Source: a virus. Taken from it: a stretch of DNA of 57,351 bases. Below, piece after piece: positions 1-57,351 of this stretch. The position numbers and the translations under genes are program-made. The stretch lies in the IMG/VR virus record IMGVR_UViG_3300008116_000049, positions 1 to 57,351 of that record; one strand, given 5' to 3'. Each line of letters starts with the position of its first letter. Position 1 is the first letter of the stretch. The notes under the pieces were generated by a model. That model saw only the letters and a program-made list of their open reading frames with translations, had not been told where the DNA came from and did not search any database.

Positions 1-581
1 TCAAAAGTCCCGAAACGAATATGAGAATTACTAACTCGAATCATCACCGAAGATCGCGTCGGGGAAGGTTCATCACCACGCCAGAGGGGTTCCCCCGTTT
101 CCACCAAACTCAAACAGCGAGAGGTATTCACCCCTAAACCGCGTAAAGCTTCCCCGGCTAAGACTTCTCTAACTCCACCCTTGAGAGTTAACCTACCGTC
201 CGCATGACGGGAATAGGGGGTCCGTCCCGATCCTTTCGTACCAAAATCGTATAATTTGCCATCAATACCCCTAACTTGACCGTAGAGAAAACCGCGACCA
301 TCTCCCAAAAAAGGATTATACTCGCCAAATTGATAACCGTGGTAACGCAGGGCTAAAAAGGGGGTAAGGGCTTGAAATTTACCAAAAGCCTCGATAAAAT
401 GCTCATCTAAGGTTAATTCTGGCTGAATTCCCACCAAAGGTAATAAAGCATCATTGCGAAAACGAAGGATATGACGGGGAAAATCCGCAGCCGCAACTTG
501 ATCATAGTATTGGCCCCCCAAATCCTGCATGGCGCTTTCGTAAGGGAGACTGAGAAAGAGATTGGTGAGATGGTCTGTCAT
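1..581 (-). CDS. selO: SelO/YdiU protein adenylyltransferase, N-terminal part (runs off the window)
   Basis: This is the first 193 codons of a minus-strand gene whose remainder lies beyond the left edge. The ATG is at 581-579. The protein begins [18 protein letters not shown] and contains [40 protein letters not shown] and [18 protein letters not shown]. These blocks are typical of the SelO (YdiU/UPF0061) family, a pseudokinase-fold enzyme that transfers AMP to protein hydroxyl groups and is usually about 480 residues long. The reading frame is intact as far as it can be followed. Codon use is ordinary cyanobacterial and unlike the ATA/CTA/GTA-rich phage genes to the right, so I read it as host chromosome flanking the phage. 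Family assignment is firm; host identity is inference. Confidence 0.93.
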
Positions 582-811
582 AGTGGTGGTGTCGATAGAG
601 CTTTGAGACGATAAAGTGATAAAGAGGGTTAATACTAAATCCGTTGAGTATGCGCTACATATCAGGCCGCTGCTCTCAGGGTTATGATTAAATATGGGGT
701 ACTCTAATATTAGAATATATAGTGTAGGAGAAAAAAGTCATCCTACAAGTTAGAGTCCAGAGGCGTCTAATATGACTCTTAACATTTAATCCTTACTACA
801 ACGCAAATTAT
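582..811. other. left host/phage junction and divergent promoter region
   Basis: This 230-bp spacer lies between divergently read selO and the first phage gene. Composition changes near 650-700. A perfect 12-bp palindrome, TCTAATATTAGA, sits at 703-714 in AT-rich sequence and could be an operator or part of a promoter. I see no convincing -35/-10 pair and no strong Shine-Dalgarno before the ATG at 812. The exact junction and any attachment-site repeat cannot be fixed by eye. Confidence 0.35.
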
Positions 812-2548
812 ATGACTATTCAAGAGACTGCACTAGCATTACCACTACTCCCCAGCATAATAACTGGAGACTCAATGGTAATGGTGCTAATTCGTAATGG
901 AACAGTAACACCATACCGCATTAATCTGAGTACCCTATTACCTGGGCCCGCTACAGCCAGCGTACTAGGTACTATCAGGCTAACCGGCGACTTAGGTGGT
1001 ACAGCAACAGCGCCTACCGTACCCGGCCTGGCAACACGAGCCCCTATCAATAACGCAGCACTAACCGGGGCCCCCACTGCTCCCACACCTCCTAGTGGCG
1101 ACAATAATACGCGGTTGGCCACTACTGCTTGGGTACGCACGCATATAAATAGCACTGGTATTAATACGCTGAGTGATGTGACTATAACTACTCCTGTTAT
1201 AGGGCAAAACCTAACATGGAATGGCACTAACTGGGTTAATGCTACAGCATCTGGTGGGGGGGATTTACTAGCGCTCAATAATTTAAATGATGTAAATAAC
1301 AGACAGACTGCGCTCAATAATCTAATAGATGGTGATAATAATATCCACACTACAGGCACTATTAGGTGGAGCACCAATATAGCTAATATAGGTGGCCTAC
1401 CACCAGCTAATACCTACCGAGGTATGTTTGCTGCAGTCAATGACGCGGGGGGTGCCTATTATTCTAATGGTACTGAGTGGCTACGGCTAGATAGAGCGCT
1501 GCTCAATGACCTCAATGATGTTAATACTGCAGGCGTAACTAATGGTCAGGTTCTAGCATATCAGAGTGGTAACTGGATACCTACTACTCTGGCGGCGGGT
1601 CCAGCCACTACTACTAATCTACCTGAGGGCGCTAACCTCTATCATACAAGCGCTCGAGTAGATGCGCGTATCGAGCTGGCGGAATTATCTGATCTACTGA
1701 ATGTCAGCAATACAGCAGCTACTAATGGGCAGTACCTAGCGTGGAATAGCGCAACTAGTAACTGGGTTCCTACCACACCAACTGGTTCTACTTTCACTAG
1801 CCCTCTTACTACTAAGGGCGATCTACATACATATAGTACTACCAATGCTCGTCTGCCCATAGGGGCTAATGGCACCTTCTTAGTAGCTGACTCTACAACG
1901 ACGACGGGGCTACGGTGGCAGGCCCCCGCTGATACTGATGATATAGCTGAGGGTACAACTAATCTCTACTACACTGATGCACGTGTAACTACTAGATTCA
2001 ATACTCTAATTCCTGCAGTAGCTAAGGGGGATCTATTGGTACAGGGTGCCACAGTACTAAGTCGGCTCCCTGTAGGCAGCAACGACCAGGTACTACTGGC
2101 CGATAGCACTACAGCCACTGGTTTGCGCTGGGGTACAGTTAATAGTGGAGGCGGCGCTCTGGCAGGTCTATCTGATGTAGCTATTACTAGCCCTGCGCAG
2201 GGACAGGTATTGACGTGGAATGCCACTACCAGTAGATGGAACGCAGCCAACCTCAGTAATCAGGTATCACTGAATAGGCAGTCTCTCACTGAGGCGCTGA
2301 CTCTCACACTATCCAGCGCTGGTACACAACACCTGGACCCTGGTGGTACGAACAGAGATGTATTATTACCGCCTAACCCTACGGTGGGTACGCGTTTCCG
2401 TATACTGAATCTGGCGCCCGCGTTTAATATTCTAGTTAAGAATCCCAATACTAGCGCTACCGTACTGACGCTGGGTAATACCAGCACGAGTATACAGGCA
2501 GAGTTCACATGGGATGGCGTAGATTGGTACTCTTGGGAACCTGCCTAA
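812..2548 (+). CDS. tail fibre / receptor-binding-like protein with degenerate beta repeats
   Basis: The 578-residue protein is rich in Thr, Ser, Asn and Gly and built from recurring motifs typical of phage fibres. One is L-x-D-V followed by GQxLxWNxxxxxW (about residues 120-145, 230-255, 285-312, 420-445). A second is EGxNLYYTxARVxxR (about 270-285 and 380-395). A third is TKGDL...RLPxGxNxxxLxADSTTxTGLRW (about 330-370 and 400-435). The last 90 residues, rich in LSSAGTQHLDPGG and FRILNLA, look like a compact C-terminal domain. No chaperone or enzymatic domain is visible. It is the first gene of the rightward structural operon. A role at the tail tip or fibre is inferred from repeat style and position; the receptor cannot be predicted. 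Confidence 0.72.
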   Translation: MTIQETALALPLLPSIITGDSMVMVLIRNGTVTPYRINLSTLLPGPATASVLGTIRLTGDLGGTATAPTVPGLATRAPINNAALTGAPTAPTPPSGDNNTRLATTAWVRTHINSTGINTLSDVTITTPVIGQNLTWNGTNWVNATASGGGDLLALNNLNDVNNRQTALNNLIDGDNNIHTTGTIRWSTNIANIGGLPPANTYRGMFAAVNDAGGAYYSNGTEWLRLDRALLNDLNDVNTAGVTNGQVLAYQSGNWIPTTLAAGPATTTNLPEGANLYHTSARVDARIELAELSDLLNVSNTAATNGQYLAWNSATSNWVPTTPTGSTFTSPLTTKGDLHTYSTTNARLPIGANGTFLVADSTTTTGLRWQAPADTDDIAEGTTNLYYTDARVTTRFNTLIPAVAKGDLLVQGATVLSRLPVGSNDQVLLADSTTATGLRWGTVNSGGGALAGLSDVAITSPAQGQVLTWNATTSRWNAANLSNQVSLNRQSLTEALTLTLSSAGTQHLDPGGTNRDVLLPPNPTVGTRFRILNLAPAFNILVKNPNTSATVLTLGNTSTSIQAEFTWDGVDWYSWEPA

Positions 2549-2579
2549 CATTCAGGTTAATAGCAGGCGCAGCGTATAG

Positions 2580-2682
2580 TATAGAGTAGGTAATACTAGC
2601 GATACTGCGCTGTCACTAGGTACAATAGATCAAACGGTACGGTTAAGCACCGGCGTATGGTATATAACGGGGACTATAATTT
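2580..2682 (+). pseudogene. possible remnant of a fibre C-terminal segment
   Basis: After the fibre stop, a frame opens behind a TAG at 2577-2579 and reads NTSDTALSLGTIDQTVRL then STGVWYITGTI. Its style resembles the fibre C-terminus (LTLGNTSTSIQ...DGVDWYSW). It has no start codon and runs into the next gene in another frame. A leftover of a duplicated or recombined fibre tail is the simplest reading, but the segment is short. Confidence 0.3.
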
Positions 2683-3696
2683 GTGATTGTAAATATAATG
2701 GGACTAGGCCCGCGCGGCCTATCAGTAGCGTTAGAAGCACTTAATCAAGGTCTATCTGTACGTGCATGGGACCCGAGGCCCCTGAGCAGCTGGAGTAAAG
2801 ATGAAGTAGTACCCAATCTACAGATGAGGAGTCCTATCTCCTTTGACCTATGTACTAATATAGAGGGCGCTGATTACAGCCTCTGTCACTACCTACAACG
2901 AGAGCCTATACTGGGGAGCCAGCGTGAGATAGAGGCAGTGCAGGAACGATGCAACAGGGATGTATTCGAGGGCTACTTACAGTGGGCCTTACAACGAGCA
3001 CTGAGCATGGGTCTAGAGATAGGCCCCCTAGAGGAGGGCCCCCTGGTTATAGCTACAGGACAACGAGAGCAGCGCGTGCCTGATTGGACAGTGGGTTACG
3101 ATACTCATACGCTCAGTCACTACCTGAAGCACCCGGCACTTAATAAACGCCTCCTAGTATTAGGTAGCGGTCAGGGCGCGGCAGAGGCAGTAGCGCACCT
3201 AGCGCAGAACAATGAAGTTACCTGGAGTCACGGGGGGTACCGTATAGATAATTACCCCGCTCCATCCTACGCGCACTGGTATAATAAGACAGCGCTGGGC
3301 GGATACTATAGAACCCTCCCATTAAATAAACGTGCTGAGTACCTATCTCGTGTTAAGAGATGGGGGCCCAGCATCACGCCATATATAGCCAATGAGCTAG
3401 CCCAGTATAATTACAAGGAGATACCCCGCATAACTAATAGTAGAGAGATACCGGATGTGGATTCTATTGTATTAGCGACTGGCTTCTACCCATCGTGGCC
3501 AATGAATTATCCTGCTGATCCAATATTAGTTAGATTTCCACTAGTTAAGCCCGGCTTTCGTCTAATAAAGAATGTATATATAACGGGAATAGGGGCTACA
3601 GCATACGATGGGCCTCGTCAGAACTCATTGATTAGCGCTGGTATAACCAGTCGTGAGATAGTCAATGCCATAATAGAAGACGCCATAGTGAGATAA
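2683..3696 (+). CDS. FAD/NAD(P)-binding oxidoreductase, N-hydroxylating monooxygenase-like
   Basis: The 337-residue protein has two dinucleotide-binding motifs in the order seen in flavin-dependent monooxygenases. GLGPRG lies at residues 7-12 on the first beta strand (FAD site). LLVLGSGQGAAEAV at about 157-170 is the NAD(P)H site. ATG-type motifs occur at VIATGQ (about 122-127) and VLATGFYPSW (about 263-272). In the SidA/IucD lysine and ornithine N-hydroxylases the same layout precedes substrate oxidation; the substrate here is unknown. The GTG at 2683 is preferred because GGGGA lies about 9 nt upstream; an ATG at 2698 is the alternative. The stop overlaps the next start (TAATG). A metabolic flavoenzyme between fibre and tail genes is unusual. 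Confidence 0.68.
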   Translation: MIVNIMGLGPRGLSVALEALNQGLSVRAWDPRPLSSWSKDEVVPNLQMRSPISFDLCTNIEGADYSLCHYLQREPILGSQREIEAVQERCNRDVFEGYLQWALQRALSMGLEIGPLEEGPLVIATGQREQRVPDWTVGYDTHTLSHYLKHPALNKRLLVLGSGQGAAEAVAHLAQNNEVTWSHGGYRIDNYPAPSYAHWYNKTALGGYYRTLPLNKRAEYLSRVKRWGPSITPYIANELAQYNYKEIPRITNSREIPDVDSIVLATGFYPSWPMNYPADPILVRFPLVKPGFRLIKNVYITGIGATAYDGPRQNSLISAGITSREIVNAIIEDAIVR

Positions 3697-4253
3697 TGAG
3701 TACTACCATCATAAGTAAGACTACACCAGAAGGGCGGGTATATCGTCTGATACAGATGAGAGACACACTGCCCTTACGTGTGGGAATAGGCCGCTATACG
3801 ACATGGGCCCCCGATAACCCACTAGATATAGATGAGCCGCCGGATAGACCTATACCGCAGGACCCTGCATTCCTGAGCACACAGGTTATACTACGCCCTC
3901 ACCGAGTATCACTGGCCTATAGAGTAGAGAGCGGCGGTGATATTATACAGGGGGACCAGCGCTGGAACATAATACCTAACGATAGAGCTAACCTTATATC
4001 ACTCCTAGGCTTATTACCCCAGGCGTTATACGTAGAAGCAATAGTATCAGGTGAGCAGGTACCCGGGGCCTTCCGTTCTGCATCACTGCTAACTGATGTA
4101 GTATTACAAACAGGCGCGAATACTAATGCTGACTTCTGGCTACCCGGCGAATGGCTCGACACGGGCCCTGCGCAGATGGCACTCCTATTCACCCCCGTGA
4201 CTCACGCAACCCCTACTGACCGCACACGCGTTAAATTCATATTACCTATTTAA
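3696..4253 (+). CDS. hypothetical protein in tail operon
   Basis: 185 residues, not recognised. The start overlaps the stop of the flavoprotein gene by one base (TAATG), so translation is probably coupled. It is soluble, with no signal peptide or membrane segment, and likely rich in beta structure (RVSLAYRVESGGD, DVVLQTGANTNADFWLPGEW). Only 3 nt separate its stop from the next gene. Position suggests a small tail or baseplate part, but nothing in the sequence proves it. Confidence 0.6.
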   Translation: MSTTIISKTTPEGRVYRLIQMRDTLPLRVGIGRYTTWAPDNPLDIDEPPDRPIPQDPAFLSTQVILRPHRVSLAYRVESGGDIIQGDQRWNIIPNDRANLISLLGLLPQALYVEAIVSGEQVPGAFRSASLLTDVVLQTGANTNADFWLPGEWLDTGPAQMALLFTPVTHATPTDRTRVKFILPI

Positions 4254-4256
4254 TCG

Positions 4257-7200
4257 ATGTCTATATTACAAAGACCAGAATACCCCGAGAATTATACCCT
4301 CGATAGTAATTGGGTGAAAGTACTACCAGAGGACGGCCAACCCTTAGTGGCGCAGGACCTCCTAGAGATGCAATCAATAGTGCATGGCCAGTTCCAGACC
4401 GGTATGGATACGCTCTATAGAGATGGTACTATACTCTCGGGTGTAGAGTTAGTCGTCGTAGGTGATGACGGTACGACCATGGATATTCTTATAACTGAAG
4501 GCCGTGTATATGCTGCGGGTGTAGTAGTCAAGACTAAGCCCACGCGCTTTCAGGTATCACGAGAAGGAGAGACTACATTTTATCTCGAGGTCACCACTAC
4601 CGTACTCGAGGATGAGAGTATGCGGGCCGGCAATCAATACGGGCCCCGGGGGGCATCTCGATTAGTAGTTAATAGTAGTATAGTCCTTACGGGGCGAGGG
4701 TATCCCCTCTACTCTATACGCAATGGATTACCTATTAATAGAGCGAGGGACCTACCTGGTGGTATTGAGGAGACACTAGCAGAGAGAGTATTTGAGAGAC
4801 ACGGTAACTTCTGCGTGCGAGGGCTGGACCTAGCGCTACTGGACCGCCCCCGCACTCTAGCTGATACCAGTCTAGTGACGCTCAATGAAAATTACTCTAC
4901 ACTAGAGGCGCGGGCTACTGAATCACGTAGCCTATATCTAGAGAGTAAGAGTAGACTAGATGGATTACTACTGCGATTAGATGATGCACGGGATATAAGT
5001 AGTGTCAGCCCCACGCCCGCTAACCTGACTATACTCGCTGATCTTGAGACGCGTGTAGTGGAAGAAGAGGCCCTGGTAGCTACACTAGAGGCTACCTACA
5101 GAGAGAGACAGACGGCAGCACTGGGCGGGCTAGCAGAATTAGAGGAGGCCCGACGTAGGTCAGAGTCTTCACTTGGTATGTCACTGGCACCTGGAGTAGC
5201 CTACGTCGTGGGGCGTAGAGTAGTTATTGATACACCAATAAATCTAGCACTACAGCGTACCACAGATAGTCAGGTAGTAACGGCGGCTACATTTACTTAT
5301 GCAGGTATAACTGCTATAGCCAACCGCACCATATCGCTGCAGGGTACCTCCACGTGGGCTAATGTACTAGCACAGGGTACCCAAGTAAGCATAAGCTTTG
5401 CTCCTATCAATAACTTGACTATAACTGTGACGGCTAATACTTCAGCAGCCACCTCAGTAGAAACCTTCATAGACTACGTAATAGCTCGCATAGCTACTGG
5501 TACTGATAGTAATAGTACTATTACTGGTACCAACATTACTACGGATGCGGCCCGTAATCTACTCCGAGATGCCATAGCCTTCCGCCGTAATGGACTGACA
5601 CTCGTCATGGAGTCCATAGGTATAGGTACCACGTCTAACCTAGTGAACATTACCATAGGTATCACTATCACAGGAGGGGCCCCCAGTAATTTACTAGGCG
5701 TCGACGTGCCCATCGGACCCATTGGAGGTGCAGCCAGTACTAATGAGTTTATGTTAACTCGCCGACCCGTCAAGGAGGTAACGCGACTAGTAGCTACGCT
5801 CCAGGAGAATACGGCTGCCATAGTGCGCGGGCCTACACCCGGCACTAGTGACTACCTAGGGCGAGATACTGTATCTAGTGTGAAATCTGTATTCCAGGGC
5901 TCTATTAATTACATAGAGGGCCGGGACTTCCAGGTTCTCGATGGTGGTAGACTGGAGTGGGCTCCTAATGGCACAGGGGCTATAGAGCCGGCACCTGGTA
6001 CTACCTATTTTGTGACGTATACGTACTCTAGTCAATTAACACTAGGAGTAGATTTCAATCTCCTGACGGCTACTGACACTATAGTATTTACTGGTACACG
6101 GAGCCCCGCACCTAATACTACATTCCAGGTAGACTATAGTTATTTCCTCAGCCGCATAGCTATAGTGACGCTAGATAAGGAGGGGCAGCCCGCTGTCATA
6201 TATGGTGAGGTAGGAGTTAATCCACAGCCTCCTGCTGTTAGTGGTTCAGTACTACCATTAGCACGTGTGCTTATAAGTAATAATAGCGCCATCATTGAGC
6301 CTATCGACTGTCGTCCTGTCAATTACGATAGTATACGGCAGCTAGCCAGCGCTGTATCGTCATTATCAGATGATATAGATAGACTACGACTCACAACTAG
6401 AGCAGAGGGGCTGGCTTTCACTAATACAGGAGCCGTACCTAACTTTACATCTATAGATGCCCTAGTGGATAGTAACGGCATTAACCTAACGGAGAGTACA
6501 GGTATGCTCTCACCTCTAACTAATAGTCTGACATCCAATAGAGTATATAGCGATGTCAGAGCAACGGCTCCCTCGGCTAGACCTAATAACGCAGGAGACC
6601 CCTACATTGTAGTACCTACATATACAGAGAGTATCTTCCTCGAGCAAACTAAGCTGACGAAAGAGAGAAGTATACAGCAAACTACAGCCCCGCGGTTATT
6701 CTGCCGCAGAGTCATCATGGCTAATAGCGATCTAGGGCGGATTAACCCCTGCGACGAGCTGGCCGTCCGAGGAGCTGCTCTATTCAGCTCCACTAGTAAT
6801 CCCCTCTATCGATTTATCAATGAGGGCAATAGAGCGGAGTTCACGCGGCTATCTCGTCGTGTACGAGAGGCTATATCAGCAGGTGAGGCTATACCAGCTA
6901 TAGGTGCTAATCTAATGGGGAGCGAGGAGATAGATAAGGCGCGGGCCCAGAATATACGATACACTATACGAGGAGAGGGGCTCCCTCAGGCCAGCTATCA
7001 ACTACTGATAGCTGACACTATCATGACTACTGCAGTACCAATTAATAACACACCAATATCGGGCACCCTACCATTCGCGTTCCGGCCCCGATCTAATGGC
7101 ATACTCGAGATCGAGTTATTCCTGCCCGCGCTACCCCCCGGTGTCCATGCCGTAGTGCTACAGTCTGATACACTGAGTGTAAGTAATACGATATCGATAT

Positions 7201-8336
7201 TTAATAATAACCTGACCCACGTGGCGCTAGGCGGGGCGGCCTCCTGGGGGTTACCATCATCCTCAATAGATACCCAGCCCCTACCCCTGATGCCGAGGGT
7301 AGGCTTCGACCCACTGATGCAGACATTTCAGGCACCCTCTGATATGTACCTGAGCAGTCTTGAGATAAGAATAGCATCGGCGCCGGCATCAGGAGCCTTA
7401 GTTATATCATTGCGGGATGGCACAGCTACTACACCGGGGCAGATACTACTAGGAGAGGCTCTTGTCAGTGGAGCGGTATTACCTGATATACAGGGGCGGC
7501 TCTGGACTAAATACGTATTCCCTACTCCCATCTATCTCAAGGAGGATCAGTATTATACACTAGGCTTCCGCAGTACAGAGGGAGACTGGAGCGTATTCAC
7601 TAGTGAGATAGGAGAGGCCGATATACTAGATGCGGGGCTTCTAATAGGACAGCAGCTAGGCATAAATGGTAACATCTGGTCCAGTGACGGTACTATCATC
7701 TCTAATCACGAGAGAGAAGATATTAGTATGCGGCTCTACCGCGCTGTATTCCCGACGACTCCGATTAGTATAGATCTAGGTAGCTACTCTTACAGTATGA
7801 CGGCCTTCGCCCTCAATGTACGAGACATAGTACCAGCAGGCTGCACAATAGATTATCAGTACAAGGCGGGCGAAAATCCTAACTGGATATCTATAGCGCC
7901 TAATACACCTATATGTCTAGATAGAGTAGAGTCTACACTCCTCCTACGTGCAGTATCCACAGGTACAGCAGCCCTAACTCCCATCATAGAAATAGGGACA
8001 GTATCCCTCTATCGTAACCTGTCACCCACGCAGCATATATCTAACTGGCAGCCTATTCTCCAGACGAGTACGAAATTTACAATAGCCATAACAGCACTAA
8101 TGCCGCCATCGAGTACGCTACAAGTAAGGATACAGTTCAGCACAGGGGGCTGGTACGTTCTAAACAACCCAACCACAGTCATACTAGATGCAGGACTAGG
8201 ACTATCTCGCCTAACTTATGAATATGTATCTCCTGGCCCGCGTAGTGGAGAGCTGAAGTGGTCTATAGACGCATTTGGAATTTCGACAACAGACGTGCCA
8301 TCTATAATGGAGGTAGTAGTATATGGAACGAACTAA
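4257..8336 (+). CDS. large virion protein, DUF4815-like N-terminus (tail/baseplate)
   Basis: 1359 residues. The N-terminus (PENYTLDSNWVKVLPEDG, then QPLVAQDLLEMQS) matches what I know of DUF4815 phage structural proteins, and the same block (GRPLQARELIEMQ) opens the next gene. Residues about 210-300 are a predicted coiled coil (EARATESRSLYLESKSRL, LETRVVEEEALVATLE). After it come Thr/Asn-rich beta regions, two repeats of the type FTYSSQLTLGVDF/VDYSYFLSRI near 600-630, and C-terminal jelly-roll-like stretches (QTFQAPSDMYLSSLEIRI, near 1020). The reading frame ends 14 nt inside the next gene. A peripheral baseplate or tail-spike scaffold role is inferred. Confidence 0.68.
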   Translation: MSILQRPEYPENYTLDSNWVKVLPEDGQPLVAQDLLEMQSIVHGQFQTGMDTLYRDGTILSGVELVVVGDDGTTMDILITEGRVYAAGVVVKTKPTRFQVSREGETTFYLEVTTTVLEDESMRAGNQYGPRGASRLVVNSSIVLTGRGYPLYSIRNGLPINRARDLPGGIEETLAERVFERHGNFCVRGLDLALLDRPRTLADTSLVTLNENYSTLEARATESRSLYLESKSRLDGLLLRLDDARDISSVSPTPANLTILADLETRVVEEEALVATLEATYRERQTAALGGLAELEEARRRSESSLGMSLAPGVAYVVGRRVVIDTPINLALQRTTDSQVVTAATFTYAGITAIANRTISLQGTSTWANVLAQGTQVSISFAPINNLTITVTANTSAATSVETFIDYVIARIATGTDSNSTITGTNITTDAARNLLRDAIAFRRNGLTLVMESIGIGTTSNLVNITIGITITGGAPSNLLGVDVPIGPIGGAASTNEFMLTRRPVKEVTRLVATLQENTAAIVRGPTPGTSDYLGRDTVSSVKSVFQGSINYIEGRDFQVLDGGRLEWAPNGTGAIEPAPGTTYFVTYTYSSQLTLGVDFNLLTATDTIVFTGTRSPAPNTTFQVDYSYFLSRIAIVTLDKEGQPAVIYGEVGVNPQPPAVSGSVLPLARVLISNNSAIIEPIDCRPVNYDSIRQLASAVSSLSDDIDRLRLTTRAEGLAFTNTGAVPNFTSIDALVDSNGINLTESTGMLSPLTNSLTSNRVYSDVRATAPSARPNNAGDPYIVVPTYTESIFLEQTKLTKERSIQQTTAPRLFCRRVIMANSDLGRINPCDELAVRGAALFSSTSNPLYRFINEGNRAEFTRLSRRVREAISAGEAIPAIGANLMGSEEIDKARAQNIRYTIRGEGLPQASYQLLIADTIMTTAVPINNTPISGTLPFAFRPRSNGILEIELFLPALPPGVHAVVLQSDTLSVSNTISIFNNNLTHVALGGAASWGLPSSSIDTQPLPLMPRVGFDPLMQTFQAPSDMYLSSLEIRIASAPASGALVISLRDGTATTPGQILLGEALVSGAVLPDIQGRLWTKYVFPTPIYLKEDQYYTLGFRSTEGDWSVFTSEIGEADILDAGLLIGQQLGINGNIWSSDGTIISNHEREDISMRLYRAVFPTTPISIDLGSYSYSMTAFALNVRDIVPAGCTIDYQYKAGENPNWISIAPNTPICLDRVESTLLLRAVSTGTAALTPIIEIGTVSLYRNLSPTQHISNWQPILQTSTKFTIAITALMPPSSTLQVRIQFSTGGWYVLNNPTTVILDAGLGLSRLTYEYVSPGPRSGELKWSIDAFGISTTDVPSIMEVVVYGTN

Positions 8337-10845
8337 GCTACTATTCACGGATGGCCGGCCCCTACAAGCGCGAGAGCTCATAGAGATGCAGGATCTCTTA
8401 CACTTGCATGTAGAGGAAATGAGCCGCAGTCTATACGATGTCTATTACCTAGCGGAGGTAGATATAATATGGGCGCCCCCCAGTCTAACAATACAAGGTG
8501 GTCTGATATATATAGAGGAGGAGGGCTGGTATCGCATTAGCCCAGCCCAGCTAACTATAACCAGTGACGCCAACGTTACACTCCGCATATACCGGATAGA
8601 TTATGATGGGCGCAGTATCCTATTTCCTGAACCAGTAGTAGGGCAGGACGGTTACCCATTCCTGCAGATATCGGAGGGCCAGATACTCATATACGATGGT
8701 AAGCGATTCAGTCGGGCCCCGCGCAGTAAAGTAGCATCACTCGAGGAGGCCATAGAGTTAGTAGACAAAGAGGTATACGGCAACTACATACAGCGAGGCC
8801 TAGAGGTACTAGGCCTGCGTTTCGATAATGCGCTAGAGATAGACCTAACACAGAATCAACCTATTCAACGTCTGGCCGTCCAGCCCGGCCGGGCCTTCAT
8901 AGATGGTAAGATAGTGGATCTATACGAGCCTGTCTATCTGCCCATGGTGGTTAGTGGTGAGATCGTCATAGATAAGAAAGGTGAGGTGAGAATAGGTACG
9001 GGGCCCCTCACGCTAGCACGTATAAGCAATAGTGAACTAATAGCCAGCGATAATAGATGGGTAGAGCCCGGCCTACTGCGAGATCTACAGGTTAAGTTGA
9101 ACACACTACGAGAGGAGGCTATAGATATAGCTCTAGAACGACTTAACTTCTACTCGGGAGCCCCGCGTATTCTAGAGAGCGGCTTTGTAGAATCCTTCCA
9201 GAATACACTGGGAACTGACATCACAGCTCCTGGTTTTGACTGTGCTATGACAGGTTACATGACATTACCTAGCTCGTACAACACAATCAGGCCCGATAAC
9301 CTAACTATAGGCGGTAGTAGTAATGTAACCATAACGGAGTCTGGAGGGAGTCTACAGACGGCATATCTACGGCCTGCCCCTGATCTCATAATTGATCAAC
9401 GACGTGCTACAGGCAGTCTGGGATTAGCAGCCCAGACACGAGACGTACGTATGACGCTCAACCCACCAGTAGTAGCACCCGATGCAAGGCGCATCGAGTA
9501 CCAGCTAGGCCATCTCACTATAGCCACCGAGGCAGTGCAAGTCACAATCACTATAGAGGGTCTGTTATCTCTAGAGAGTGGTATAGTATTACAAATAGAT
9601 GGACGGACTCCCCAGGCTACAGTAACCCGTGGCTCTATAGAAGACGGGCGCTATAGGGCTGATGTCAGTGGCATACTAGTAGCAAATATAGCAGTCCCCT
9701 CTAGTAGCGCAGTACCATCTATAACAGCAACAGGAAATGGATGGACAATAGGACAGTGTCTGGAGTTTGGTTCCACTGGAGCCCCCGCACCAGCTGTAGT
9801 ACAGGTCAGGGAGGGCATGGCACAACTGTTTACTCTATCAACAGCCAATACTATAACGGGTATACGCGTATATCCTGCGGGGGCCATAAGCGCTTGGGTG
9901 AGTCTAGTAGCAGCACCCAATAATATACCAGAGGAGAGGGAGCTAGGACGGGTCCGCCTGCAGGTAACGAGCGGTAGCCCTGATACACCAGTAGAGTTGA
10001 CCTTCGACCCGCCCATCAATCTAGTGGCAGGTAGTTACTGTGTGGTCATTAGTGCCACTAGCCCGGGCTCTATGCACATCAATACAAACGCACAGCCTGC
10101 TATATCACGATACCAAGAGGGGCCAGACATACCCGGCTACCTCCTGACACGCAGTGGTAGTAACTGGCAGTCACAGACCAATAGTGATCTAACATACCAA
10201 CTAATAGGAGGGAGTCTAGGTTCGACAGGTTATATAGACTTCACCTATAGCCCGGCGCCTGAGGCGGATACTCAGGTAGACCTAACACAGCTCAATAGCC
10301 TCTGGAGTTATAACCTAGGTCAGGGGGGCTCATTCTCTACCTTCTATAAGGAAGGGCAGGAGCTAGTGTCCTTACCAGAGCGAACTACGGAGCTGCCGGA
10401 TAATCTAGAGATGAGACTAGTGCTCTTCACTACAGGCACGACACCCATAGTTTACCTCAACAGGAGTATGCTGATTATAGGGCGGGCCCGTTCTAGAGCT
10501 ACCTGGATCAGCATAGATTATCCTACGCGTGACTACACTAATGTCAAGGTTATATACCGCGCCTTCCTACCGCAGGGTAGTAGTGTAGTAGCCAGTGCCA
10601 GCTCCAATGGGGGCCAGACCTGGACTGAAATGCCTACTCCTACCTCTACGCTGGTAGATGGTAATATACCCCTCATTGAGAATGAGACTACATTGTCTGG
10701 GCTCACTCCCACTGTATTAGTGCGTCAGGGTGATAATGATGTACCATTGGTTAGAAATCGCATACGCATTAGATTACAAATAATCGTAAGCGGCACCATA
10801 ACTATATTACCCTATGTCTCGAGCCTACAGTGTCTGACATATTAG
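8323..10845 (+). CDS. second DUF4815-like virion protein, paralogue of the preceding gene
   Basis: 840 residues. It opens with LLFTDGRPLQARELIEMQDL, aligning with residues 22-42 of the 1359-residue neighbour. It continues through a shared VYGN/QRGLEVLGL-type segment near 155-170 (neighbour: VFERHGNFCVRGLDLALL) and beta-rich C-terminal modules, including ITGIRVYPAGAISAWVSLV near 505-525. It lacks the long coiled coil. The ATG lies 14 nt inside the upstream gene. Two adjacent paralogues of different length suggest duplication followed by specialisation, perhaps as concentric parts of one baseplate or spike. Confidence 0.65.
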   Translation: MERTKLLFTDGRPLQARELIEMQDLLHLHVEEMSRSLYDVYYLAEVDIIWAPPSLTIQGGLIYIEEEGWYRISPAQLTITSDANVTLRIYRIDYDGRSILFPEPVVGQDGYPFLQISEGQILIYDGKRFSRAPRSKVASLEEAIELVDKEVYGNYIQRGLEVLGLRFDNALEIDLTQNQPIQRLAVQPGRAFIDGKIVDLYEPVYLPMVVSGEIVIDKKGEVRIGTGPLTLARISNSELIASDNRWVEPGLLRDLQVKLNTLREEAIDIALERLNFYSGAPRILESGFVESFQNTLGTDITAPGFDCAMTGYMTLPSSYNTIRPDNLTIGGSSNVTITESGGSLQTAYLRPAPDLIIDQRRATGSLGLAAQTRDVRMTLNPPVVAPDARRIEYQLGHLTIATEAVQVTITIEGLLSLESGIVLQIDGRTPQATVTRGSIEDGRYRADVSGILVANIAVPSSSAVPSITATGNGWTIGQCLEFGSTGAPAPAVVQVREGMAQLFTLSTANTITGIRVYPAGAISAWVSLVAAPNNIPEERELGRVRLQVTSGSPDTPVELTFDPPINLVAGSYCVVISATSPGSMHINTNAQPAISRYQEGPDIPGYLLTRSGSNWQSQTNSDLTYQLIGGSLGSTGYIDFTYSPAPEADTQVDLTQLNSLWSYNLGQGGSFSTFYKEGQELVSLPERTTELPDNLEMRLVLFTTGTTPIVYLNRSMLIIGRARSRATWISIDYPTRDYTNVKVIYRAFLPQGSSVVASASSNGGQTWTEMPTPTSTLVDGNIPLIENETTLSGLTPTVLVRQGDNDVPLVRNRIRIRLQIIVSGTITILPYVSSLQCLTY

Positions 10846-11165
10846 AAAGTATAGTAGCGCGTATACCAATTAATCACGCTGTGCCCCTCATCGCAGGGGC
10901 ACTATATCGTCGTACCGTACCGCAGCTGGCAGCGCGGGGCTACGATAATAGACTGGCCCTATTATTACAGGGCCTCCCTATAGCTGACTTCACAGATGAG
11001 GAGCTCGATTACCTAACAACGCTACCACTAGGCCTCCTAACGGCAGGTACGACTAATACGTATAGAGAGCTGTATTACCGCGGGCAGTATATTCATATAC
11101 CCTCTTATCTATCTGACCACACCATAGCCCAATTCCTAGTAATAGTGGAGAGCCTGCGTGAGTAA
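10830..11165 (+). CDS. small hypothetical tail-operon protein
   Basis: 111 residues starting at a GTG that overlaps the upstream gene by 16 nt; its own stop overlaps the next gene by 8 nt. It is mainly helical, with YDNRLALLLQGLPIADFTDE and DHTIAQFLVIVESL. I do not recognise a family. The overlaps argue strongly that it is translated and coupled to its neighbours. Confidence 0.6.
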   Translation: MSDILESIVARIPINHAVPLIAGALYRRTVPQLAARGYDNRLALLLQGLPIADFTDEELDYLTTLPLGLLTAGTTNTYRELYYRGQYIHIPSYLSDHTIAQFLVIVESLRE

Positions 11166-12465
11166 TACCAATACTACCCCACGAGTACCGGCCGCCGCAC
11201 CTAACACAACAGTTGGCACTAAGCTGGGGTTGAATGATATAGTAACAGGTAAGGAGTATCCCGTTAACTTCTATCTTAGTCCTCCTACCTACGATAGCGA
11301 TATAGATCTTATTGTAGAACTACTAGATAGTGACCAATTAAATAATGAAGCCAGAACAGAAGCTATAAAGTACCTCAGAGAAGTTTCTACATTGCCTCTT
11401 ACTGAAGACTTCACCGAGGCAGGAAGAGATAAGGCCAGTGAGTATGTAGCAGAACTTGCCACTCCGGGTAGTATAGGTATACCTACAGGTAATGAAGTAG
11501 ATCCTTCTAAGGGAGATTCCAGCAAATTAACAACTAAGCAGGAGCCGACTATAACGTATCCACCTGCGGCAGACTGGGGTATGAGAGTTACACAAGTAGA
11601 CACTAATAAGAGTTATTTCTTCAGTCTATTGCCGGCTATGGACTCAGTCATACCTATGACAGCGAGTAAGGATGTACCCAACGCACTGCCGGGATTACAC
11701 ATACGAGTTAAGGCTAATATTGCTAAGTTGCGGGTACCAGGCAGCACACCTATCTACCAGCACATGGGGATAGATAGTGTAATGATAACTGTAGTAGGGA
11801 TGTTCACTGGAGTAGATGGCGATAAACCGAGCCCGGCTACCTATCTATCTCATGCTACTGGTAAGGATAAGGTCGGGACTCTTATGGCTAAGCTAGATAC
11901 TTATGGCGCTATGCAAAGCTTCTACGAGCACGCATACCTGAGTGGGGCTGATCTAGACGTAGAGATTAACATGGCACGCTACCAGGCCTTCGATGTAGAG
12001 GAGGGAGTGATACGCTCAGCTAAAACAGGTAATCCCCGCTTCCGCGGACACCTATCACTACTCGAGGTAGCACATGCGCGTAGCGATAGAACATACTATA
12101 CGCTACAATTCGAGACACGCTCTCTAACGGAGGATAAGTGTGAGATAACTAAGATAGAACATATACCTGCCAGTCTCAAAGAGGCTATAAGCCGGACTAC
12201 AGTAGAAGAGCAGGCCAATGCGGTGGATAGCGCCCTGGCTATAATTGAGGATATTGAGATGGCTAAGCGGGGAATCGATGGCAAAACGCTCTCTCAATGG
12301 GAGAGCAGGGATCCTGACCCCATCACCGGCCAGCGCCTTAGCGTGCATGAGGTATGTGATAGGGGTGGGGCGTGCAGATATTACGTCGTCTCTATAGGAC
12401 AAGTATTTGAAGTAACTGGTGAAGATGCAATAAATAAACTTAAGGATGAAAAATATACATACTGA
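11158..12465 (+). CDS. probable tail/baseplate protein
   Basis: 435 residues, GTG start overlapping the upstream stop. Residues 1-130 are polar and partly disordered (Pro/Thr-rich start, then acidic helices). The core, from about 180, includes VPGSTPIYQHMGIDSVMITV and VGMFTG, then a beta-rich domain ending FRGHLSLLEVAHARSDRTYYTLQFETRS. The P-I-Y-Q-x-x-G...V-x-G-x-F pattern recalls tail-tube-associated and LysM-linked tail proteins, in which a beta domain sits near the baseplate; this is resemblance by eye only. C-terminal KYTY is near the next gene's start, which overlaps by 20 nt. Confidence 0.5.
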   Translation: MSNTNTTPRVPAAAPNTTVGTKLGLNDIVTGKEYPVNFYLSPPTYDSDIDLIVELLDSDQLNNEARTEAIKYLREVSTLPLTEDFTEAGRDKASEYVAELATPGSIGIPTGNEVDPSKGDSSKLTTKQEPTITYPPAADWGMRVTQVDTNKSYFFSLLPAMDSVIPMTASKDVPNALPGLHIRVKANIAKLRVPGSTPIYQHMGIDSVMITVVGMFTGVDGDKPSPATYLSHATGKDKVGTLMAKLDTYGAMQSFYEHAYLSGADLDVEINMARYQAFDVEEGVIRSAKTGNPRFRGHLSLLEVAHARSDRTYYTLQFETRSLTEDKCEITKIEHIPASLKEAISRTTVEEQANAVDSALAIIEDIEMAKRGIDGKTLSQWESRDPDPITGQRLSVHEVCDRGGACRYYVVSIGQVFEVTGEDAINKLKDEKYTY

Positions 12466-14386
12466 AGCAAGTATTGAGGCTACGGTGCAGGCCGTTACTG
12501 TAGCCACAGGCTCTGTACCTACGACTATTAGTATTGTAGGGGGAGTAGTAACAGCATCCACCGCAGGGGCTGCTGCGGGCGATGTAATTAATACAGTTGC
12601 TAATGGAGATAGCAGGCAATACACACCTATTGAGGCAGCCAGGGACGCAGTAACTATACTGGCTCCTACTAAAATAGAAACTGCAGCGCTTGGCAAGGTA
12701 GTTGGTGTTGGTACTAAGGTTGCATCTGTACCAGCAAGACTCGCGGGTAAGGTTATATCAAAGACTGGTATATTAAATACTGGGCCAGGTGCTAAGATAA
12801 CTGGTAGTCTGGCTCAGTCTACTCAAGGCGTTCGTAGTGCCATTCTCTCTACTGCTAATAAGGCTAAGAGTAGCGCAGTGAACTTCACACAGCGCGCCAC
12901 TCCCGGCATACTACAACCTCCCTCGAATTATCTCAGTAGTAGTAACGTCGCGGCTAGGTTCACTAGGTTTATAACTCCTGGGGCCAGTAATGTAGCTAGC
13001 GCTTCTCCTAATAATGTTGTTAATAATGCAAACGCCCTAACAAGAAGGGATATTCCTAATATAAATAAGGTAAGTCAAGAAAGTGGCGACATAGCCATCC
13101 AAATGCGTAATGAGAATGTATCTATAGATAATGCGTCTAGATGGATAGCTGATAACTATCCAAGTGCTGATGTTGAAGAAGTACTACGTGCTAGACAAAT
13201 TATACGTAATAATGTTGATTTTCCAGTAGAAGATGATCCTGCTTCGTTAACCACTATTCTGTACAGAGAAGGTTATAGACCACAGGACATGAACCCGGCC
13301 GAATTAGTTAATTATATTAAGAATGTTAGGCCCGGCGTATCTGACAGCGTTGCGACTAGTTTAAGGTATCAGGTACTCAGTGAATATAATGAGAAGTATC
13401 CCAGAGCTATAACTGATGAGGGTGTATATAATAACATTATAAAAATTGCTAACACTCTACGCCCAGGCGCCACTGAGACCCAGAAGCTCAAGGCTCTTGA
13501 AGATATCTCTGATAAAAAGAGAGCTCTCAGAATACTTAACGAGATACTAGATAAACGATTAATTAGTAATATAAGAGTTACTTTAGTAAAACCTCCAGAA
13601 GGGGAAGTACCTCTTCCACTTAATCCTGACGGTACCCCAATTATCTCAACCCCTACTGTAGACTCTATTGATGATGAACCTATTATTATTATAGACTATA
13701 CATTCGATACTATTGATTCTATAGTACCTATACCTACGAATACATTAACCGCGCCAGCTGTACCAGTAGGATCACCCCACAATACATTACAAACTAATAC
13801 AGGTACGCTACCAGCATCTGTATCTGCGCCGGCCTCTCCAGCTAATAAGGTTATTTCTATTATGGGAGGGGGCGCCATATCAGAAGAAGCAGTTGCTAAC
13901 CAGCTTACTGCAGAGATAGGAGGCCCCCCAATAACGGATTCAGTACTTAGAGAGACAGTAAGGGTCAATCTAGAGAATAAACAGGCAATAGTTGAAGATA
14001 GTCAGATAGAAAGTATATTAAATCTAGTCAAGCAAAAGATTAATCCCGGGTCTCTAGTAGTACCTAGAGTAGCTAATACAGGTGATATACAGGATATAGT
14101 AGAGCAATTACCTGATGAGCTGGGTACGCCTACTAATCAAGTAGTAGGACAGGCCCCAGATGCTACAACTGGCCGAGCTATTATTAACCATTCTACTTCG
14201 TCTATACAAGTAGAACAAATAGCAAAGAATCAGGCACAAGCAATATTAAATACTAATCCCGACATAAATCCTGATACGCTATCTAATAATCAGATACTTG
14301 CTCTTGTTGACGTAGCCTTTGCGGTAGATTTTAACAGAGATCCATTTACTACTTCTATACGTAATTATATAAAAGTTCTGAAATAA
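12446..14386 (+). CDS. hypothetical protein with Ala/Gly-rich N-terminus and helical repeats
   Basis: 646 residues, ATG 20 nt inside the upstream gene. Residues 25-45 are hydrophobic and small-residue rich (ISIVGGVVTASTAGAAAGDV). The middle is Asn/Ser-rich and likely unstructured. Short helical modules of similar form recur (DIAIQMRNENVSIDNASRWI, QLTAEIGGPPITDSVLRE, NKQAIVEDSQIESILNLVKQ), recalling small three-helix recognition domains. The gene is more AT-rich and uses fewer GGCC words than its neighbours. No function is assigned. A tail-associated or ejected protein is possible from position. Confidence 0.5.
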   Translation: MKNIHTEASIEATVQAVTVATGSVPTTISIVGGVVTASTAGAAAGDVINTVANGDSRQYTPIEAARDAVTILAPTKIETAALGKVVGVGTKVASVPARLAGKVISKTGILNTGPGAKITGSLAQSTQGVRSAILSTANKAKSSAVNFTQRATPGILQPPSNYLSSSNVAARFTRFITPGASNVASASPNNVVNNANALTRRDIPNINKVSQESGDIAIQMRNENVSIDNASRWIADNYPSADVEEVLRARQIIRNNVDFPVEDDPASLTTILYREGYRPQDMNPAELVNYIKNVRPGVSDSVATSLRYQVLSEYNEKYPRAITDEGVYNNIIKIANTLRPGATETQKLKALEDISDKKRALRILNEILDKRLISNIRVTLVKPPEGEVPLPLNPDGTPIISTPTVDSIDDEPIIIIDYTFDTIDSIVPIPTNTLTAPAVPVGSPHNTLQTNTGTLPASVSAPASPANKVISIMGGGAISEEAVANQLTAEIGGPPITDSVLRETVRVNLENKQAIVEDSQIESILNLVKQKINPGSLVVPRVANTGDIQDIVEQLPDELGTPTNQVVGQAPDATTGRAIINHSTSSIQVEQIAKNQAQAILNTNPDINPDTLSNNQILALVDVAFAVDFNRDPFTTSIRNYIKVLK

Positions 14387-14397
14387 GGGAGAGTCTA

Positions 14398-15546
14398 ATG
14401 AGATTACTGATATACATAGGTCAGTCTGTAACTATGAGATATCTAGTAGGTAAGATAGAGTCTGAGGTGACGGGTACTCTATCTATCACTGATAAGATAG
14501 TGACAGTGGGGCCCGCCCGTTCTAATCTACGAGATGTACTGACTATAATACAAGACAATAATACTATCTACACTAGGCCAGATGGCACGCCGACCTATAA
14601 TGCCCCAGTGGCGCAGACGCTAACACGTCCGTTTAGTTGGGCCGCTGACGCAGAGGCGGCTGTGGTAGAGTACCTAGAGCAGGGTATAGCGCCAGAGGTA
14701 CAGCTTATACGTCGCACTGCGCTAGTCACATACATAGATAGCCTCATAGTAGAGGCAGTCAGATTAATTGATAATGACCTCATATTAGAAACAGCAGCAG
14801 GAGACGTAAGAACGCCAGTCAACGAAGTACTCCAGATTACTACTGGGGTTCCATCTCGATGGAGTGATAGTATAATAGACCTGGAGGTATGGTTAGAATC
14901 TCTGGGCTCAGGTCGTTTCTACATAGATAGAATAGGAGACGCTACAACGATAGAGGCAGATATAGTCTATACTAGTCGGGGCCGTCAGATAGTAGGTAGA
15001 CTAGGGGATATAACTGTAACGATGCCAATAGAGACAGTAGAGAGCGTAAGACAAGGCGATAAGACGTGGTTTAATACCCGGCCGCCGCGGGGGCCCATAA
15101 TTCCTAACCTAGGTCTACTCCGCGCTGCTACTAGATTTATACGAAATTACACAATAAATGAGACTATAGGCGCAGAGTTATACGAGACGTATCTAATAGA
15201 TGGTACTCGTATAAACAGCCGGGCCATGTATTTACAGGATGGCTGCATAGTATTGGCAAATGGGCCAGAGAGCTGGTGGGTCAGTGTAAGAGATGTAAGG
15301 TTACTGACGGCTACTATGTTCTCTGGTCTATCAGTTAATACGCTTATACCGTTAGGCAGGTCTATCCCGCAGGCTCGCACTGTGCCTATACAATCATCTA
15401 TAGGCGTAATATATAGAGAAGGTGACTATAAGCCCATATTCTTCTTATCTATAAGAGAATGGAGTAATATATTCATTCTTGCTACATACGAGAATGATAA
15501 TTACCTAGTAGCTAAAGAGGAGATTGGCCGAATTGAGTACTATTAA
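14398..15546 (+). CDS. hypothetical structural-operon protein
   Basis: 382 residues, preceded by a clear GGGAGAG ribosome-binding site 4 nt before the ATG, one of the few strong sites in this operon. It is beta-rich with no membrane segment. It contains three similar stretches on the theme IGDATTIEADIVYTSRGRQI, VGRLGDITVTMPIETVE and DDNTIYTRPDGTP, suggestive of repeated small beta barrels. I do not recognise it. It overlaps the following reading frame, so it belongs to the same transcript. Confidence 0.55.
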   Translation: MRLLIYIGQSVTMRYLVGKIESEVTGTLSITDKIVTVGPARSNLRDVLTIIQDNNTIYTRPDGTPTYNAPVAQTLTRPFSWAADAEAAVVEYLEQGIAPEVQLIRRTALVTYIDSLIVEAVRLIDNDLILETAAGDVRTPVNEVLQITTGVPSRWSDSIIDLEVWLESLGSGRFYIDRIGDATTIEADIVYTSRGRQIVGRLGDITVTMPIETVESVRQGDKTWFNTRPPRGPIIPNLGLLRAATRFIRNYTINETIGAELYETYLIDGTRINSRAMYLQDGCIVLANGPESWWVSVRDVRLLTATMFSGLSVNTLIPLGRSIPQARTVPIQSSIGVIYREGDYKPIFFLSIREWSNIFILATYENDNYLVAKEEIGRIEYY

Positions 15547-16369
15547 ACCATGGCAAGAACTAGTAGCAGAACAACGGCGGCTCAACCCCGCGCGGCCTTA
15601 TCAGCCGCAGGCAGGTCTATTTGAATATAAGGGCCTAGATGCACTAGTCATAGAGGCAGAGAGTTATACATGGGTAGGAATCCAGTGGCTGGGCGGCGAT
15701 TTATGGGGCCGTCGCGGCTGGCAGGAGATAGCCGTATTTGTAAGAATAGATGGCCAGAGCTGGGCCAATAGGCGATATATCTACTTACCAGTAGATTTAG
15801 TAGAGCATCTCCTGCCATATATACCAATGGTAGATAATGGTTATACACTACGTTATCCCTCAGCGGATGATCTAGTACCTATATTCAGTGGTAGGCTGGT
15901 GTTGTTAAGTAGTCAGGGTATACACCCCCTATTACCCGGCTGGTTATGGACTGGACGAGTGATATGGCCTTACTATGAATATCAACACGTATCAGGTAAT
16001 ATAGCGCCGCCTAATACTCTCCAGTGGAGTAAGTTAAGACCTACTAATCTACTAGATCCCCTTGGTCCACCAAGCGTAGAGCAGATGACGCGTACACTAC
16101 CTAATCTAGTAGGTGAGTTACCCACTAGGTTAGAGGAACCCTGGATAGGAACGTATACGGGCTGGTCTACTATTAATTATGGTGAGGAGACTACGCTATA
16201 TCAATATAGAGCCCAGACTCAGGAATTATTCCTACTAGATAGCCCTCCATTATTAGATAGTATTTTATACAAACAGCAGTGGTTAATTGATAAGGTGCGC
16301 CTCAGTCATAGTATTGTACAGGGCGTAGTTATACAGCAGACAGTAACAGCAACATTGAGATTATGGTAA
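15533..16369 (+). CDS. hypothetical Trp-rich tail-operon protein
   Basis: 278 residues from the TTG at 15533. I prefer it to the in-frame TTG at 15524 because the GAGGAG at 15517-15522 is 10 nt from 15533 but only 1 nt from 15524. Aromatic-rich segments such as YTWVGIQWLGGDLWGRRGW and WTGRVIWPYYEYQHV suggest a compact beta fold that could bind sugars or pack in a virion. It overlaps the upstream gene by about 14 nt and the downstream gene by 7 nt. Family not recognised. Confidence 0.55.
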   Translation: MSTIKPWQELVAEQRRLNPARPYQPQAGLFEYKGLDALVIEAESYTWVGIQWLGGDLWGRRGWQEIAVFVRIDGQSWANRRYIYLPVDLVEHLLPYIPMVDNGYTLRYPSADDLVPIFSGRLVLLSSQGIHPLLPGWLWTGRVIWPYYEYQHVSGNIAPPNTLQWSKLRPTNLLDPLGPPSVEQMTRTLPNLVGELPTRLEEPWIGTYTGWSTINYGEETTLYQYRAQTQELFLLDSPPLLDSILYKQQWLIDKVRLSHSIVQGVVIQQTVTATLRLW

Positions 16370-16731
16370 CTAAGCTAGATCTAGTTAAGGATAGAGCTAT
16401 TATACGAGGGGCCCTCTGGGATCTACTGACTATACTACGTCAGGGAGACCTAACAGCACTGCAGTGCCGGGGCCAGATACGAGATGGAGAGGATGGTGAG
16501 TTATTTGCTAACTTTGAGTTTGAGCCTCTAACTACAGTAGATAGAGATGGAGTGATCTACACACGTATTAAACCCTATCTAGGTGCCACACGTACTAAGC
16601 AGATACCTACTACAGCACCGCGTCAGACATGGTTCTATGATATAGAGTTATATGATCCCCTCGATGATGATATAGTGTATAGAATCATCGACGGCGCTGT
16701 AGAGAGCCGTCTAAACATAACATTACCTTAA
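16363..16731 (+). CDS. small hypothetical virion protein
   Basis: 122 residues with the ATG 7 nt inside the upstream gene. The second half is a beta domain (DRDGVIYTRIKPYLG, APRQTWFYDIELYDP, DDIVYRIIDGAVESR). That style of short beta sandwich occurs in phage head-tail connector and baseplate accessory proteins, but I cannot name a family. One nucleotide separates it from the next ATG. Confidence 0.55.
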   Translation: MVTKLDLVKDRAIIRGALWDLLTILRQGDLTALQCRGQIRDGEDGELFANFEFEPLTTVDRDGVIYTRIKPYLGATRTKQIPTTAPRQTWFYDIELYDPLDDDIVYRIIDGAVESRLNITLP

Positions 16732-16732
16732 C

Positions 16733-17203
16733 ATGTACACAAGAGCACTATACTCCTTCCTACTATCTCAGATTAATACTAATCTAGTAGTCATTCTAAT
16801 CAATCGGCCCGAGCTAGGTATAGGTACTGTATTAACCCCCACTGAGATAGATGCCCGCCTGAATATCACCATGGCTGAAGCAGCCCTCTGGGAGATTAGT
16901 GGTTATAGTAGATTCATCGTCACTACCCCAATCATCACTATCCCAACACGTACAGCACCCACTGCTAGTTTGGTTGCTACTGCTACATTCACGCCATCAG
17001 GGGGGCCGATAGGGCCCTTCACTCATGCACTGGTAGTACGGGGGGCTAACCTAACTGGTGCCAGTCCAGCTAATGGTAATAACCGCGGTAGTAACGTGGG
17101 TACTGTAGTGCACATAGAAACCGTAGTTAGCGCACCACTCTCGGTAGCACCACCTGCAGTATACAATTGCACTATCAATTTACTGCTCAACGAGCAGACA
17201 TGA
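16733..17203 (+). CDS. hypothetical protein, last gene of the first structural block
   Basis: 156 residues, starting 1 nt after the upstream stop. The N-terminal 50 residues are helical (YSFLLSQINTNLVVILIN). The rest is low-complexity Thr/Pro/Ala followed by a beta segment (GPFTHALVVRGANLTG, VHIETVVSAPLSVAPPAVYN), a layout seen in small decoration or neck proteins. It is followed by a hairpin and a 170-nt spacer, so a transcript boundary or processing site may lie after it. Confidence 0.5.
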   Translation: MYTRALYSFLLSQINTNLVVILINRPELGIGTVLTPTEIDARLNITMAEAALWEISGYSRFIVTTPIITIPTRTAPTASLVATATFTPSGGPIGPFTHALVVRGANLTGASPANGNNRGSNVGTVVHIETVVSAPLSVAPPAVYNCTINLLLNEQT

Positions 17204-17227
17204 CTCCTATAGCTGCGACTTAGTAGA

Positions 17228-17257
17228 GAGGCCAGCAGGGTATAGTTCTGTGGCCTC
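17228..17257 (+). terminator. hairpin in the 17204-17377 spacer
   Basis: GAGGCCA at 17228-17234 pairs with TGGCCTC at 17251-17257, and CAG/CTG extends the stem inside a bulge. The downstream T-rich stretch (GTTAGTTTTATT) is not a clean U-tract, so this may be a weak terminator or an RNA-processing or stability hairpin separating the tail genes from the terminase gene pair. Confidence 0.35.
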
Positions 17258-17377
17258 CTCGACTGTTAGTTTTATTCATTCGCATATAATAAAATTCCAC
17301 CACCTCAATACTAAGCATAGTGCCAATTACTACACGAGCCGTGCTATAAACTTCCAAATCTAGAGTCAAGTACATGC

Positions 17378-18169
17378 GTGGTGCCTGCTATTAACCACAT
17401 AGTGAGGGGCATACTACTAAAGCGTCGCTGTCTAAACTCATTATTCATTGTGATTAACCTCGAGTCATTAATTAGAACACGGGCCCCTGCGCTATTAGGC
17501 GCTCTGCCACTATTAGATTGGTGGATAATACAATTACTCAGTAGTACTGATTACCCTGTCGTAGTTCTCAATAGGGATATACATTCTGTTAGAGTGCCCG
17601 GCCCCTACGACATGATAGATAGTAGGGGTAATTTTATCATGCGCTCAGAATTAGATAGCTGGGGTCTAGAACCACTGCAGAGAGCCATCCTCTCTACTAA
17701 GGCGGAGGGCAGTATAAGCGCATACGTACTGCGGTCAGGCAGCTCTAGTACTATTATAATCTACACTGCATTCTCTCGAGACAATAGTCTAGATCAAGAG
17801 GTACAATTAGAGGTCCCGCAGAATACAACGGTAGTAACTATCCGCTTCAATTCAACTGTGCCCTGGACACTACGCTATATAGAATCGCCCCCCCGCTTAG
17901 ATGTACCAATACCAGATGAGTACATAGAGCTAGAGATAGACGCGGGCACTCATATTATGAGTACCATATCGTCTATATATCTGAATCCATCACTACCAGT
18001 AAACACAATATCGGGCCCTGCAGCAATACACATGATACCCCAAGGTGACGTATTCTATGTCGCTATAAATGAGGATCCTAATTTAGTCAAGGCTATACAA
18101 CCTGACATAGACATAATAGAATACACAGAGACTAAGAATATGTGTATGGAGGTGACACTTGGCGCGTAA
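17378..18169 (+). CDS. hypothetical protein upstream of terminase
   Basis: 263 residues from a GTG (a second GTG follows at once). The N-terminus is hydrophobic and basic (HIVRGILLKRRCLNSLFIVI). The remainder looks like a beta-sandwich (SISAYVLRSGSSSTIIIYTA, TTVVTIRFNSTVPWTLRYI). It overlaps the terminase start by 11 nt. A position directly before a large terminase often holds the small terminase subunit, but the fold visible here does not look like an HTH small subunit, so I leave it unassigned. Confidence 0.55.
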   Translation: MVPAINHIVRGILLKRRCLNSLFIVINLESLIRTRAPALLGALPLLDWWIIQLLSSTDYPVVVLNRDIHSVRVPGPYDMIDSRGNFIMRSELDSWGLEPLQRAILSTKAEGSISAYVLRSGSSSTIIIYTAFSRDNSLDQEVQLEVPQNTTVVTIRFNSTVPWTLRYIESPPRLDVPIPDEYIELEIDAGTHIMSTISSIYLNPSLPVNTISGPAAIHMIPQGDVFYVAINEDPNLVKAIQPDIDIIEYTETKNMCMEVTLGA

Positions 18170-19937
18170 ACGTAAGCTGGATCCAATAGAACTATTCGAT
18201 GAGTTAGCGTATGAAGGCCTAGCTCAGGTTAAGACTGGGCACGTTATAGGTATAGTTGAATTTGCAGAGCAGTATCTACTGGCCCCCGGTGATACATTAT
18301 TCCCGCCTCAGAGAGCTATACTGCGCGCTCTCTATAATGAGCCTCTACTAGAGGATGAGCTAGCTATACTACAACGATGGGCTGAGCAAGACGTAACCAC
18401 CTGGGTACCAGACCGCTCCTACGTCAACATGGTACTAGAGTGTGGGCGACGAGGAGGTAAGAGCGTGCTAGCAAGTATATGCGTGCTCTACGAGTTCTAT
18501 TGCCTTATTAACCTAGATAACCCAGCTAAGCACTATGGTCTCCTGAGTGGATCCCCTATAGCTATATTTGTTATAGCGCGAAGCGGGGCCCAGGTCAATG
18601 AGACGCTATTCGGCGCAATCAGGGGCTACGCTAGCCAGAGCGGGTACTTCAAGGGGCTAGTGAACAGTGGTCAGATAGAGATACTCACGCAGGAGATACG
18701 TTGCCCGGCTAAAAATATAGCCATCTACGCTAAACACACTAACTCGCAGTCCCTAGTAGGTTACTCCCTTAAGATGTTGGTTCTAGATGAGGCGGCCCGC
18801 TTCGAGTATAACGAGCTAGGGGAATCGAAGGCAGATGATATATGGAGTAACGTAGCTAAGGGGCTGAGTACCTTCGGGGATAAAGGTAAGAAGATAGCCA
18901 TCAGTTCTGCTTGGGGTGAGGGGGACTACATACAGAATCTCTATAAGGTAGCGACACGCGATGCGCGCATGGTGGCATTCCGCCTACGCACCTGGGATAT
19001 CAATCTACGACCAGAGGTCAGTGAGTATAGCCTCAAGAATAGTGAGGACTACATACGCGATCCCGTGACAGCAGCTCTGGAGTATGAGGGCATACGCTCT
19101 AGTAAGCACGGCTCCTTCTTCCAGAAGGAGTATATAGAGGAGGCAGTTAAGGGTCTCTCTTGTCTGGATGCACGTTCTATACCACTGGATATAGCCAATG
19201 GGGATGATACACGCTATTACGTATCACTGCAGATAACTAGGCTAGAGAGACTCAGTGAGGGCCGCTCCTATCTACACGTAGACTACGGACTCAAGAAGGA
19301 TAGTGCCGCTATTGCCTTCGTAAGGAGCACTAAGCTAGAGGATGGTAGATGGGGCGTCATAGTAGATGGTCTACTAGTGTGGAAGCCCTATAGTGATAGA
19401 GATGGTAGAGGGAGGGGCATACAGCGTATAGTCTCCTACCTAGATATAGAGGAGAAGTTAGTGCAGATATGTCAGGCCCGCCATATTAGTCTCTGCTCAT
19501 TTGACTCGTATCAATCTCAGTCCACTATACAACGACTACACGCCCACGGCATACGCTCTACTGAGATGAGTACCACTAATACAGCGCAGCTGAGTTACTA
19601 TAACCTAACGCGACAACTACTCAATGAGGGGCGACTGATACTACCTCGCGATAGTACCTGGACGCATAGTCTGATGGCCGAGATGGGCGGTATATTACAA
19701 CTGGCTAGTGGTAAGATAACTCACAACGAGCGGGCCAGCGGTAAGGACATAATAGATGCTGTAGTCAACGCTGTATTTAACTGCGTTAAGGAGGGCAGTA
19801 CTCTCATGGGATTCAGTATGAGTTCTAGTGGCATCAAGAGTATCAGTAGCAAGACACTCAAGAAGAATAGAGAACTAACTACAGCTCGCGGTAAGGGGTT
19901 ACTATTAGCAGCGCGTAAGCGGCGGCCCTCAATCTAA
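18159..19937 (+). CDS. terminase large subunit (DNA-packaging ATPase/nuclease)
   Basis: 592 residues. The N-terminal ATPase shows Walker A CGRRGGKS at about 95-102, Walker B KMLVLDEAA at 205-213 and a coupling motif ISSAWGEGD at about 248-256. The C-terminal RNase H-like nuclease shows LHVDYGLKKDSAA with Asp375, CSFDSYQS with Asp449 and GKDIIDAVVNA with Asp530/Asp533. This motor translocates DNA into the prohead and cuts concatemers. TTG is chosen as start: GGAGGT at 18148-18153 lies 5 nt upstream and the N-terminus becomes MARKRKLD. All key residues are present, so the enzyme should be active. It is the most certain phage hallmark in the window. Confidence 0.93.
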   Translation: MARKRKLDPIELFDELAYEGLAQVKTGHVIGIVEFAEQYLLAPGDTLFPPQRAILRALYNEPLLEDELAILQRWAEQDVTTWVPDRSYVNMVLECGRRGGKSVLASICVLYEFYCLINLDNPAKHYGLLSGSPIAIFVIARSGAQVNETLFGAIRGYASQSGYFKGLVNSGQIEILTQEIRCPAKNIAIYAKHTNSQSLVGYSLKMLVLDEAARFEYNELGESKADDIWSNVAKGLSTFGDKGKKIAISSAWGEGDYIQNLYKVATRDARMVAFRLRTWDINLRPEVSEYSLKNSEDYIRDPVTAALEYEGIRSSKHGSFFQKEYIEEAVKGLSCLDARSIPLDIANGDDTRYYVSLQITRLERLSEGRSYLHVDYGLKKDSAAIAFVRSTKLEDGRWGVIVDGLLVWKPYSDRDGRGRGIQRIVSYLDIEEKLVQICQARHISLCSFDSYQSQSTIQRLHAHGIRSTEMSTTNTAQLSYYNLTRQLLNEGRLILPRDSTWTHSLMAEMGGILQLASGKITHNERASGKDIIDAVVNAVFNCVKEGSTLMGFSMSSSGIKSISSKTLKKNRELTTARGKGLLLAARKRRPSI

Positions 19938-20010
19938 TCATGTCCACAATAGATAAGCTCATCTCATCCATGATGTATTAAAAACTGTCCCCAGGCGCGC
20001 CATAACCATA

Positions 20011-20640
20011 ATGAAATTATCTCCAGTTATATTTGAGTTCCAGGAATTATTCAGCTCGTGGCGATACTACCTGTATATCACACCGCCGCGTTCTCTTCGT
20101 GGGGTCACGCCTGGCACCAGTCAAAGAATACATCTCCAGTCGACTATACCCCTACGTTTATTGCTGGCCCCCTGCGAGCCAGAGTATATACCACTGGCCT
20201 ATCCCCAGTACAGCACACCGCGAGCCAGTGAGGCATTCAGGCTAGAGAATGCCTATAAGATAGAGATCTGGAGATGGAGGCAACAATCTAAGGTACCAGG
20301 GCGCGTAGTCCAGGATTATCAGGAGTCATTAGTAGACACACGATACTGGTGGATAGGTATGTCTACCAGTCGCGAGCGTATAGAGATAACACCAGTAAAC
20401 AATATAATTAGTTTATTCGATTACCCCGATATACTAGCAGGCATCGTTGTTAAAGATGCACTGGGTGCTATTGTAGATTACACCGTCAAGGACCAGAGCA
20501 CTAGCCGAGCAGAGCGCTTCAAGGCGGAGATAGAATTACCTAATAATGATCCCGTAGTAGTAGAATACGATACACCGGTAGTGCCGATAGAGGTCTCCTA
20601 TACAGATAAGGTCAGTGAACAGTGGAATCGGATCTACTAA
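20011..20640 (+). CDS. hypothetical protein between terminase and giant protein
   Basis: 209 residues, ATG at 20011 without an obvious ribosome-binding site. It begins MKLSPVIFEFQELFSSWRYY and ends VSYTDKVSEQWNRIY; the last part looks beta-rich (GIVVKDALGAIVDYTVKDQ). The giant downstream gene begins 19 nt before its stop, so the two are probably co-translated, and it may be a partner of that protein. Confidence 0.55.
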   Translation: MKLSPVIFEFQELFSSWRYYLYITPPRSLRGVTPGTSQRIHLQSTIPLRLLLAPCEPEYIPLAYPQYSTPRASEAFRLENAYKIEIWRWRQQSKVPGRVVQDYQESLVDTRYWWIGMSTSRERIEITPVNNIISLFDYPDILAGIVVKDALGAIVDYTVKDQSTSRAERFKAEIELPNNDPVVVEYDTPVVPIEVSYTDKVSEQWNRIY

Positions 20641-23600
20641 AACAAATAGAGGCGGCTAGTAAATACCCATCGGCTGGTGTTGGTTCACTAGAGGGCTCCT
20701 CTAGCCGATTCGGCGTGTCATCTCTTAGTGAGACTCAGCGTTTTCTAAGAGATGCGCGCCCGAATAGTCTAGAGGCGGCCTTGTTCTCACACAATAGGTT
20801 CCACTCGGATTTTACCCTAGAGTTATTACACGATACTTTTAATAAAGAGAGCTTCAGAGCAATAGGCCAAGAAAGACAGGATAAATTCTATCAGAGTATG
20901 AAGCCATATATAAAAATGGCAGAGGGTATATTTACTAATGAGATAGATCTATACGATGAGGTAGGTGGTACTGTCGTAGTCGACATGACTATATCTAAGA
21001 GAGAGTCACAGGCATTAAAGGCAGCATCTAATAATCTAAATGTCATACCCTATACCGCTAATAAGGGCCAGGGGACTACGCTGATGCACTCTAAGCTCGA
21101 GTTGATAACCAGAGAGGACGGTACTGATGTAGGTAGAGTACACACGGCCCCTTATATAACCGAGTACGGAACTAATGCCCTCGAGGTAGGAGCGGTAGTA
21201 TCAGGTATCGCAGGAGCCGGCGCTATAATATCAGGCAGGGCCCCGCGACTAGGTATAGTAGGAGCTATAGCCGCCCCTCTACTCATGGGCGCTGGCGTAA
21301 TGCTCAGGAATACTAATAGTAGTCTTCTTGATATAGGCCTTAAGTCTAATAAAAAGGATGTATTCTACGAAACCAGTAACCCTAAGTTTGTTACTGAACT
21401 CCGCACTTATATGCGTTCCCTAGCAGAGGGCAGGGAGCTAGATACTTCTCGCAATAGATTCATCTTAGGTGAGTCAGAGGCTATATTAGCCATGACCCGC
21501 GACGCGCAGAAGGCTAATGGCATAGTACTGAGCCCAGCAAGCTGGAGCCTAGCTCAAGCAAGAGATGATGATGGAAATATCATCAGCCGAGATAATAATT
21601 TAGATAGGAATCACTACGCCAGACTAGAGAACTTTGAGAACACTATAGTAGAGCGGGCCTCTGACATACCAATACTAATGGCTACTAGTGGCCAGGTAGA
21701 TTCCAATGTACACCATCGTCTACATCAGGCCGGCGTTATAGCGGGCTCTAACGTAGGTACTCATTATAATAAACACCTATTTGAGAATATAGACGAGAAG
21801 GGCACCGATGCGCTTTATATGGGCACTCGACGTTTCAGTGCTCAACACAATAGGGAGATCATGATACGATTGACTAGCGAGGATGACCCCGCTGCCTTCG
21901 CGTATTATAAGGGCATGTTATTGTCTGATAATAAGTTCAACGTCTCCGATATAGAGATGACGCAGATGGGTTATACCAATAAGTCATTTATACGTGCTAC
22001 TACTGGTACTACTATATCTCAGCTACCCAGCTTCCTGGGAGCCTCTCATTTCTATGAGGTGGCTATCAATAACGCAGCGCGCGCTCGAGTAAGCGGACAC
22101 CTAGACTGGAGAGAATCATTAGAGTCTTATACCAATAGGCCGGGCATAGCCACACAGAACTACCTAGCGCGCGCTGCGCTAAATGGGGCCCCCAGTGTTG
22201 TGCCAGACCAGGTCCGCGATTACGATAGAGCTCTATTATCGCCAGGCCTAGGCTCTCTCATTAATGAATACACTATCATGGCCGGTTTTGGCAGGCTATA
22301 TAAAGATGAGGTGGGGGCCCTACCTAGTATAGCGGGGGCCTTCGGTGCAGTACTAGATAGAACACTGACATACTACGGCACGTTCTTCGACTATGATGAG
22401 ACGCGCGATAGTATGGTACCAGTGGCTGGTGTATACGAGAATGCGCTTACATTTGCTAGTAGCTTTGTAATGACTACAGCGGCCAGTATGGGGCTATACT
22501 TCAGTATAGGTATACCCCTAGGTTACATAACTGCAGAACTAAATAAGTCGATGGTCCAGGGTACTATCGACAGCGCTGTACAGAAGACAGCAGGAAAAAG
22601 ATATCCTCAGCACTTACCTATACTAGACATTGCCCCCGTCGATAATTTCGAGTTAGCTAAATACATGCAAGAAGTTCAGGGGCTTAGCGGAGGCACCCTC
22701 GACAACTATTACACTAATCGTATAAATACACTGCCCGCTCTCAATAACCTATTTTATAGAGAGAGGGGGGCCACCTTCTTCGAGTATATAACTAAGCCCT
22801 TCATACTAGATGTCATGAATCCCTATGAGAGAGGGAGTGCAGAGGACATTAAGCTAAGGCGCTCTGCGGATGCCTTCCATGATTCACTACGGCGCCCTAT
22901 TGGTCTAGAGACCACCTTTGAAGAGAGGTATAACCCAGTCTCGCGTGAGATGGAGCCATTCCTAGTGTCTCTCAGGGCTACTAACATAGGCTTTGAGAGA
23001 CAACGAGAATTAGCAATACTAATTGACGAGGTAGGGGCTAGTCTACCTGCTGCACCCTGGCGCTGGGGATGGGGAGAGGGTAAGGAAGACAGCCGCTCCT
23101 TCGTGAGTATGGCAGAGGTATTCAGCTTTAGTGAGATGGCAGAATCCTTCCATAGAATCTTAGGTACTGGAAGCCAGAGCCTCAACTACATAGTCAGTAG
23201 TAGCGAGAATAACACTAGCGGTATGAAGGGCCTCCTCATGCGAGGGGGCGCTATGCTAGGAGGAGTGATGCGTTCTACTAAGGCGCGCCTCCAGGGCAAT
23301 AACTTATTTATGGGTATAGGGCCCATAGCAACTACTAATCTAGCTGCAGAGTATAAGGAACTCATGAAGTTAGAGAGACAGATGTTAGTAGAGAACCTAC
23401 TGACATGGGAGGTAGGCATTAACGGACAAGGTAGCCGTCAGATAGGTAATGTACAAACTCTGGAGCAGCGCCAGTTAGTTGCTAAGTTTGTAGATCAGCT
23501 GATAGTCTACAATCAGGCCATACAGAGTAGTCCCTACTATCAGCAGGCAGTACAACGGGCAGCGGGGGCCACGGCAGCTCAAGAGGATCTATTCAGATTA

Positions 23601-26600
23601 ATATCAGGGCGTAATAGTCGCTTCCTAACCTCATCGTTCTTCCGCAATAAGGGTATTATAGGTGCCTCTGTATTGGCTCTTATGAATGTACAGACTGGCC
23701 TAGCTAATATACTAGATGCCAGTGGGCCTAGTTTCCTGCGTTCTATTAACCTACAGTTCGGTGATGTCGACGTAGAGGAGGTACGCTACAATAACCGCAA
23801 TCTAATACTCGAAGGGCCCGTCATGGGGGCCGCTTATACAGCATTAGCAGTAGCCGGGGGTTATGTAGGTAGTGAGGTATTCGGCAGTATGGCTATTAAC
23901 CGGTATAGTCTCAGCGATGAGTTGTATGCCAGTGGTAACAGTCGTCTAATATCCGCAGAGGCAGAAGGAGTACTGAAGCGAGGCACTCTAGTCAAGAAGG
24001 GTAATAGATTTATGACGTGGGGTCTAACTACAGCAGCGCTACTATGGGCCCCCCGCGTCATCACTGGTGTAGGTAACTTTATAATGAATATCTTCAACCG
24101 TATAACAGGGCAAGAGGGGCAGGTACTAGACGAGAACTACGCAACAGTAGGTAGTCTCCAGGCATGGAAACAATCAGTACTCAATAGGGTCAATACAGGC
24201 GGGCTAGTTGGCAATAGAACTGAGAGGACTTTAGAGGCATGGTCTGCATTCGTAGCAGGACGTATTAGTGCACACACACCAGTAGCAGCTATAAGTCAAC
24301 GGGCCAAAACTATAGAGGTCTACGCGAGTCAGGCCCCCACGTCCTACATACAGTTCTTCATAGCGGAGTCACGGCGCCGTGGTTCTGAGATGGATAAGGG
24401 CGTATACAGTTATAGTATGGGGGTACAATCAGCACCTGTACTGGGTATCTCTATGAGCGTGTCAGCCCCGCTGGCCTTTGACGCTAATAAGCCCTTCGCT
24501 GAGGCCTTCATATATAACCAGGAGAAGGATAACGTTATCAATTACATACAGAGCGCTGGTAATGTATCATTAGCAGTATCGTTAACGGCTGGGCTAGTTA
24601 GTCTGTCTGCTCTGTTACCAGAGTACGCGCGCTCTAAGATACTACGCGATCCTACGATAGGTGCGGGTGCGAAGGATCTCAGCAATAAGATGACTAACTT
24701 AGCAGCACTAGTAGATGACTGGGGCGGCCGGGCTATGAATGTACCCATAGCAGGTGCACGAACTGCGGTTGGTTCCTTCTGGCATTACTCAGGTAAGGTA
24801 GTAGACACAATGGCGGGGTTCAGCTACGGGGCACTACAGGGATTCGACAAGCTAGATAGAAGACTAGCTAAGGTCATAGCTCTGAGTAACTTTATTGTAC
24901 CCCCTGTGCTAGGCGCACTATTTGGACTAACGGGCACGAGTCCACTAACAAGTTCCCTACTTGTAGGTACCTCTCTGGCCTTCGCATATTCCTTCGCTAT
25001 GAAGCACGATCCATGGCGTAAGAAGGTAGCGGCTCTACAATCTCGTGTAGCGAGAATAACAGGTATGGAGGATATTAGGATAAGCCGCGGTATGCATACG
25101 GGTCTACGCAGATGGCGGGCCTATCGTATGCCACTACTTCTTGGCACTATAGCGGCCCTATTCCAAACTAAGACTGGGTGGAACGTAAGTGAGGGCATGG
25201 ACGACAATGTCATGACTCGACTAGCTACAGTAGGGCTCTATGCCGGCGTAAACGCTATGGCAGTAGTGGAACTAGGAGACCTCGGGCTAGACCCAGGCGC
25301 TACTATAGAGCGGTATCGTAGAATGAGGGCCAAGGTAGGTAAGATGCACCCACTGAACCCACTAGGTATGTGGCGTAAGCTACGTCTAGCTTCTCTTGAG
25401 AGAGACATACGGTCTGACTTTAATACTGTAGAGACCTACCTATCAGACTACCGTAATAATCGACGGGGCTACCATAGCTTCGATTTACTAGATGAACACC
25501 TGAAGACAGTTCACGGCACAGCATACCATAATGCTATGAATGAACACGGCCGGCGCCCGTCTAACTTCCAGGTACGGGACATTATAGACGAGGCAGGTAA
25601 CTATAGACTAACAGATTACAGTGAGAACCTACGCACCCTAGTAGATAGCCGAGACTACCTCAAGTATAGAAACGCCAGAATACTGGGGCCCGGCGGTAGT
25701 AGACTATTGCGTTCTGCAGCGGCACTAGGCGCCGTGAACATAGCCGCTACTGCTCTTCTATTAGGTGTGGGTGCTATATTATCTAGTTCAGGTAATCAGG
25801 AGGAAGCAACAGCGGGCTTCTATAACGCTATGGATGACACGCCACTGGAGTTCGTGTCTAATGCATTCCGTCTAGTCACACGACGGGATATAGCTGTGGC
25901 ACAGGATCCCCTGGAGCCTCTGGTTGTAATGGCAGATGGCGCCTATAAGCGTAAGCGCGGCGTGCGCTTAATCAACCCCATAGAGAGCAGCGTAGGGCGT
26001 ATGAGTACTGCAATAGATAACCTACGCAACAGCTTTGTATTAAATGCCAGTAACCCATTTATGAGTGTCCTAGTATTTGGTACTAGTGTACGAGAGGGAG
26101 AGCTAGGCTCGCGTCAGACCTTCTACATGCAGCTACAGTCTACTAACCAGGACATCAGTACGGCAGTATATTCTACAGCGCCAGCCTATATGTTCAAGAT
26201 GGTCAAGGCAGGGGCCATGGGCCAGCTATACGCGCGCGACTACCGTAAGGCTAATATAACTGATGCCTCGATGAATAACTTATCAGAGGATCAGCGCAAG
26301 TTTATGGCCATCAGCGTAGTCAGTCTAACAGCACGATTAGACCCATTGACTGATAAGAACCGCCGGCGCGTAACTAGCCCATTCAATAGAGCCAGCCTGG
26401 CCCTCTATAGAGCGGATCCGTTGATGAACATAGCGTTGAGTAGTCGCCTGCAGGTAATACGCAACTTCGCATATCAGCGGCCTGAGTCATTAGTATCTGA
26501 GATGACTAATCTAGGTAATCCTGATGGTATGAATCCCCGGGATAGTAAAAAACCCAAGTCATATCTAGACACGCTAATTGCATCGCTGAGTAAGGGAGAC

Positions 26601-29318
26601 ATGCGACTGTTAGCAGAAACTGCATTCCCTAGTCTGGCATCCAGAGTGGCTAACCCCCTCAACTTCGTACAGTACGAGAACTTCATTAAGTACTCGTCGG
26701 AACGGCGTACAGGAGGTAGACGGGTAGATATATATGCTGCAGATGGAGACTGGCTGGAGATGGGCGCGCCTAGATCAATGAGGACAGAGGAGAGCAATAT
26801 CCTGGGTATGATAGGGTCCTTCTTAGTTAACTTCTGGGGTAAGATACCACTAATCAACACACCCATTATGACGAGTCTAGCTGGGGGCGTTGCAGCCACT
26901 ATGATTGCGGGCGCGATAGGCGCGATGATGAGTTTATTTGGCGTACTAGAGGGAGGGAGGCAGGCACGAGCCATAGATAACGTTATGACTGAGCTGCGTG
27001 TTCTATGGGCCGGTGAGAGGGCGGAATACTTTGTTATAACGGCACCTCAGGCTAAGAGTCCCCTAGGAGAGAACCGTATGAAGTATGAGGTGAAGCGCGG
27101 CCGCTTCACTTATACGCTACACGCTAGTCCACCTGATGGCATGGGCGGAGAGGTAGGGAAGAGAATAGGTTATTTCCTCAATAGTTTTATGAGTATGACT
27201 GCAAATGACGAGATGGATACTCTAATGGCACGCGTATACGATGCCCCTATTATAAACGAGAGCACTGTGCGCAGTATAACTGATAGGGATGATCTAGTAC
27301 GTAGATTAGTAGATAGTCTAGATGACACTATAAGCCGCGGGCCCGATAGCTTCCTAACTAAGATACTAAACCTACTAGATAGCGATATATCAATTAATAA
27401 TGGGCCCGCCCCGTTCTCACAGAAGGCCTACTCACTACTAGGATTAAGCGAGGAGACATTCAAGATACAGTATGGAGATGCTGACTCATTCCTAAGACGT
27501 CGTATACGCGAGGTCATCAAGGAGACGATAGAGCGCGAGGTTATACGTAAGATATCTCTTAACCCCGACCCTGGTGATGCCTTCATGATATCATCACGCT
27601 TCCGTGGTCTGACATCAGACGAACAGATACGCATCATAAGCGCTAACGTACTAAATGAACTAGGCTTCCTATTTAAGGATATCAAGGAGAAGGCGCTGAT
27701 AATGGCTGGGGCCACTACTGATATAGAAGTATTACGTAGTCGCAATCAGAGAGTAGAGGACTGGGCCAATAAGCAGGGTGGCATTATAGATATAGAGCGG
27801 AAGAAGGCACCTCAATGGAAGCGCATATTTCACTGGGATAGCGGTAAGGCCCCCATAGCTGACCCTTCAGAGATAAAGGTCTACCCATTTTTTAAGGCGC
27901 GGCTCAGCGCACGGGGATCGCTTCAGGCATTAGGCGGCGGCATTATGACAGCCTGGGGTGGCATAGAGAGTCTAGATGTAGGTAGCGCATTCATGAGACT
28001 CGGCCGATCTCAACGGGATGAGCTATACACTGAGGCAGAGAAACAGCTACTTGAGGAGCATGCCGGTATGACAGTGCGTAACTCCATAACTGGTATAGTC
28101 ACAGGTCTAGTGGCCGCTAAAGCAATAGGAGCTATAGGCGCGGCAGTCATAGGCGCCCCTCTAATAGCAGCAATAGGAGTGGTAGCAATAGGTGTAGGTA
28201 TAGCAACAGGACTATTTGCGTGGGGCTATAAACACCTAGAGGCAGTCACCAAGGGCGATGCCTGGCAGGACTTCAGTCAAGCTAGTGAGAGATTCTGGAC
28301 CGGCGTAGATAGAGCTATAGGCGACATAATCGGAGATAAGATACCCGGCTTTCTATCACTAGGTAATGATCAGGTAAAGGGCGTCATTACATCAGCTATA
28401 GGTACGGCACTAGGTGTAATGTCACTAGTCGGGGCGGCTGCAAGCTGGTTCAAAGGCGCGGGCTGGGGTCTAATAGCTAAATCAGGCCTGGGGGGCCTCC
28501 TAGGAGGAACGGCCATATCTGCTGTCCCAGGCGTACACGAGACACTGGCTCGTGGTAGTAGTGCCGCAGTAGAGGGTATGGGTAAGATAACAGGGCTGAA
28601 CATGTTTGTCACGCCAACAGATTATCTACTAGCGCGTTATAAAGAAGGGCCAGGCGGTATGACACTAGCTATGCCGGGGCGGGCCTTTCAATACAACGCG
28701 GATAGATGGGCCGAAGCTAGCAATGACTCTGCTGGTAATAGGACGGCAGCCATGCTGCTACCGACGCCTGCTGGAGGAGATAGTAACATACAATTACTAG
28801 ATCCATTCACAGAGAGAGAGATAGCACGACGGGCCCGTCTCTTCAACGTAGAGATATTCGGACAGACCAGCTGGGTCAAGTCAGCGCGGGCCAGTAGTGA
28901 TTGGGGCTCCATAAAAATATACGCTAGGCAGCAGATGCTAGGCCAGTATAAGAACAACATAGCGGCTATTCGCGCTACTGTATCAGACACTATGAATAAG
29001 CTAGCCCAGTCAGCTACTCCTTATAGTGCAGAGGTGGCCCGTCTAGCCATAGCTGTCAGTAAGACAGTAGGCAGGCCTGCACCAGCTACTCAATCTCGAG
29101 CCATTATAAGCAATAATGGTAACTTCAATCCCGAGCTCAAGGAGATAGCAGAGGAGGCAACACGGCGGGGCCATATAGCACTAATATCTCAGGAGACCAG
29201 CGCCGAGCAGAATGGTAATACAGTAACAGTCACAACAAGACCCAGTGACGATAATAGTCTCTGGGTCAATAGGTTAGATGGTAAACTTGATAGAGAGGCA
29301 ATGCTACGCATGGGCTAG
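20622..29318 (+). CDS. giant 2898-residue virion-type protein with a possible PLD-like N-terminal domain
   Basis: One open frame of 8.7 kb from a GTG that overlaps the upstream gene by 19 nt. Residues 1-450 show features of the phospholipase D superfamily: MHSKLELI with H156/K158, and later THYNKHLF...YMGTRRFSAQHNREIMIRL (381-417), resembling the HxK...GSxN...NxE layout. Both copies deviate from consensus. Residues 184-228 are strongly hydrophobic. Further hydrophobic Gly/Ala segments recur (about 605-650, 1090, 1620, 1710, 2225, and a long one near 2600-2660). Length and hydrophobic patches could mean a tape-measure or ejected membrane-active protein; a full-length helical tape would imply a tail over 400 nm. 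It is the last rightward gene, before a terminator. Function is inference. Confidence 0.62.
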   Translation: MESDLLKQIEAASKYPSAGVGSLEGSSSRFGVSSLSETQRFLRDARPNSLEAALFSHNRFHSDFTLELLHDTFNKESFRAIGQERQDKFYQSMKPYIKMAEGIFTNEIDLYDEVGGTVVVDMTISKRESQALKAASNNLNVIPYTANKGQGTTLMHSKLELITREDGTDVGRVHTAPYITEYGTNALEVGAVVSGIAGAGAIISGRAPRLGIVGAIAAPLLMGAGVMLRNTNSSLLDIGLKSNKKDVFYETSNPKFVTELRTYMRSLAEGRELDTSRNRFILGESEAILAMTRDAQKANGIVLSPASWSLAQARDDDGNIISRDNNLDRNHYARLENFENTIVERASDIPILMATSGQVDSNVHHRLHQAGVIAGSNVGTHYNKHLFENIDEKGTDALYMGTRRFSAQHNREIMIRLTSEDDPAAFAYYKGMLLSDNKFNVSDIEMTQMGYTNKSFIRATTGTTISQLPSFLGASHFYEVAINNAARARVSGHLDWRESLESYTNRPGIATQNYLARAALNGAPSVVPDQVRDYDRALLSPGLGSLINEYTIMAGFGRLYKDEVGALPSIAGAFGAVLDRTLTYYGTFFDYDETRDSMVPVAGVYENALTFASSFVMTTAASMGLYFSIGIPLGYITAELNKSMVQGTIDSAVQKTAGKRYPQHLPILDIAPVDNFELAKYMQEVQGLSGGTLDNYYTNRINTLPALNNLFYRERGATFFEYITKPFILDVMNPYERGSAEDIKLRRSADAFHDSLRRPIGLETTFEERYNPVSREMEPFLVSLRATNIGFERQRELAILIDEVGASLPAAPWRWGWGEGKEDSRSFVSMAEVFSFSEMAESFHRILGTGSQSLNYIVSSSENNTSGMKGLLMRGGAMLGGVMRSTKARLQGNNLFMGIGPIATTNLAAEYKELMKLERQMLVENLLTWEVGINGQGSRQIGNVQTLEQRQLVAKFVDQLIVYNQAIQSSPYYQQAVQRAAGATAAQEDLFRLISGRNSRFLTSSFFRNKGIIGASVLALMNVQTGLANILDASGPSFLRSINLQFGDVDVEEVRYNNRNLILEGPVMGAAYTALAVAGGYVGSEVFGSMAINRYSLSDELYASGNSRLISAEAEGVLKRGTLVKKGNRFMTWGLTTAALLWAPRVITGVGNFIMNIFNRITGQEGQVLDENYATVGSLQAWKQSVLNRVNTGGLVGNRTERTLEAWSAFVAGRISAHTPVAAISQRAKTIEVYASQAPTSYIQFFIAESRRRGSEMDKGVYSYSMGVQSAPVLGISMSVSAPLAFDANKPFAEAFIYNQEKDNVINYIQSAGNVSLAVSLTAGLVSLSALLPEYARSKILRDPTIGAGAKDLSNKMTNLAALVDDWGGRAMNVPIAGARTAVGSFWHYSGKVVDTMAGFSYGALQGFDKLDRRLAKVIALSNFIVPPVLGALFGLTGTSPLTSSLLVGTSLAFAYSFAMKHDPWRKKVAALQSRVARITGMEDIRISRGMHTGLRRWRAYRMPLLLGTIAALFQTKTGWNVSEGMDDNVMTRLATVGLYAGVNAMAVVELGDLGLDPGATIERYRRMRAKVGKMHPLNPLGMWRKLRLASLERDIRSDFNTVETYLSDYRNNRRGYHSFDLLDEHLKTVHGTAYHNAMNEHGRRPSNFQVRDIIDEAGNYRLTDYSENLRTLVDSRDYLKYRNARILGPGGSRLLRSAAALGAVNIAATALLLGVGAILSSSGNQEEATAGFYNAMDDTPLEFVSNAFRLVTRRDIAVAQDPLEPLVVMADGAYKRKRGVRLINPIESSVGRMSTAIDNLRNSFVLNASNPFMSVLVFGTSVREGELGSRQTFYMQLQSTNQDISTAVYSTAPAYMFKMVKAGAMGQLYARDYRKANITDASMNNLSEDQRKFMAISVVSLTARLDPLTDKNRRRVTSPFNRASLALYRADPLMNIALSSRLQVIRNFAYQRPESLVSEMTNLGNPDGMNPRDSKKPKSYLDTLIASLSKGDMRLLAETAFPSLASRVANPLNFVQYENFIKYSSERRTGGRRVDIYAADGDWLEMGAPRSMRTEESNILGMIGSFLVNFWGKIPLINTPIMTSLAGGVAATMIAGAIGAMMSLFGVLEGGRQARAIDNVMTELRVLWAGERAEYFVITAPQAKSPLGENRMKYEVKRGRFTYTLHASPPDGMGGEVGKRIGYFLNSFMSMTANDEMDTLMARVYDAPIINESTVRSITDRDDLVRRLVDSLDDTISRGPDSFLTKILNLLDSDISINNGPAPFSQKAYSLLGLSEETFKIQYGDADSFLRRRIREVIKETIEREVIRKISLNPDPGDAFMISSRFRGLTSDEQIRIISANVLNELGFLFKDIKEKALIMAGATTDIEVLRSRNQRVEDWANKQGGIIDIERKKAPQWKRIFHWDSGKAPIADPSEIKVYPFFKARLSARGSLQALGGGIMTAWGGIESLDVGSAFMRLGRSQRDELYTEAEKQLLEEHAGMTVRNSITGIVTGLVAAKAIGAIGAAVIGAPLIAAIGVVAIGVGIATGLFAWGYKHLEAVTKGDAWQDFSQASERFWTGVDRAIGDIIGDKIPGFLSLGNDQVKGVITSAIGTALGVMSLVGAAASWFKGAGWGLIAKSGLGGLLGGTAISAVPGVHETLARGSSAAVEGMGKITGLNMFVTPTDYLLARYKEGPGGMTLAMPGRAFQYNADRWAEASNDSAGNRTAAMLLPTPAGGDSNIQLLDPFTEREIARRARLFNVEIFGQTSWVKSARASSDWGSIKIYARQQMLGQYKNNIAAIRATVSDTMNKLAQSATPYSAEVARLAIAVSKTVGRPAPATQSRAIISNNGNFNPELKEIAEEATRRGHIALISQETSAEQNGNTVTVTTRPSDDNSLWVNRLDGKLDREAMLRMG

Positions 29319-29400
29319 GCCCTCGTGTCAGGAATCCCCAGCATTATTAGCTTGACTCAATCTACCCTAATAAGCTAAGATGGAGGGATGGACAAGCATA

Positions 29401-29433
29401 GAGCCAGTACCCTTGCGGGTGCTGGCTCTTTTC
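29401..29433 (+). terminator. rho-independent terminator closing the rightward operon
   Basis: GAGCCAGTACCC (29401-29412) and GGGTGCTGGCTC (29417-29428) form a 12-bp stem with one G-U pair around a TTGC loop, followed directly by TTTT on the plus strand. The minus strand has no T-tract beyond the stem, so it acts on the structural operon. Confidence 0.85.
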
Positions 29434-29456
29434 TAGCTTTGCATTATCGAGATTAG

Positions 29457-29573
29457 CCCTTTGCTTACGGCGTAGCTGTCGGGAAGATTCATCCCTATGA
29501 CTACGTTTTTATCTACACCATCAACGAACTAGCAAAACGTCAGGGGGGAGATAATCAAGACGGGAAGCGATAG
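29457..29573 (+). pseudogene. short host-like open fragment in the convergent spacer
   Basis: Between two TAG codons (29454-29456 and 29571-29573) there are 38 sense codons reading YGVAVGKIHPYDYVFIYT and NELAKRQGGDNQDGKR. There is no start codon. Codon choice is host-like and the peptide looks like a real protein C-terminus, so it is probably a remnant of an acquired gene. I cannot name the parent family. The rest of 29319-29616 holds only the terminator. Confidence 0.35.
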
Positions 29574-29616
29574 GTAGAACGTTTAATGTCAAGCTGGGCA
29601 GTGTGACAACACTCAA

Positions 29617-29811
29617 CTAGCTTTTTGTAAACGTTATTTGAGATTCAGACACTTCTAACGTATTTAGAGGAATTAACCCCTCTAAACTATAACCATCTTC
29701 TCCTTCAGGATTGGAATAATGTTCAACAATAGTACCCAAATCACTCTGACTTAAACCATACTCAGGTAAATCTTCAATTAAACGAACTTGGGTAAATAAA
29801 CTAAATTTCAT
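29617..29811 (-). CDS. DUF4926-like small protein
   Basis: 64 residues: MKFSLFTQVRLIEDLPEYGL, then SQSDLGTIVEHY, with YSLEGL near the end. This is the pattern of DUF4926, a small SH3-like family common in cyanobacteria and often next to toxin-antitoxin-like genes. A strong AGGAGG lies 7 nt before the ATG. The C-terminus (ITFTKS) looks shortened relative to the usual family end. It is the last gene of the leftward module and host-like in composition, so probably acquired. Confidence 0.72.
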   Translation of the reverse strand: MKFSLFTQVRLIEDLPEYGLSQSDLGTIVEHYSNPEGEDGYSLEGLIPLNTLEVSESQITFTKS

Positions 29812-29892
29812 GCTCTAACCTCCTTAGCAGTAGCGAATAAACTATGTTTATAGTGCTTCCGCACACCATCGCCATCGTCTACCTCAAGCATT

Positions 29893-30156
29893 CTATTGTT
29901 CCATCTGAGATACCTCCCGCCGTGATAGTTCGTTTTCAATGAGCTTACCTCTAATTTTCAGATGAAATGGGCGATGACTAGACCAGATAATAGCGCAATA
30001 GATAAAGCCTATTCGAATGTCCTGATAGAAGGTATAACCGCATCTATCATAATTAATGGAACCACCTAGGCCAAATATAAATGTACTGATGAATACATTG
30101 AGGCTATTATAAAGAAAGTATTCATCTAATATATGCGTGCTATATTGTGATGCCAC
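29893..30156 (-). CDS. small hypothetical protein coupled to the preceding gene
   Basis: 87 residues starting with a GTG whose G is the last base of the upstream stop (TAGTG), a one-base overlap that favours reinitiation. The sequence (GYTFYQDIRIGFIYCAIIWS, then RPFHLKIRGKLIENELSRRE) has an aromatic beta core and a basic amphipathic tail. A longer frame reaches 30363 but only by running through the upstream gene, so I reject that start. No family recognised. Confidence 0.5.
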   Translation of the reverse strand: MASQYSTHILDEYFLYNSLNVFISTFIFGLGGSINYDRCGYTFYQDIRIGFIYCAIIWSSHRPFHLKIRGKLIENELSRREVSQMEQ

Positions 30157-30866
30157 TATGCGAGGGGCTCCAACGTATTGAGGAGTGTCTTGGCCATCTG
30201 TATACGCCGGTAGATACGACTCGCTATAGCTGGATTCTCCTTGTTCACCTCCTCTATTACAATTTGCTTGAATCGGTCTATGGCCTCGAATTGCTTGACA
30301 GTCTCCATCAGTGCGCGCGCATCCTTCAGTAGTTGGCGCTGTTCCTGCAACATAGTTACCCATATTTCCTCCTTGACTTTCCTAGCCTTAATAAATGGCT
30401 CATCATCAGCCGACTCGAGAGCTATAATACCTGCTTTAAGATCATTGAATATAGTCTGTAGCTGCGTCTGAGTATCAAATACAGAGCCATATGGATAGTT
30501 CACCCTTTCCATTATAGGCGCGCTTCTATAAGCGGTTATCCATTCACCTACCTCGCGCGCTGTAAGATCAACCCCGTGCATAGATAAGGCGCGGGATATA
30601 TCGCTCTCACTGGAGCCCTTCTCTATTAACTGCACGACAAATTCTGTCATCCCACAAGCATCAATAGGATGGCGGAGAGCCACCTTATAGTTATCCAGTG
30701 GTTCAGATATTACAGGGTCATTGAATAATCTCTCTAGAGCTACTAACCGCTCCCAGAGGGGCTGCCATTCAATAGTCCCTATAAGCTGCTTACTATCAAG
30801 TAGACTACCAAAGTCATCCTTCCAGTCCCGCAGTTCCTGCAGTATATTAGTGTAGTCTGCCATCAT
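30156..30866 (-). CDS. hypothetical helical protein
   Basis: 236 residues, almost entirely alpha-helical, with a predicted coiled coil at about 135-225 (LQTIFNDLKAGIIALESADD, MLQEQRQLLKDARALMETV). Near residues 85-115 the segment KGSSESDISRALSMHGVDLT resembles a helix-turn-helix. It starts with two ATG codons and overlaps the upstream HTH gene by 20 nt. A DNA-binding or packaging-related (small terminase-like) role is possible but not shown. Confidence 0.6.
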   Translation of the reverse strand: MMADYTNILQELRDWKDDFGSLLDSKQLIGTIEWQPLWERLVALERLFNDPVISEPLDNYKVALRHPIDACGMTEFVVQLIEKGSSESDISRALSMHGVDLTAREVGEWITAYRSAPIMERVNYPYGSVFDTQTQLQTIFNDLKAGIIALESADDEPFIKARKVKEEIWVTMLQEQRQLLKDARALMETVKQFEAIDRFKQIVIEEVNKENPAIASRIYRRIQMAKTLLNTLEPLA

Positions 30867-31293
30867 CTACCACGCTATTCAAGTAATCAGCGGCTGTATA
30901 GACATTACCCTCGACGATCTCAGGGATCTCGATGCGCTTATCCTCTTCCTCCATCTGCATACGAATATCAATGGGGCCTAATACAGGCATGATATCAGGA
31001 TTAATCAGATAATTAAGTAATTGGATAGCAAAAGCATCAAACTTACGCTTAATGGTACTACTATCTACATTAAGACCGCCCGCAATGTCATTGCGACTGC
31101 GCTGCGTAGCCCAGAGCCAGGCAGCATGCCTGTATATGTCCGGGCTAGTTCTCATAATTAAATACATGCACTTACGCACTGTCTCATATGAGAATGTTCG
31201 ATTGTAACAAGCAGACTCGAAATCAATCTGCTGATAGAACTTCTTACGCAGATAATTCTTTACTTCATCAAGCCAGGGGTTAGGTTTGGGCAT
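30847..31293 (-). CDS. HTH protein, sigma region 4 / late-regulator-like
   Basis: 148 residues. The region WLWATQRSRNDIAGGLNVD (about 72-90) followed by SSTIKRKFDAFAIQLLNYL has the spacing of sigma-70 region 4 and ArpU/RinA-type phage activators. There a helical bundle binds promoter DNA to switch on late genes. Acidic C-terminus (MEEEDKRIEIPEIVEGN). It overlaps the downstream coiled-coil gene. Which promoters it acts on is unknown; a small terminase is the main alternative. Confidence 0.55.
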   Translation of the reverse strand: MPKPNPWLDEVKNYLRKKFYQQIDFESACYNRTFSYETVRKCMYLIMRTSPDIYRHAAWLWATQRSRNDIAGGLNVDSSTIKRKFDAFAIQLLNYLINPDIMPVLGPIDIRMQMEEEDKRIEIPEIVEGNVYTAADYLNSVVDDGRLH

Positions 31294-31342
31294 ACATATC
31301 CTCTATATACCCATTAATCTTATCGTACTAAATACCAGTATG

Positions 31343-32467
31343 TCAATTTAATAATCTATAGAGATCAAGTAGACTCTGATCCTCTGCGAGCTCAGGGTAA
31401 CAATCATGGAGATAGGGACAAGGCTTACCAAAGGAATCGAGACAGGGACTATAATTATCCTCAGGGTAATGGTGAGGGTAGAAACCTGCTGTGATTAATT
31501 TGTGCGTGCCAAAGAATGAGGTTAATACGCGATCCATGATGCTGCGGTCAATAGGCGTTAGTACCAGACTACCCTCCCTGACGTTATAGATACCCATAGC
31601 ATCAACGCGAGTGCCTGTCAATTTCTCATAGGCATAGGCATAGGCACAGAGCTGAGGGTTATACGCCAGCTTATCTGTAGTATAGGCAGACTTACTGGTC
31701 TTATAATCAACTATAGTTAGGCCATGAGAGGTGATTCCCACCCAGTCAATGAAGCCCAGGAGGTTGATACCGGCATCACCGCCGCAATCAGTCGGCATGG
31801 GCACCTCATTTATAATAGTGCCGTCATTATATCCACTGATAGGTAACTCAACATAGATAGTGCGCTTAAACTCCTTAGGAGGAATAAAGGCCCGGCACAG
31901 GTTAAACGCGTCAGTCAGTGCACCAATAACATCAAGCTCAACATCCAATTCAGGATTAAGCATAAGCATATATTCATTAGCTGCATGCCGTAGAGCGAGG
32001 AGGGGCTCCTCTGCCTGTTTCCATGCAGTAGTAGACTGATAAGCGCTACTCACCTTACCGGCAGCGGTGCGTATGGCATCGGGACCCTTATAGTCAGCGC
32101 GGGCTCTGTTATGCAACACTGCATAACCATCTACTAGGCCCATTAAGTAACTAGAGATAGTGGTCTGGTCCGACGCAGGCGTATTAGATACAATGACACC
32201 AGCGGCCATAAGCGCGCTTATGTAGGTCTCCTCGAGGCACTGCTCTAGATTATAATCATGTTCTACTTCAGGATCATAGTATAACTCGAGGGCCCCATGC
32301 ACTAGGTTACCCAATAGAGTAGAGCGCGTAGCCCCACTCTTCCTATTGAGGTCAACGTATTTATGATAGAACTCCATCCCACAGCGGCGATATACGCGCA
32401 GTGCACTAACAGAGTAGTAGGGCGGGCGTTCTGCTACAGATCGACTAGTAATAATATTAGAGGTCAT
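31343..32467 (-). CDS. PD-(D/E)XK nuclease with Fe-S cluster cysteines (Cas4/RecB-like)
   Basis: 374 residues from the ATG at 32467 (MTSNIITSRS), chosen because AGAGG lies about 6 nt upstream; an ATG at 32485 gives 380. Numbering from the longer form: Cys35 in the YRRCG motif, LLGNLVHGALE with His63, Asp247 in GFIDWVG, Asp260-Tyr-Lys262 in IVDYKTS, Gln278, and a terminal cluster Cys348, Cys356, Cys362 (CLDSFGKPCPYLHDC). This is the layout of Cas4/AddB-type nucleases, whose four cysteines hold a 4Fe-4S cluster next to the RecB-like active site. In phages such enzymes act in recombination or host DNA degradation. It lies directly downstream of the RuvC-like gene, overlapping its end. Confidence 0.85.
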   Translation of the reverse strand: MTSNIITSRSVAERPPYYSVSALRVYRRCGMEFYHKYVDLNRKSGATRSTLLGNLVHGALELYYDPEVEHDYNLEQCLEETYISALMAAGVIVSNTPASDQTTISSYLMGLVDGYAVLHNRARADYKGPDAIRTAAGKVSSAYQSTTAWKQAEEPLLALRHAANEYMLMLNPELDVELDVIGALTDAFNLCRAFIPPKEFKRTIYVELPISGYNDGTIINEVPMPTDCGGDAGINLLGFIDWVGITSHGLTIVDYKTSKSAYTTDKLAYNPQLCAYAYAYEKLTGTRVDAMGIYNVREGSLVLTPIDRSIMDRVLTSFFGTHKLITAGFYPHHYPEDNYSPCLDSFGKPCPYLHDCYPELAEDQSLLDLYRLLN

Positions 32468-33008
32468 CGCTAACCTCTGCGCCATAATGAGCTAATAATA
32501 CTGCCTCAGCCATACCATCATGGGGCTTGTGACAGAGAGAAGTCCTGAATAAATTAACAGCAGGATAGAGATTCACAGCAATAGATACACTGCGTGTCTT
32601 AGTAGGTTTATTATAGGTCCATTTGATAGGCGGGGTCATATCGGCATAGTGCGATTGCCACTCACGGGAATCTACTATTACATAATTCAGACCTATACCC
32701 TCCAATAGGCCAACTAGTCTCCCATAGTTAAACATAGTCTTAGCAGCAGAACCCAGACCCTGGCGCTGCTCCTTTCCCTCAACCATCTTGGGCCGGACTA
32801 CTATCTGACGCTCAATAATAGTAAGATGAGGTTTATAATGAGACAGGTAATTCTTAATTACCCCCATGTTTATATCCTTATCAGACGTAGAGATTGGCAT
32901 GATTCTAACATCAACTACATTATGGGTATCACCCTTTTGTAGTATACAAAGCCCCCCAGCTAAACCTGGGTCTATCCCACATATAAATTTAATCAAGATA
33001 ATCACCAA
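32457..33008 (-). CDS. RuvC-like Holliday junction resolvase
   Basis: About 180 residues with the RNase H-fold acidic set: Asp13 in CGIDPGLAGG, Glu66 in TIIERQ, and HDGMAEA with Asp164 and Glu168. The central NYGRLVGLLEGIGL (about 94-107) matches the RuvC helix. Such enzymes cut four-way junctions and can debranch phage DNA before packaging. The start is TTG or GTG (33008, 33005, or a TTG near 32996 giving MIKFICGIDPG); none has a strong ribosome-binding site. It sits beside the Fe-S nuclease, so a recombination and DNA-processing pair is likely. Confidence 0.85.
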   Translation of the reverse strand: MVIILIKFICGIDPGLAGGLCILQKGDTHNVVDVRIMPISTSDKDINMGVIKNYLSHYKPHLTIIERQIVVRPKMVEGKEQRQGLGSAAKTMFNYGRLVGLLEGIGLNYVIVDSREWQSHYADMTPPIKWTYNKPTKTRSVSIAVNLYPAVNLFRTSLCHKPHDGMAEAVLLAHYGAEVSDDL

Positions 33009-33056
33009 CTAATATATTATCATTATAGCACATAACGCCTGCTACACTGAGAATAA

Positions 33057-33254
33057 TTAATTGAATTGAAACAACCAGGGATTCCAAGTTAGTTCAGTAT
33101 TATCATCTAACGTGACAACCACTTTGTTCTTATGATTAACGTAGGGGTTACCCTTCGTGTTATAACTATAACCCGCTGACTTAGGATACGTTGATTGATA
33201 TGCTATATTAGTAACTACTTTATTATTAATCTCATCACCTAGCTTGATGTGCAT
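33057..33254 (-). CDS. small hypothetical protein
   Basis: 65 residues; the ATG lies 16 nt inside the end of the radical SAM gene. The sequence IKLGDEINNKVVTNIAYQST and NKVVVTLDDNTELTWNPW predicts a small beta barrel. No family recognised. Possible accessory to the radical SAM protein from coupling. Confidence 0.5.
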   Translation of the reverse strand: MHIKLGDEINNKVVTNIAYQSTYPKSAGYSYNTKGNPYVNHKNKVVVTLDDNTELTWNPWLFQFN

Positions 33255-34156
33255 GAGAAGCCTGCCTGGAAGTAATCGATTAGTGAAGTAGAGTCGAATG
33301 ACGTGCGGTTATAACTACGACTAGTAGGAGCATACTGCTGCTTAACCGCATCAATATACATAGTGAACTGGAAGTCATCGCCCATATAGAAGCGGGCCCA
33401 CCCCTCATCAGTGAATAAACGTCTGAGCTCTAACTGTTCGATAGCCAGGTTATCAAAGGAGAGATTACACCTGCCTATAAGAAAGGGTAGAGAACGCCGC
33501 CACTGCGCTATGCCTGCATCTACCTCAGGGCTATGATAATCTATACCGAAGCCGAAGTTCTTATAGCCTAGTACGAGTACCTTACTGGTTGCAGCACTGA
33601 GATTAACCAACTCATCGATTATACTAACGGGATGGATACCAGCGATTATGTGATACACGATGTTATCTGAGAGACGCAGTACTGATATCAGACTGCTATA
33701 GTTACTACTAGTAATTGAGATGCCGAGGCCCCGCACTAACTCCCGGCTTACGATATCCTCTATTAGAGTATCGTAGCGATGTAGATGACCTTGGTTAACA
33801 GTAATGTTAGCTATAAGCCCGCGGGCCTTAAGTTCTACTAGGTAATCCACTATATTAGGATGAGATAGTGGGTTACCACCTCCGTTTGCTAACTCGACCC
33901 CAGCAGGTATATCACTAAGGACATCGAGTAACCGTGTTAGGTCAGCGTGTTTACCATTACGAGTAGAACTCTCATGACAATATTTACATCCCATATCACA
34001 GTAGTCAGTGATCTTAATATCTATAGAGCAGGGATAGGCGGGGCGGGCCCCAACCACACTTGTAGTACGAACCAGGGTACCATCAGCATATAGAGTACAC
34101 TCATAGTCACCATTGGTATAATGCGCTAAAGTTGTCGTTTCATTAAACTTATTCAT
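33239..34156 (-). CDS. radical SAM protein
   Basis: 305 residues. The cluster motif ITDYCDMGCKYC (Cys53, Cys57, Cys60; CxxxCxxC) binds the 4Fe-4S that cleaves S-adenosylmethionine. GGGNPLSHP at 92-100 is the SAM-contacting glycine motif. The barrel continues with LIANITVNQGHLHRYDTL and LGISITSSNYSSL. There is no obvious auxiliary-cluster (SPASM/twitch) cysteine set near the C-terminus (only Cys at about 228 and 302), so this is a minimal enzyme. Substrate unknown; DNA base, tRNA or peptide modification are all open. It is followed by a coupled 65-residue gene. Confidence 0.85.
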   Translation of the reverse strand: MNKFNETTTLAHYTNGDYECTLYADGTLVRTTSVVGARPAYPCSIDIKITDYCDMGCKYCHESSTRNGKHADLTRLLDVLSDIPAGVELANGGGNPLSHPNIVDYLVELKARGLIANITVNQGHLHRYDTLIEDIVSRELVRGLGISITSSNYSSLISVLRLSDNIVYHIIAGIHPVSIIDELVNLSAATSKVLVLGYKNFGFGIDYHSPEVDAGIAQWRRSLPFLIGRCNLSFDNLAIEQLELRRLFTDEGWARFYMGDDFQFTMYIDAVKQQYAPTSRSYNRTSFDSTSLIDYFQAGFSCTSS

Positions 34157-34160
34157 AGAA

Positions 34161-34496
34161 TTACGGATAATCAGTATTAATCCCCATGATCTCGCAGGCT
34201 TCGATTAATTTATCTATCCCCCCGAACCATCCGGCGGTAACATTAGAATGGCTCAACGTGCATCGGAGCTCTTCGATGAGGCATTCACCTCTACGCTCTT
34301 CTGTGTAGGCTTCTGGAGAAGGATATAATTCGCATTCCCAATCTCCTACTTGACGGTGAGTATCAATATCAAACTTTTTGTTATCAACCACTATATACTT
34401 TCGCCCGACTGATTTAATAGTTCCCCATGTACCATCCTCGTGGGGAATTACTGCCCATACCCTGGCCCCCTTTTTAATAAAGTCTTTTGGCAACAT
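34161..34496 (-). CDS. small conserved-type phage protein with SH3/KOW-like start
   Basis: 111 residues. AGAGGA lies 7 nt before the ATG. The first half (KKGARVWAVIPHEDGTW, GTIKSVGRKYIVVDNKKF) reads as a small beta barrel of the kind common in phage accessory proteins. The second half is acidic and helical. AT-rich compared with its neighbours. Only 4 nt separate its stop from the radical SAM start. Confidence 0.55.
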   Translation of the reverse strand: MLPKDFIKKGARVWAVIPHEDGTWGTIKSVGRKYIVVDNKKFDIDTHRQVGDWECELYPSPEAYTEERRGECLIEELRCTLSHSNVTAGWFGGIDKLIEACEIMGINTDYP

Positions 34497-34545
34497 TTGA
34501 TTTTCCTCTGGTAAATTAGTTTAGACGAGCTTTAGCTAGTGATAT

Positions 34546-35040
34546 CTAATTGCCCTTGTAAAAGAAGTCGCTAGCATACTCCATAACTGCTTTATTATCA
34601 ATCACATAACTGTAGTCATTATCACTACCGGTTAGGATAAAGCTATAGGGCGAGAATAGATAACGCATCATCATATTTTTATTAGCTACAATAGCATCGA
34701 GGAAGCCGTTCAACTCATTGGCATGATCCATGTAGCCGTCATTAAGACTTTCGTATTCGTCATATACTACATCCTCGGCAGTTACAGCAATACCCTCTGA
34801 TAGCAGGTAGAGTATCATGTCATAGGCGTCTTTCATCCTATCGTTAGCGGCGAAGCCCGTGTATAAATAACTGGCCTTGGCTGCTATAGAACTCAGGATA
34901 ATAGTATCAGAACCAAATTCGCCAATCTCGAAATGTATTAATTCAGGGATAGTAAGGCTAGTCTGACAGGGAATAGATATACTATGGGTGCTCGAACTAT
35001 TAGTTTCAAATACACCCTGACGGACTTGAATGCTAAGCAT
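34546..35040 (-). CDS. phage protein with the FETNSSSTHSI signature
   Basis: 164 residues. The N-terminus RQGVFETNSSSTHSISI is a signature I recognise from a widespread but uncharacterised family in large phages and some bacteria. The remainder is a mixed alpha/beta domain (LSSIAAKASYLYTGFAAND, MKDAYDMILYLLSEG). No known activity. The AAGAGG before the ATG fits a ribosome-binding site. Located upstream of the radical SAM genes in the same transcript. Confidence 0.65.
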   Translation of the reverse strand: MLSIQVRQGVFETNSSSTHSISIPCQTSLTIPELIHFEIGEFGSDTIILSSIAAKASYLYTGFAANDRMKDAYDMILYLLSEGIAVTAEDVVYDEYESLNDGYMDHANELNGFLDAIVANKNMMMRYLFSPYSFILTGSDNDYSYVIDNKAVMEYASDFFYKGN

Positions 35041-35121
35041 AGAAACCTCTTAAGAAATTGTAGATCTACTTACGACGGGTTGACACTAGTCTCGACAACA
35101 GAGGCACGACAGTGAGGGCTA

Positions 35122-35202
35122 TCAGGTTAAGTCATTAAACAATAAGCCAATTATTGTAATAAGAGCGAGAGCCAGCCCTATAACTAACGGTGCATTATCC
35201 AT
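35122..35202 (-). CDS. 26-residue membrane micropeptide
   Basis: A perfect GGGAGG lies 5 nt before the ATG at 35202. The peptide MDNAPLVIGLALALITIIGL ends LFNDLT. It is a single hydrophobic helix of about 18 residues with short polar ends, typical of tiny phage membrane peptides. The strong ribosome-binding site is the main evidence that it is translated. No homologue recognised. Confidence 0.6.
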   Translation of the reverse strand: MDNAPLVIGLALALITIIGLLFNDLT

Positions 35203-35261
35203 CTTAACCTCCCAGGATTATTAATAGTGATTTGACATTAACTCTAGTGGAATGGGGAGCG

Positions 35262-36063
35262 CTATCGTTTATCTGCGGCGAAGGCGCGTTGTGTTAGCTT
35301 AGCCATATCCCTAATAGCATCCCATCCTGCCTCACCATATTGAGATACAGCATATTGCTCAACAGCGAGTAGTATATCAGCTAACTCGCACTGCCTCAAT
35401 AACGAATTAGTGGCCTCGCGACACTCGAGCAACTCCTCGTATATCTTATCCAGCGTATTAACAAAATATTTAGGGATAGGACTAGAGTGATAGCCCGGCT
35501 GGAAGGAGTCATTAACTGCTATACTAAAGCGGGGCTCAGCTATACCAGTGCCATAGTACCACCAGTGGTCCTCATAAGAGCGCTTACCATAAGAACCCAG
35601 CTCTAGATTCAATGGGGTATAAATTATATCTGTCTCATTGTCACAACGCACAAACTTGAGATTATGTGGATTAATGTAATGTAGCATCCACTGGTATGCA
35701 TCACGACAGATAGTATCTTCAGTCATACCAGGCATACCCTTATACACGAATAACTCTAGTTTCATGAAGTAAGGGCGGCTATAATCATCATTATCCAGTG
35801 GACGAAAGCACGGCGTAATAGCTTGCAGTGCGTCACCTGCCTGATAATGTCCATTTATCGCATTATAGATGAAGGTCTGTTCTGCGCTACCTACCAGCAC
35901 AAAAGAGTCGTAACAGCTATAGGAGGCCTGACTGTTAGGCTCTGGTGAGGTTATAGAGCCGATATCGCGAGGGCACGACCCATTTTAGATCGACTATTCT
36001 ATAGCCCTTCTGTTTATAGTACTCCTGCGCTTCTACTAAATAGCGGTAATTAATAGTAAACAT
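35262..36063 (-). pseudogene. class II aminoacyl-tRNA-synthetase-like protein, split by a one-base frameshift
   Basis: Two frames together make one protein of about 266 residues. The first 42-codon frame (ATG at 36063) reads YLVEAQEYYKQKGYRIVDLK and WVVPS, then stops at 35935. The second, open from before 35900, reads ITSPEPNSQASYSCYDSF, VLVGSAEQTF, ITPCFRPLDND then RPYFMKLELF, LELGSYG and YYGTGIAEPRF. These resemble class II synthetase motif 2 (CFR...F.KLEL) and motif 3 (GTG...PRF), and I recall the whole pattern from an uncharacterised phage family. Removing A35970 on the plus strand (an extra T in GTGCCCTCGCGAT) joins them as WVVPRDIGSITSPE. It could be a sequencing error, a real mutation, or a programmed shift. 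The downstream frame alone has an internal GTG at 35900. Confidence 0.65.
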
Positions 36064-36067
36064 TTGA

Positions 36068-36409
36068 TTAGTCCTTAATTAATAGAACGTTTCTTTCTTG
36101 ATAATACGCTAGGCGGCCCTCGCAAAATTGAATTACAGAGCTAGGTTGAGCCTTAAGCACCTTTTCTACCTTGGCATTGTCAAAGAAGCGCACATCCTTA
36201 TTTATAAAGTTAGGAGATAATAGGTCGTTGATCTCTATGAAGATACGCGGAAGTAATTCAAGTAAAGAGGCGGGCGGCTCCTCCTCGATTACTCTCTCAC
36301 ATAGAGCTGCATCCATCTGACAGAGATACACATGGAATGGCTTATTAGGGTACTCTTTCATCAGATACTCTAGATTAAGACTAATAAGCATAGATAGGTT
36401 AGCAGACAT
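36068..36409 (-). CDS. hypothetical protein
   Basis: 113 residues, mostly helical (MLISLNLEYLMKEYPNKPFH, LLELLPRIFIEINDLL), ending in a basic segment. It overlaps the upstream gene by 11 nt and is followed after 4 nt by the aaRS-like gene. No family recognised. Confidence 0.55.
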   Translation of the reverse strand: MSANLSMLISLNLEYLMKEYPNKPFHVYLCQMDAALCERVIEEEPPASLLELLPRIFIEINDLLSPNFINKDVRFFDNAKVEKVLKAQPSSVIQFCEGRLAYYQERNVLLIKD

Positions 36410-36899
36410 TAAATAATCTCCTGTTAATATCAGATGATAGGAAGGCCTCTAACCAGACAGGGCGGGGCTCTATAAGATAACAGGCCCGCGCTGCGATAAG
36501 AGGATGATAGAAGTAAGGTAAAAACTCTAGCTGAGCTAGTGCCTCTATATGATGAGGCGTAGCTATACCTCTATGATCTAGTATACCCAGGGTAGGGTAG
36601 CGCTCGTGATATATATTTAGGTTATAGTTGTGCAGATACTCAGTAGTATCTAGACAGTACCAGGCAGCGCCAGAGCGGGGCCGCTCCATATCAGATAGGT
36701 AGCCTGTTATAATCGGCGGGCCCTCACTATCCTCACATAGATACTCTATGGCACGTCTATACATACGCCACTCCTGGGCCCAACTCGACTGTAGTGTTAT
36801 AGTAACAGCACTATAGCGGCCATCAGCGTAACGCCCTACATAATAGGGGTATATCATACAATCGCGAGCTGGTATACTCACGTGATAATTAGTCATCAC
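36399..36899 (-). CDS. hypothetical protein downstream of primase
   Basis: 166 residues, Tyr-rich (MIYPYYVGRYADGRYSAVTI), mixed alpha/beta, no membrane segment. The ATG pair overlaps the primase stop by 4 nt (ATGA), so the genes are coupled. Function unknown. Confidence 0.55.
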   Translation of the reverse strand: MMTNYHVSIPARDCMIYPYYVGRYADGRYSAVTITLQSSWAQEWRMYRRAIEYLCEDSEGPPIITGYLSDMERPRSGAAWYCLDTTEYLHNYNLNIYHERYPTLGILDHRGIATPHHIEALAQLEFLPYFYHPLIAARACYLIEPRPVWLEAFLSSDINRRLFNVC

Positions 36900-38089
36900 G
36901 ATCCAAATAGTAGAGAGGCATATTCAAGGGGCCCTAATTGATTATCTACATAAGGAGCCAGTAGCCCTAAGGGGGAATGAGTGGCAGTTAATACCCGCAA
37001 TATATCTACGTGATGACTAATGTCGGGCCCCCATTGAGCTAGTAAATCATCTACGAATAGTATGCGGTTAGCATTAATAGTATCAGCAGCATTAACGCGA
37101 GGCTCTGCTACCAACCACTCATTAATATCCTTATAATCAGCAACCATATACGTCATAAGCTCAGCTAATGGTAAGTTAATCTGCAGCTGAACTAGTTGAG
37201 GTATGATACGCACCCAGCTCTTATATACGCCAGCATGAGTAGGATGATCATCGCTATACTTATCTGAGTCGAATATAAATGTGATATGACGGAAGGGCTT
37301 GAATTTACTGGTGTGACATAATAGATACTCCAGACCCAATAACCCCACTACAGGTAAACCACGACCTACTAGTGATGTGGCATCAGGCGGGCCCTCAACT
37401 ATATATAGCTCGCGAGCTGGGTGCTTACTATACTCCTTAAGACAATGTTCTAGATAGAGATAGCGCTTACTATTAATAGCGGCCCGCGTATCCTTATAAC
37501 GGGGGGCCCTCTCACTACTACCTATATAGCGACCAACCATATGGACTAGATGACCTCGTGTATCTCGTATAGGGAATATAATGCGTTCCCTATAGTAATC
37601 CTCGCCGTCCTCCTTAATCAGACCCTCGCGGGCTAATGCCTCATGATCTATATCGAATTGACGTAGACCACCAGGAGGAGCATACCCTATACCAATACTA
37701 CGAGCTAGATCGAGAGACCAGCCCCGCCGTAGTATATAATCCTGAGCAGCAGGCGTAGTATCAAGATAATAGTGATAGGCCTCTAGCGCGCTCTCTAGTA
37801 CTATACTGCGAGCATCCATAACCTCGCGGGCCTGACGTATACCGGCGCGGGCCTCTAACTGTTGCATAGCCCCAGCATAATCAAGCTTAGTATGCCAACG
37901 CCAGGCATTAACCAGGCCCATACCTGCGTTCAACTCACAACTAGTCCTCCAGCACTTCATATAGTGCGGATATACACTCAGCTTACCGCGGCCCCCACAA
38001 GCAGGACAATCATTAGTACCATGCCGTAGATTTAGTAGCTCTGGTATAGTTAGCCGCTCCATTATCAGTTGTTCATTCTCTCTCGTCAC
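36896..38089 (-). CDS. dnaG: DnaG-type DNA primase
   Basis: 397 residues. The zinc site is Cys28-Ala-Cys31 ... Cys46 ... Cys51 (CPACGGRGKLSV, then MKCWRTSC). The RNA-polymerase core follows (WSLDLARSIGIGYAP, YRERIIFPIRDTRGHLV). The TOPRIM fold shows ELYIVEGPPDATSL with Glu232 and Asp236, and FIFDSDKYSDD with Asp274/Asp276. It makes RNA primers for lagging-strand synthesis. It is shorter than cellular DnaG (about 600) and lacks the helicase-binding domain; no DnaB-type helicase was found. The start is a GTG at 38089 inside the last acidic micro-ORF; an ATG 9 codons later is the alternative. Confidence 0.9.
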   Translation of the reverse strand: MTRENEQLIMERLTIPELLNLRHGTNDCPACGGRGKLSVYPHYMKCWRTSCELNAGMGLVNAWRWHTKLDYAGAMQQLEARAGIRQAREVMDARSIVLESALEAYHYYLDTTPAAQDYILRRGWSLDLARSIGIGYAPPGGLRQFDIDHEALAREGLIKEDGEDYYRERIIFPIRDTRGHLVHMVGRYIGSSERAPRYKDTRAAINSKRYLYLEHCLKEYSKHPARELYIVEGPPDATSLVGRGLPVVGLLGLEYLLCHTSKFKPFRHITFIFDSDKYSDDHPTHAGVYKSWVRIIPQLVQLQINLPLAELMTYMVADYKDINEWLVAEPRVNAADTINANRILFVDDLLAQWGPDISHHVDILRVLTATHSPLGLLAPYVDNQLGPLEYASLLFGS

Positions 38090-38144
38090 CGCTCTCCGTA
38101 TATTGTATGAATGCCCTATAATAACTAAGCTTGAACTTAAACAT
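38073..38144 (-). CDS. array unit A39, 23 codons, leader of primase
   Basis: MFKFKLSYYRAFIQY ends TESGDERE-stop. It keeps the YYR core and an acidic tail, and its tail codons overlap the primase GTG by 17 nt in another frame, the same junction logic as within the array. It may couple primase translation to the array. Confidence 0.4.
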   Translation of the reverse strand: MFKFKLSYYRAFIQYTESGDERE

Positions 38145-38190
38145 TAATACATATTGCCTGTTAATGGCAAGATGCTCGAGATAAGTGATG

Positions 38191-38325
38191 TCACTTACCC
38201 GTAGCCCATTCCATAAGAATATCTCGGTCAACATACCTCACCCACGTCATCCATACTTCCGTTCTTAAGGGATACCTTCGACATGGTTCAGGCCATATAT
38301 TTATATCTCGTCTATCGCGCCACAT
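38191..38325 (-). CDS. array-end micro-ORF A38, 44 residues
   Basis: MWRDRRDINIWPEPCRRY then PLRTEVWMTWVRYVDRD; very rich in Trp and Arg and unlike the acidic array products. AGAGGG lies just upstream and it begins 8 nt after A37 ends. A short inverted repeat follows at about 38157-38171. No family recognised. Confidence 0.4.
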   Translation of the reverse strand: MWRDRRDINIWPEPCRRYPLRTEVWMTWVRYVDRDILMEWATGK

Positions 38326-38333
38326 ATCGCCCT

Positions 38334-38504
38334 CTAATATAAATTGCATACTTCCAGTCTGTAATAAAACAAAGCAAGTTCGAAAGAATTACAATCATAA
38401 AACTTACGCATTAAGTGATATACCTCAATGGGGGGTTCAGGCATAAACATAGAGGCCTTCAGCTTATTGTGCAGAGTCCAATCGTTATGATTAATAGTAT
38501 TCAT
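38334..38504 (-). CDS. array unit A37, 56 residues
   Basis: MNTINHNDWTLHNKLKASMF, then MPEPPIE and FELALFYYRLEVCNLY. Canonical W-T-L-H-N-K-L subfamily, but the acidic tail is missing. The start overlaps A36 by 4 nt. Confidence 0.5.
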   Translation of the reverse strand: MNTINHNDWTLHNKLKASMFMPEPPIEVYHLMRKFYDCNSFELALFYYRLEVCNLY

Positions 38505-38662
38505 TCAAACAAACCTTTATGATTCAATCTAGAGTAAAACGAACCGACATGATTCCTGCTCATTAAATAAGAGCGGGTTACTAAGTAATTTGCAGGCTCA
38601 ATAAGTATAAAGGCCTTAAGCTTATTGTGTAGAGACCAATCATTAATCATAATCATCTTCAT
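38501..38662 (-). CDS. array unit A36, 53 residues (longer start at 38707 possible)
   Basis: Start motif MKMIMINDWSLHNKL, then LMSRNHVGSFYSRLNHK. The W-S-L-H-N-K-L / F-Y-S-R-L subfamily. A tandem duplication of ATGAAGATGATTTC gives several possible starts. No acidic tail; it overlaps A37 by 4 nt. Confidence 0.5.
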   Translation of the reverse strand: MKMIMINDWSLHNKLKAFILIEPANYLVTRSYLMSRNHVGSFYSRLNHKGLFE

Positions 38663-38723
38663 TGAAATCATCTTCATTGAAATAACCGCCCTTATGTATA
38701 ATGTCATCCTTACTCATTCTCAT

Positions 38724-38841
38724 CTAAAATGTGTTAGACAATTCACTTACCAGTCTATAGTAAAACTGGTCGACAGAGGTAATAAGTATAGAGGCCTTCA
38801 GCTTATTGTGCAGAATCCAAATATTACAATTTAGTCTTCAT
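38724..38841 (-). pseudogene. array unit A35, start frame broken
   Basis: The usual start frame reads MKTKL-stop. One base out, the normal body NIWILHNKLKASILIT, SVDQFYYRLVSEL is intact to a TAG at 38724. Loss of one or two bases after ATGAAGA explains it. It shows that units decay by small indels. Confidence 0.55.
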
Positions 38842-39016
38842 CGAAATAATTGTATAGCAGTCTATAGTAAAATTGATCTATAAAAGTAATAAGTATAGAG
38901 GCCTTGAGCTTATTGTCGATAGTCCAGTCGTAAAGCGAACCCAATTTGAAATAATCATTATTACACAGAACCCAATTATTATATAAAATCCAATAAGTAG
39001 AAATTCTCTTCATCAA
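38831..39016 (-). CDS. array unit A34, 61 residues
   Basis: MMKRISTYWILYNNWVL, then LYDWTIDNKLKASILI, DQFYYRLLYNYFDED. It seems to combine two unit N-termini (WILYNN and DWTIDNKL), with a normal core and acidic tail. The spacer 39017-39079 holds out-of-frame remains of another unit start. Confidence 0.5.
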   Translation of the reverse strand: MMKRISTYWILYNNWVLCNNDYFKLGSLYDWTIDNKLKASILITFIDQFYYRLLYNYFDED

Positions 39017-39079
39017 AACAAACCCTTATGATTCAATCTAGAGTAAAACGAACCGACCTTATTAAATAAGACCAGGTTA

Positions 39080-39346
39080 CTAAGTAATTTGCCCCAACGA
39101 AAGACTCAATAAGCATAGAGGCTTTTTATTATTTGTCTCAGTGGAAGGTTCAGTAATAAGTATAGAAGCTTTAAGCTTATTGTGTAGAGTCCAATCACAC
39201 AAACTCTTATGACCCAATCTAGAATAAAACAAACCGACATAGTACCTGCTCATTAAATAAGACCAGATACCATAATTTGCCTTAACGGAAGGCTCAATAA
39301 GCATAAAGGCCTCAAAGGTCCAATCATTAATCATAATCATCTTCAT
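39080..39346 (-). CDS. array unit A33, 88 residues (longer start 39364)
   Basis: MKMIMINDWTFEAFMLIEPS, LMSRYYVGLFYSRL, then a second CDWTLHNKLKASILITEPS. A fused double unit whose second half ends early (LSLGQIT), lacking F-Y-Y-R-L. It overlaps A32 by 20 nt. Confidence 0.5.
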   Translation of the reverse strand: MKMIMINDWTFEAFMLIEPSVKANYGIWSYLMSRYYVGLFYSRLGHKSLCDWTLHNKLKASILITEPSTETNNKKPLCLLSLSLGQIT

Positions 39347-39473
39347 CGAAATAACCGTCCTCATTTAGAATAATAAACCAATAAAACCGGGTTACTAAAT
39401 AATTTGCCCCAACGGAAAACTCAAGCATAGGGGCCTTAATAAGCTTATTGTGCAGAGACCAATCATTAATCAT
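39327..39473 (-). CDS. array unit A32, 48 residues
   Basis: MINDWSLHNKLIKAPML, VGANYLVTRFYWF then NEDGYFDEDDYD. The middle is deleted, so the F-Y-S-R-L motif is lost while both boundary motifs remain. It overlaps A31 by 8 nt. Confidence 0.5.
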   Translation of the reverse strand: MINDWSLHNKLIKAPMLEFSVGANYLVTRFYWFIILNEDGYFDEDDYD

Positions 39474-39648
39474 CTTCATCGAAATAATCATCTTTATATA
39501 GAATGTCGTATATCGCAGCTCTTAGTCTATAGTAAAACCCGCCGGTAGAGATAATAAGTGTACGGGCCTTTAACTTATTGTTGAGAGTCCAGTCGTAAAA
39601 CAAAGCAAGTTTAAAAACTTTACAATTAACCATCTTCATAAAATGCAA
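39466..39648 (-). CDS. array unit A31, 60 residues
   Basis: MKMVNCKVFKLALFYDWTLN, ISTGGFYYRLRAAIYDIL, KDDYFDEDD. Well preserved. It closely resembles A21 in the KLALFYDWT and GGFYYRL segments, suggesting block duplication. Confidence 0.55.
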   Translation of the reverse strand: MHFMKMVNCKVFKLALFYDWTLNNKLKARTLIISTGGFYYRLRAAIYDILYKDDYFDEDD

Positions 39649-39803
39649 CTCTTATGATTCAATCTAGAGTAAAACGAACCGACATAATACCTGCCCATTA
39701 AATAAGACTCGGTTACTAAGTAATTTGCCCCAACGGAAAACTCAATAAGCATAGAGGCCTCAAGCTTATTGTGCAGAGACCAATAATCATTAATCATCTT
39801 CAT
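39636..39803 (-). CDS. array unit A30, 55 residues (longer start 39863)
   Basis: MKMINDYWSLHNKLEASMLI, SVGANYLVTESYLMGRYY then VGSFYSRLNHK. The W-S-L-H-N-K-L / F-Y-S-R-L subfamily; the end lacks the acidic tail. It overlaps A29 by 14 nt. Confidence 0.5.
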   Translation of the reverse strand: MKMINDYWSLHNKLEASMLIEFSVGANYLVTESYLMGRYYVGSFYSRLNHKSCIL

Positions 39804-40068
39804 CGAAATAACCGTCCTCATATTCATCAAATTGGCCATCCTCAAGATAATAACCGCCCTCATCTAGAATATCATCTTTATCTAGGATGTTTTCTAACAT
39901 ATTTATCAATCTACAGTAAAACCGGAAGATAGAGCCGCAACACTTGCTTAGTTTAGGAGTATAAATCTCGAAACCCATCTCTTCATAATAATGAAACAAG
40001 CGCAAGGCATTGAGATAATCATTATTCAAAATCCAAGGTAACAGACAATCGTTAGAAACATTCTTCAT
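39790..40068 (-). CDS. array unit A29, 92 residues (longer start 40098)
   Basis: MKNVSNDCLLPWILNNDYLN, RLFHYYEEMGFEIYTPKL, FRFYCRLINMLENILDKDD then a repeated acidic end with FDEYEDGYFDEDD. The tail motif is expanded about threefold. It represents the YYE-M-G-E-x-Y-T/I-P-E-L subfamily. Confidence 0.55.
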   Translation of the reverse strand: MKNVSNDCLLPWILNNDYLNALRLFHYYEEMGFEIYTPKLSKCCGSIFRFYCRLINMLENILDKDDILDEGGYYLEDGQFDEYEDGYFDEDD

Positions 40069-40114
40069 TGAAATAACCGTCCTTATATAAAATATCATTC
40101 TTATTCATCCTCAT

Positions 40115-40300
40115 CTAGAATGTTATGTATAACACACTTACCAGTCTATAATAAAACTGGTCGACAGAGATAATAAGTATAGAGGTCTTCAACTTATTGT
40201 GCAGAGTCCGAAAGTAATTTGCCCCAACGGAAGGCTCAATAAGCATAGAAGCTCTAAGCTTATTGTTTAGAGTCCACCCTTCACATATAATCATCTTCAC
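40115..40300 (-). CDS. array unit A28, 61 residues
   Basis: MKMIICEGWTLNNKLRASML, VGANYFRTLHNKLKTSILI, DQFYYRLVSVLY. An in-frame fusion of the front of one unit to the body of another (TLNNKL then TLHNKL). Its acidic tail lies in a shifted frame just downstream (about 40050-40110). Confidence 0.5.
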   Translation of the reverse strand: MKMIICEGWTLNNKLRASMLIEPSVGANYFRTLHNKLKTSILIISVDQFYYRLVSVLYITF

Positions 40301-40346
40301 TAGAATAACCGTCCTTATGTATAAAGTAATCCTTATTCATTCTCAT

Positions 40347-40538
40347 CTAGAATGTGTTAGACAGTCTATAGTAAAACAGGTCTACAGAGGTAATAAGTAT
40401 AAAGGCCTTCAGCTTATTGTGCATAATAAAGGCAAATTTGAAAGATTTATAGCTTACTAAATCATTTATCTCAGCGAAAGACTCAGTAGTAAGTATAAGG
40501 TTATTATGTGTAATCCAATATTTAGAGATAGTGTTCAT
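40347..40538 (-). CDS. array unit A27, 63 residues (longer start 40556)
   Basis: MNTISKYWITHNNLIL, ESFAEINDLVSYKSFKF then MHNKLKAFILITSVDLFYYRL. Again two unit fronts joined. The acidic tail is out of frame, forming a 19-codon ORF ending SSEDDYM before A28. Confidence 0.45.
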   Translation of the reverse strand: MNTISKYWITHNNLILTTESFAEINDLVSYKSFKFAFIMHNKLKAFILITSVDLFYYRLSNTF

Positions 40539-40719
40539 TAAAGTAATCATCCTCATTTAGAATATCACTCTCATCTAGAGCGTTATATATAAAAGCCACT
40601 AGTCTATAGTAAAGCCGGTTGATAGAGCACTTGCTTAATTCAGGAATATGACTCTCGAGGCCCACATCCTCATAATAATAAAACAAGTAATTAAGCTTGT
40701 TACAACTAATTGCTCTCAT
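40522..40719 (-). CDS. array unit A26, 65 residues
   Basis: MRAISCNKLNYLFYYYEDVG, LESHIPELSKCSINRLYYRL, ALDESDILNEDDYFNEHYL. The YYYE / I-P-E-L subfamily, without the W-A-P motif. It overlaps A25 by 4 nt. Confidence 0.5.
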   Translation of the reverse strand: MRAISCNKLNYLFYYYEDVGLESHIPELSKCSINRLYYRLVAFIYNALDESDILNEDDYFNEHYL

Positions 40720-40919
40720 TGAAGTAATCGCCCCCCATTCAGAAAGCCATATATCCCAAATTCTCCCATTCTATAATAAAACCAGGCGAGTCCCCCAGGA
40801 CTATAAGCAAAATACAATTTACCTAATAATACCTGTAGGTCAACAGACGGATCAGTAATAGGTATAGGTATATTTAACCTATTACGTGGGGCCCATTTGC
40901 TACAATTAATTATCTTCAT
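40716..40919 (-). CDS. array unit A25, 67 residues (longer start 40937)
   Basis: MKIINCSKWAPRNRLNIPIP, ITDPSVDLQVLLGKLYFAYS, PGGLAWFYYRMGEFGIYGF. Nearly the same as A19 and A4, the D-L-Q-L-L-G-K-L-Y-F subfamily. It ends GGRLLQ instead of an acidic tail. Confidence 0.55.
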   Translation of the reverse strand: MKIINCSKWAPRNRLNIPIPITDPSVDLQVLLGKLYFAYSPGGLAWFYYRMGEFGIYGFLNGGRLLQ

Positions 40920-41115
40920 CGAAATAATCATCCTCATCTAGAATGTTATATAACACATCTCCTAATCTATGATAAAATACGTTGATAGGAACATGTAACT
41001 TGTTCAATTCAGGGATATAGACCTCGATACCCATGTTTTCATAGTAGTAACGATAAGACCATAGATGGTATTTTCTATTACGAGGAGCCCAATTATTACA
41101 ACTAATCATCTTCAT
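40906..41115 (-). CDS. array unit A24, 69 residues
   Basis: MKMISCNNWAPRNRKYHLWS, YRYYYENMGIEVYIPELNKL, FYHRLGDVLYNILDEDDYF then DEDN. All motifs present, making it one of the best preserved units. It overlaps A23 by 14 nt. Confidence 0.6.
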   Translation of the reverse strand: MKMISCNNWAPRNRKYHLWSYRYYYENMGIEVYIPELNKLHVPINVFYHRLGDVLYNILDEDDYFDEDN

Positions 41116-41293
41116 CGAAATAATCGTCCTTATCTAGAGCGCTATATAATCTAGAGTAGAACGAACGGACGTAGAACCTGCTTATTAAATAAAACCTAGG
41201 TACTAAGCCGGTTGTTCTAACGGAAGGCTCAATAAGCATAGAGGCTCTAAGCTTATTGTGTAGAGTCAACTCATCACATATAATAGTCTTCAT
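41102..41293 (-). CDS. array unit A23, 63 residues
   Basis: MKTIICDELTLHNKLRASML, LISRFYVRSFYSRLYSALD then KDDYFDEDD. L-H-N-K-L subfamily with complete ends. It overlaps A22 by 4 nt and A24 by 14 nt. Confidence 0.55.
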   Translation of the reverse strand: MKTIICDELTLHNKLRASMLIEPSVRTTGLVPRFYLISRFYVRSFYSRLYSALDKDDYFDEDD

Positions 41294-41496
41294 AAAAACA
41301 TACTCCTACCCAGTCTGAAGTAAAACAAAGATGTCGAAGCAGACACCCCCACCCAAAAAATACTGTAATGCGTAGCGAGGTTGAAATAATTATGATTATA
41401 ATACTTTCTTACATTTATATCAGTGGAAGGCTCTCTACTAGATATAGATACCCTAAGTTTGTTATTAAGCATAGGCCAATAACTAATCATCTTCAT
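41290..41496 (-). CDS. array unit A22, 68 residues (longer start 41514)
   Basis: MKMISYWPMLNNKLRVSISS, KYYNHNYFNLATHYSIFW then SLFYFRLGRSMFL. A diverged unit with W-P and L-N-N-K-L; acidic tail lost. Confidence 0.5.
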   Translation of the reverse strand: MKMISYWPMLNNKLRVSISSREPSTDINVRKYYNHNYFNLATHYSIFWVGVSASTSLFYFRLGRSMFL

Positions 41497-41638
41497 CGAA
41501 ATAATTATCCTCATATAGAATGTCGTATATCGTAGCTTTTAGTCTATAGTAAAACCCGCCGGTAGATAATAACTTTAGCTTATTCTTGGGAGTCCAGTCG
41601 TAAAACAAAGCAAGTTTGAAAACGTTACAATTAATCAT
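41483..41638 (-). CDS. array unit A21, 51 residues
   Basis: MINCNVFKLALFYDWTPKNK, LLSTGGFYYRLKATIYDIL, EDNYFDEDD. It lacks the PITDP segment but keeps both ends and F-Y-Y-R-L. Close to A31. Confidence 0.5.
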   Translation of the reverse strand: MINCNVFKLALFYDWTPKNKLKLLSTGGFYYRLKATIYDILYEDNYFDEDD

Positions 41639-41795
41639 CTTTATAGAATATATACTTATTTACTATGTCACATACCAGTCTATAATAAAATCGGTCGACA
41701 GCATAAAACCTTAATTCAGGAGTATAGGTATCGATATCCATACGCTCACAATAATAAAAGAAGTAATTAAGCTTGTTATAACTAATTGCCCTCAT
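41631..41795 (-). CDS. array unit A20, 54 residues
   Basis: MRAISYNKLNYFFYYCERMD, YTPELRFYAVDRFYYRLV, tail IFYKDD. The Y-T-P-E-L subfamily. It overlaps A19 by 4 nt and A21 by 8 nt. Confidence 0.5.
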   Translation of the reverse strand: MRAISYNKLNYFFYYCERMDIDTYTPELRFYAVDRFYYRLVCDIVNKYIFYKDD

Positions 41796-41992
41796 TGAGG
41801 TAACCGCCCCCCATAAAGGCCATATAACCCAAATCCTCCCAGCCTATAATAAAACCAGGCGAGTCTCCCAGGACTACAAGCAAAATACAATTTACCTAAT
41901 AATCCTTGTAGGTCAACAGACGGATCAGTAATAGGTATAGGTATATTCAAGTTATTACGTGGGGCCCAATTGTTACAATTAATCATCTTCAT
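41792..41992 (-). CDS. array unit A19, 66 residues (longer start 42010)
   Basis: MKMINCNNWAPRNNLNIPIP, ITDPSVDLQGLLGKLYFACS, PGRLAWFYYRLGGFGLYGL. Nearly the same as A4 and A25; ends GGRLPQ. It overlaps A18 by 14 nt. Confidence 0.6.
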   Translation of the reverse strand: MKMINCNNWAPRNNLNIPIPITDPSVDLQGLLGKLYFACSPGRLAWFYYRLGGFGLYGLYGGRLPQ

Positions 41993-42197
41993 TAAAGTAA
42001 TTGTCCTCATATAGAATGCTATACAACACTACTCCCGCTAGTCTATGGTAAAACCTGGCAGGCCCCCCAGCGTTATAAGTATGAAAGTTATAGTTATAGA
42101 AACTGTAGTATAAACTATCACTGTCTACTAAAATCGACGGGTCAGTGATATATGTATTTAGTTTACTACGTGAAGGCCAACCATTAATCATCTTCAT
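41979..42197 (-). CDS. array unit A18, 72 residues (longer start 42251)
   Basis: MKMINGWPSRSKLNTYITDP, SLYYSFYNYNFHTYNAGG, PARFYHRLAGVVLYSILYED then NYFNEDD. Complete motif order. Its start overlaps the extended end of A17 by 14 nt. Confidence 0.6.
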   Translation of the reverse strand: MKMINGWPSRSKLNTYITDPSILVDSDSLYYSFYNYNFHTYNAGGPARFYHRLAGVVLYSILYEDNYFNEDD

Positions 42198-42378
42198 CGA
42201 AATATAACAATCTATGGTAAAATCAAACAGTCCCTCCTCTAGAATCATCAAGATAGAAGTTATAGAATAACTTATTATCTGCTATCAGAGGGTTAGTAAT
42301 GGGTACAGGTGCATTCCATGCATACGAAACCCATTCAATATCACGCGGAGCCCAACCGTTAGAATTAATTATCTTCAT
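42184..42378 (-). pseudogene. array unit A17 with an in-frame TGA in place of Trp
   Basis: MKIINSNGWAPRDIEWVSYA, PVPITNPLIADNKLFYNFYL, SRGGTV then TGA at 42225-42223, then in the same frame FYHRLLYFDEDD-TAA. Units such as A13 read GGGPAWFYYRLLYFDED, so the TGA replaces the Trp before F-Y. Without readthrough the product is 51 residues (42223-42378). Confidence 0.6.
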
Positions 42379-42557
42379 AGAAATAATGATAGGTTACGGT
42401 AAACGCAAGCGACTCCTCCGGCACTATAAGTGTGAAATTTATAGTATAAATAATTACGGTTTGCTATCAACGGGTTGGTAATAGGTACAGGTATATCCCG
42501 TATATGCGCAGCCCTTCTATTACGAGAGGCCCAATTGTTACAATTAATCATCTTCAT
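42375..42557 (-). CDS. array unit A16, 60 residues (longer start 42575)
   Basis: MKMINCNNWASRNRRAAHIR, IPVPITNPLIANRNYLYYKF, HTYSAGGVACVYRNLSLFL. F-Y-Y-R-L is changed to V-Y-R-N-L and the tail is short. Related to A10. Confidence 0.55.
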   Translation of the reverse strand: MKMINCNNWASRNRRAAHIRDIPVPITNPLIANRNYLYYKFHTYSAGGVACVYRNLSLFL

Positions 42558-42702
42558 CGAAATAATCATCCTCATTCAAAGGTAACACTACTGCTCCTGC
42601 CAGTCTATAATAAAACATAGTGAGCCCCCAATAAACTCTAATAGGCATAGATATATTCAACTTATGACGTGGGACCCATTTGTTACTACCAACTATCTTC
42701 AT
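42544..42702 (-). CDS. array unit A15, 52 residues
   Basis: MKIVGSNKWVPRHKLNISMP, VYWGLTMFYYRLAGAVV, NEDDYFDEDD. Shortened in the middle but with every boundary motif. It overlaps A14 by 17 nt and A16 by 14 nt. Confidence 0.55.
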   Translation of the reverse strand: MKIVGSNKWVPRHKLNISMPIRVYWGLTMFYYRLAGAVVLPLNEDDYFDEDD

Positions 42703-42874
42703 AGAAATCGTCCTTAGCGAACAGTGTCAGTCTATAATAAAATAACATGATAGAAGTTTTGTAGTGGTAACGATAAAAGCTATAGTATAAACTATCACTG
42801 TTTGCTAAAACCGACGGGTCAGCAGCAAGTATATTCAACTCATTACGTAAAGGCCAATTGTTAATAATCTTCAT
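42686..42874 (-). CDS. array unit A14, 62 residues (longer start 42919)
   Basis: MKIINNWPLRNELNILAADP, SVLANSDSLYYSFYRYHY, IMLFYYRLTLFAKDDFYED. Complete. The longer start would only read the previous unit's F-Y-Y-R-L codons out of frame. Confidence 0.55.
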   Translation of the reverse strand: MKIINNWPLRNELNILAADPSVLANSDSLYYSFYRYHYKTSIMLFYYRLTLFAKDDFYEDSW

Positions 42875-43055
42875 CGAAATATAACAATCTATAGTAAAAC
42901 CAAGCAGGCCCTCCACCATGATAAAGATAGAAGTTATAGAATAACTTATTATTATCTGCTACTGGAGGAACAATAATAGGTACAGGTGCATTCCATTCAT
43001 ACGGAGCCCATTTAATAGTACGCGGAGCCCAATCATTACAATCAATCATCTTCAT
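42861..43055 (-). CDS. array unit A13, 64 residues
   Basis: MKMIDCNDWAPRTIKWAPYE, PVPIIVPPVADNNKLFYNFY, GGGPAWFYYRLLYFDEDY. The WAPxxxKWAPY double start links it to A1, A2 and A11. It overlaps A12 by 14 nt. Confidence 0.6.
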   Translation of the reverse strand: MKMIDCNDWAPRTIKWAPYEWNAPVPIIVPPVADNNKLFYNFYLYHGGGPAWFYYRLLYFDEDY

Positions 43056-43332
43056 AGAAATAATCCCCCTCCCCTAGAAAGTCATATAACAAACATGCTA
43101 GTTTATAATAAAACAAGTCGATAGGAACATGTAACTTGTCTAATTCAGGGATATAGGCCCCGAGACCCATGCTTTCATAGTAGTAACGATAGAACCATAG
43201 ATAGTATAGATTATCACCATTTGGTAAAATCGGTGGGTCAGTAATAGGTATCGGTATACTCAACTTATTACGTGCAGTCCAACAATCGTTATTACTATGA
43301 GGCGCCCAATTGTTACAATTAATCATCTTCAT
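43042..43332 (-). CDS. array unit A12, 96 residues, longest unit
   Basis: MKMINCNNWAPHSNNDCWTA, IPIPITDPPILPNGDNLYYL, WFYRYYYESMGLGAYIPELD, FYYKLACLLYDFLGEGDYF then YEDD. A hybrid holding the PITDP loop and the YYYE / I-P-E-L segment found separately elsewhere. Confidence 0.6.
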   Translation of the reverse strand: MKMINCNNWAPHSNNDCWTARNKLSIPIPITDPPILPNGDNLYYLWFYRYYYESMGLGAYIPELDKLHVPIDLFYYKLACLLYDFLGEGDYFYEDD

Positions 43333-43559
43333 AGAAGTAATAATAGGTTGTAGTTATCTTCATCTAGAAAGCTATACAACACTACTCCTACTAGTCTATT
43401 GTAAAATTTGGCGGGCCCTCCATCATGATAAAAATAGAAGTTATAGAATAACTTATTATCTGCTATTGGAGGGACAGCAGTAGGTACATATGCCCCCCAT
43501 CCAGACGGAGCCCATTTAATATTACGCAGAGCCCAATTATTACAATTAATCTTCTTCAT
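43329..43559 (-). CDS. array unit A11, 76 residues
   Basis: MKKINCNNWALRNIKWAPSG, PPIADNKLFYNFYFYHDGG, PAKFYNRLVGVVLYSFLDED. The tail continues NYNLLLLL through a frameshift into the next start, replacing the acidic end. It overlaps A12 by 4 nt. Confidence 0.55.
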   Translation of the reverse strand: MKKINCNNWALRNIKWAPSGWGAYVPTAVPPIADNKLFYNFYFYHDGGPAKFYNRLVGVVLYSFLDEDNYNLLLLL

Positions 43560-43743
43560 AAAAATAATGATAGGTTATATTACGGTAAACGCAAGCGACT
43601 CCTCCGGCACTATAAGTGTGAAAGTTATAGTATAAATAATTATGGTTTACTATTAACGGGTTAGTAATAGGTATGGGTGCGGCCTCTTCATACGGAACCG
43701 GCTTATTACGAGGAGCCCAATCGTTACAATTAATCTTCTTCAT
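43546..43743 (-). CDS. array unit A10, 65 residues
   Basis: MKKINCNDWAPRNKPVPYEE, APIPITNPLIVNHNYLYYNF, TYSAGGVACVYRNITYHYF then YEED. Close to A16. It overlaps both neighbours by 14 nt. Confidence 0.6.
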   Translation of the reverse strand: MKKINCNDWAPRNKPVPYEEAAPIPITNPLIVNHNYLYYNFHTYSAGGVACVYRNITYHYFYEED

Positions 43744-43921
43744 AGAAGTAATATTCTGCCCCTGTCAGTATATAATAAAACATATCAAGCCCCCCAGTAT
43801 CATTATAAACATAAAAACTATCGTATAAATTATCAATGCTCATTAGAGGCGGATTAGTGGTAGGTATGTATGGAGTCCACGCATAACGAGGAGCCCAATT
43901 GTTAGAATTAATCTTCTTCAT
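43730..43921 (-). CDS. array unit A9, 63 residues (longer start 43978)
   Basis: MKKINSNNWAPRYAWTPYIP, NPPLMSIDNLYDSFYVYND, GGLDMFYYILTGAEYYFY then EED. The Arg of F-Y-Y-R-L is Ile here. Confidence 0.6.
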   Translation of the reverse strand: MKKINSNNWAPRYAWTPYIPTTNPPLMSIDNLYDSFYVYNDTGGLDMFYYILTGAEYYFYEED

Positions 43922-44147
43922 CGAAATAAGTGTCCTCATATAGAATGTTGTATAGCACACTGAAATAACCACCCTCATTTAGAATGTTATATAACATATA
44001 TGACAGTCTATGATAAAACCAGACGAGTCTCTCAGGATTATAAGCAAAAAAGCATAATCCCTGTAGGCCAACAGGCGGGTTAGTAATAGGTATAAGTATA
44101 CTCGACTGATTACGTGGGGCCCAATTGTTAGAATTAATCTTCTTCAT
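43908..44147 (-). CDS. array unit A8, 79 residues
   Basis: MKKINSNNWAPRNQSSILIP, ITNPPVGLQGLCFFAYNPER, WFYHRLSYMLYNILNEGGYF, then a second LYNILYEDTYFDEED. The tail segment is duplicated in frame. Confidence 0.6.
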   Translation of the reverse strand: MKKINSNNWAPRNQSSILIPITNPPVGLQGLCFFAYNPERLVWFYHRLSYMLYNILNEGGYFSVLYNILYEDTYFDEED

Positions 44148-44343
44148 CGAAATAATTGTCCTTATATAGAATATATAATACTATTCCCGACAGTCTATAG
44201 TAAAATATAGCAAGTCCTCTAGAATTATAAAGATAGAAGCTATAGTATAAATTATTGATATTTGCTACTGGCGGGGCAGTGATAGGTATAGGTGCAATCC
44301 ATTCACTACACGGGGCCCAGCAATTTGGATTAATTGTTTTCAT
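44134..44343 (-). CDS. array unit A7, 69 residues
   Basis: MKTINPNCWAPCSEWIAPIP, ITAPPVANINNLYYSFYLYN, LAIFYYRLSGIVLYILYKDN then YFDEED. Complete motif order, 14-nt overlaps on both sides. Confidence 0.6.
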   Translation of the reverse strand: MKTINPNCWAPCSEWIAPIPITAPPVANINNLYYSFYLYNSRGLAIFYYRLSGIVLYILYKDNYFDEED

Positions 44344-44512
44344 AGAGATAGTTATCCTCAGCTAAAATATCAATATCCTGTCTGTAGTAAAACGCCTTGA
44401 AATAAAAGAAGTTGATAGAGACATATAACTTGTGTAATTCAAGGGTATAGGCCCCATATATACTTATCTGCCATGTGTATACACAGTCTATAGTAAAATC
44501 GGTCGACAGCAT
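44330..44512 (-). CDS. array unit A6, about 60 residues, start uncertain
   Basis: Body YGAYTLELHKLYVSINFFYF, then FYYRQDIDILAEDNYLYENN. The first 18 codons overlap A5 in another frame and read its F-Y-Y-R-L codons out of frame, so the real start is doubtful; an indel probably separated A5 and A6. Confidence 0.4.
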   Translation of the reverse strand: MLSTDFTIDCVYTWQISIYGAYTLELHKLYVSINFFYFKAFYYRQDIDILAEDNYLYENN

Positions 44513-44597
44513 AAAACCTTAATTCAGGAGTATAGGTATCGAGACCCTCAACAAAATAAAAAAAGTAATTAAGCCTGTTACATCTAATCGCTCTCAT
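44439..44597 (-). CDS. array unit A5, 52 residues
   Basis: MRAIRCNRLNYFFYFVEGLD, TYTPELRFYAVDRFYYRL. Same subfamily as A20. It overlaps A4 by 14 nt. Confidence 0.5.
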   Translation of the reverse strand: MRAIRCNRLNYFFYFVEGLDTYTPELRFYAVDRFYYRLCIHMADKYIWGLYP

Positions 44598-44811
44598 TGA
44601 AGTAATCACCCCCCAAGCTTAAGGTCTCATTCAGAAAGTGATATATCACAAATTCTCCCAGTCTATAATAAAACCAGGCGAGTCTTCCAGGACTATAAGC
44701 AAAATACAATTTGCCTAATAACCCCTGTAGGTCAATAGGCGGGTCAGTAATAGGTATAGGTATATTCAAGTGATTACGTGGGGCCCAGTCATTACAATTA
44801 ATTATCTTCAT
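44584..44811 (-). CDS. array unit A4, 75 residues (longer start 44829)
   Basis: MKIINCNDWAPRNHLNIPIP, ITDPPIDLQGLLGKLYFAYS, PGRLAWFYYRLGEFVIYHF, tail GGDYFNESD. The clearest D-L-Q-G-L-L-G-K-L-Y-F unit; A19 and A25 are near copies. Confidence 0.6.
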   Translation of the reverse strand: MKIINCNDWAPRNHLNIPIPITDPPIDLQGLLGKLYFAYSPGRLAWFYYRLGEFVIYHFLNETLSLGGDYFNESD

Positions 44812-44850
44812 CGAAATAATCATCCTCACCTAAAATATCAATATACCAGT

Positions 44851-45078
44851 CTATGTTAAAGAGCGCTGATAAAAACGCAGGTTATAATAAAACAAGTCGA
44901 TAGAAAAATATAACTTGTCTAATTCAAGAGTATAGGCCCCAATTATAATTTCATAGAACCATGTATAATATAAATTATCGCCGTTTGCTAGAATCGCTGG
45001 GTCAGTAATGGATTTAGATATAGACATATGTGGACCCCAATTACTACTAAGCCAACCATTACAATTAATAATCTTCAT
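44851..45078 (-). CDS. array unit A3, 75 residues (longer start 45096)
   Basis: MKIINCNGWLSSNWGPHMSI, SKSITDPAILANGDNLYYTW, YTLELDKLYFSIDLFYYNL. The end (RFYQRSLT) lost the acidic tail, and a 39-nt gap precedes A4. Confidence 0.55.
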   Translation of the reverse strand: MKIINCNGWLSSNWGPHMSISKSITDPAILANGDNLYYTWFYEIIIGAYTLELDKLYFSIDLFYYNLRFYQRSLT

Positions 45079-45271
45079 AGAGATAATCATCCTCATCTAA
45101 TGATAGTTTACGGTAAAACCAAGCAAGCCCTTGATTATTATAAGTATGAAACTTATAGTATAAATTATGACCACTTGTTATCAGAGGATCAGTAATAGGT
45201 ACAAGTTCACCCCAATATGGAGCCCATCTAGTATTACGAGGAGCCCAATCATTAGAATTAATAATCTTCAT
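45065..45271 (-). CDS. array unit A2, 68 residues (longer start 45289)
   Basis: MKIINSNDWAPRNTRWAPYW, ELVPITDPLITSGHNLYYKF, HTYNNQGLAWFYRKLSLDED then DYLYEDY. Complete, with 14-nt overlaps on both sides. Confidence 0.6.
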   Translation of the reverse strand: MKIINSNDWAPRNTRWAPYWGELVPITDPLITSGHNLYYKFHTYNNQGLAWFYRKLSLDEDDYLYEDY

Positions 45272-45434
45272 CGAAATAGTCCCCCTCATCTAGAATGTTA
45301 TATAATACATTTCCTGCCAGTCTATAGTAAAACTTGGCGGGCCCCCCAGCATTAACGTAGTAGTAGACCCATTCGCGATACGGCGCCCATTTCTCATTAT
45401 GGGGCGCCCAACAGTTTGTATTAATCTCTTTCAT
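45258..45434 (-). CDS. array unit A1, 58 residues, first of the array
   Basis: MKEINTNCWAPHNEKWAPYR, YYVNAGGPAKFYYRLAGNVL, YNILDEGDYFDEDY. It lacks the PITDP loop. Its ATG lies in the last codons of the 138-residue head gene (EAFDERD-stop), overlapping by 14 nt exactly as between units. Confidence 0.65.
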   Translation of the reverse strand: MKEINTNCWAPHNEKWAPYREWVYYYVNAGGPAKFYYRLAGNVLYNILDEGDYFDEDY

Positions 45435-45837
45435 CAAATGCCTCCTTTTTTACTGGACGTAAAACCGACTTTTTCTTATAAGCAACCACCATTAAATACA
45501 CCTCTAACAAAGCCTCAATAAGAGACTCCTGCCGAGAACCAAAACAGCGTGAAGTCTTGGAAGGATCAGGATTCACGCTGACCTGCACAGTATAACTATT
45601 AGGTAATCGTTGGATGACCCAACCATAGCCAAAGCTATCTAGACGCATTTGGAAAAAATAGATCAACTTAGCAAGCGACCCCCGATCTAACAAAAAGGGA
45701 TCAGGATCAGAGGTAGAGATAGAAATCCAATCACCCCAAGATAGTTGGATAAAAAAGGTATTCCGAAAAGTACCCACTCCATACCCACAAATGTGAGGCT
45801 CAGACTTGACCCAATCGTGCAAAAATTCAGTAAGCAT
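45421..45837 (-). CDS. 138-residue protein heading the micro-ORF array
   Basis: GGAGGG lies 5 nt before the ATG. The sequence (HICGYGVGTFRNTFFIQLSW, GDWISISTSDPDPFLLD, AKLIYFFQMRLDSFGYGW, RLPNSYTVQVSVNPD) is a two-layer alpha/beta domain, host-like in codon use. Its middle, W-I-S-I-S-T-S-D-P...LAKLIYFFQMRLDSFGYG, parallels the array pattern I-P-I-P-I-T-D-P...GKLYFAY...FYYRLGEFGIYG, so array units may derive from this kind of gene. It ends KKEAFDERD, with the first array unit overlapping by 14 nt. Two hairpins precede it. Function unknown. Confidence 0.65.
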   Translation of the reverse strand: MLTEFLHDWVKSEPHICGYGVGTFRNTFFIQLSWGDWISISTSDPDPFLLDRGSLAKLIYFFQMRLDSFGYGWVIQRLPNSYTVQVSVNPDPSKTSRCFGSRQESLIEALLEVYLMVVAYKKKSVLRPVKKEAFDERD

Positions 45838-45875
45838 TTATACCCTCCGTATAGATGACAATATGTTGTACCACA

Positions 45876-45908
45876 TACTGTTATTTCAGTTGTCCTGAAA
45901 TAACAGTA
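45876..45908. promoter_or_regulatory. 14-bp perfect inverted repeat upstream of the array operon
   Basis: TACTGTTATTTCAG (45876-45889) and its exact complement CTGAAATAACAGTA (45895-45908) flank a 5-nt loop. Neither side has a T-tract, so it is more likely an operator, attenuator hairpin or mini-element end than a terminator. It sits about 40-70 nt before the 138-residue gene. Confidence 0.6.
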
Positions 45909-45916
45909 TAACTAAT

Positions 45917-45939
45917 TATTCTTATCATCAATAAGAATA
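45917..45939. promoter_or_regulatory. second inverted repeat, 9 bp
   Basis: TATTCTTAT (45917-45925), loop CATCA, ATAAGAATA (45931-45939). Directly beside the 14-bp repeat, so the two may form one control region for the array transcript. Confidence 0.5.
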
Positions 45940-45991
45940 GACTAACTAGCAAAAGAATACTCGTTAAGATACTTTATGTCTAATTAATTAA

Positions 45992-46318
45992 TTAAAATTG
46001 TTGAATAATAACGCCCCCCTCAAATTTAATTACTGTTGTTCTGTCTTCTAGATAAGTAATAGCAGATGACTCTACATCATTCTCATCCTCATCATCTTCT
46101 GGTATAAAGCCATAATGTTCGGCCGCTTCTAGTGCGCTAGAGTATTCTGAATATTCACACTGCATAGCGACTCTATCAAATTCGATAGATTTATCAAGGT
46201 CATCCTCTAAATCTTCTAGATACCCAACTAAAGCCTCAGCGCCCGACCATGACCAATCAGCATTACCATCTTCTTTGAGTAGCTTGATTGCCTTATCGGT
46301 GCTTATATTTTGGTGCAT
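45992..46318 (-). CDS. acidic phage accessory protein
   Basis: 108 residues, strongly acidic. The core ALVGYLEDLEDDLDKSIEFD and RVAMQCEYSEYSSALEAAEH is a pattern I have seen in many small phage and plasmid proteins of unknown role. It ends with a beta hairpin (TTVIKFEGGVIIQQF). A purine-rich AAGAG precedes the ATG. A DNA-mimic role is conceivable from the charge but is speculation. Confidence 0.65.
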   Translation of the reverse strand: MHQNISTDKAIKLLKEDGNADWSWSGAEALVGYLEDLEDDLDKSIEFDRVAMQCEYSEYSSALEAAEHYGFIPEDDEDENDVESSAITYLEDRTTVIKFEGGVIIQQF

Positions 46319-46374
46319 TTTATTTTTCTCTTAAATTAACAATAGCGAATAACCAAAGTATATCTACTGAAAAA

Positions 46375-46404
46375 TAGCCCCCCTGCACTTTGGCAGGGGG
46401 GCTA
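46375..46404 (-). terminator. rho-independent terminator (minus strand)
   Basis: TAGCCCCCCTGC and GCAGGGGGGCTA form a perfect 12-bp stem with a 6-nt loop. On the minus strand the stem is followed at once by TTTTT. It ends the transcript of the helicase/94-residue gene pair, so the 108-residue gene and the array need their own promoter. Confidence 0.9.
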
Positions 46405-46439
46405 CTAATAATAGATGAAAGGTTTTACCTCACAGTAGT

Positions 46440-46724
46440 TCACCCATTGTTATCAAATAGGTTTCTATAGGCCTGGTATACGGCATCAGGTGCCTCCTCG
46501 TCATTGTATTGTTGAGCCAACTTGTATATAGATAAGAAGCTCAATAGATTAGGGCGGTAGTTAGGGATAATACAATAACCACCCTTAATCCATTTAACAC
46601 ACGCGAGACGGCGAGTACCATAAAACCAGCAGAAGATCTCGTCGCCAAGAGTCGTACGAGATTGATATGGTTCGCGAAAGTCAGATATACGCCCCCGCAA
46701 GTATCTAAGTAAATCGAACATCAT
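46440..46724 (-). CDS. hypothetical protein after helicase
   Basis: 94 residues; overlaps the helicase stop by 4 nt (ATGA). LLRYLRGRISDFREPYQSR, then EIFCWFYGTRRLACVKWIKG, then a helical end. Not recognised. Followed by the strong terminator. Confidence 0.55.
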   Translation of the reverse strand: MMFDLLRYLRGRISDFREPYQSRTTLGDEIFCWFYGTRRLACVKWIKGGYCIIPNYRPNLLSFLSIYKLAQQYNDEEAPDAVYQAYRNLFDNNG

Positions 46725-47899
46725 AATTTAGTACCTAACTGATTATAGAATTTAAGGATAGAAGGCTCTATATAGCAACTATCACAGAAGGTAGATCGTG
46801 TACCTATCAGGCGGAGGCCGCTATAATGACGTACACGACTAAGAATAGTATAGAGGCCCCCGCTGAGCCAACGTAAATTACTGAGACGAGCCTGTACGTT
46901 ATTAAGCGTAAGCCCCTGACTACGATGAACAGTGAGGGCGTAGCCCAGTCTAACGGGTAAGTAGTGGCAGCGGCCCAGTAGCTTGTTAGTGCCGAGCTCT
47001 TTATTATCTCGTGTTACGTATTCAATGATAGTCTCCTGACCGGTACGTTCTACTGTCACCAGTATAGTGTTAGTCATGAGCTCCTTGACTATAGCGATAT
47101 CGCCATTAGCATACGCAGGTAGTCTGTTACGAAGTAGAATAACGCGCGCGCCCTTCCTCAGCTCTACTGATTCGGGTATTTGGCTCCACTCAGGAGCGGC
47201 CCTACACCCCTTCGGTATAACGTAGTTCTTAGTGTAGAGGCGACTAGGCCCTTCTAGTTGTGCTAAGTGCACGGCGTTATATCTATCTACACTATCATTA
47301 GTAGTCAGGATAGTAGTGCCCGCGTAGTTATCATCGATCTGATTGACAAACTCTACATTATCCATGAACCAATCTACTGCTTCCTGAGGCCGCCCTTCTC
47401 TTACGCTAGTCAGTGCCTGTATAAAGCCGGGGTCACTCTGGCGCCTGACCTCTCGTAAGTACTGTATATCGAAGCTCTGCAGGCAGTCTGTTTGATAGAC
47501 TGGCGTGCTAGTGACCTTCTTATCTGGTACTAGTGGTAACTGACAGAAGTCCCCCACGAGTAGGAGATTCATATTTATGTTACTCTTCTCCATTACGTGA
47601 TGGATAATAGTTAGTTGCGGGCCATGTAACATACTGATCTCGTCTATGACTAGGGTATCGAAAAGATTAGATATAGCCCGTAGCTTAGTGGCCAGCGCTC
47701 CACTGGAAGCAGCGCGTAATAGGCTAGTAGTGTCGAAAAACTGGAGGGCCGCGTGAACAGTAGTACCGCCTGCATTAATAGCGCTCACGCCGGTACTACT
47801 AGTGATGAGGGCCTTACTCAAACTCTGTATGTATGTTGTTTTACCACTCCCTGCTGGACCCAGCAGCATCTGATAGGGGCCGTTGAACGTTATCTGCAT
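46721..47899 (-). CDS. SF1 DNA helicase, Pif1/RecD/Dda-like
   Basis: 392 residues. Walker A GPAGSGKT at 14-21; motif II TLVIDEISML at 82-91; motif III LLVGDFCQLP at 113-122; and motifs V/VI near the C-terminus (YALTVHRSQGLTLNNVQ, TILSRVRHYSGL). This is a minimal 5'-to-3' SF1B helicase of the Pif1/Dda type, probably used in replication start or recombination. GGAG lies 5 nt before the ATG. It overlaps the upstream gene by 59 nt. Confidence 0.88.
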   Translation of the reverse strand: MQITFNGPYQMLLGPAGSGKTTYIQSLSKALITSSTGVSAINAGGTTVHAALQFFDTTSLLRAASSGALATKLRAISNLFDTLVIDEISMLHGPQLTIIHHVMEKSNINMNLLLVGDFCQLPLVPDKKVTSTPVYQTDCLQSFDIQYLREVRRQSDPGFIQALTSVREGRPQEAVDWFMDNVEFVNQIDDNYAGTTILTTNDSVDRYNAVHLAQLEGPSRLYTKNYVIPKGCRAAPEWSQIPESVELRKGARVILLRNRLPAYANGDIAIVKELMTNTILVTVERTGQETIIEYVTRDNKELGTNKLLGRCHYLPVRLGYALTVHRSQGLTLNNVQARLSNLRWLSGGLYTILSRVRHYSGLRLIGTRSTFCDSCYIEPSILKFYNQLGTKL

Positions 47900-48296
47900 C
47901 TAATCTCCGTATAGTCCTAATTGTTTTACTCCATCGGTCCATCTCGCATTCGAGATAGGTAATCAACTCGGCCCGCGCGGATTTCAAATGCTTATGACTA
48001 TGAGGAGTACTAACATCACACCGCTCAATAACTGATAGGTGTCCCTTCTGTCTTACTAGATAGTTACCATAACCTGTTACACTGGCGGGCCTAATAGCGC
48101 GGGCTACGCGGATACTAGCCTTATAATCTGCGCGCCCCTTCTTCAGGTAATTAAGTAATCTACTCTGCTGCGTCATAAAACTTAGACTAGACTGCCTATC
48201 ATGCGCCACGGCCGCGAGATAATCAGTCACACCTATATAAGAATCGGGGCCCTTATATATAACGTAGTACCACGGTCTATTATCTAGAATTGACAT
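47841..48296 (-). CDS. hypothetical basic protein
   Basis: 151 residues, Arg/Lys-rich (SRLLNYLKKGRADYKAS, RVARAIRPASVTGYGN). It runs 59 nt into the helicase gene and overlaps the kinase-like gene by 17 nt. The last 20 residues therefore share DNA with the helicase N-terminus. No family recognised; nucleic-acid binding is possible. Confidence 0.5.
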   Translation of the reverse strand: MSILDNRPWYYVIYKGPDSYIGVTDYLAAVAHDRQSSLSFMTQQSRLLNYLKKGRADYKASIRVARAIRPASVTGYGNYLVRQKGHLSVIERCDVSTPHSHKHLKSARAELITYLECEMDRWSKTIRTIRRLDADNVQRPLSDAAGSSREW

Positions 48297-48867
48297 AAAT
48301 CTTAAGCAATCTCTCTAGTGCCCTCTTCAAGTCTGATACTCTGCGGTAGTCATTAACTATGTCTATATAATGAACGCCCGCCCCATTAAGGCGAGCCAGA
48401 CGGTCTTTAATAGCCTGATAGTTAACATCACTACTCAGTACCTGCTCAGACGAGCGGCTTATATTGATTACTATACAACATCTATTAATCAATGTAGATA
48501 GCATACTCTCTATTACCTCTACCTCCTCCAGGTTGCGTAGGGACAATAGAACAGTAGGTATACCCTCGCTGATATGGTGCTGTATCTCAGTCCGCATCAT
48601 ACGACTAGAGAAGTAGGGGTCATTCTCTCTCATGAAGTGATAGAGATTAACCATGAACTGATTCATGGTTATATTCATACCATTGGGCGTATACTCTTTG
48701 TATACTGTTGTATCGAGGGCCCCCTCTGGCAATCCATAGTATTTCTCTGTGAAGCGCTTCCATGGAGCTATAGGATGAATCTCCTCTACCCCCAGTAACT
48801 TAGATAAACATTTAGAGGCTTCAGTCTTACCTGAACCACTTAGACCATGAATAATAATAAAGAACAT
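48280..48867 (-). CDS. P-loop kinase, deoxynucleoside monophosphate kinase-like
   Basis: 195 residues. The P-loop IIIHGLSGSGKTEASK (Gly8-Thr15) opens the protein. A lid-like and acceptor-like region follows (RMMRTEIQHHISEG). LRNLEEVEVIESML and RCCIVINISRSSEQV match the alternating strands of nucleoside kinases. Phage dNMP kinases feed replication with dNTP precursors. The exact substrate cannot be read. First leftward gene after the AT-rich island. Confidence 0.65.
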   Translation of the reverse strand: MFFIIIHGLSGSGKTEASKCLSKLLGVEEIHPIAPWKRFTEKYYGLPEGALDTTVYKEYTPNGMNITMNQFMVNLYHFMRENDPYFSSRMMRTEIQHHISEGIPTVLLSLRNLEEVEVIESMLSTLINRCCIVINISRSSEQVLSSDVNYQAIKDRLARLNGAGVHYIDIVNDYRRVSDLKRALERLLKIYVNSR

Positions 48868-48884
48868 AAGTAGTCATGCAAGGA

Positions 48885-48913
48885 TTGACAATTTTAGAAG
48901 TCTCTGATAAAAT
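48885..48913 (+). promoter_or_regulatory. consensus sigma-70-type promoter for the tRNA-like RNA
   Basis: TTGACA at 48885-48890, a 17-nt spacer, and TAAAAT at 48908-48913 (5 of 6 to TATAAT). It points right, against the flanking genes. The expected start is near 48920, exactly where the tRNA-like acceptor strand begins. Confidence 0.75.
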
Positions 48914-48918
48914 TGAAA

Positions 48919-49120
48919 TGCTAGAGTAGCTTGGTAGCTAAAGGCTGAAACGGAGCCTTCAACCGAAAAGGGACTTAATACAAAAAATACCTTTGTTTTT
49001 TGTTTCAAAACTGAAATTTGCGAATCCACCGAACTTGGCAAAGATTGAGTGAGGGAAGGGCGTTTCGTCAGGAGTAGATTTAATTAAGTTTTGCGGGTTC
49101 AATTCCCGTCTCTAGTACCT
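48919..49120 (+). ncRNA. structured tRNA-like RNA with a large internal insert
   Basis: The 5' end GCTAGAG (48920-48926) pairs with CTCTAGT (49110-49116) as a 7-bp acceptor stem with one G-U; a T-A pair can extend it. A regular T-arm precedes the 3' strand without a gap: GCGGG, loop TTCAATT, CCCGT (49093-49109). After the acceptor comes TAGCTTGGTAGCT (short D-arm-like) and a 6-bp hairpin AAGGCT...AGCCTT. GACTTAAT (48972-48979) can pair with ATTAAGTT (49083-49090), closing a roughly 100-nt insert just before the T-arm. The end is ACCT, not ACCA. The closest known layout is tmRNA, but no tag ORF ending in ALAA is visible. It could be a diverged tmRNA, an intron-bearing tRNA or a tRNA mimic. Confidence 0.6.
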
Positions 49121-49158
49121 ATTAAATTATGCCACCAGTCACGAGTTAATAAATTCAT

Positions 49159-49431
49159 TTAATACTCATTGAGTCGCATTTTTAGATTCTTCAGTTTTTC
49201 AAGTTTTCTTTCAGTTTGTTTAATTGCTTTAAGTCTCTTTTCTTCAAAGACTTTTTGAGCTTCTGTTTCCGTTAGCACATACTCTTTTGAGGTAAATCCG
49301 TCTAGCATTAACATATTAAATTTACGGGGATTATCCGGGGAAAATACCCCATGGCAGATTTTTCCATTGCACTTTATAATGCCACTTGTCAAAGCGTATT
49401 TTGTGACATAAACTGTAATTGTTTCGTCCAT
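49159..49431 (-). CDS. small phage-type hypothetical protein
   Basis: 90 residues: MDETITVYVTKYALTSGIIK, then a beta domain, and a basic coiled tail EEKRLKAIKQTERKLEKLKN. This N-terminal strand plus KLEKL tail is a pattern common in small phage proteins of unknown role. GGAG precedes the ATG. AT-rich, host-like composition. Confidence 0.65.
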   Translation of the reverse strand: MDETITVYVTKYALTSGIIKCNGKICHGVFSPDNPRKFNMLMLDGFTSKEYVLTETEAQKVFEEKRLKAIKQTERKLEKLKNLKMRLNEY

Positions 49432-49460
49432 TGATTTACTCCTATGGTTATTATTTTTAG

Positions 49461-49542
49461 TGGGTTAGGCTGGGTTTGCACCAGCGTGGAATTACTCTAC
49501 AGATTTACAGTCTGTCGCCTTCGACTACTCGGCCACTAACCC
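49461..49542 (-). tRNA. tRNA-Tyr (GUA)
   Basis: The cloverleaf on the minus strand has acceptor GGGTTAG/CTAACCC with discriminator A, D-arm GCC...GGC, anticodon stem ACAGA/TCTGT with loop CTGTAAA (anticodon GTA), a long variable arm as expected for bacterial Tyr, and T-stem GCTGG/CCAGC. CCA is not encoded. The T-loop reads TGCAAAC, so position 55 is G instead of the near-universal U, which is odd. It sits in the AT-rich island between small genes. Confidence 0.92.
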
Positions 49543-49583
49543 TTGTTTAGATTTATCTTACCATAATTCTTAATGCCTGTCAA

Positions 49584-50045
49584 TCATGGTTTTTGATTTT
49601 CTTGATTCTTTTGAGATTCTTGCAAATTGAGAAGTTGAAGCACAGCTTCATCTGCGTCTTTACGCGCCATACTACAAGTCCATAGTCTTTGTTCATTGCG
49701 CTTAATAATGATAATTTCTGTATCAGAAACTGAACAAACTAAATCATTTTTCTGTTTTATTAGTTGATTAAGAGATTCTATTCGTTGCTTTTGTTCTAAT
49801 TCAGAAACGGGTTGAGGTTTTTCTCCGTACTCTTGTGTAGAGAAAACAATAGCTAACATAAAACTTTTTGTTTCTTTAAACTGAAACCGAATAATCTGCC
49901 AACTAAATTCACCATCAGGTTCTAATTCTCGATTCCAAATATTTAGAAAGGTCTGTAAATAACCTTCTAATCCTTTTTGAGTTTGACGGTTTTTATTAAT
50001 ATCACTGACTAAAAATCCCGTATCTAACAGAATATTTGACTTCAT
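49584..50045 (-). CDS. hypothetical protein with a PIN-like first strand, downstream of an antitoxin-like gene
   Basis: 153 residues. It begins KSNILLDTGFLVSDINKN, like the first strand of VapC-type PIN toxins, whose usual start is ILLDTGFLVAL with the catalytic Asp. The rest (FLNIWNRELEPDGEFSWQ, FSTQEYGEKPQPVSELE, LWTCSMARKDADEAVLQLL) has none of the further PIN acidic residues in place. It could be an in-frame fusion of a toxin start to another cyanobacterial protein, or an unrelated family with a chance match. The 4-nt overlap with the antitoxin-like gene supports a toxin-antitoxin origin. Confidence 0.5.
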   Translation of the reverse strand: MKSNILLDTGFLVSDINKNRQTQKGLEGYLQTFLNIWNRELEPDGEFSWQIIRFQFKETKSFMLAIVFSTQEYGEKPQPVSELEQKQRIESLNQLIKQKNDLVCSVSDTEIIIIKRNEQRLWTCSMARKDADEAVLQLLNLQESQKNQENQKP

Positions 50046-50287
50046 TTGCTGCCAATACCTCGAAGATAGTCTTTATTAGTGGCTAAGTCCCCCGGTCCGC
50101 CATCGACACAACCAATATATTCTTTGGCTGCTTCATAGAATGAAATCGTTTTTTCTTCAGTGAGTTCTTTCTTCTCTGCCTTAAATTGCAAGAATTTAAT
50201 AAAGTCGATTACTTCTTGCTGTTGTTGGGGAGTGAGGGCGTTTAGTTTTTCTAAGATGGTTTGTGAGTGAGTGGTTGCTGATATCAT
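50042..50287 (-). CDS. antitoxin-like protein (DUF2281/VapB-type)
   Basis: 81 residues. LEKLNALTPQQQQEVIDFIK, LQFKAEKK, then ISFYEAAKEYIGCVDGGPGD and LATNKDYLRGIG. This is the standard form of cyanobacterial antitoxins paired with PIN toxins: the helical LPPEQQQEVLDF start dimerises and the tail blocks the toxin. AAGAG precedes the ATG. Overlap with the next gene is 4 nt. Host-like composition suggests acquisition from a cyanobacterium. Confidence 0.75.
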   Translation of the reverse strand: MISATTHSQTILEKLNALTPQQQQEVIDFIKFLQFKAEKKELTEEKTISFYEAAKEYIGCVDGGPGDLATNKDYLRGIGSK

Positions 50288-50418
50288 GGGTTAATTCTCT
50301 TGGGGGTTCTTCTGACTGACTGTCTTGAATAGAGTAAGAGTAAGAATATCAAGGATTTAACAGTTCTACATAAAACATATTGTGACTCCGATTAATTTTA
50401 CATATAAAGTTTTAATGT

Positions 50419-50724
50419 TTATTCATTGCCAAGATACCATTGCTTATCACTAAGAAACCAGAAAAACATTCCTTTGCAAGAATTAGTACAGTCTTTCTCA
50501 GATATTAATTCTTGCCATAAACGAAAACATTCAAAAAATTGCTCCCATCCATAAGGAACATCTTCTTTAAGATTAGTCCAAATAATAGATAGATACCTTT
50601 CGATAAGATTGCGTATTGTTAAGATTAAAGAGTGTGGTTTTATTCCCATCTCTTTTAGTTCTGCTTTGGTTAATTTCTTTCTTAGAAATTGATCGATCTT
50701 TTTATCTAGTTGCGTTTGATTCAT
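50419..50724 (-). CDS. hypothetical host-like protein
   Basis: 101 residues, AT-rich: IDQFLRKKLTKAELKEMGIK, LIERYLSIIWTNLKED, KGMFFWFLSDKQWYLGNE. Helical, soluble. Not recognised, no clear ribosome-binding site. A CRISPR-repeat-like element lies 13 nt upstream of its ATG. Confidence 0.5.
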   Translation of the reverse strand: MNQTQLDKKIDQFLRKKLTKAELKEMGIKPHSLILTIRNLIERYLSIIWTNLKEDVPYGWEQFFECFRLWQELISEKDCTNSCKGMFFWFLSDKQWYLGNE

Positions 50725-50736
50725 TGTTTAGTATCA

Positions 50737-50773
50737 GTTTCAATCCCTAATAAAGCTTAAACTTAATTGTTTC
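50737..50773 (+). CRISPR. solitary CRISPR-repeat-like element
   Basis: This 37-nt stretch starts GTTTCAATCCCTAATA and ends CTTAATTGTTTC. From memory it differs at about 7 positions from a common 37-nt cyanobacterial repeat (GTTTCAATCCCTAATAGGG..., ending TTAATTGGAAC). The G-rich arm of the repeat palindrome is altered (AAAG). It is a single copy and lies in the same orientation as the pair at 51122-51239. Confidence 0.45.
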
Positions 50774-50787
50774 TTTTTCCTTAATAT

Positions 50788-51054
50788 TTAATCTTCTCCC
50801 CAATCTGGGTAGTATTGTAAATAGACAGCTTGTCGCTCGATAGCTTCCTTCTCAAGCTTTTCAATTTCTTCGTCATCGAAGTCGTGGTCCCAAATTAGAG
50901 AATCAAGAAACTGGTCTTCTTTCTCTATAAACAATTCCTTCTTAACCATAAAATCTTGGCAACCATAAGACATCCCTCCGCTTTTCCCTATAAAAATAAG
51001 CGCATTGTCTTCAACGGTCGCCAAAAACTCTTTTAATTGTTTTGCAGTAATCAC
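50788..51054 (-). CDS. hypothetical acidic protein
   Basis: 88 residues from a GTG with a perfect AGGAGA about 8 nt upstream. ITAKQLKEFLATVEDNALIF, KKELFIEKEDQFLDSLIWDH, DFDDEEIEKLEKEAIERQ. Acidic C-terminal helix. Not recognised. It sits between the solitary and the paired CRISPR-like repeats. Confidence 0.6.
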   Translation of the reverse strand: MITAKQLKEFLATVEDNALIFIGKSGGMSYGCQDFMVKKELFIEKEDQFLDSLIWDHDFDDEEIEKLEKEAIERQAVYLQYYPDWGED

Positions 51055-51121
51055 TTTGTGTCTCCTAAATAAAAAGTTATCTTATCAATATTCGGATTGG
51101 GAATCTACCATAATTCAATCA

Positions 51122-51239
51122 GTTTCAATCTCTAGTAGGGTTTAAAACTAATACACAATAACACCTACTATTAACCAATTACGTTGAGTATGATAATGGT
51201 GAATCTCAAACCCTACTAGGGATTGAGATTAATTCTAAC
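51122..51239 (+). CRISPR. candidate mini-CRISPR: two degenerate repeats and one 44-nt spacer
   Basis: Repeat 1 (51122-51158) starts GTTTCAATCTCTAGTAGGG. Repeat 2 (51203-51239) contains CAAACCCTACTAGGG and ends GAGATTAATTCTAAC. Both are 37 nt, match the same cyanobacterial-type consensus in the same orientation, and are separated by exactly 44 nt (51159-51202). No cas genes are present. Because repeat 2's body is nearly palindromic (CCCTACTAGGG), the pair can also be seen as an inverted repeat. It could be a remnant, a phage mini-array or a repeat decoy RNA. Confidence 0.5.
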
Positions 51240-51265
51240 ACAATTTCTAATGTCTGTTAATAACT

Positions 51266-51529
51266 ATGGCTAAGAAGAAGAGCTTCACTTTTAAGAAAGA
51301 GCACAAGGATCCGGACGGAGGGCTAACAGCTAAGGGCCGCGCTGATTACAATCGCGCTACTGGCTCTAACCTGAAGCCCCCTGCCCCTAATCCCAAGAAC
51401 AAGACGGATGCGGCCCGCCGTAAGAGCTTCTGTGCGCGTAGCGCAGGCCAGGCGGATATGCACGATATAGACTGTCGCAAGACACCTAACAAGCGCTTAT
51501 GCAAGGCCCGCAAGGCATGGGCATGCTAG
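51266..51529 (+). CDS. small basic phage protein, DUF6321-like
   Basis: 87 residues: FKKEHKDPDGGLTAKGRADY, NRATGSNLKPPAPNPKNKTD, ARRKSFCARSAGQADMHD, RKAWAC. This matches a phage family I recall as DUF6321 (DPxGGLSxxGRxxYNRATGxNLKPP, RRKSFCAR, terminal WxC). Very basic, probably DNA binding or virion associated. It is the only plus-strand protein gene in the right half, lying between two leftward transcripts, so it needs its own promoter. Confidence 0.78.
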   Translation: MAKKKSFTFKKEHKDPDGGLTAKGRADYNRATGSNLKPPAPNPKNKTDAARRKSFCARSAGQADMHDIDCRKTPNKRLCKARKAWAC

Positions 51530-51542
51530 GACAGCGCTAGTG

Positions 51543-52985
51543 TCAAGTAGTGAATACAGTGACGTGATCACCACCGTATGTATCAGTGGCTATCCTAATG
51601 CGCGCCTCACTCTGAGAGTGGAACCAGCCCTGTGGATCCACGAAGTCAATTATAGGTGGGTTACGCTTACCCTCTTTAACGCGTAAGGCCCGGCCCACCT
51701 TTTGAATCATAGATACACCGTCTACTCCTCCCTTACCGCCGGCGGCCATTATAATACTACCAATAGAGCGTATGCTTACACCTAGGCTCAAGATACCCTC
51801 ACTGGCTATAGCGCCAGATATAGAGCCCGCTGACAGCTGGTCCAGTACATTGGTTATGTTAGTACTCTTACCATGAATAATGGGTAGAGATGTGCCCAGC
51901 GCCTCTAGCTCAGTCAGTACGTTAAGGGCCTGACTGGCAGGATTCTTCTTCTTACTACTAGTACCTACCTTACGTACTAGGATGAGCACAGGCCCATAGC
52001 CGTCTTTTATCAGTCGGCATGCGTGCCTTGCTATAAGGGCATTGCGGGCTCTATTATTAACTATGACGCTATCGTATAGCTGATTATAGAGATATGGTGT
52101 GAAGGGCTTATTGAATGAGCTGTGCGTTACTGCACCGGGAGGAGCTGGATAGAACTCGAACTTAGGTTGCATAATGACACCGCTCTCGATGAGAGTAGTC
52201 TCTTGATACTCTGCGAGAAGAGGGCCGAATATAGCCTCCATCATCTTAGGGCGAGTAGGTGTAGCAGTCATGCCAATCTTATAACACGCGTTGACTAATG
52301 ACAGAGCAGTAGTGATACCACTTACATTCATATAGGTATGCGCCTCATCGAACACAGCGACCTCAATACCAGAGAGCCACTCTATATAGCGTCTATCGCC
52401 CCGTTTAATACGCTCATAGAGAGTATCTACGGTAGCGATAGTCATAGCTCCAATATCATCATTACCATCTCCTACTAGCCCAGGAGAGAGGCCCGCCCAC
52501 TCCTGCACATCCTCTGCCATCTGGTAGAGTAGACGTACGGTAGGTACTACTATGAGTCGGCGGGCCTCGAAGTACTTCATCAGCGTAGCAATAACAGCGC
52601 TCTTCCCATAACCAGTAGCAGCCCGCACGTAGCCCCGGTAGCCCCGTAATATGCTAGTTATTGCCTCTCGTTGGTCGAGACGTAGTCTAGCGTCTATAAC
52701 GGGATCGAGTAGAGTTGGTCGGGGGGGCAATTCTAGAGTAGCGGTATGGCCAGCCCGTCGTAGTAACTCCATATAAAGAGGGAGGAGGCCCGCCAATAAG
52801 CGATAGCCTCCTTGCCCATCTGGATAATAGAGAGGGTAATGAGCGGGTATAGCTAGGAGTTCAATAGGAAGAATACCCGCTATAGAGCGGGCTTCCTCTA
52901 CGTCTAGCACTGCACAGAGATGTCTATGACAGTCTGGCAGTAGTTCTGGTATATAGGCCCAGTTACCATCTACTCGTATTATCAT
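51543..52985 (-). CDS. SF2 DNA helicase (DEAD/DEAH, UvsW/RadD-like)
   Basis: 480 residues. Motif I RAATGYGKSAV at 121-131, Ia VVPTVRLLYQM, motif II VFDEAHTYM (DEAH at 213-216), motif III GMTATPTRPKMM, and a C-terminal domain with GAIASEGILSLGVS and motif VI IQKVGRALR. The N-terminal 100 residues are a small phage-specific domain. Such helicases remodel forks and recombination intermediates. It overlaps the upstream gene by 4 nt. Confidence 0.88.
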   Translation of the reverse strand: MIIRVDGNWAYIPELLPDCHRHLCAVLDVEEARSIAGILPIELLAIPAHYPLYYPDGQGGYRLLAGLLPLYMELLRRAGHTATLELPPRPTLLDPVIDARLRLDQREAITSILRGYRGYVRAATGYGKSAVIATLMKYFEARRLIVVPTVRLLYQMAEDVQEWAGLSPGLVGDGNDDIGAMTIATVDTLYERIKRGDRRYIEWLSGIEVAVFDEAHTYMNVSGITTALSLVNACYKIGMTATPTRPKMMEAIFGPLLAEYQETTLIESGVIMQPKFEFYPAPPGAVTHSSFNKPFTPYLYNQLYDSVIVNNRARNALIARHACRLIKDGYGPVLILVRKVGTSSKKKNPASQALNVLTELEALGTSLPIIHGKSTNITNVLDQLSAGSISGAIASEGILSLGVSIRSIGSIIMAAGGKGGVDGVSMIQKVGRALRVKEGKRNPPIIDFVDPQGWFHSQSEARIRIATDTYGGDHVTVFTT

Positions 52986-54148
52986 TCGGCCCAGGGGTTC
53001 CCATTAATCTCAATTGTCTCTTCTTCTACAATTTCCGCAGGACACGGGCCAGCACTCTTTGTGTTACTAAAGTCACCCTCATTGAGAACATTAATCTCAC
53101 CAGTAGGATTAATCTGCTGCCAGTACTTGCGTGCCGTCTTAATAGCCCCTAAGTCAGGAATCTCCTTAACTGCGAAGTTTAGTGATGCCTTGGGGTTCTT
53201 ATCTTCTGGATTAGGCGGTACGATACTAATGATAATAGTCTGAAAATAAGGGCTCATCTTCATTGCAATAGTATCGCGTTTGCCAACAGGGGCATTATTG
53301 AAGTCCTTGCTGTGCTTGTAGATGAGATTATTGACCATGGCTTCATAACCAACACTAGTCCACTGTTTAGTTGAGGCATCCCAGATACCACGACGAGTAG
53401 ACTTTGCCTTGAGGGGAATAATTAGGATGAAGCCAGTATCATCCATGAGTTCTTTCACTGTATAGTCATTGAAGGTAGATGTGACCTTGCCTCCCTTATT
53501 GGACAATACTCGAGTGGTGAAGCCTGTAACATAGAAGATAATCTGGCCCGTCGGGCTACAGGTAACAGGGCGGTCCTTACCTTCTACCTCTTGACTATGT
53601 AGGCCTGCGCGAATACATTCACTACAGGTCATGCCCTTCTTACCAACTAGACCTAGCTTATCGACAATAGGTAGAGGGCGATTGGGTGGATCTCCATATT
53701 CAGTTACGCCCTTGAGACATACGTTCTCAGGGAGGGCCTGGATTAGTTTAATACTACCATCAGGATAGGTACGCTTATATCCCACACTATTACAGAAGCG
53801 CACATATTTACTATTAGCTTCATCCCAATAGCTGTGGTCTAACTGCGCCTGGTGCTGTAGTATTACGCCCTGTAACCGTACAATCACACCATTCACGCCC
53901 TCGAATTGTTCGAATAACTTCTGGTCATCCTGGCCTGGGTAGGCCCAGCGCATCTCTTGGCTATCTTGATAACTAGCGCTATTAAGACGGCGGACGACAA
54001 TATCCTTAGGCAGCGAGGTAAAGAATGTATTGGGACTACTCTTCGATGTATTGATATCAATAGTATCAGTGATGGTATTGATATCAATGTTCAGTTCAGT
54101 AGCTAAACTAAGATAATCGTTATCGACATTAAGTAATAAATCAGACAT
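52982..54148 (-). CDS. zinc-ribbon protein, candidate ssDNA-binding protein
   Basis: 388 residues with a four-cysteine-type ribbon: CLKGV (about 145), then TCSECIRAGLHS and PVTCSPTG (about 174-199). Beta-rich surroundings (QIIFYVTGFTTRVLSNK, FILIIPLKAKSTRRGIWD) suggest an OB-like fold. The C-terminus is acidic (EIVEEETIEI), as in many ssDNA-binding proteins. Placement between clamp loader and SF2 helicase fits a gp32-like role, but the family is not firmly recognised. No strong ribosome-binding site. Confidence 0.5.
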   Translation of the reverse strand: MSDLLLNVDNDYLSLATELNIDINTITDTIDINTSKSSPNTFFTSLPKDIVVRRLNSASYQDSQEMRWAYPGQDDQKLFEQFEGVNGVIVRLQGVILQHQAQLDHSYWDEANSKYVRFCNSVGYKRTYPDGSIKLIQALPENVCLKGVTEYGDPPNRPLPIVDKLGLVGKKGMTCSECIRAGLHSQEVEGKDRPVTCSPTGQIIFYVTGFTTRVLSNKGGKVTSTFNDYTVKELMDDTGFILIIPLKAKSTRRGIWDASTKQWTSVGYEAMVNNLIYKHSKDFNNAPVGKRDTIAMKMSPYFQTIIISIVPPNPEDKNPKASLNFAVKEIPDLGAIKTARKYWQQINPTGEINVLNEGDFSNTKSAGPCPAEIVEEETIEINGNPWAE

Positions 54149-54259
54149 ATTCGTGTAATTGTATGTGGTGTATATCTGGTTTAGGTGAACCAGTAACCTT
54201 ATAGACGCGACTAATCAATGCGATAGCCGTAGTTATGCGGCAGGAGCCAGCACTCGGTC

Positions 54260-54946
54260 CTAGTTCAGAAGTGTATCAAGAAAGGCGAGGTCGTCTTCTG
54301 ATGGGGTGGGCCCCACTCTAGCTATCCACTCCTCTAGCGCTAGTACCAGCCAGCTAGAGCGTGGGCCACCTGCTCTAACACAGGCAGCTACTCTCTCTAT
54401 AGCAACACCTATACTATCAGTGCGGCTATTAGACATCAATGCTACATATACCTCACTATCTAGGTTAAGTATGTGGCGGGCCCCGCGACCCAGGCGTACT
54501 CGGTTACTCCGAGTGCTAGGCTCGACCCAATCTGCTGGCTTACCAGTCTCCTTATAGAGCAGGCTAAGTATTAATAGCTCTGCTCCCAGGCGACGAGGGG
54601 CCATATGATAGGCTCGCCATAGATTAAGGCGCCCCTGCTGCGTGAGTACGCCCCCTACCTTATTCAGGATAGCCTGATACTGATTGGGGTCTACCTCATA
54701 ACTTGTACCGCGAGCGGCCCATGCAACTGGTATCCTATCGAAGACGAGATAGGCGGTGTTACCCTCTACCTGTGTTACATGATCGATAGCAGGGGGCCCC
54801 TCCCATATAACCACCACTGGCTCTAGGAAGTTACCCCACTCGAGACAGGTCGCATCGTGTCCTACTAGAGGAGTAATACCCTGCTGCCGCAAGTGATAGT
54901 TGAGTAGAGTGACAGGTGTAGTAGTCAGGTATATCACTGCAGCCAC
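54260..54946 (-). CDS. possible clamp-loader partner (delta-like)
   Basis: 228 residues; overlaps the clamp-loader gene by 13 nt. The first 130 residues look like a Rossmann-type fold with WEGPPAIDHVTQVEGNTAYL, VFDRIPV and LNLWRAYHMAPRRLGAELL; the rest is helical (GVAIERVAACVRAG). This is the layout of inactive clamp-loader delta subunits (a degenerate ATPase core plus a helical collar), but no P-loop or clear signature is present. Assignment rests mainly on position. Confidence 0.4.
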   Translation of the reverse strand: MAAVIYLTTTPVTLLNYHLRQQGITPLVGHDATCLEWGNFLEPVVVIWEGPPAIDHVTQVEGNTAYLVFDRIPVAWAARGTSYEVDPNQYQAILNKVGGVLTQQGRLNLWRAYHMAPRRLGAELLILSLLYKETGKPADWVEPSTRSNRVRLGRGARHILNLDSEVYVALMSNSRTDSIGVAIERVAACVRAGGPRSSWLVLALEEWIARVGPTPSEDDLAFLDTLLN

Positions 54947-56037
54947 CTCAGTCCCGTACCTCGAGTTAATAGCAGGGGTACGGGGGGCACCACACTAGTA
55001 CCCAGATGGGCTAGTAGAACAGCCTCTAGTGGGTACGACTTATTACCCCACCAGCGAGCCAGGTCAGCAAGTAATCGTTCTATAGAGGGATTAGGTCCAG
55101 TAATTCTATTAATGATATCCTCCACTAGAAGGCCCGCGATTACCTCCCCATTAACGTCGAGTCGCCACATCTTGATATAAGCGCGGACGGTTCTCACATC
55201 ACTAAGGGCCAGGGCGCTCCAGAATGCAGCTCGGCCCTCTACAGTAGCGCCACCTGCTAGTTCATCATAAACTAGGTCATAGGTGATATCCTCTACTGTA
55301 TTAACTAGTAATAGTCGCTCTAGAAGAGACCATGCTCTACCAGCGCTACCGGCCAGTTTAACGAGGGCCTGAGCTGCCTCCAGCTCTATGTTCATTATAT
55401 CACAAATACGCCCTGCCATATCATCAATGGGAGGATTAGATAGCGGTACCTCTAAGCAGCGGCGCTCTATGGCCTGGCTCGTCACCTTATTAGTCATTAG
55501 CTTCTGCTTATCCATAGTGCACAGGATCCAACTGGTATGATTGGGTCCGAACTCAATGGCCTCTAGTAATAGAGATGCCAGCTCAGGGCTGATACGTTGA
55601 AATTCATCGAGGATGATGAACTGGCGATACTGATCTTCTCTATCCCCTACTATTATAGGACTCGCATAGGCTATTTCCAAGTAGCGCTCTATATGAGGCC
55701 GGGCCTCAGTAGGGCTACTGATAGTATAGTGATAAATATTAGTGGTATCGGTACCCAGACATACGGGGCACTCACCGCAGCCCTCCCAGCTACCGGGCTC
55801 ACGATTAGGACAGAGAGTGCTACGAGCATATAGTAGGGCTAGTGTAGTCTTACCGCAACCAGGCGGGCCCCACATTAACATATTCCCTGCTGAGTAAACA
55901 TTATTACCTGCCGAGCTATGTAGATTTCTGCTGATAAGAGCCTTAACTAGCGAGATGGCCAATCCGCCACCTACATAGTCAGCTAGTCGGCGGGGCCTAT
56001 GTTCATTAGATAGGCTATTAGTCATGGGGACGCACAC
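54934..56037 (-). CDS. clamp loader ATPase, DnaX (gamma/tau)-like
   Basis: 367 residues. HRPRRLADYVGG is the usual start. Walker A MWGPPGCGKTTLALL (GPPGCGKT at 57-64). The zinc module of bacterial DnaX follows: Cys76, Cys87, Cys90, Cys93 (GCGECPVCLG). Walker B FIILDEFQRIS at 140-150. The sensor and arginine-finger region is WILCTMDKQKL...AIERRC (about 170-194). Helical collar C-terminus. It loads the sliding clamp for replication; no clamp or polymerase gene was identified here. GTG at 56037 or ATG at 56025; both lie in the end of the upstream membrane-peptide gene. Confidence 0.87.
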   Translation of the reverse strand: MCVPMTNSLSNEHRPRRLADYVGGGLAISLVKALISRNLHSSAGNNVYSAGNMLMWGPPGCGKTTLALLYARSTLCPNREPGSWEGCGECPVCLGTDTTNIYHYTISSPTEARPHIERYLEIAYASPIIVGDREDQYRQFIILDEFQRISPELASLLLEAIEFGPNHTSWILCTMDKQKLMTNKVTSQAIERRCLEVPLSNPPIDDMAGRICDIMNIELEAAQALVKLAGSAGRAWSLLERLLLVNTVEDITYDLVYDELAGGATVEGRAAFWSALALSDVRTVRAYIKMWRLDVNGEVIAGLLVEDIINRITGPNPSIERLLADLARWWGNKSYPLEAVLLAHLGTSVVPPVPLLLTRGTGLRWLQ

Positions 56038-56188
56038 AGATAATACATACTAGGGTGAAAACTATGACGATAATTGTACCTATCTCCAGAAGAGTGAACC
56101 CCTGTTTAGCAACGTCAATAGTACGTTCAGTAAGACCATAGATGGCCCCAATTAATAGATACCAGTACGCTAGATTCTTAGTATTCAT
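56018..56188 (-). CDS. 56-residue two-helix membrane protein
   Basis: MNTKNLAYWYLLIGAIYGLT, then a polar loop, then LLEIGTIIVIVFTLVCIICV and RPHD. Two hydrophobic helices of 15-18 residues. The ATG lies 5 nt after the upstream stop and the stop overlaps the clamp-loader start by 20 nt, so translation is coupled. No Shine-Dalgarno of its own. Possibly a holin-like or membrane-anchoring peptide; that is speculation. Confidence 0.55.
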   Translation of the reverse strand: MNTKNLAYWYLLIGAIYGLTERTIDVAKQGFTLLEIGTIIVIVFTLVCIICVRPHD

Positions 56189-56193
56189 ATAAA

Positions 56194-56457
56194 CTAAACA
56201 ATAATAGTGATGTGTCCTTCTTGATTATCATGGGGCAGTAGATTGCGCGCAATACTCCAGATCAACTTAGTCTCCTCGATATTAAAATTAGCGGATATCA
56301 TGTACGTGTCAGTAACGTCAGAGTTATAGAGAGGCGCTAGGAGACAGGGTTGATTATTATCATGCCAATAGTAGACGACGATACTCTTGATACCCAGAGA
56401 GCGCAACTTATTGAATAAGGCAGCCCGCTCTGTGACATGTTTATTTTGTGTTTGCAT
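56194..56457 (-). CDS. small hypothetical protein
   Basis: 87 residues: NKLRSLGIKSIVVYYWHDNN, MISANFNIEETKLIWSIARN, EGHITIIV. Alternating strands and helices suggest a small ferredoxin-like fold. The ATG lies 17 nt inside the glycosylase gene. No family recognised. Confidence 0.55.
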   Translation of the reverse strand: MQTQNKHVTERAALFNKLRSLGIKSIVVYYWHDNNQPCLLAPLYNSDVTDTYMISANFNIEETKLIWSIARNLLPHDNQEGHITIIV

Positions 56458-57196
56458 AGTTCAGTATCTCTTGCTTAATGATATTTATATCCTTCCTGAA
56501 GTACCACATCATACTACCTACAGGGACGGGGTTCCACATACGAGTCTTAACTACCTTATCGATGTCACTATCTCGCAGGGCTTTCTTACTGCGAAGTAGG
56601 GCCTCGAGGTCACGTTTAACATCCTCTTCATCTATAGTAGTCTTATAGAAGACACCTCTCTCTACCTCTATTGGATTAAACGTAGTTACAGTAGGATGGC
56701 CCCGCCAGTTATAGACAGCCCCTCTGTAATTGGCTATAGTGGCGTCGAGACCGTGTATGGCCTTAACTGCTTCGCTACCTGCTAGTAATAGAGGTACGCC
56801 AGTTGGTAGTGCTGTGAGCTCAGGGAGTAGCCAGGTATCCCGACAGCGGGAGCGATGAATATCTTTAACTGTCTTGTCTCGAGGGGAGCACTTTATAGCA
56901 TTAGTGAAATACACTAACTTATTAATGGGGGGCCCATCCCACGTGGGGTCACACTCTATAGCCCAATATAAGCAACGCCGGAGGAAGGCCCCGGCGCCAC
57001 TAGTATCTTCACTGTTAGTGCCGGGAGCGAGGCTCATCTTAGTGGCCTCCTCACGTTTACCAGGATAGGCTGAGATAGCTACTAGTATTACATCTTCAAT
57101 AGGTTTCTCAGACTGACCACTCACTGCCTGCCTAGTAGATAGACTACATACAGTACACTGCGGGTTGAATTGTACGGCTTGGTATAACGCTGTCAT
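56441..57196 (-). CDS. uracil-DNA glycosylase, family 4 type (Fe-S)
   Basis: 251 residues. Four cysteines in family 4 spacing: Cys14 and Cys17 (CTVCSLS), Cys103 (NAIKCSPRD) and Cys118 (HRSRCRDTWLLPEL). The pocket motif GEAPG is altered (VAISAYPGKREE), as is the C-terminal HPS-like motif (VTTFNPIEVERG). In the family the enzyme removes uracil from DNA; in phages related proteins can act in DNA repair or modified-base handling. It is the first leftward phage gene. Its ATG is directly next to the right junction, so upstream phage control sequence seems to be missing. Confidence 0.78.
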   Translation of the reverse strand: MTALYQAVQFNPQCTVCSLSTRQAVSGQSEKPIEDVILVAISAYPGKREEATKMSLAPGTNSEDTSGAGAFLRRCLYWAIECDPTWDGPPINKLVYFTNAIKCSPRDKTVKDIHRSRCRDTWLLPELTALPTGVPLLLAGSEAVKAIHGLDATIANYRGAVYNWRGHPTVTTFNPIEVERGVFYKTTIDEEDVKRDLEALLRSKKALRDSDIDKVVKTRMWNPVPVGSMMWYFRKDINIIKQEILNYANTK

Positions 57197-57217
57197 TGAA
57201 AAACTGGGCCTGAAACC

Positions 57218-57244
57218 CCGCCCTCCGCTATCGCTAAAGGGCGG
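57218..57244 (-). terminator. hairpin after the flanking right-end gene
   Basis: CCGCCCT (57218-57224) and AGGGCGG (57238-57244) form a 7-bp stem. On the minus strand it lies 12 nt after the stop of the flanking gene. A TTTTT run follows about 15 nt farther on, next to the glycosylase ATG. A host-type terminator is likely; the displaced T-run makes it imperfect. Confidence 0.55.
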
Positions 57245-57255
57245 CTTTATACAAG

Positions 57256-57351
57256 TTAGTGAGAAACAATTAAACCGTTAGAACGACGAATTAACTGAAT
57301 CTTGCTAACAGCTATTTGTCCCAATCGTTTCCAACTGGTATCGCTTACAGA
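57256..57351 (-). CDS. 3' end of an unidentified flanking gene
   Basis: The last 31 codons of a minus-strand frame that enters from the right edge: DTSWKRLGQIAVSKIQLIRR, SNGLIVSH-TAA. Codon choice is host-like. I do not recognise the family. With selO on the left it suggests the phage block lies between two host genes read in the same direction. Confidence 0.5.
   Translation of the reverse strand, partial: SVSDTSWKRLGQIAVSKIQLIRRSNGLIVSH

Follow-up and report, generated by a model that had tools for sequence, protein, structure and literature searches.

A tandem array of small paralogous genes in Microcystis phages, with selected reading frames and near-neutral divergence, as a candidate repertoire of host-directed binders

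Results

Organization of the array

The 57,351 nt analysed here (the window) represent part of the genome of a Ma-LMM01-like Microcystis phage, the host being a bloom-forming cyanobacterium. Between a gene for a 138-aa protein and the DNA primase gene, 36 minus-strand ORFs were placed in one protein family by an all-against-all comparison of ORFs of at least 40 aa (Table 1). This confirms the tandem array of small paralogous ORFs seen in the first-pass annotation, which had counted about 37. The extent given there, 38073-45434, needs correction: the pair of 3′-terminal ORFs (38073-38349) and the small ORF 39106-39240 are kept outside the family count, and the family span therefore becomes 38334-45437. 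The 3′-end ORF 38191-38349 fell outside the family in the all-against-all comparison, while ORF 38073-38234 shows no unit motif by eye and lay outside the compared set.

The minus strand of the stretch holds 38 ORFs of at least 48 aa that cover 96% of it, the plus strand 10 ORFs covering 24%, whereas 500 first-order Markov sequences gave a mean of 6.1 ORFs (maximum 16) and 15% cover. Matches to the family profile, in which the W motif lies at column 47 and column 88 falls within F-Y-Y-R-L, comprise 32 stretches that start no later than column 52 and reach at least column 88, and nine more that are fragments. All six window units scanned singly, out of 36, matched the PHROG 4393 profile (E 7e-27 to 2e-6).

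Table 1. Positions of the array, its units and its flanks in the window. All units rest on ORF scan and family clustering; further evidence is given under remarks.
Feature	Positions	Strand	Remarks
DNA primase (DNAG_N)	36896..38089	-	downstream, 3′ boundary of array; pN/pS 0.08
Two overlapping ORFs at array 3′ end	38073..38349	-	second ORF (38073-38234) overlaps primase start
Tandem array, 36 family ORFs (PHROG 4393-like)	38334..45437	-	read 45437 to 38334; ORF scan, family clustering, profile matches
Unit ORF 36	38334..38504	-	final family member
Unit ORF 35	38501..38707	-	
Unit ORF 34	38831..39016	-	
Unit ORF 33	39080..39364	-	two units run together by eye
Unit ORF 32	39327..39491	-	
Unit ORF 31	39466..39648	-	PHROG scan
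Unit ORF 30	39636..39863	-	
Unit ORF 29	39790..40098	-	
Unit ORF 28	40115..40300	-	
Unit ORF 27	40347..40556	-	
Unit ORF 26	40522..40719	-	short form; profile match is C-terminal part; PHROG scan
Unit ORF 25	40716..40937	-	PHROG scan
Unit ORF 24	40906..41115	-	
Unit ORF 23	41102..41293	-	W-T-L-H-N-like type; PHROG scan
Unit ORF 22	41290..41514	-	
Unit ORF 21	41483..41638	-	
Unit ORF 20	41631..41795	-	short form; profile match is C-terminal part
Unit ORF 19	41792..42010	-	
Unit ORF 18	41979..42251	-	
Unit ORF 17	42223..42378	-	cut short; profile match is N-terminal part
Unit ORF 16	42375..42575	-	
Unit ORF 15	42544..42702	-	
Unit ORF 14	42686..42919	-	
Unit ORF 13	42861..43055	-	
Unit ORF 12	43042..43332	-	long form with P-E-L insertion; PHROG scan; low-confidence AlphaFold2 structure
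Unit ORF 11	43329..43559	-	
Unit ORF 10	43546..43743	-	
Unit ORF 9	43730..43978	-	
Unit ORF 8	43908..44147	-	
Unit ORF 7	44134..44343	-	canonical; PHROG scan; low-confidence AlphaFold2 structure
Unit ORF 6	44330..44512	-	profile match is C-terminal part
Unit ORF 5	44439..44609	-	short form; profile match is C-terminal part
Unit ORF 4	44584..44829	-	
Unit ORF 3	44851..45096	-	
Unit ORF 2	45065..45289	-	
Unit ORF 1	45258..45437	-	
Conserved 138-aa protein, first gene of run	45421..45837	-	GGAGGG upstream; overlaps unit 1; pN/pS 0.32
Leader with two hairpins	45838..45960	-	upstream of 138-aa gene; absent in 3 of 13 compared sequences

Unit products are about 64 aa long. Their description as small acidic proteins applies to the short tail, which is encoded in the overlap, while the body is basic (median pI 8.7) and rich in aromatic residues. 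Neighbouring ORFs typically overlap by 14 nt (180 of 303 junctions in 12 arrays, with 239 overlapping by any length), so that one stretch of bases encodes the acidic tail in one frame and the start of the next gene in another. The standard start motif was not found in 25 of the 315 family ORFs. Gaps of more than 100 nt lacking a sense ORF of at least 40 aa are present in all nine full arrays, the largest being 292 nt among units and 859 nt between the last unit and the primase (contig 8107), and the array and the primase are separated by a transposase pair in Ma-LMM01 and by other genes elsewhere.

The C-terminal half of the unit protein, around the conserved W, L, Y and F-Y-Y-R-L positions, is probably helical. 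Of five segments examined for helical periodicity of rates, columns 69-79 alone showed it (P 0.004), with P 0.59 for columns 84-99. AlphaFold2 models of ORF 7 and ORF 12 were poor (pLDDT 57 and 54), and an uninformative Foldseek search with the first of them returned no match. By eye, the units appeared to derive from the upstream 138-aa gene, which is unsupported, as profile comparison shows no detectable homology.

The 138-aa gene and the 36 units would be carried on a single message. The locus had been assigned to an early region, which is wrong, the array genes in Ma-LMM01 being middle genes by elimination. Middle expression suits an anti-defence role less well than early expression would.

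Arrays in other phages

The family comprises 315 ORFs from 12 non-redundant arrays. This set leaves out duplicates (contigs 31758 and 31857, which match the window, and MaMV-CH01, near-identical to DH01) and partial contigs (42901, 42319, 28429, 42559, 5044, 42455); MaMV-CH02, DL01 and DL02 matched too, outside the set. HSPs were counted within set identity and length limits. An assembly artefact, named beforehand as a possible refutation, is ruled out, since the whole 7.7-kb region recurs at 100% identity (rounded) in two other metagenome contigs and cultured isolates carry family arrays at the corresponding genomic position.

Homologous arrays, which the first-pass annotation had expected to support its reading, were found in eight other distinct phages, with 20-38 units at the same genomic place. 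Ma-LMM01 gp137-gp157 and their homologues in MaMV-DC, MaMV-DH01 and MaMV-CH01 resemble the window in family (PHROG 4393), place, strand and overlapping layout, and differ in the number of family ORFs (21 in Ma-LMM01, 20 in MaMV-DC and 27 in MaMV-DH01, against 36); in the Ma-LMM01-type isolates they are annotated merely as hypothetical proteins. Within arrays, none of 267 units had a paralogue at 85% identity or more. Few units reach 85% identity between phages, and nearly all of those that do are collinear; at this level, the window shares one of its 36 units with Ma-LMM01, two with MaMV-DC and one with MaMV-DH01. The primase and helicase beside the array are 93-100% identical between phages (full-length matches).

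In this analysis, the PHROG 4393 family was confined to Fukuivirus-like records. One unit searched against phages matched nine records (seven phages), all Microcystis phages or MaMV-DH01; a search of plasmids with one unit gave no match, and 14 control genomes held no family match. Genome contigs yielded only five Paenibacillus matches of 13-18 aa, at low sensitivity because one short pattern was used. The tested units found nothing usable in PDB, Pfam, NCBIfam or PADLOC. A profile search of solved structures, among which the PDB holds AcrID1, returned no Acr, its sole hit up to E 10 being a cellulase (E 0.55).

Selection on the units

Aligned partners contained 55 stops in the unit frame against 474 expected (ratio 0.12, an eight-fold depletion), with no such depletion in the five other frames (ratios 0.85-1.36). 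The unit reading frame is under selection, which together with the homologous arrays elsewhere supports the earlier view of a multigene cassette that encodes many differing small proteins. This analysis and those of indels, pN/pS, neutral simulation, anchors and fast positions disregarded codons lying within ORF overlaps; ORFs below 40 aa were left out throughout, and those below 45 aa from the indel, pN/pS and neutral-simulation analyses.

The pN/pS of the units is 0.57-0.81, which amounts to 0.89-1.17 of neutral simulation. In the 85-93% identity class it is 0.62, lower than any of 40 neutral simulations (0.67-0.73), so that some weak purifying selection persists when averaged over sites. 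Codon-model omega has a median of 0.80 and a weighted value of 0.89, exceeding 1 in 9 of 34 clusters (trees without recombination; 245 of 315 ORFs, with smaller clusters left out and one of 35 giving no value), and seven genes near the array, taken from 26 flanking ORFs measured for pN/pS, gave 0.11-0.46. Thus, the predicted dN/dS well below 1 was not borne out, and pN/pS, neutral simulations and omega reject the view that purifying selection is strong and dominant. A ratio near 1, proposed at first as evidence against the reading, is nearly what was found, yet the sequence is not neutral.

At the anchors Y87, W47, L90, Y96 and L71, non-synonymous change is 0.09-0.30 of neutral, while synonymous change is 1.36 of neutral at Y87, 1.17 at L90, 2.06 at Y96 and 0.50 at L71, W having no synonymous codon. 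About a dozen fast positions, picked in one set of six arrays and evaluated in the remaining six, showed N/S of 2.4 times neutral, or 2.3 times away from gaps, at 75-99.7% identity with related comparisons treated as independent. With kinship likewise ignored, pairs of at least 88% identity show a smaller excess of 1.54 times (P 0.03) and those of at least 92% a non-significant 1.24 times (P 0.51), so relaxed constraint may account for some of the signal. Slow columns in held-out arrays showed no clear deficit (N/S 0.84 of neutral). In the closest pairs (93-99.5% identity), indel lengths are not biased towards multiples of three (14 of 42 are multiples and 28 are not), and 201 of 408 are not multiples in the 85-93% pairs. 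Substitutions show no third-position excess, the first codon position being the fastest. Apart from the anchors, the protein diverges at about the neutral rate, with some positions probably faster.

Discussion

In regard to the role of the array, our leading reading, to which we assign a probability of roughly 0.45, is a coupled repertoire of small binders that are diversifying, probably helical and putatively directed at the host. Ribosomes would end one small ORF and restart on the next within the observed 14-nt or 4-nt stop/start overlaps, while selection keeps the frame and the anchors W, L, Y and F-Y-Y-R-L and the remainder diverges near-neutrally, some positions probably faster. Arrays gain, lose and exchange units between phages, and each phage therefore holds 20-38 different versions. 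Each version could bind, in the middle phase, a variable host protein, most plausibly part of the large Microcystis defence set. According to the accessible part of PMC5780444, M. aeruginosa carried more defence genes than any other prokaryote then examined, 396 of 492 belonging to toxin-antitoxin systems. Fast change between viruses with readability as protein kept is the pattern expected of a weapon kit in a host arms race, a role that stays putative on sequence evidence.

If the units are host-directed binders, the locus could explain part of the strain specificity in an important group of bloom-controlling phages, and could offer ready-made natural inhibitors of cyanobacterial defence or regulation. 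Whatever the function, this is a tandem phage gene array in which the frame and a few anchors are selected, the rest is near-neutral, some positions are probably faster, and no two copies are alike.

A stronger form of the repertoire reading takes the array for a germ-line library of miniature binders, where one scaffold would present 20-38 binding faces per phage from one coupled message; recombination between phages would reshuffle it, so that each phage would carry a different panel of inhibitors against variable host defence proteins. We regard this form as rather doubtful. The putative library of binders, already raised in the first-pass annotation, would fit the observed combination of conserved and fast positions.

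The average omega of 0.8-0.9, the basic, aromatic-rich bodies and the lack of significant positive selection among the closest pairs would also suit a loosely constrained functional family (e.g., RNA- or membrane-associated or internal virion proteins), kept in many copies for dosage with each copy drifting. This is unlikely, since such a family predicts near-identical copies, which none of the 267 units has in its own array, and since non-synonymous change exceeds neutral at the chosen columns in held-out arrays.

An antitoxin-like or anti-CRISPR array in the strict sense, where each unit would neutralise one host toxin or Cas complex, is distinctly unlikely. The host is reported to have a type I-D CRISPR-Cas system beside its 396 toxin-antitoxin genes (PMC5780444, in part), and in archaeal viruses numerous AcrID1 paralogues lie near one another, 26 of 35 homologues occurring in four viruses (PMC11065993, in part). 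Against this stand the lack of usable matches for the tested units in Pfam, NCBIfam, PADLOC and solved structures, and transcription in the middle phase, by elimination, and not early. The AcrID1 clusters of rudiviruses (Sulfolobus viruses) are likewise made of many diverged small paralogues of one family, but those genes are small and mostly single, many with a shared early promoter motif (PMC11065993, in part), while the window array is one overlapping run. No sequence relation was found between AcrID1 and the window units in the profile search of solved structures.

Stop depletion with near-neutral amino-acid change, together with overlapping junctions and a last small ORF that overlaps the primase start in the window, could point to a translational relay, in which the proteins themselves would do little and the DNA would be kept translated only to prevent an untranslated stretch from halting transcription, or uncoupling translation, ahead of the primase gene. 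Such a relay would by itself account for stop avoidance at a dN/dS near 1. It is improbable in its strict form, which is disfavoured by strong conservation of anchor residues alongside free synonymous variation at Y87, L90 and Y96, and by the ORF-free gaps in all nine full arrays, which, with the genes lying between array and primase, indicate that continuous translation seems not to be required. Finally, non-coding or selfish DNA repeats with ORFs as leftovers are scarcely credible: the substitution pattern across codon positions and the frequent frame-breaking indels (about half in the 85-93% pairs, two thirds in the closest) would fit, but stop depletion confined to one frame and conserved amino acids over varying codons reject them.

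Diversity-generating retroelements also place variable positions on a constant scaffold, and in this they resemble the array. Their variation is adenine-specific, while in the array A-G and C-T differences are about equal and all types of substitution are present. No RVT_1 (PF00078) reverse transcriptase was detected in the five records searched (the window and four isolate genomes), although it was found in 3 of 14 controls, and this mechanism was rejected.

The first-pass annotation knew of no described phage system with this architecture. The genes themselves are individually annotated in Ma-LMM01 and clustered as PHROG 4393, while a description of the array was not met in the portions of the literature searched, being absent from titles and abstract openings among the matches listed. 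The Ma-LMM01 genome paper, reportedly Yoshida et al. 2008, lies outside that scope. In the accessible main text of the MaMV-DH01 paper, duplicat-, paralog- and tandem never occur, and the accessible part of PMC13340012 holds nothing about the array. With Ma-LMM01, MaMV-DC and MaMV-DH01 in culture, the array is open to testing.

Array organization and relatives

The array, a run of small minus-strand ORFs (units) read from 45437 to 38334, is an overlapping tandem series of a single family that combines a selected reading frame, conserved anchor positions, rapid amino acid change and block exchange. In the window, 38 sense ORFs of at least 48 aa cover 96% of the stretch 38073-45434, compared with a mean of 6.1 ORFs (maximum 16) and 15% cover in 500 random sequences matched for nearest-neighbour composition. 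Counting ORFs of at least 40 aa, 36 from the window array belong to one family, which comprises 315 ORFs in 12 non-redundant arrays. Family ORFs that adjoin one another in these arrays form 303 junctions, of which 239 are overlapping, 180 of them by exactly 14 nt and 18 by 4 nt; the remainder have gaps of up to 30 nt (24) or longer (40). In one 14-nt overlap, the same bases encode both F-D-E-D-D-stop and, in the next frame, M-K-M-I. The unit body, taken as far as column 99 of the family alignment profile, has a median pI of 8.7 and a net charge of +2, and the tail a median charge of -3.

The first 25 kb of the window are about 95% identical in nucleotide sequence to Ma-LMM01, MaMV-DC, MaMV-DH01 and related Microcystis phages, and judged by this match the window is a piece of a Fukuivirus-like phage. 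The array stretch is the counterpart of Ma-LMM01 gp137-gp157. All six window units scanned matched PHROG 4393, an unnamed family, and in eight related records the PHROG matches listed all fall within the array region. A single-unit query against 50,697 phage records matched nine, representing seven phages, all of them Microcystis phages including MaMV-DH01. The plasmids searched gave no match to the unit, and a single degenerate pattern run on genome contigs returned only five Paenibacillus matches, 13-18 aa long and apparently due to chance.

Features of the window in and around the array
Feature	Position	Strand	Remark
DNA primase	36896-38089	-	Pfam DNAG_N; flanks array stretch on the other side from the 138-aa gene
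3' part of array	38334-39110	-	gaps without 40-aa ORFs; run-together units
138-aa gene	45421-45837	-	flanks array stretch
Leader of 138-aa gene	45838-45960	-	two strong hairpins, z -4.2; second of 16 pairs
DUF2281-like ORF	50042-50287	-	E 2e-5; 25.4 bits, just below Pfam cut-off of 26.5
DUF6321 ORF	51266-51529	+	match well over cut-off; lies among minus-strand genes

Nine distinct complete arrays were compared, with 36 family ORFs in the window, 21 in Ma-LMM01, 27 in MaMV-DH01, 20 in MaMV-DC, and 38, 37, 26, 33 and 29 in the phage contigs 44858, 8107, 44621, 49629 and 11268, respectively. With insertions counted, 4.6 to 9.4 kb separate the start of the 138-aa gene from that of the primase. Where units of two arrays share 85% identity or more along their length, they are collinear with few exceptions. 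Of the 36 units in the window, between 0 and 8 have such a counterpart in any one partner array (one in Ma-LMM01), and isolates have more units in common, e.g., 14 of 21 for Ma-LMM01 and MaMV-DH01. Within arrays, none of the 267 units has a partner at this identity, and identity to the nearest paralogue has a median of 42-54%. Because shared units are few and collinear, and same-array partners are lacking, the array behaves as a mosaic in which blocks are exchanged in place and recent duplicates are absent. The gaps and run-together units of its 3' part suggest that decaying copies are held there.

Selection on the units

Between arrays at 85-99.7% identity, aligned codons in the unit frame contained 55 partner stops, against 474 expected from the observed substitution rates, while observed/expected ratios in the other frames were 0.95, 1.36, 0.85, 1.04 and 0.97 (two sense, three antisense). 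The depletion was repeated when identity classes were taken separately and in paralogue comparisons (9/54, 54/457, 159/1029, 2/24 and 16/97), and the frame is therefore under selection, as expected of a translated frame. Indels in multiples of three exceeded one third at 85-93% (207/408) and 75-85% identity (582/1287); the closest class had only 14/42.

The first-pass annotation had expected a kept frame with dN/dS well below 1; the stop counts bear out the former, but amino acid change is near neutral. Substitutions show no third-position excess, per-site values in the closest class being 0.056, 0.037 and 0.041 by codon position, with the first the fastest. pN/pS was 0.61-0.70 from one array to another, 0.57 when isolates were compared and 0.81 for paralogues. 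Neutral simulations with stops forbidden gave 0.65-0.71. Relative to these simulations, the five classes gave 0.95, 0.89, 0.99, 1.17 and 1.08, and only the 85-93% class fell outside what the simulations produced, being lower. The same method gave 0.21 against a neutral 0.64 for 26 flanking ORFs. Codon-model omega, from fixed trees that ignore recombination, had a median of 0.80, with 0.89 as the weighted mean (above 1 in nine; 34 of 35 clusters estimated), and was 0.11-0.46 in seven neighbouring genes. All these comparisons share ancestry.

Rates differ by profile column. Non-synonymous change relative to neutral was lowest at Y87 (0.09), W47 (0.16), L90 (0.26), Y96 (0.28) and L71 (0.30), with synonymous ratios of 1.36, 1.17, 2.06 and 0.50 for Y87, L90, Y96 and L71; that of W47 is uninformative since tryptophan has a single codon. 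Change ran at 1.36-1.76 times the neutral level at positions 44, 46, 54, 67, 70, 77, 85, 91, 92 and 93; their synonymous ratios were 0.12-0.73, save 1.18 at 67. Column rates in two halves of the arrays correlated (Spearman 0.57, 57 columns). To avoid circularity, fast columns were picked on six arrays and tested on the other six, where their N/S was 2.38 times neutral, or 2.31 without codons near gaps (P 7e-10, taking related comparisons as independent). This excess shrinks to 1.54 (P 0.03) among pairs at least 88% identical and 1.24 (P 0.51) at 92% or above, and held-out slow columns are less clear (238 non-synonymous changes against 350 expected, synonymous also down, N/S 0.84 of neutral); diversifying selection is thus likely, but not proven.

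Structure, expression and possible targets

Two AlphaFold2 unit models have mean pLDDT of 57 and 54, each with two helices in the C-terminal half, and neither a profile search of solved structures nor a fold search with one of these models gave a usable match. Among five segments tried for rate periodicity, columns 69-79 were helical (peak at 100 degrees, P 0.004; P 0.06 for the overlapping 67-79) and 43-53 strand-like (P 0.006), with none found in 84-99 and 54-65.

For Ma-LMM01, passages of PMC5780444 give gp054-gp063 as early genes, with gp037-gp041 as another cluster, five late genes (three named: gp086, gp087 and gp091) and 162 middle genes, among them the array neighbours gp134 and gp160. 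Nearly all array genes, unnamed in those passages, would by elimination be middle, and the earlier label of an early region fails for this phage.

The array may be transcribed as a single message, with translation coupled through the ORF overlaps, and the units would form a folded helical scaffold whose variable faces bind host targets. Host defence proteins are the leading candidates, as the Microcystis host, according to passages of PMC5780444, has the largest number of putative defence systems among those examined up to that date, as well as type I-D CRISPR-Cas and spacers matching the phage. The nearest functional parallel found lies in rudiviruses, whose AcrID1 paralogues sit close together (PMC11065993), with the likeness being in layout only.

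Neighbouring loci

The 138-aa gene is kept in Ma-LMM01 (L001:16407-16799), though without an annotated CDS, and its hairpin leader was found in 10 of 13 compared sequences, being missing in contigs 8107, 28429 and 49629. The 3' end of the array beside the primase is an insertion spot (L027:8091-9279; L001:9713-11471; L010:11613-12914; L025:8695-9138), occupied by a two-gene transposase pair in Ma-LMM01 and by orphan genes in both MaMV-DH01 and contig 8107. Contig 49629 carries there an AAA_15 ATPase whose best PADLOC scores are to the candidate defence models PDC-M38A and AbiLi. The ORF resembling DUF2281, an antitoxin-like family, sits in an AT-rich block that isolate phages cover only partly.
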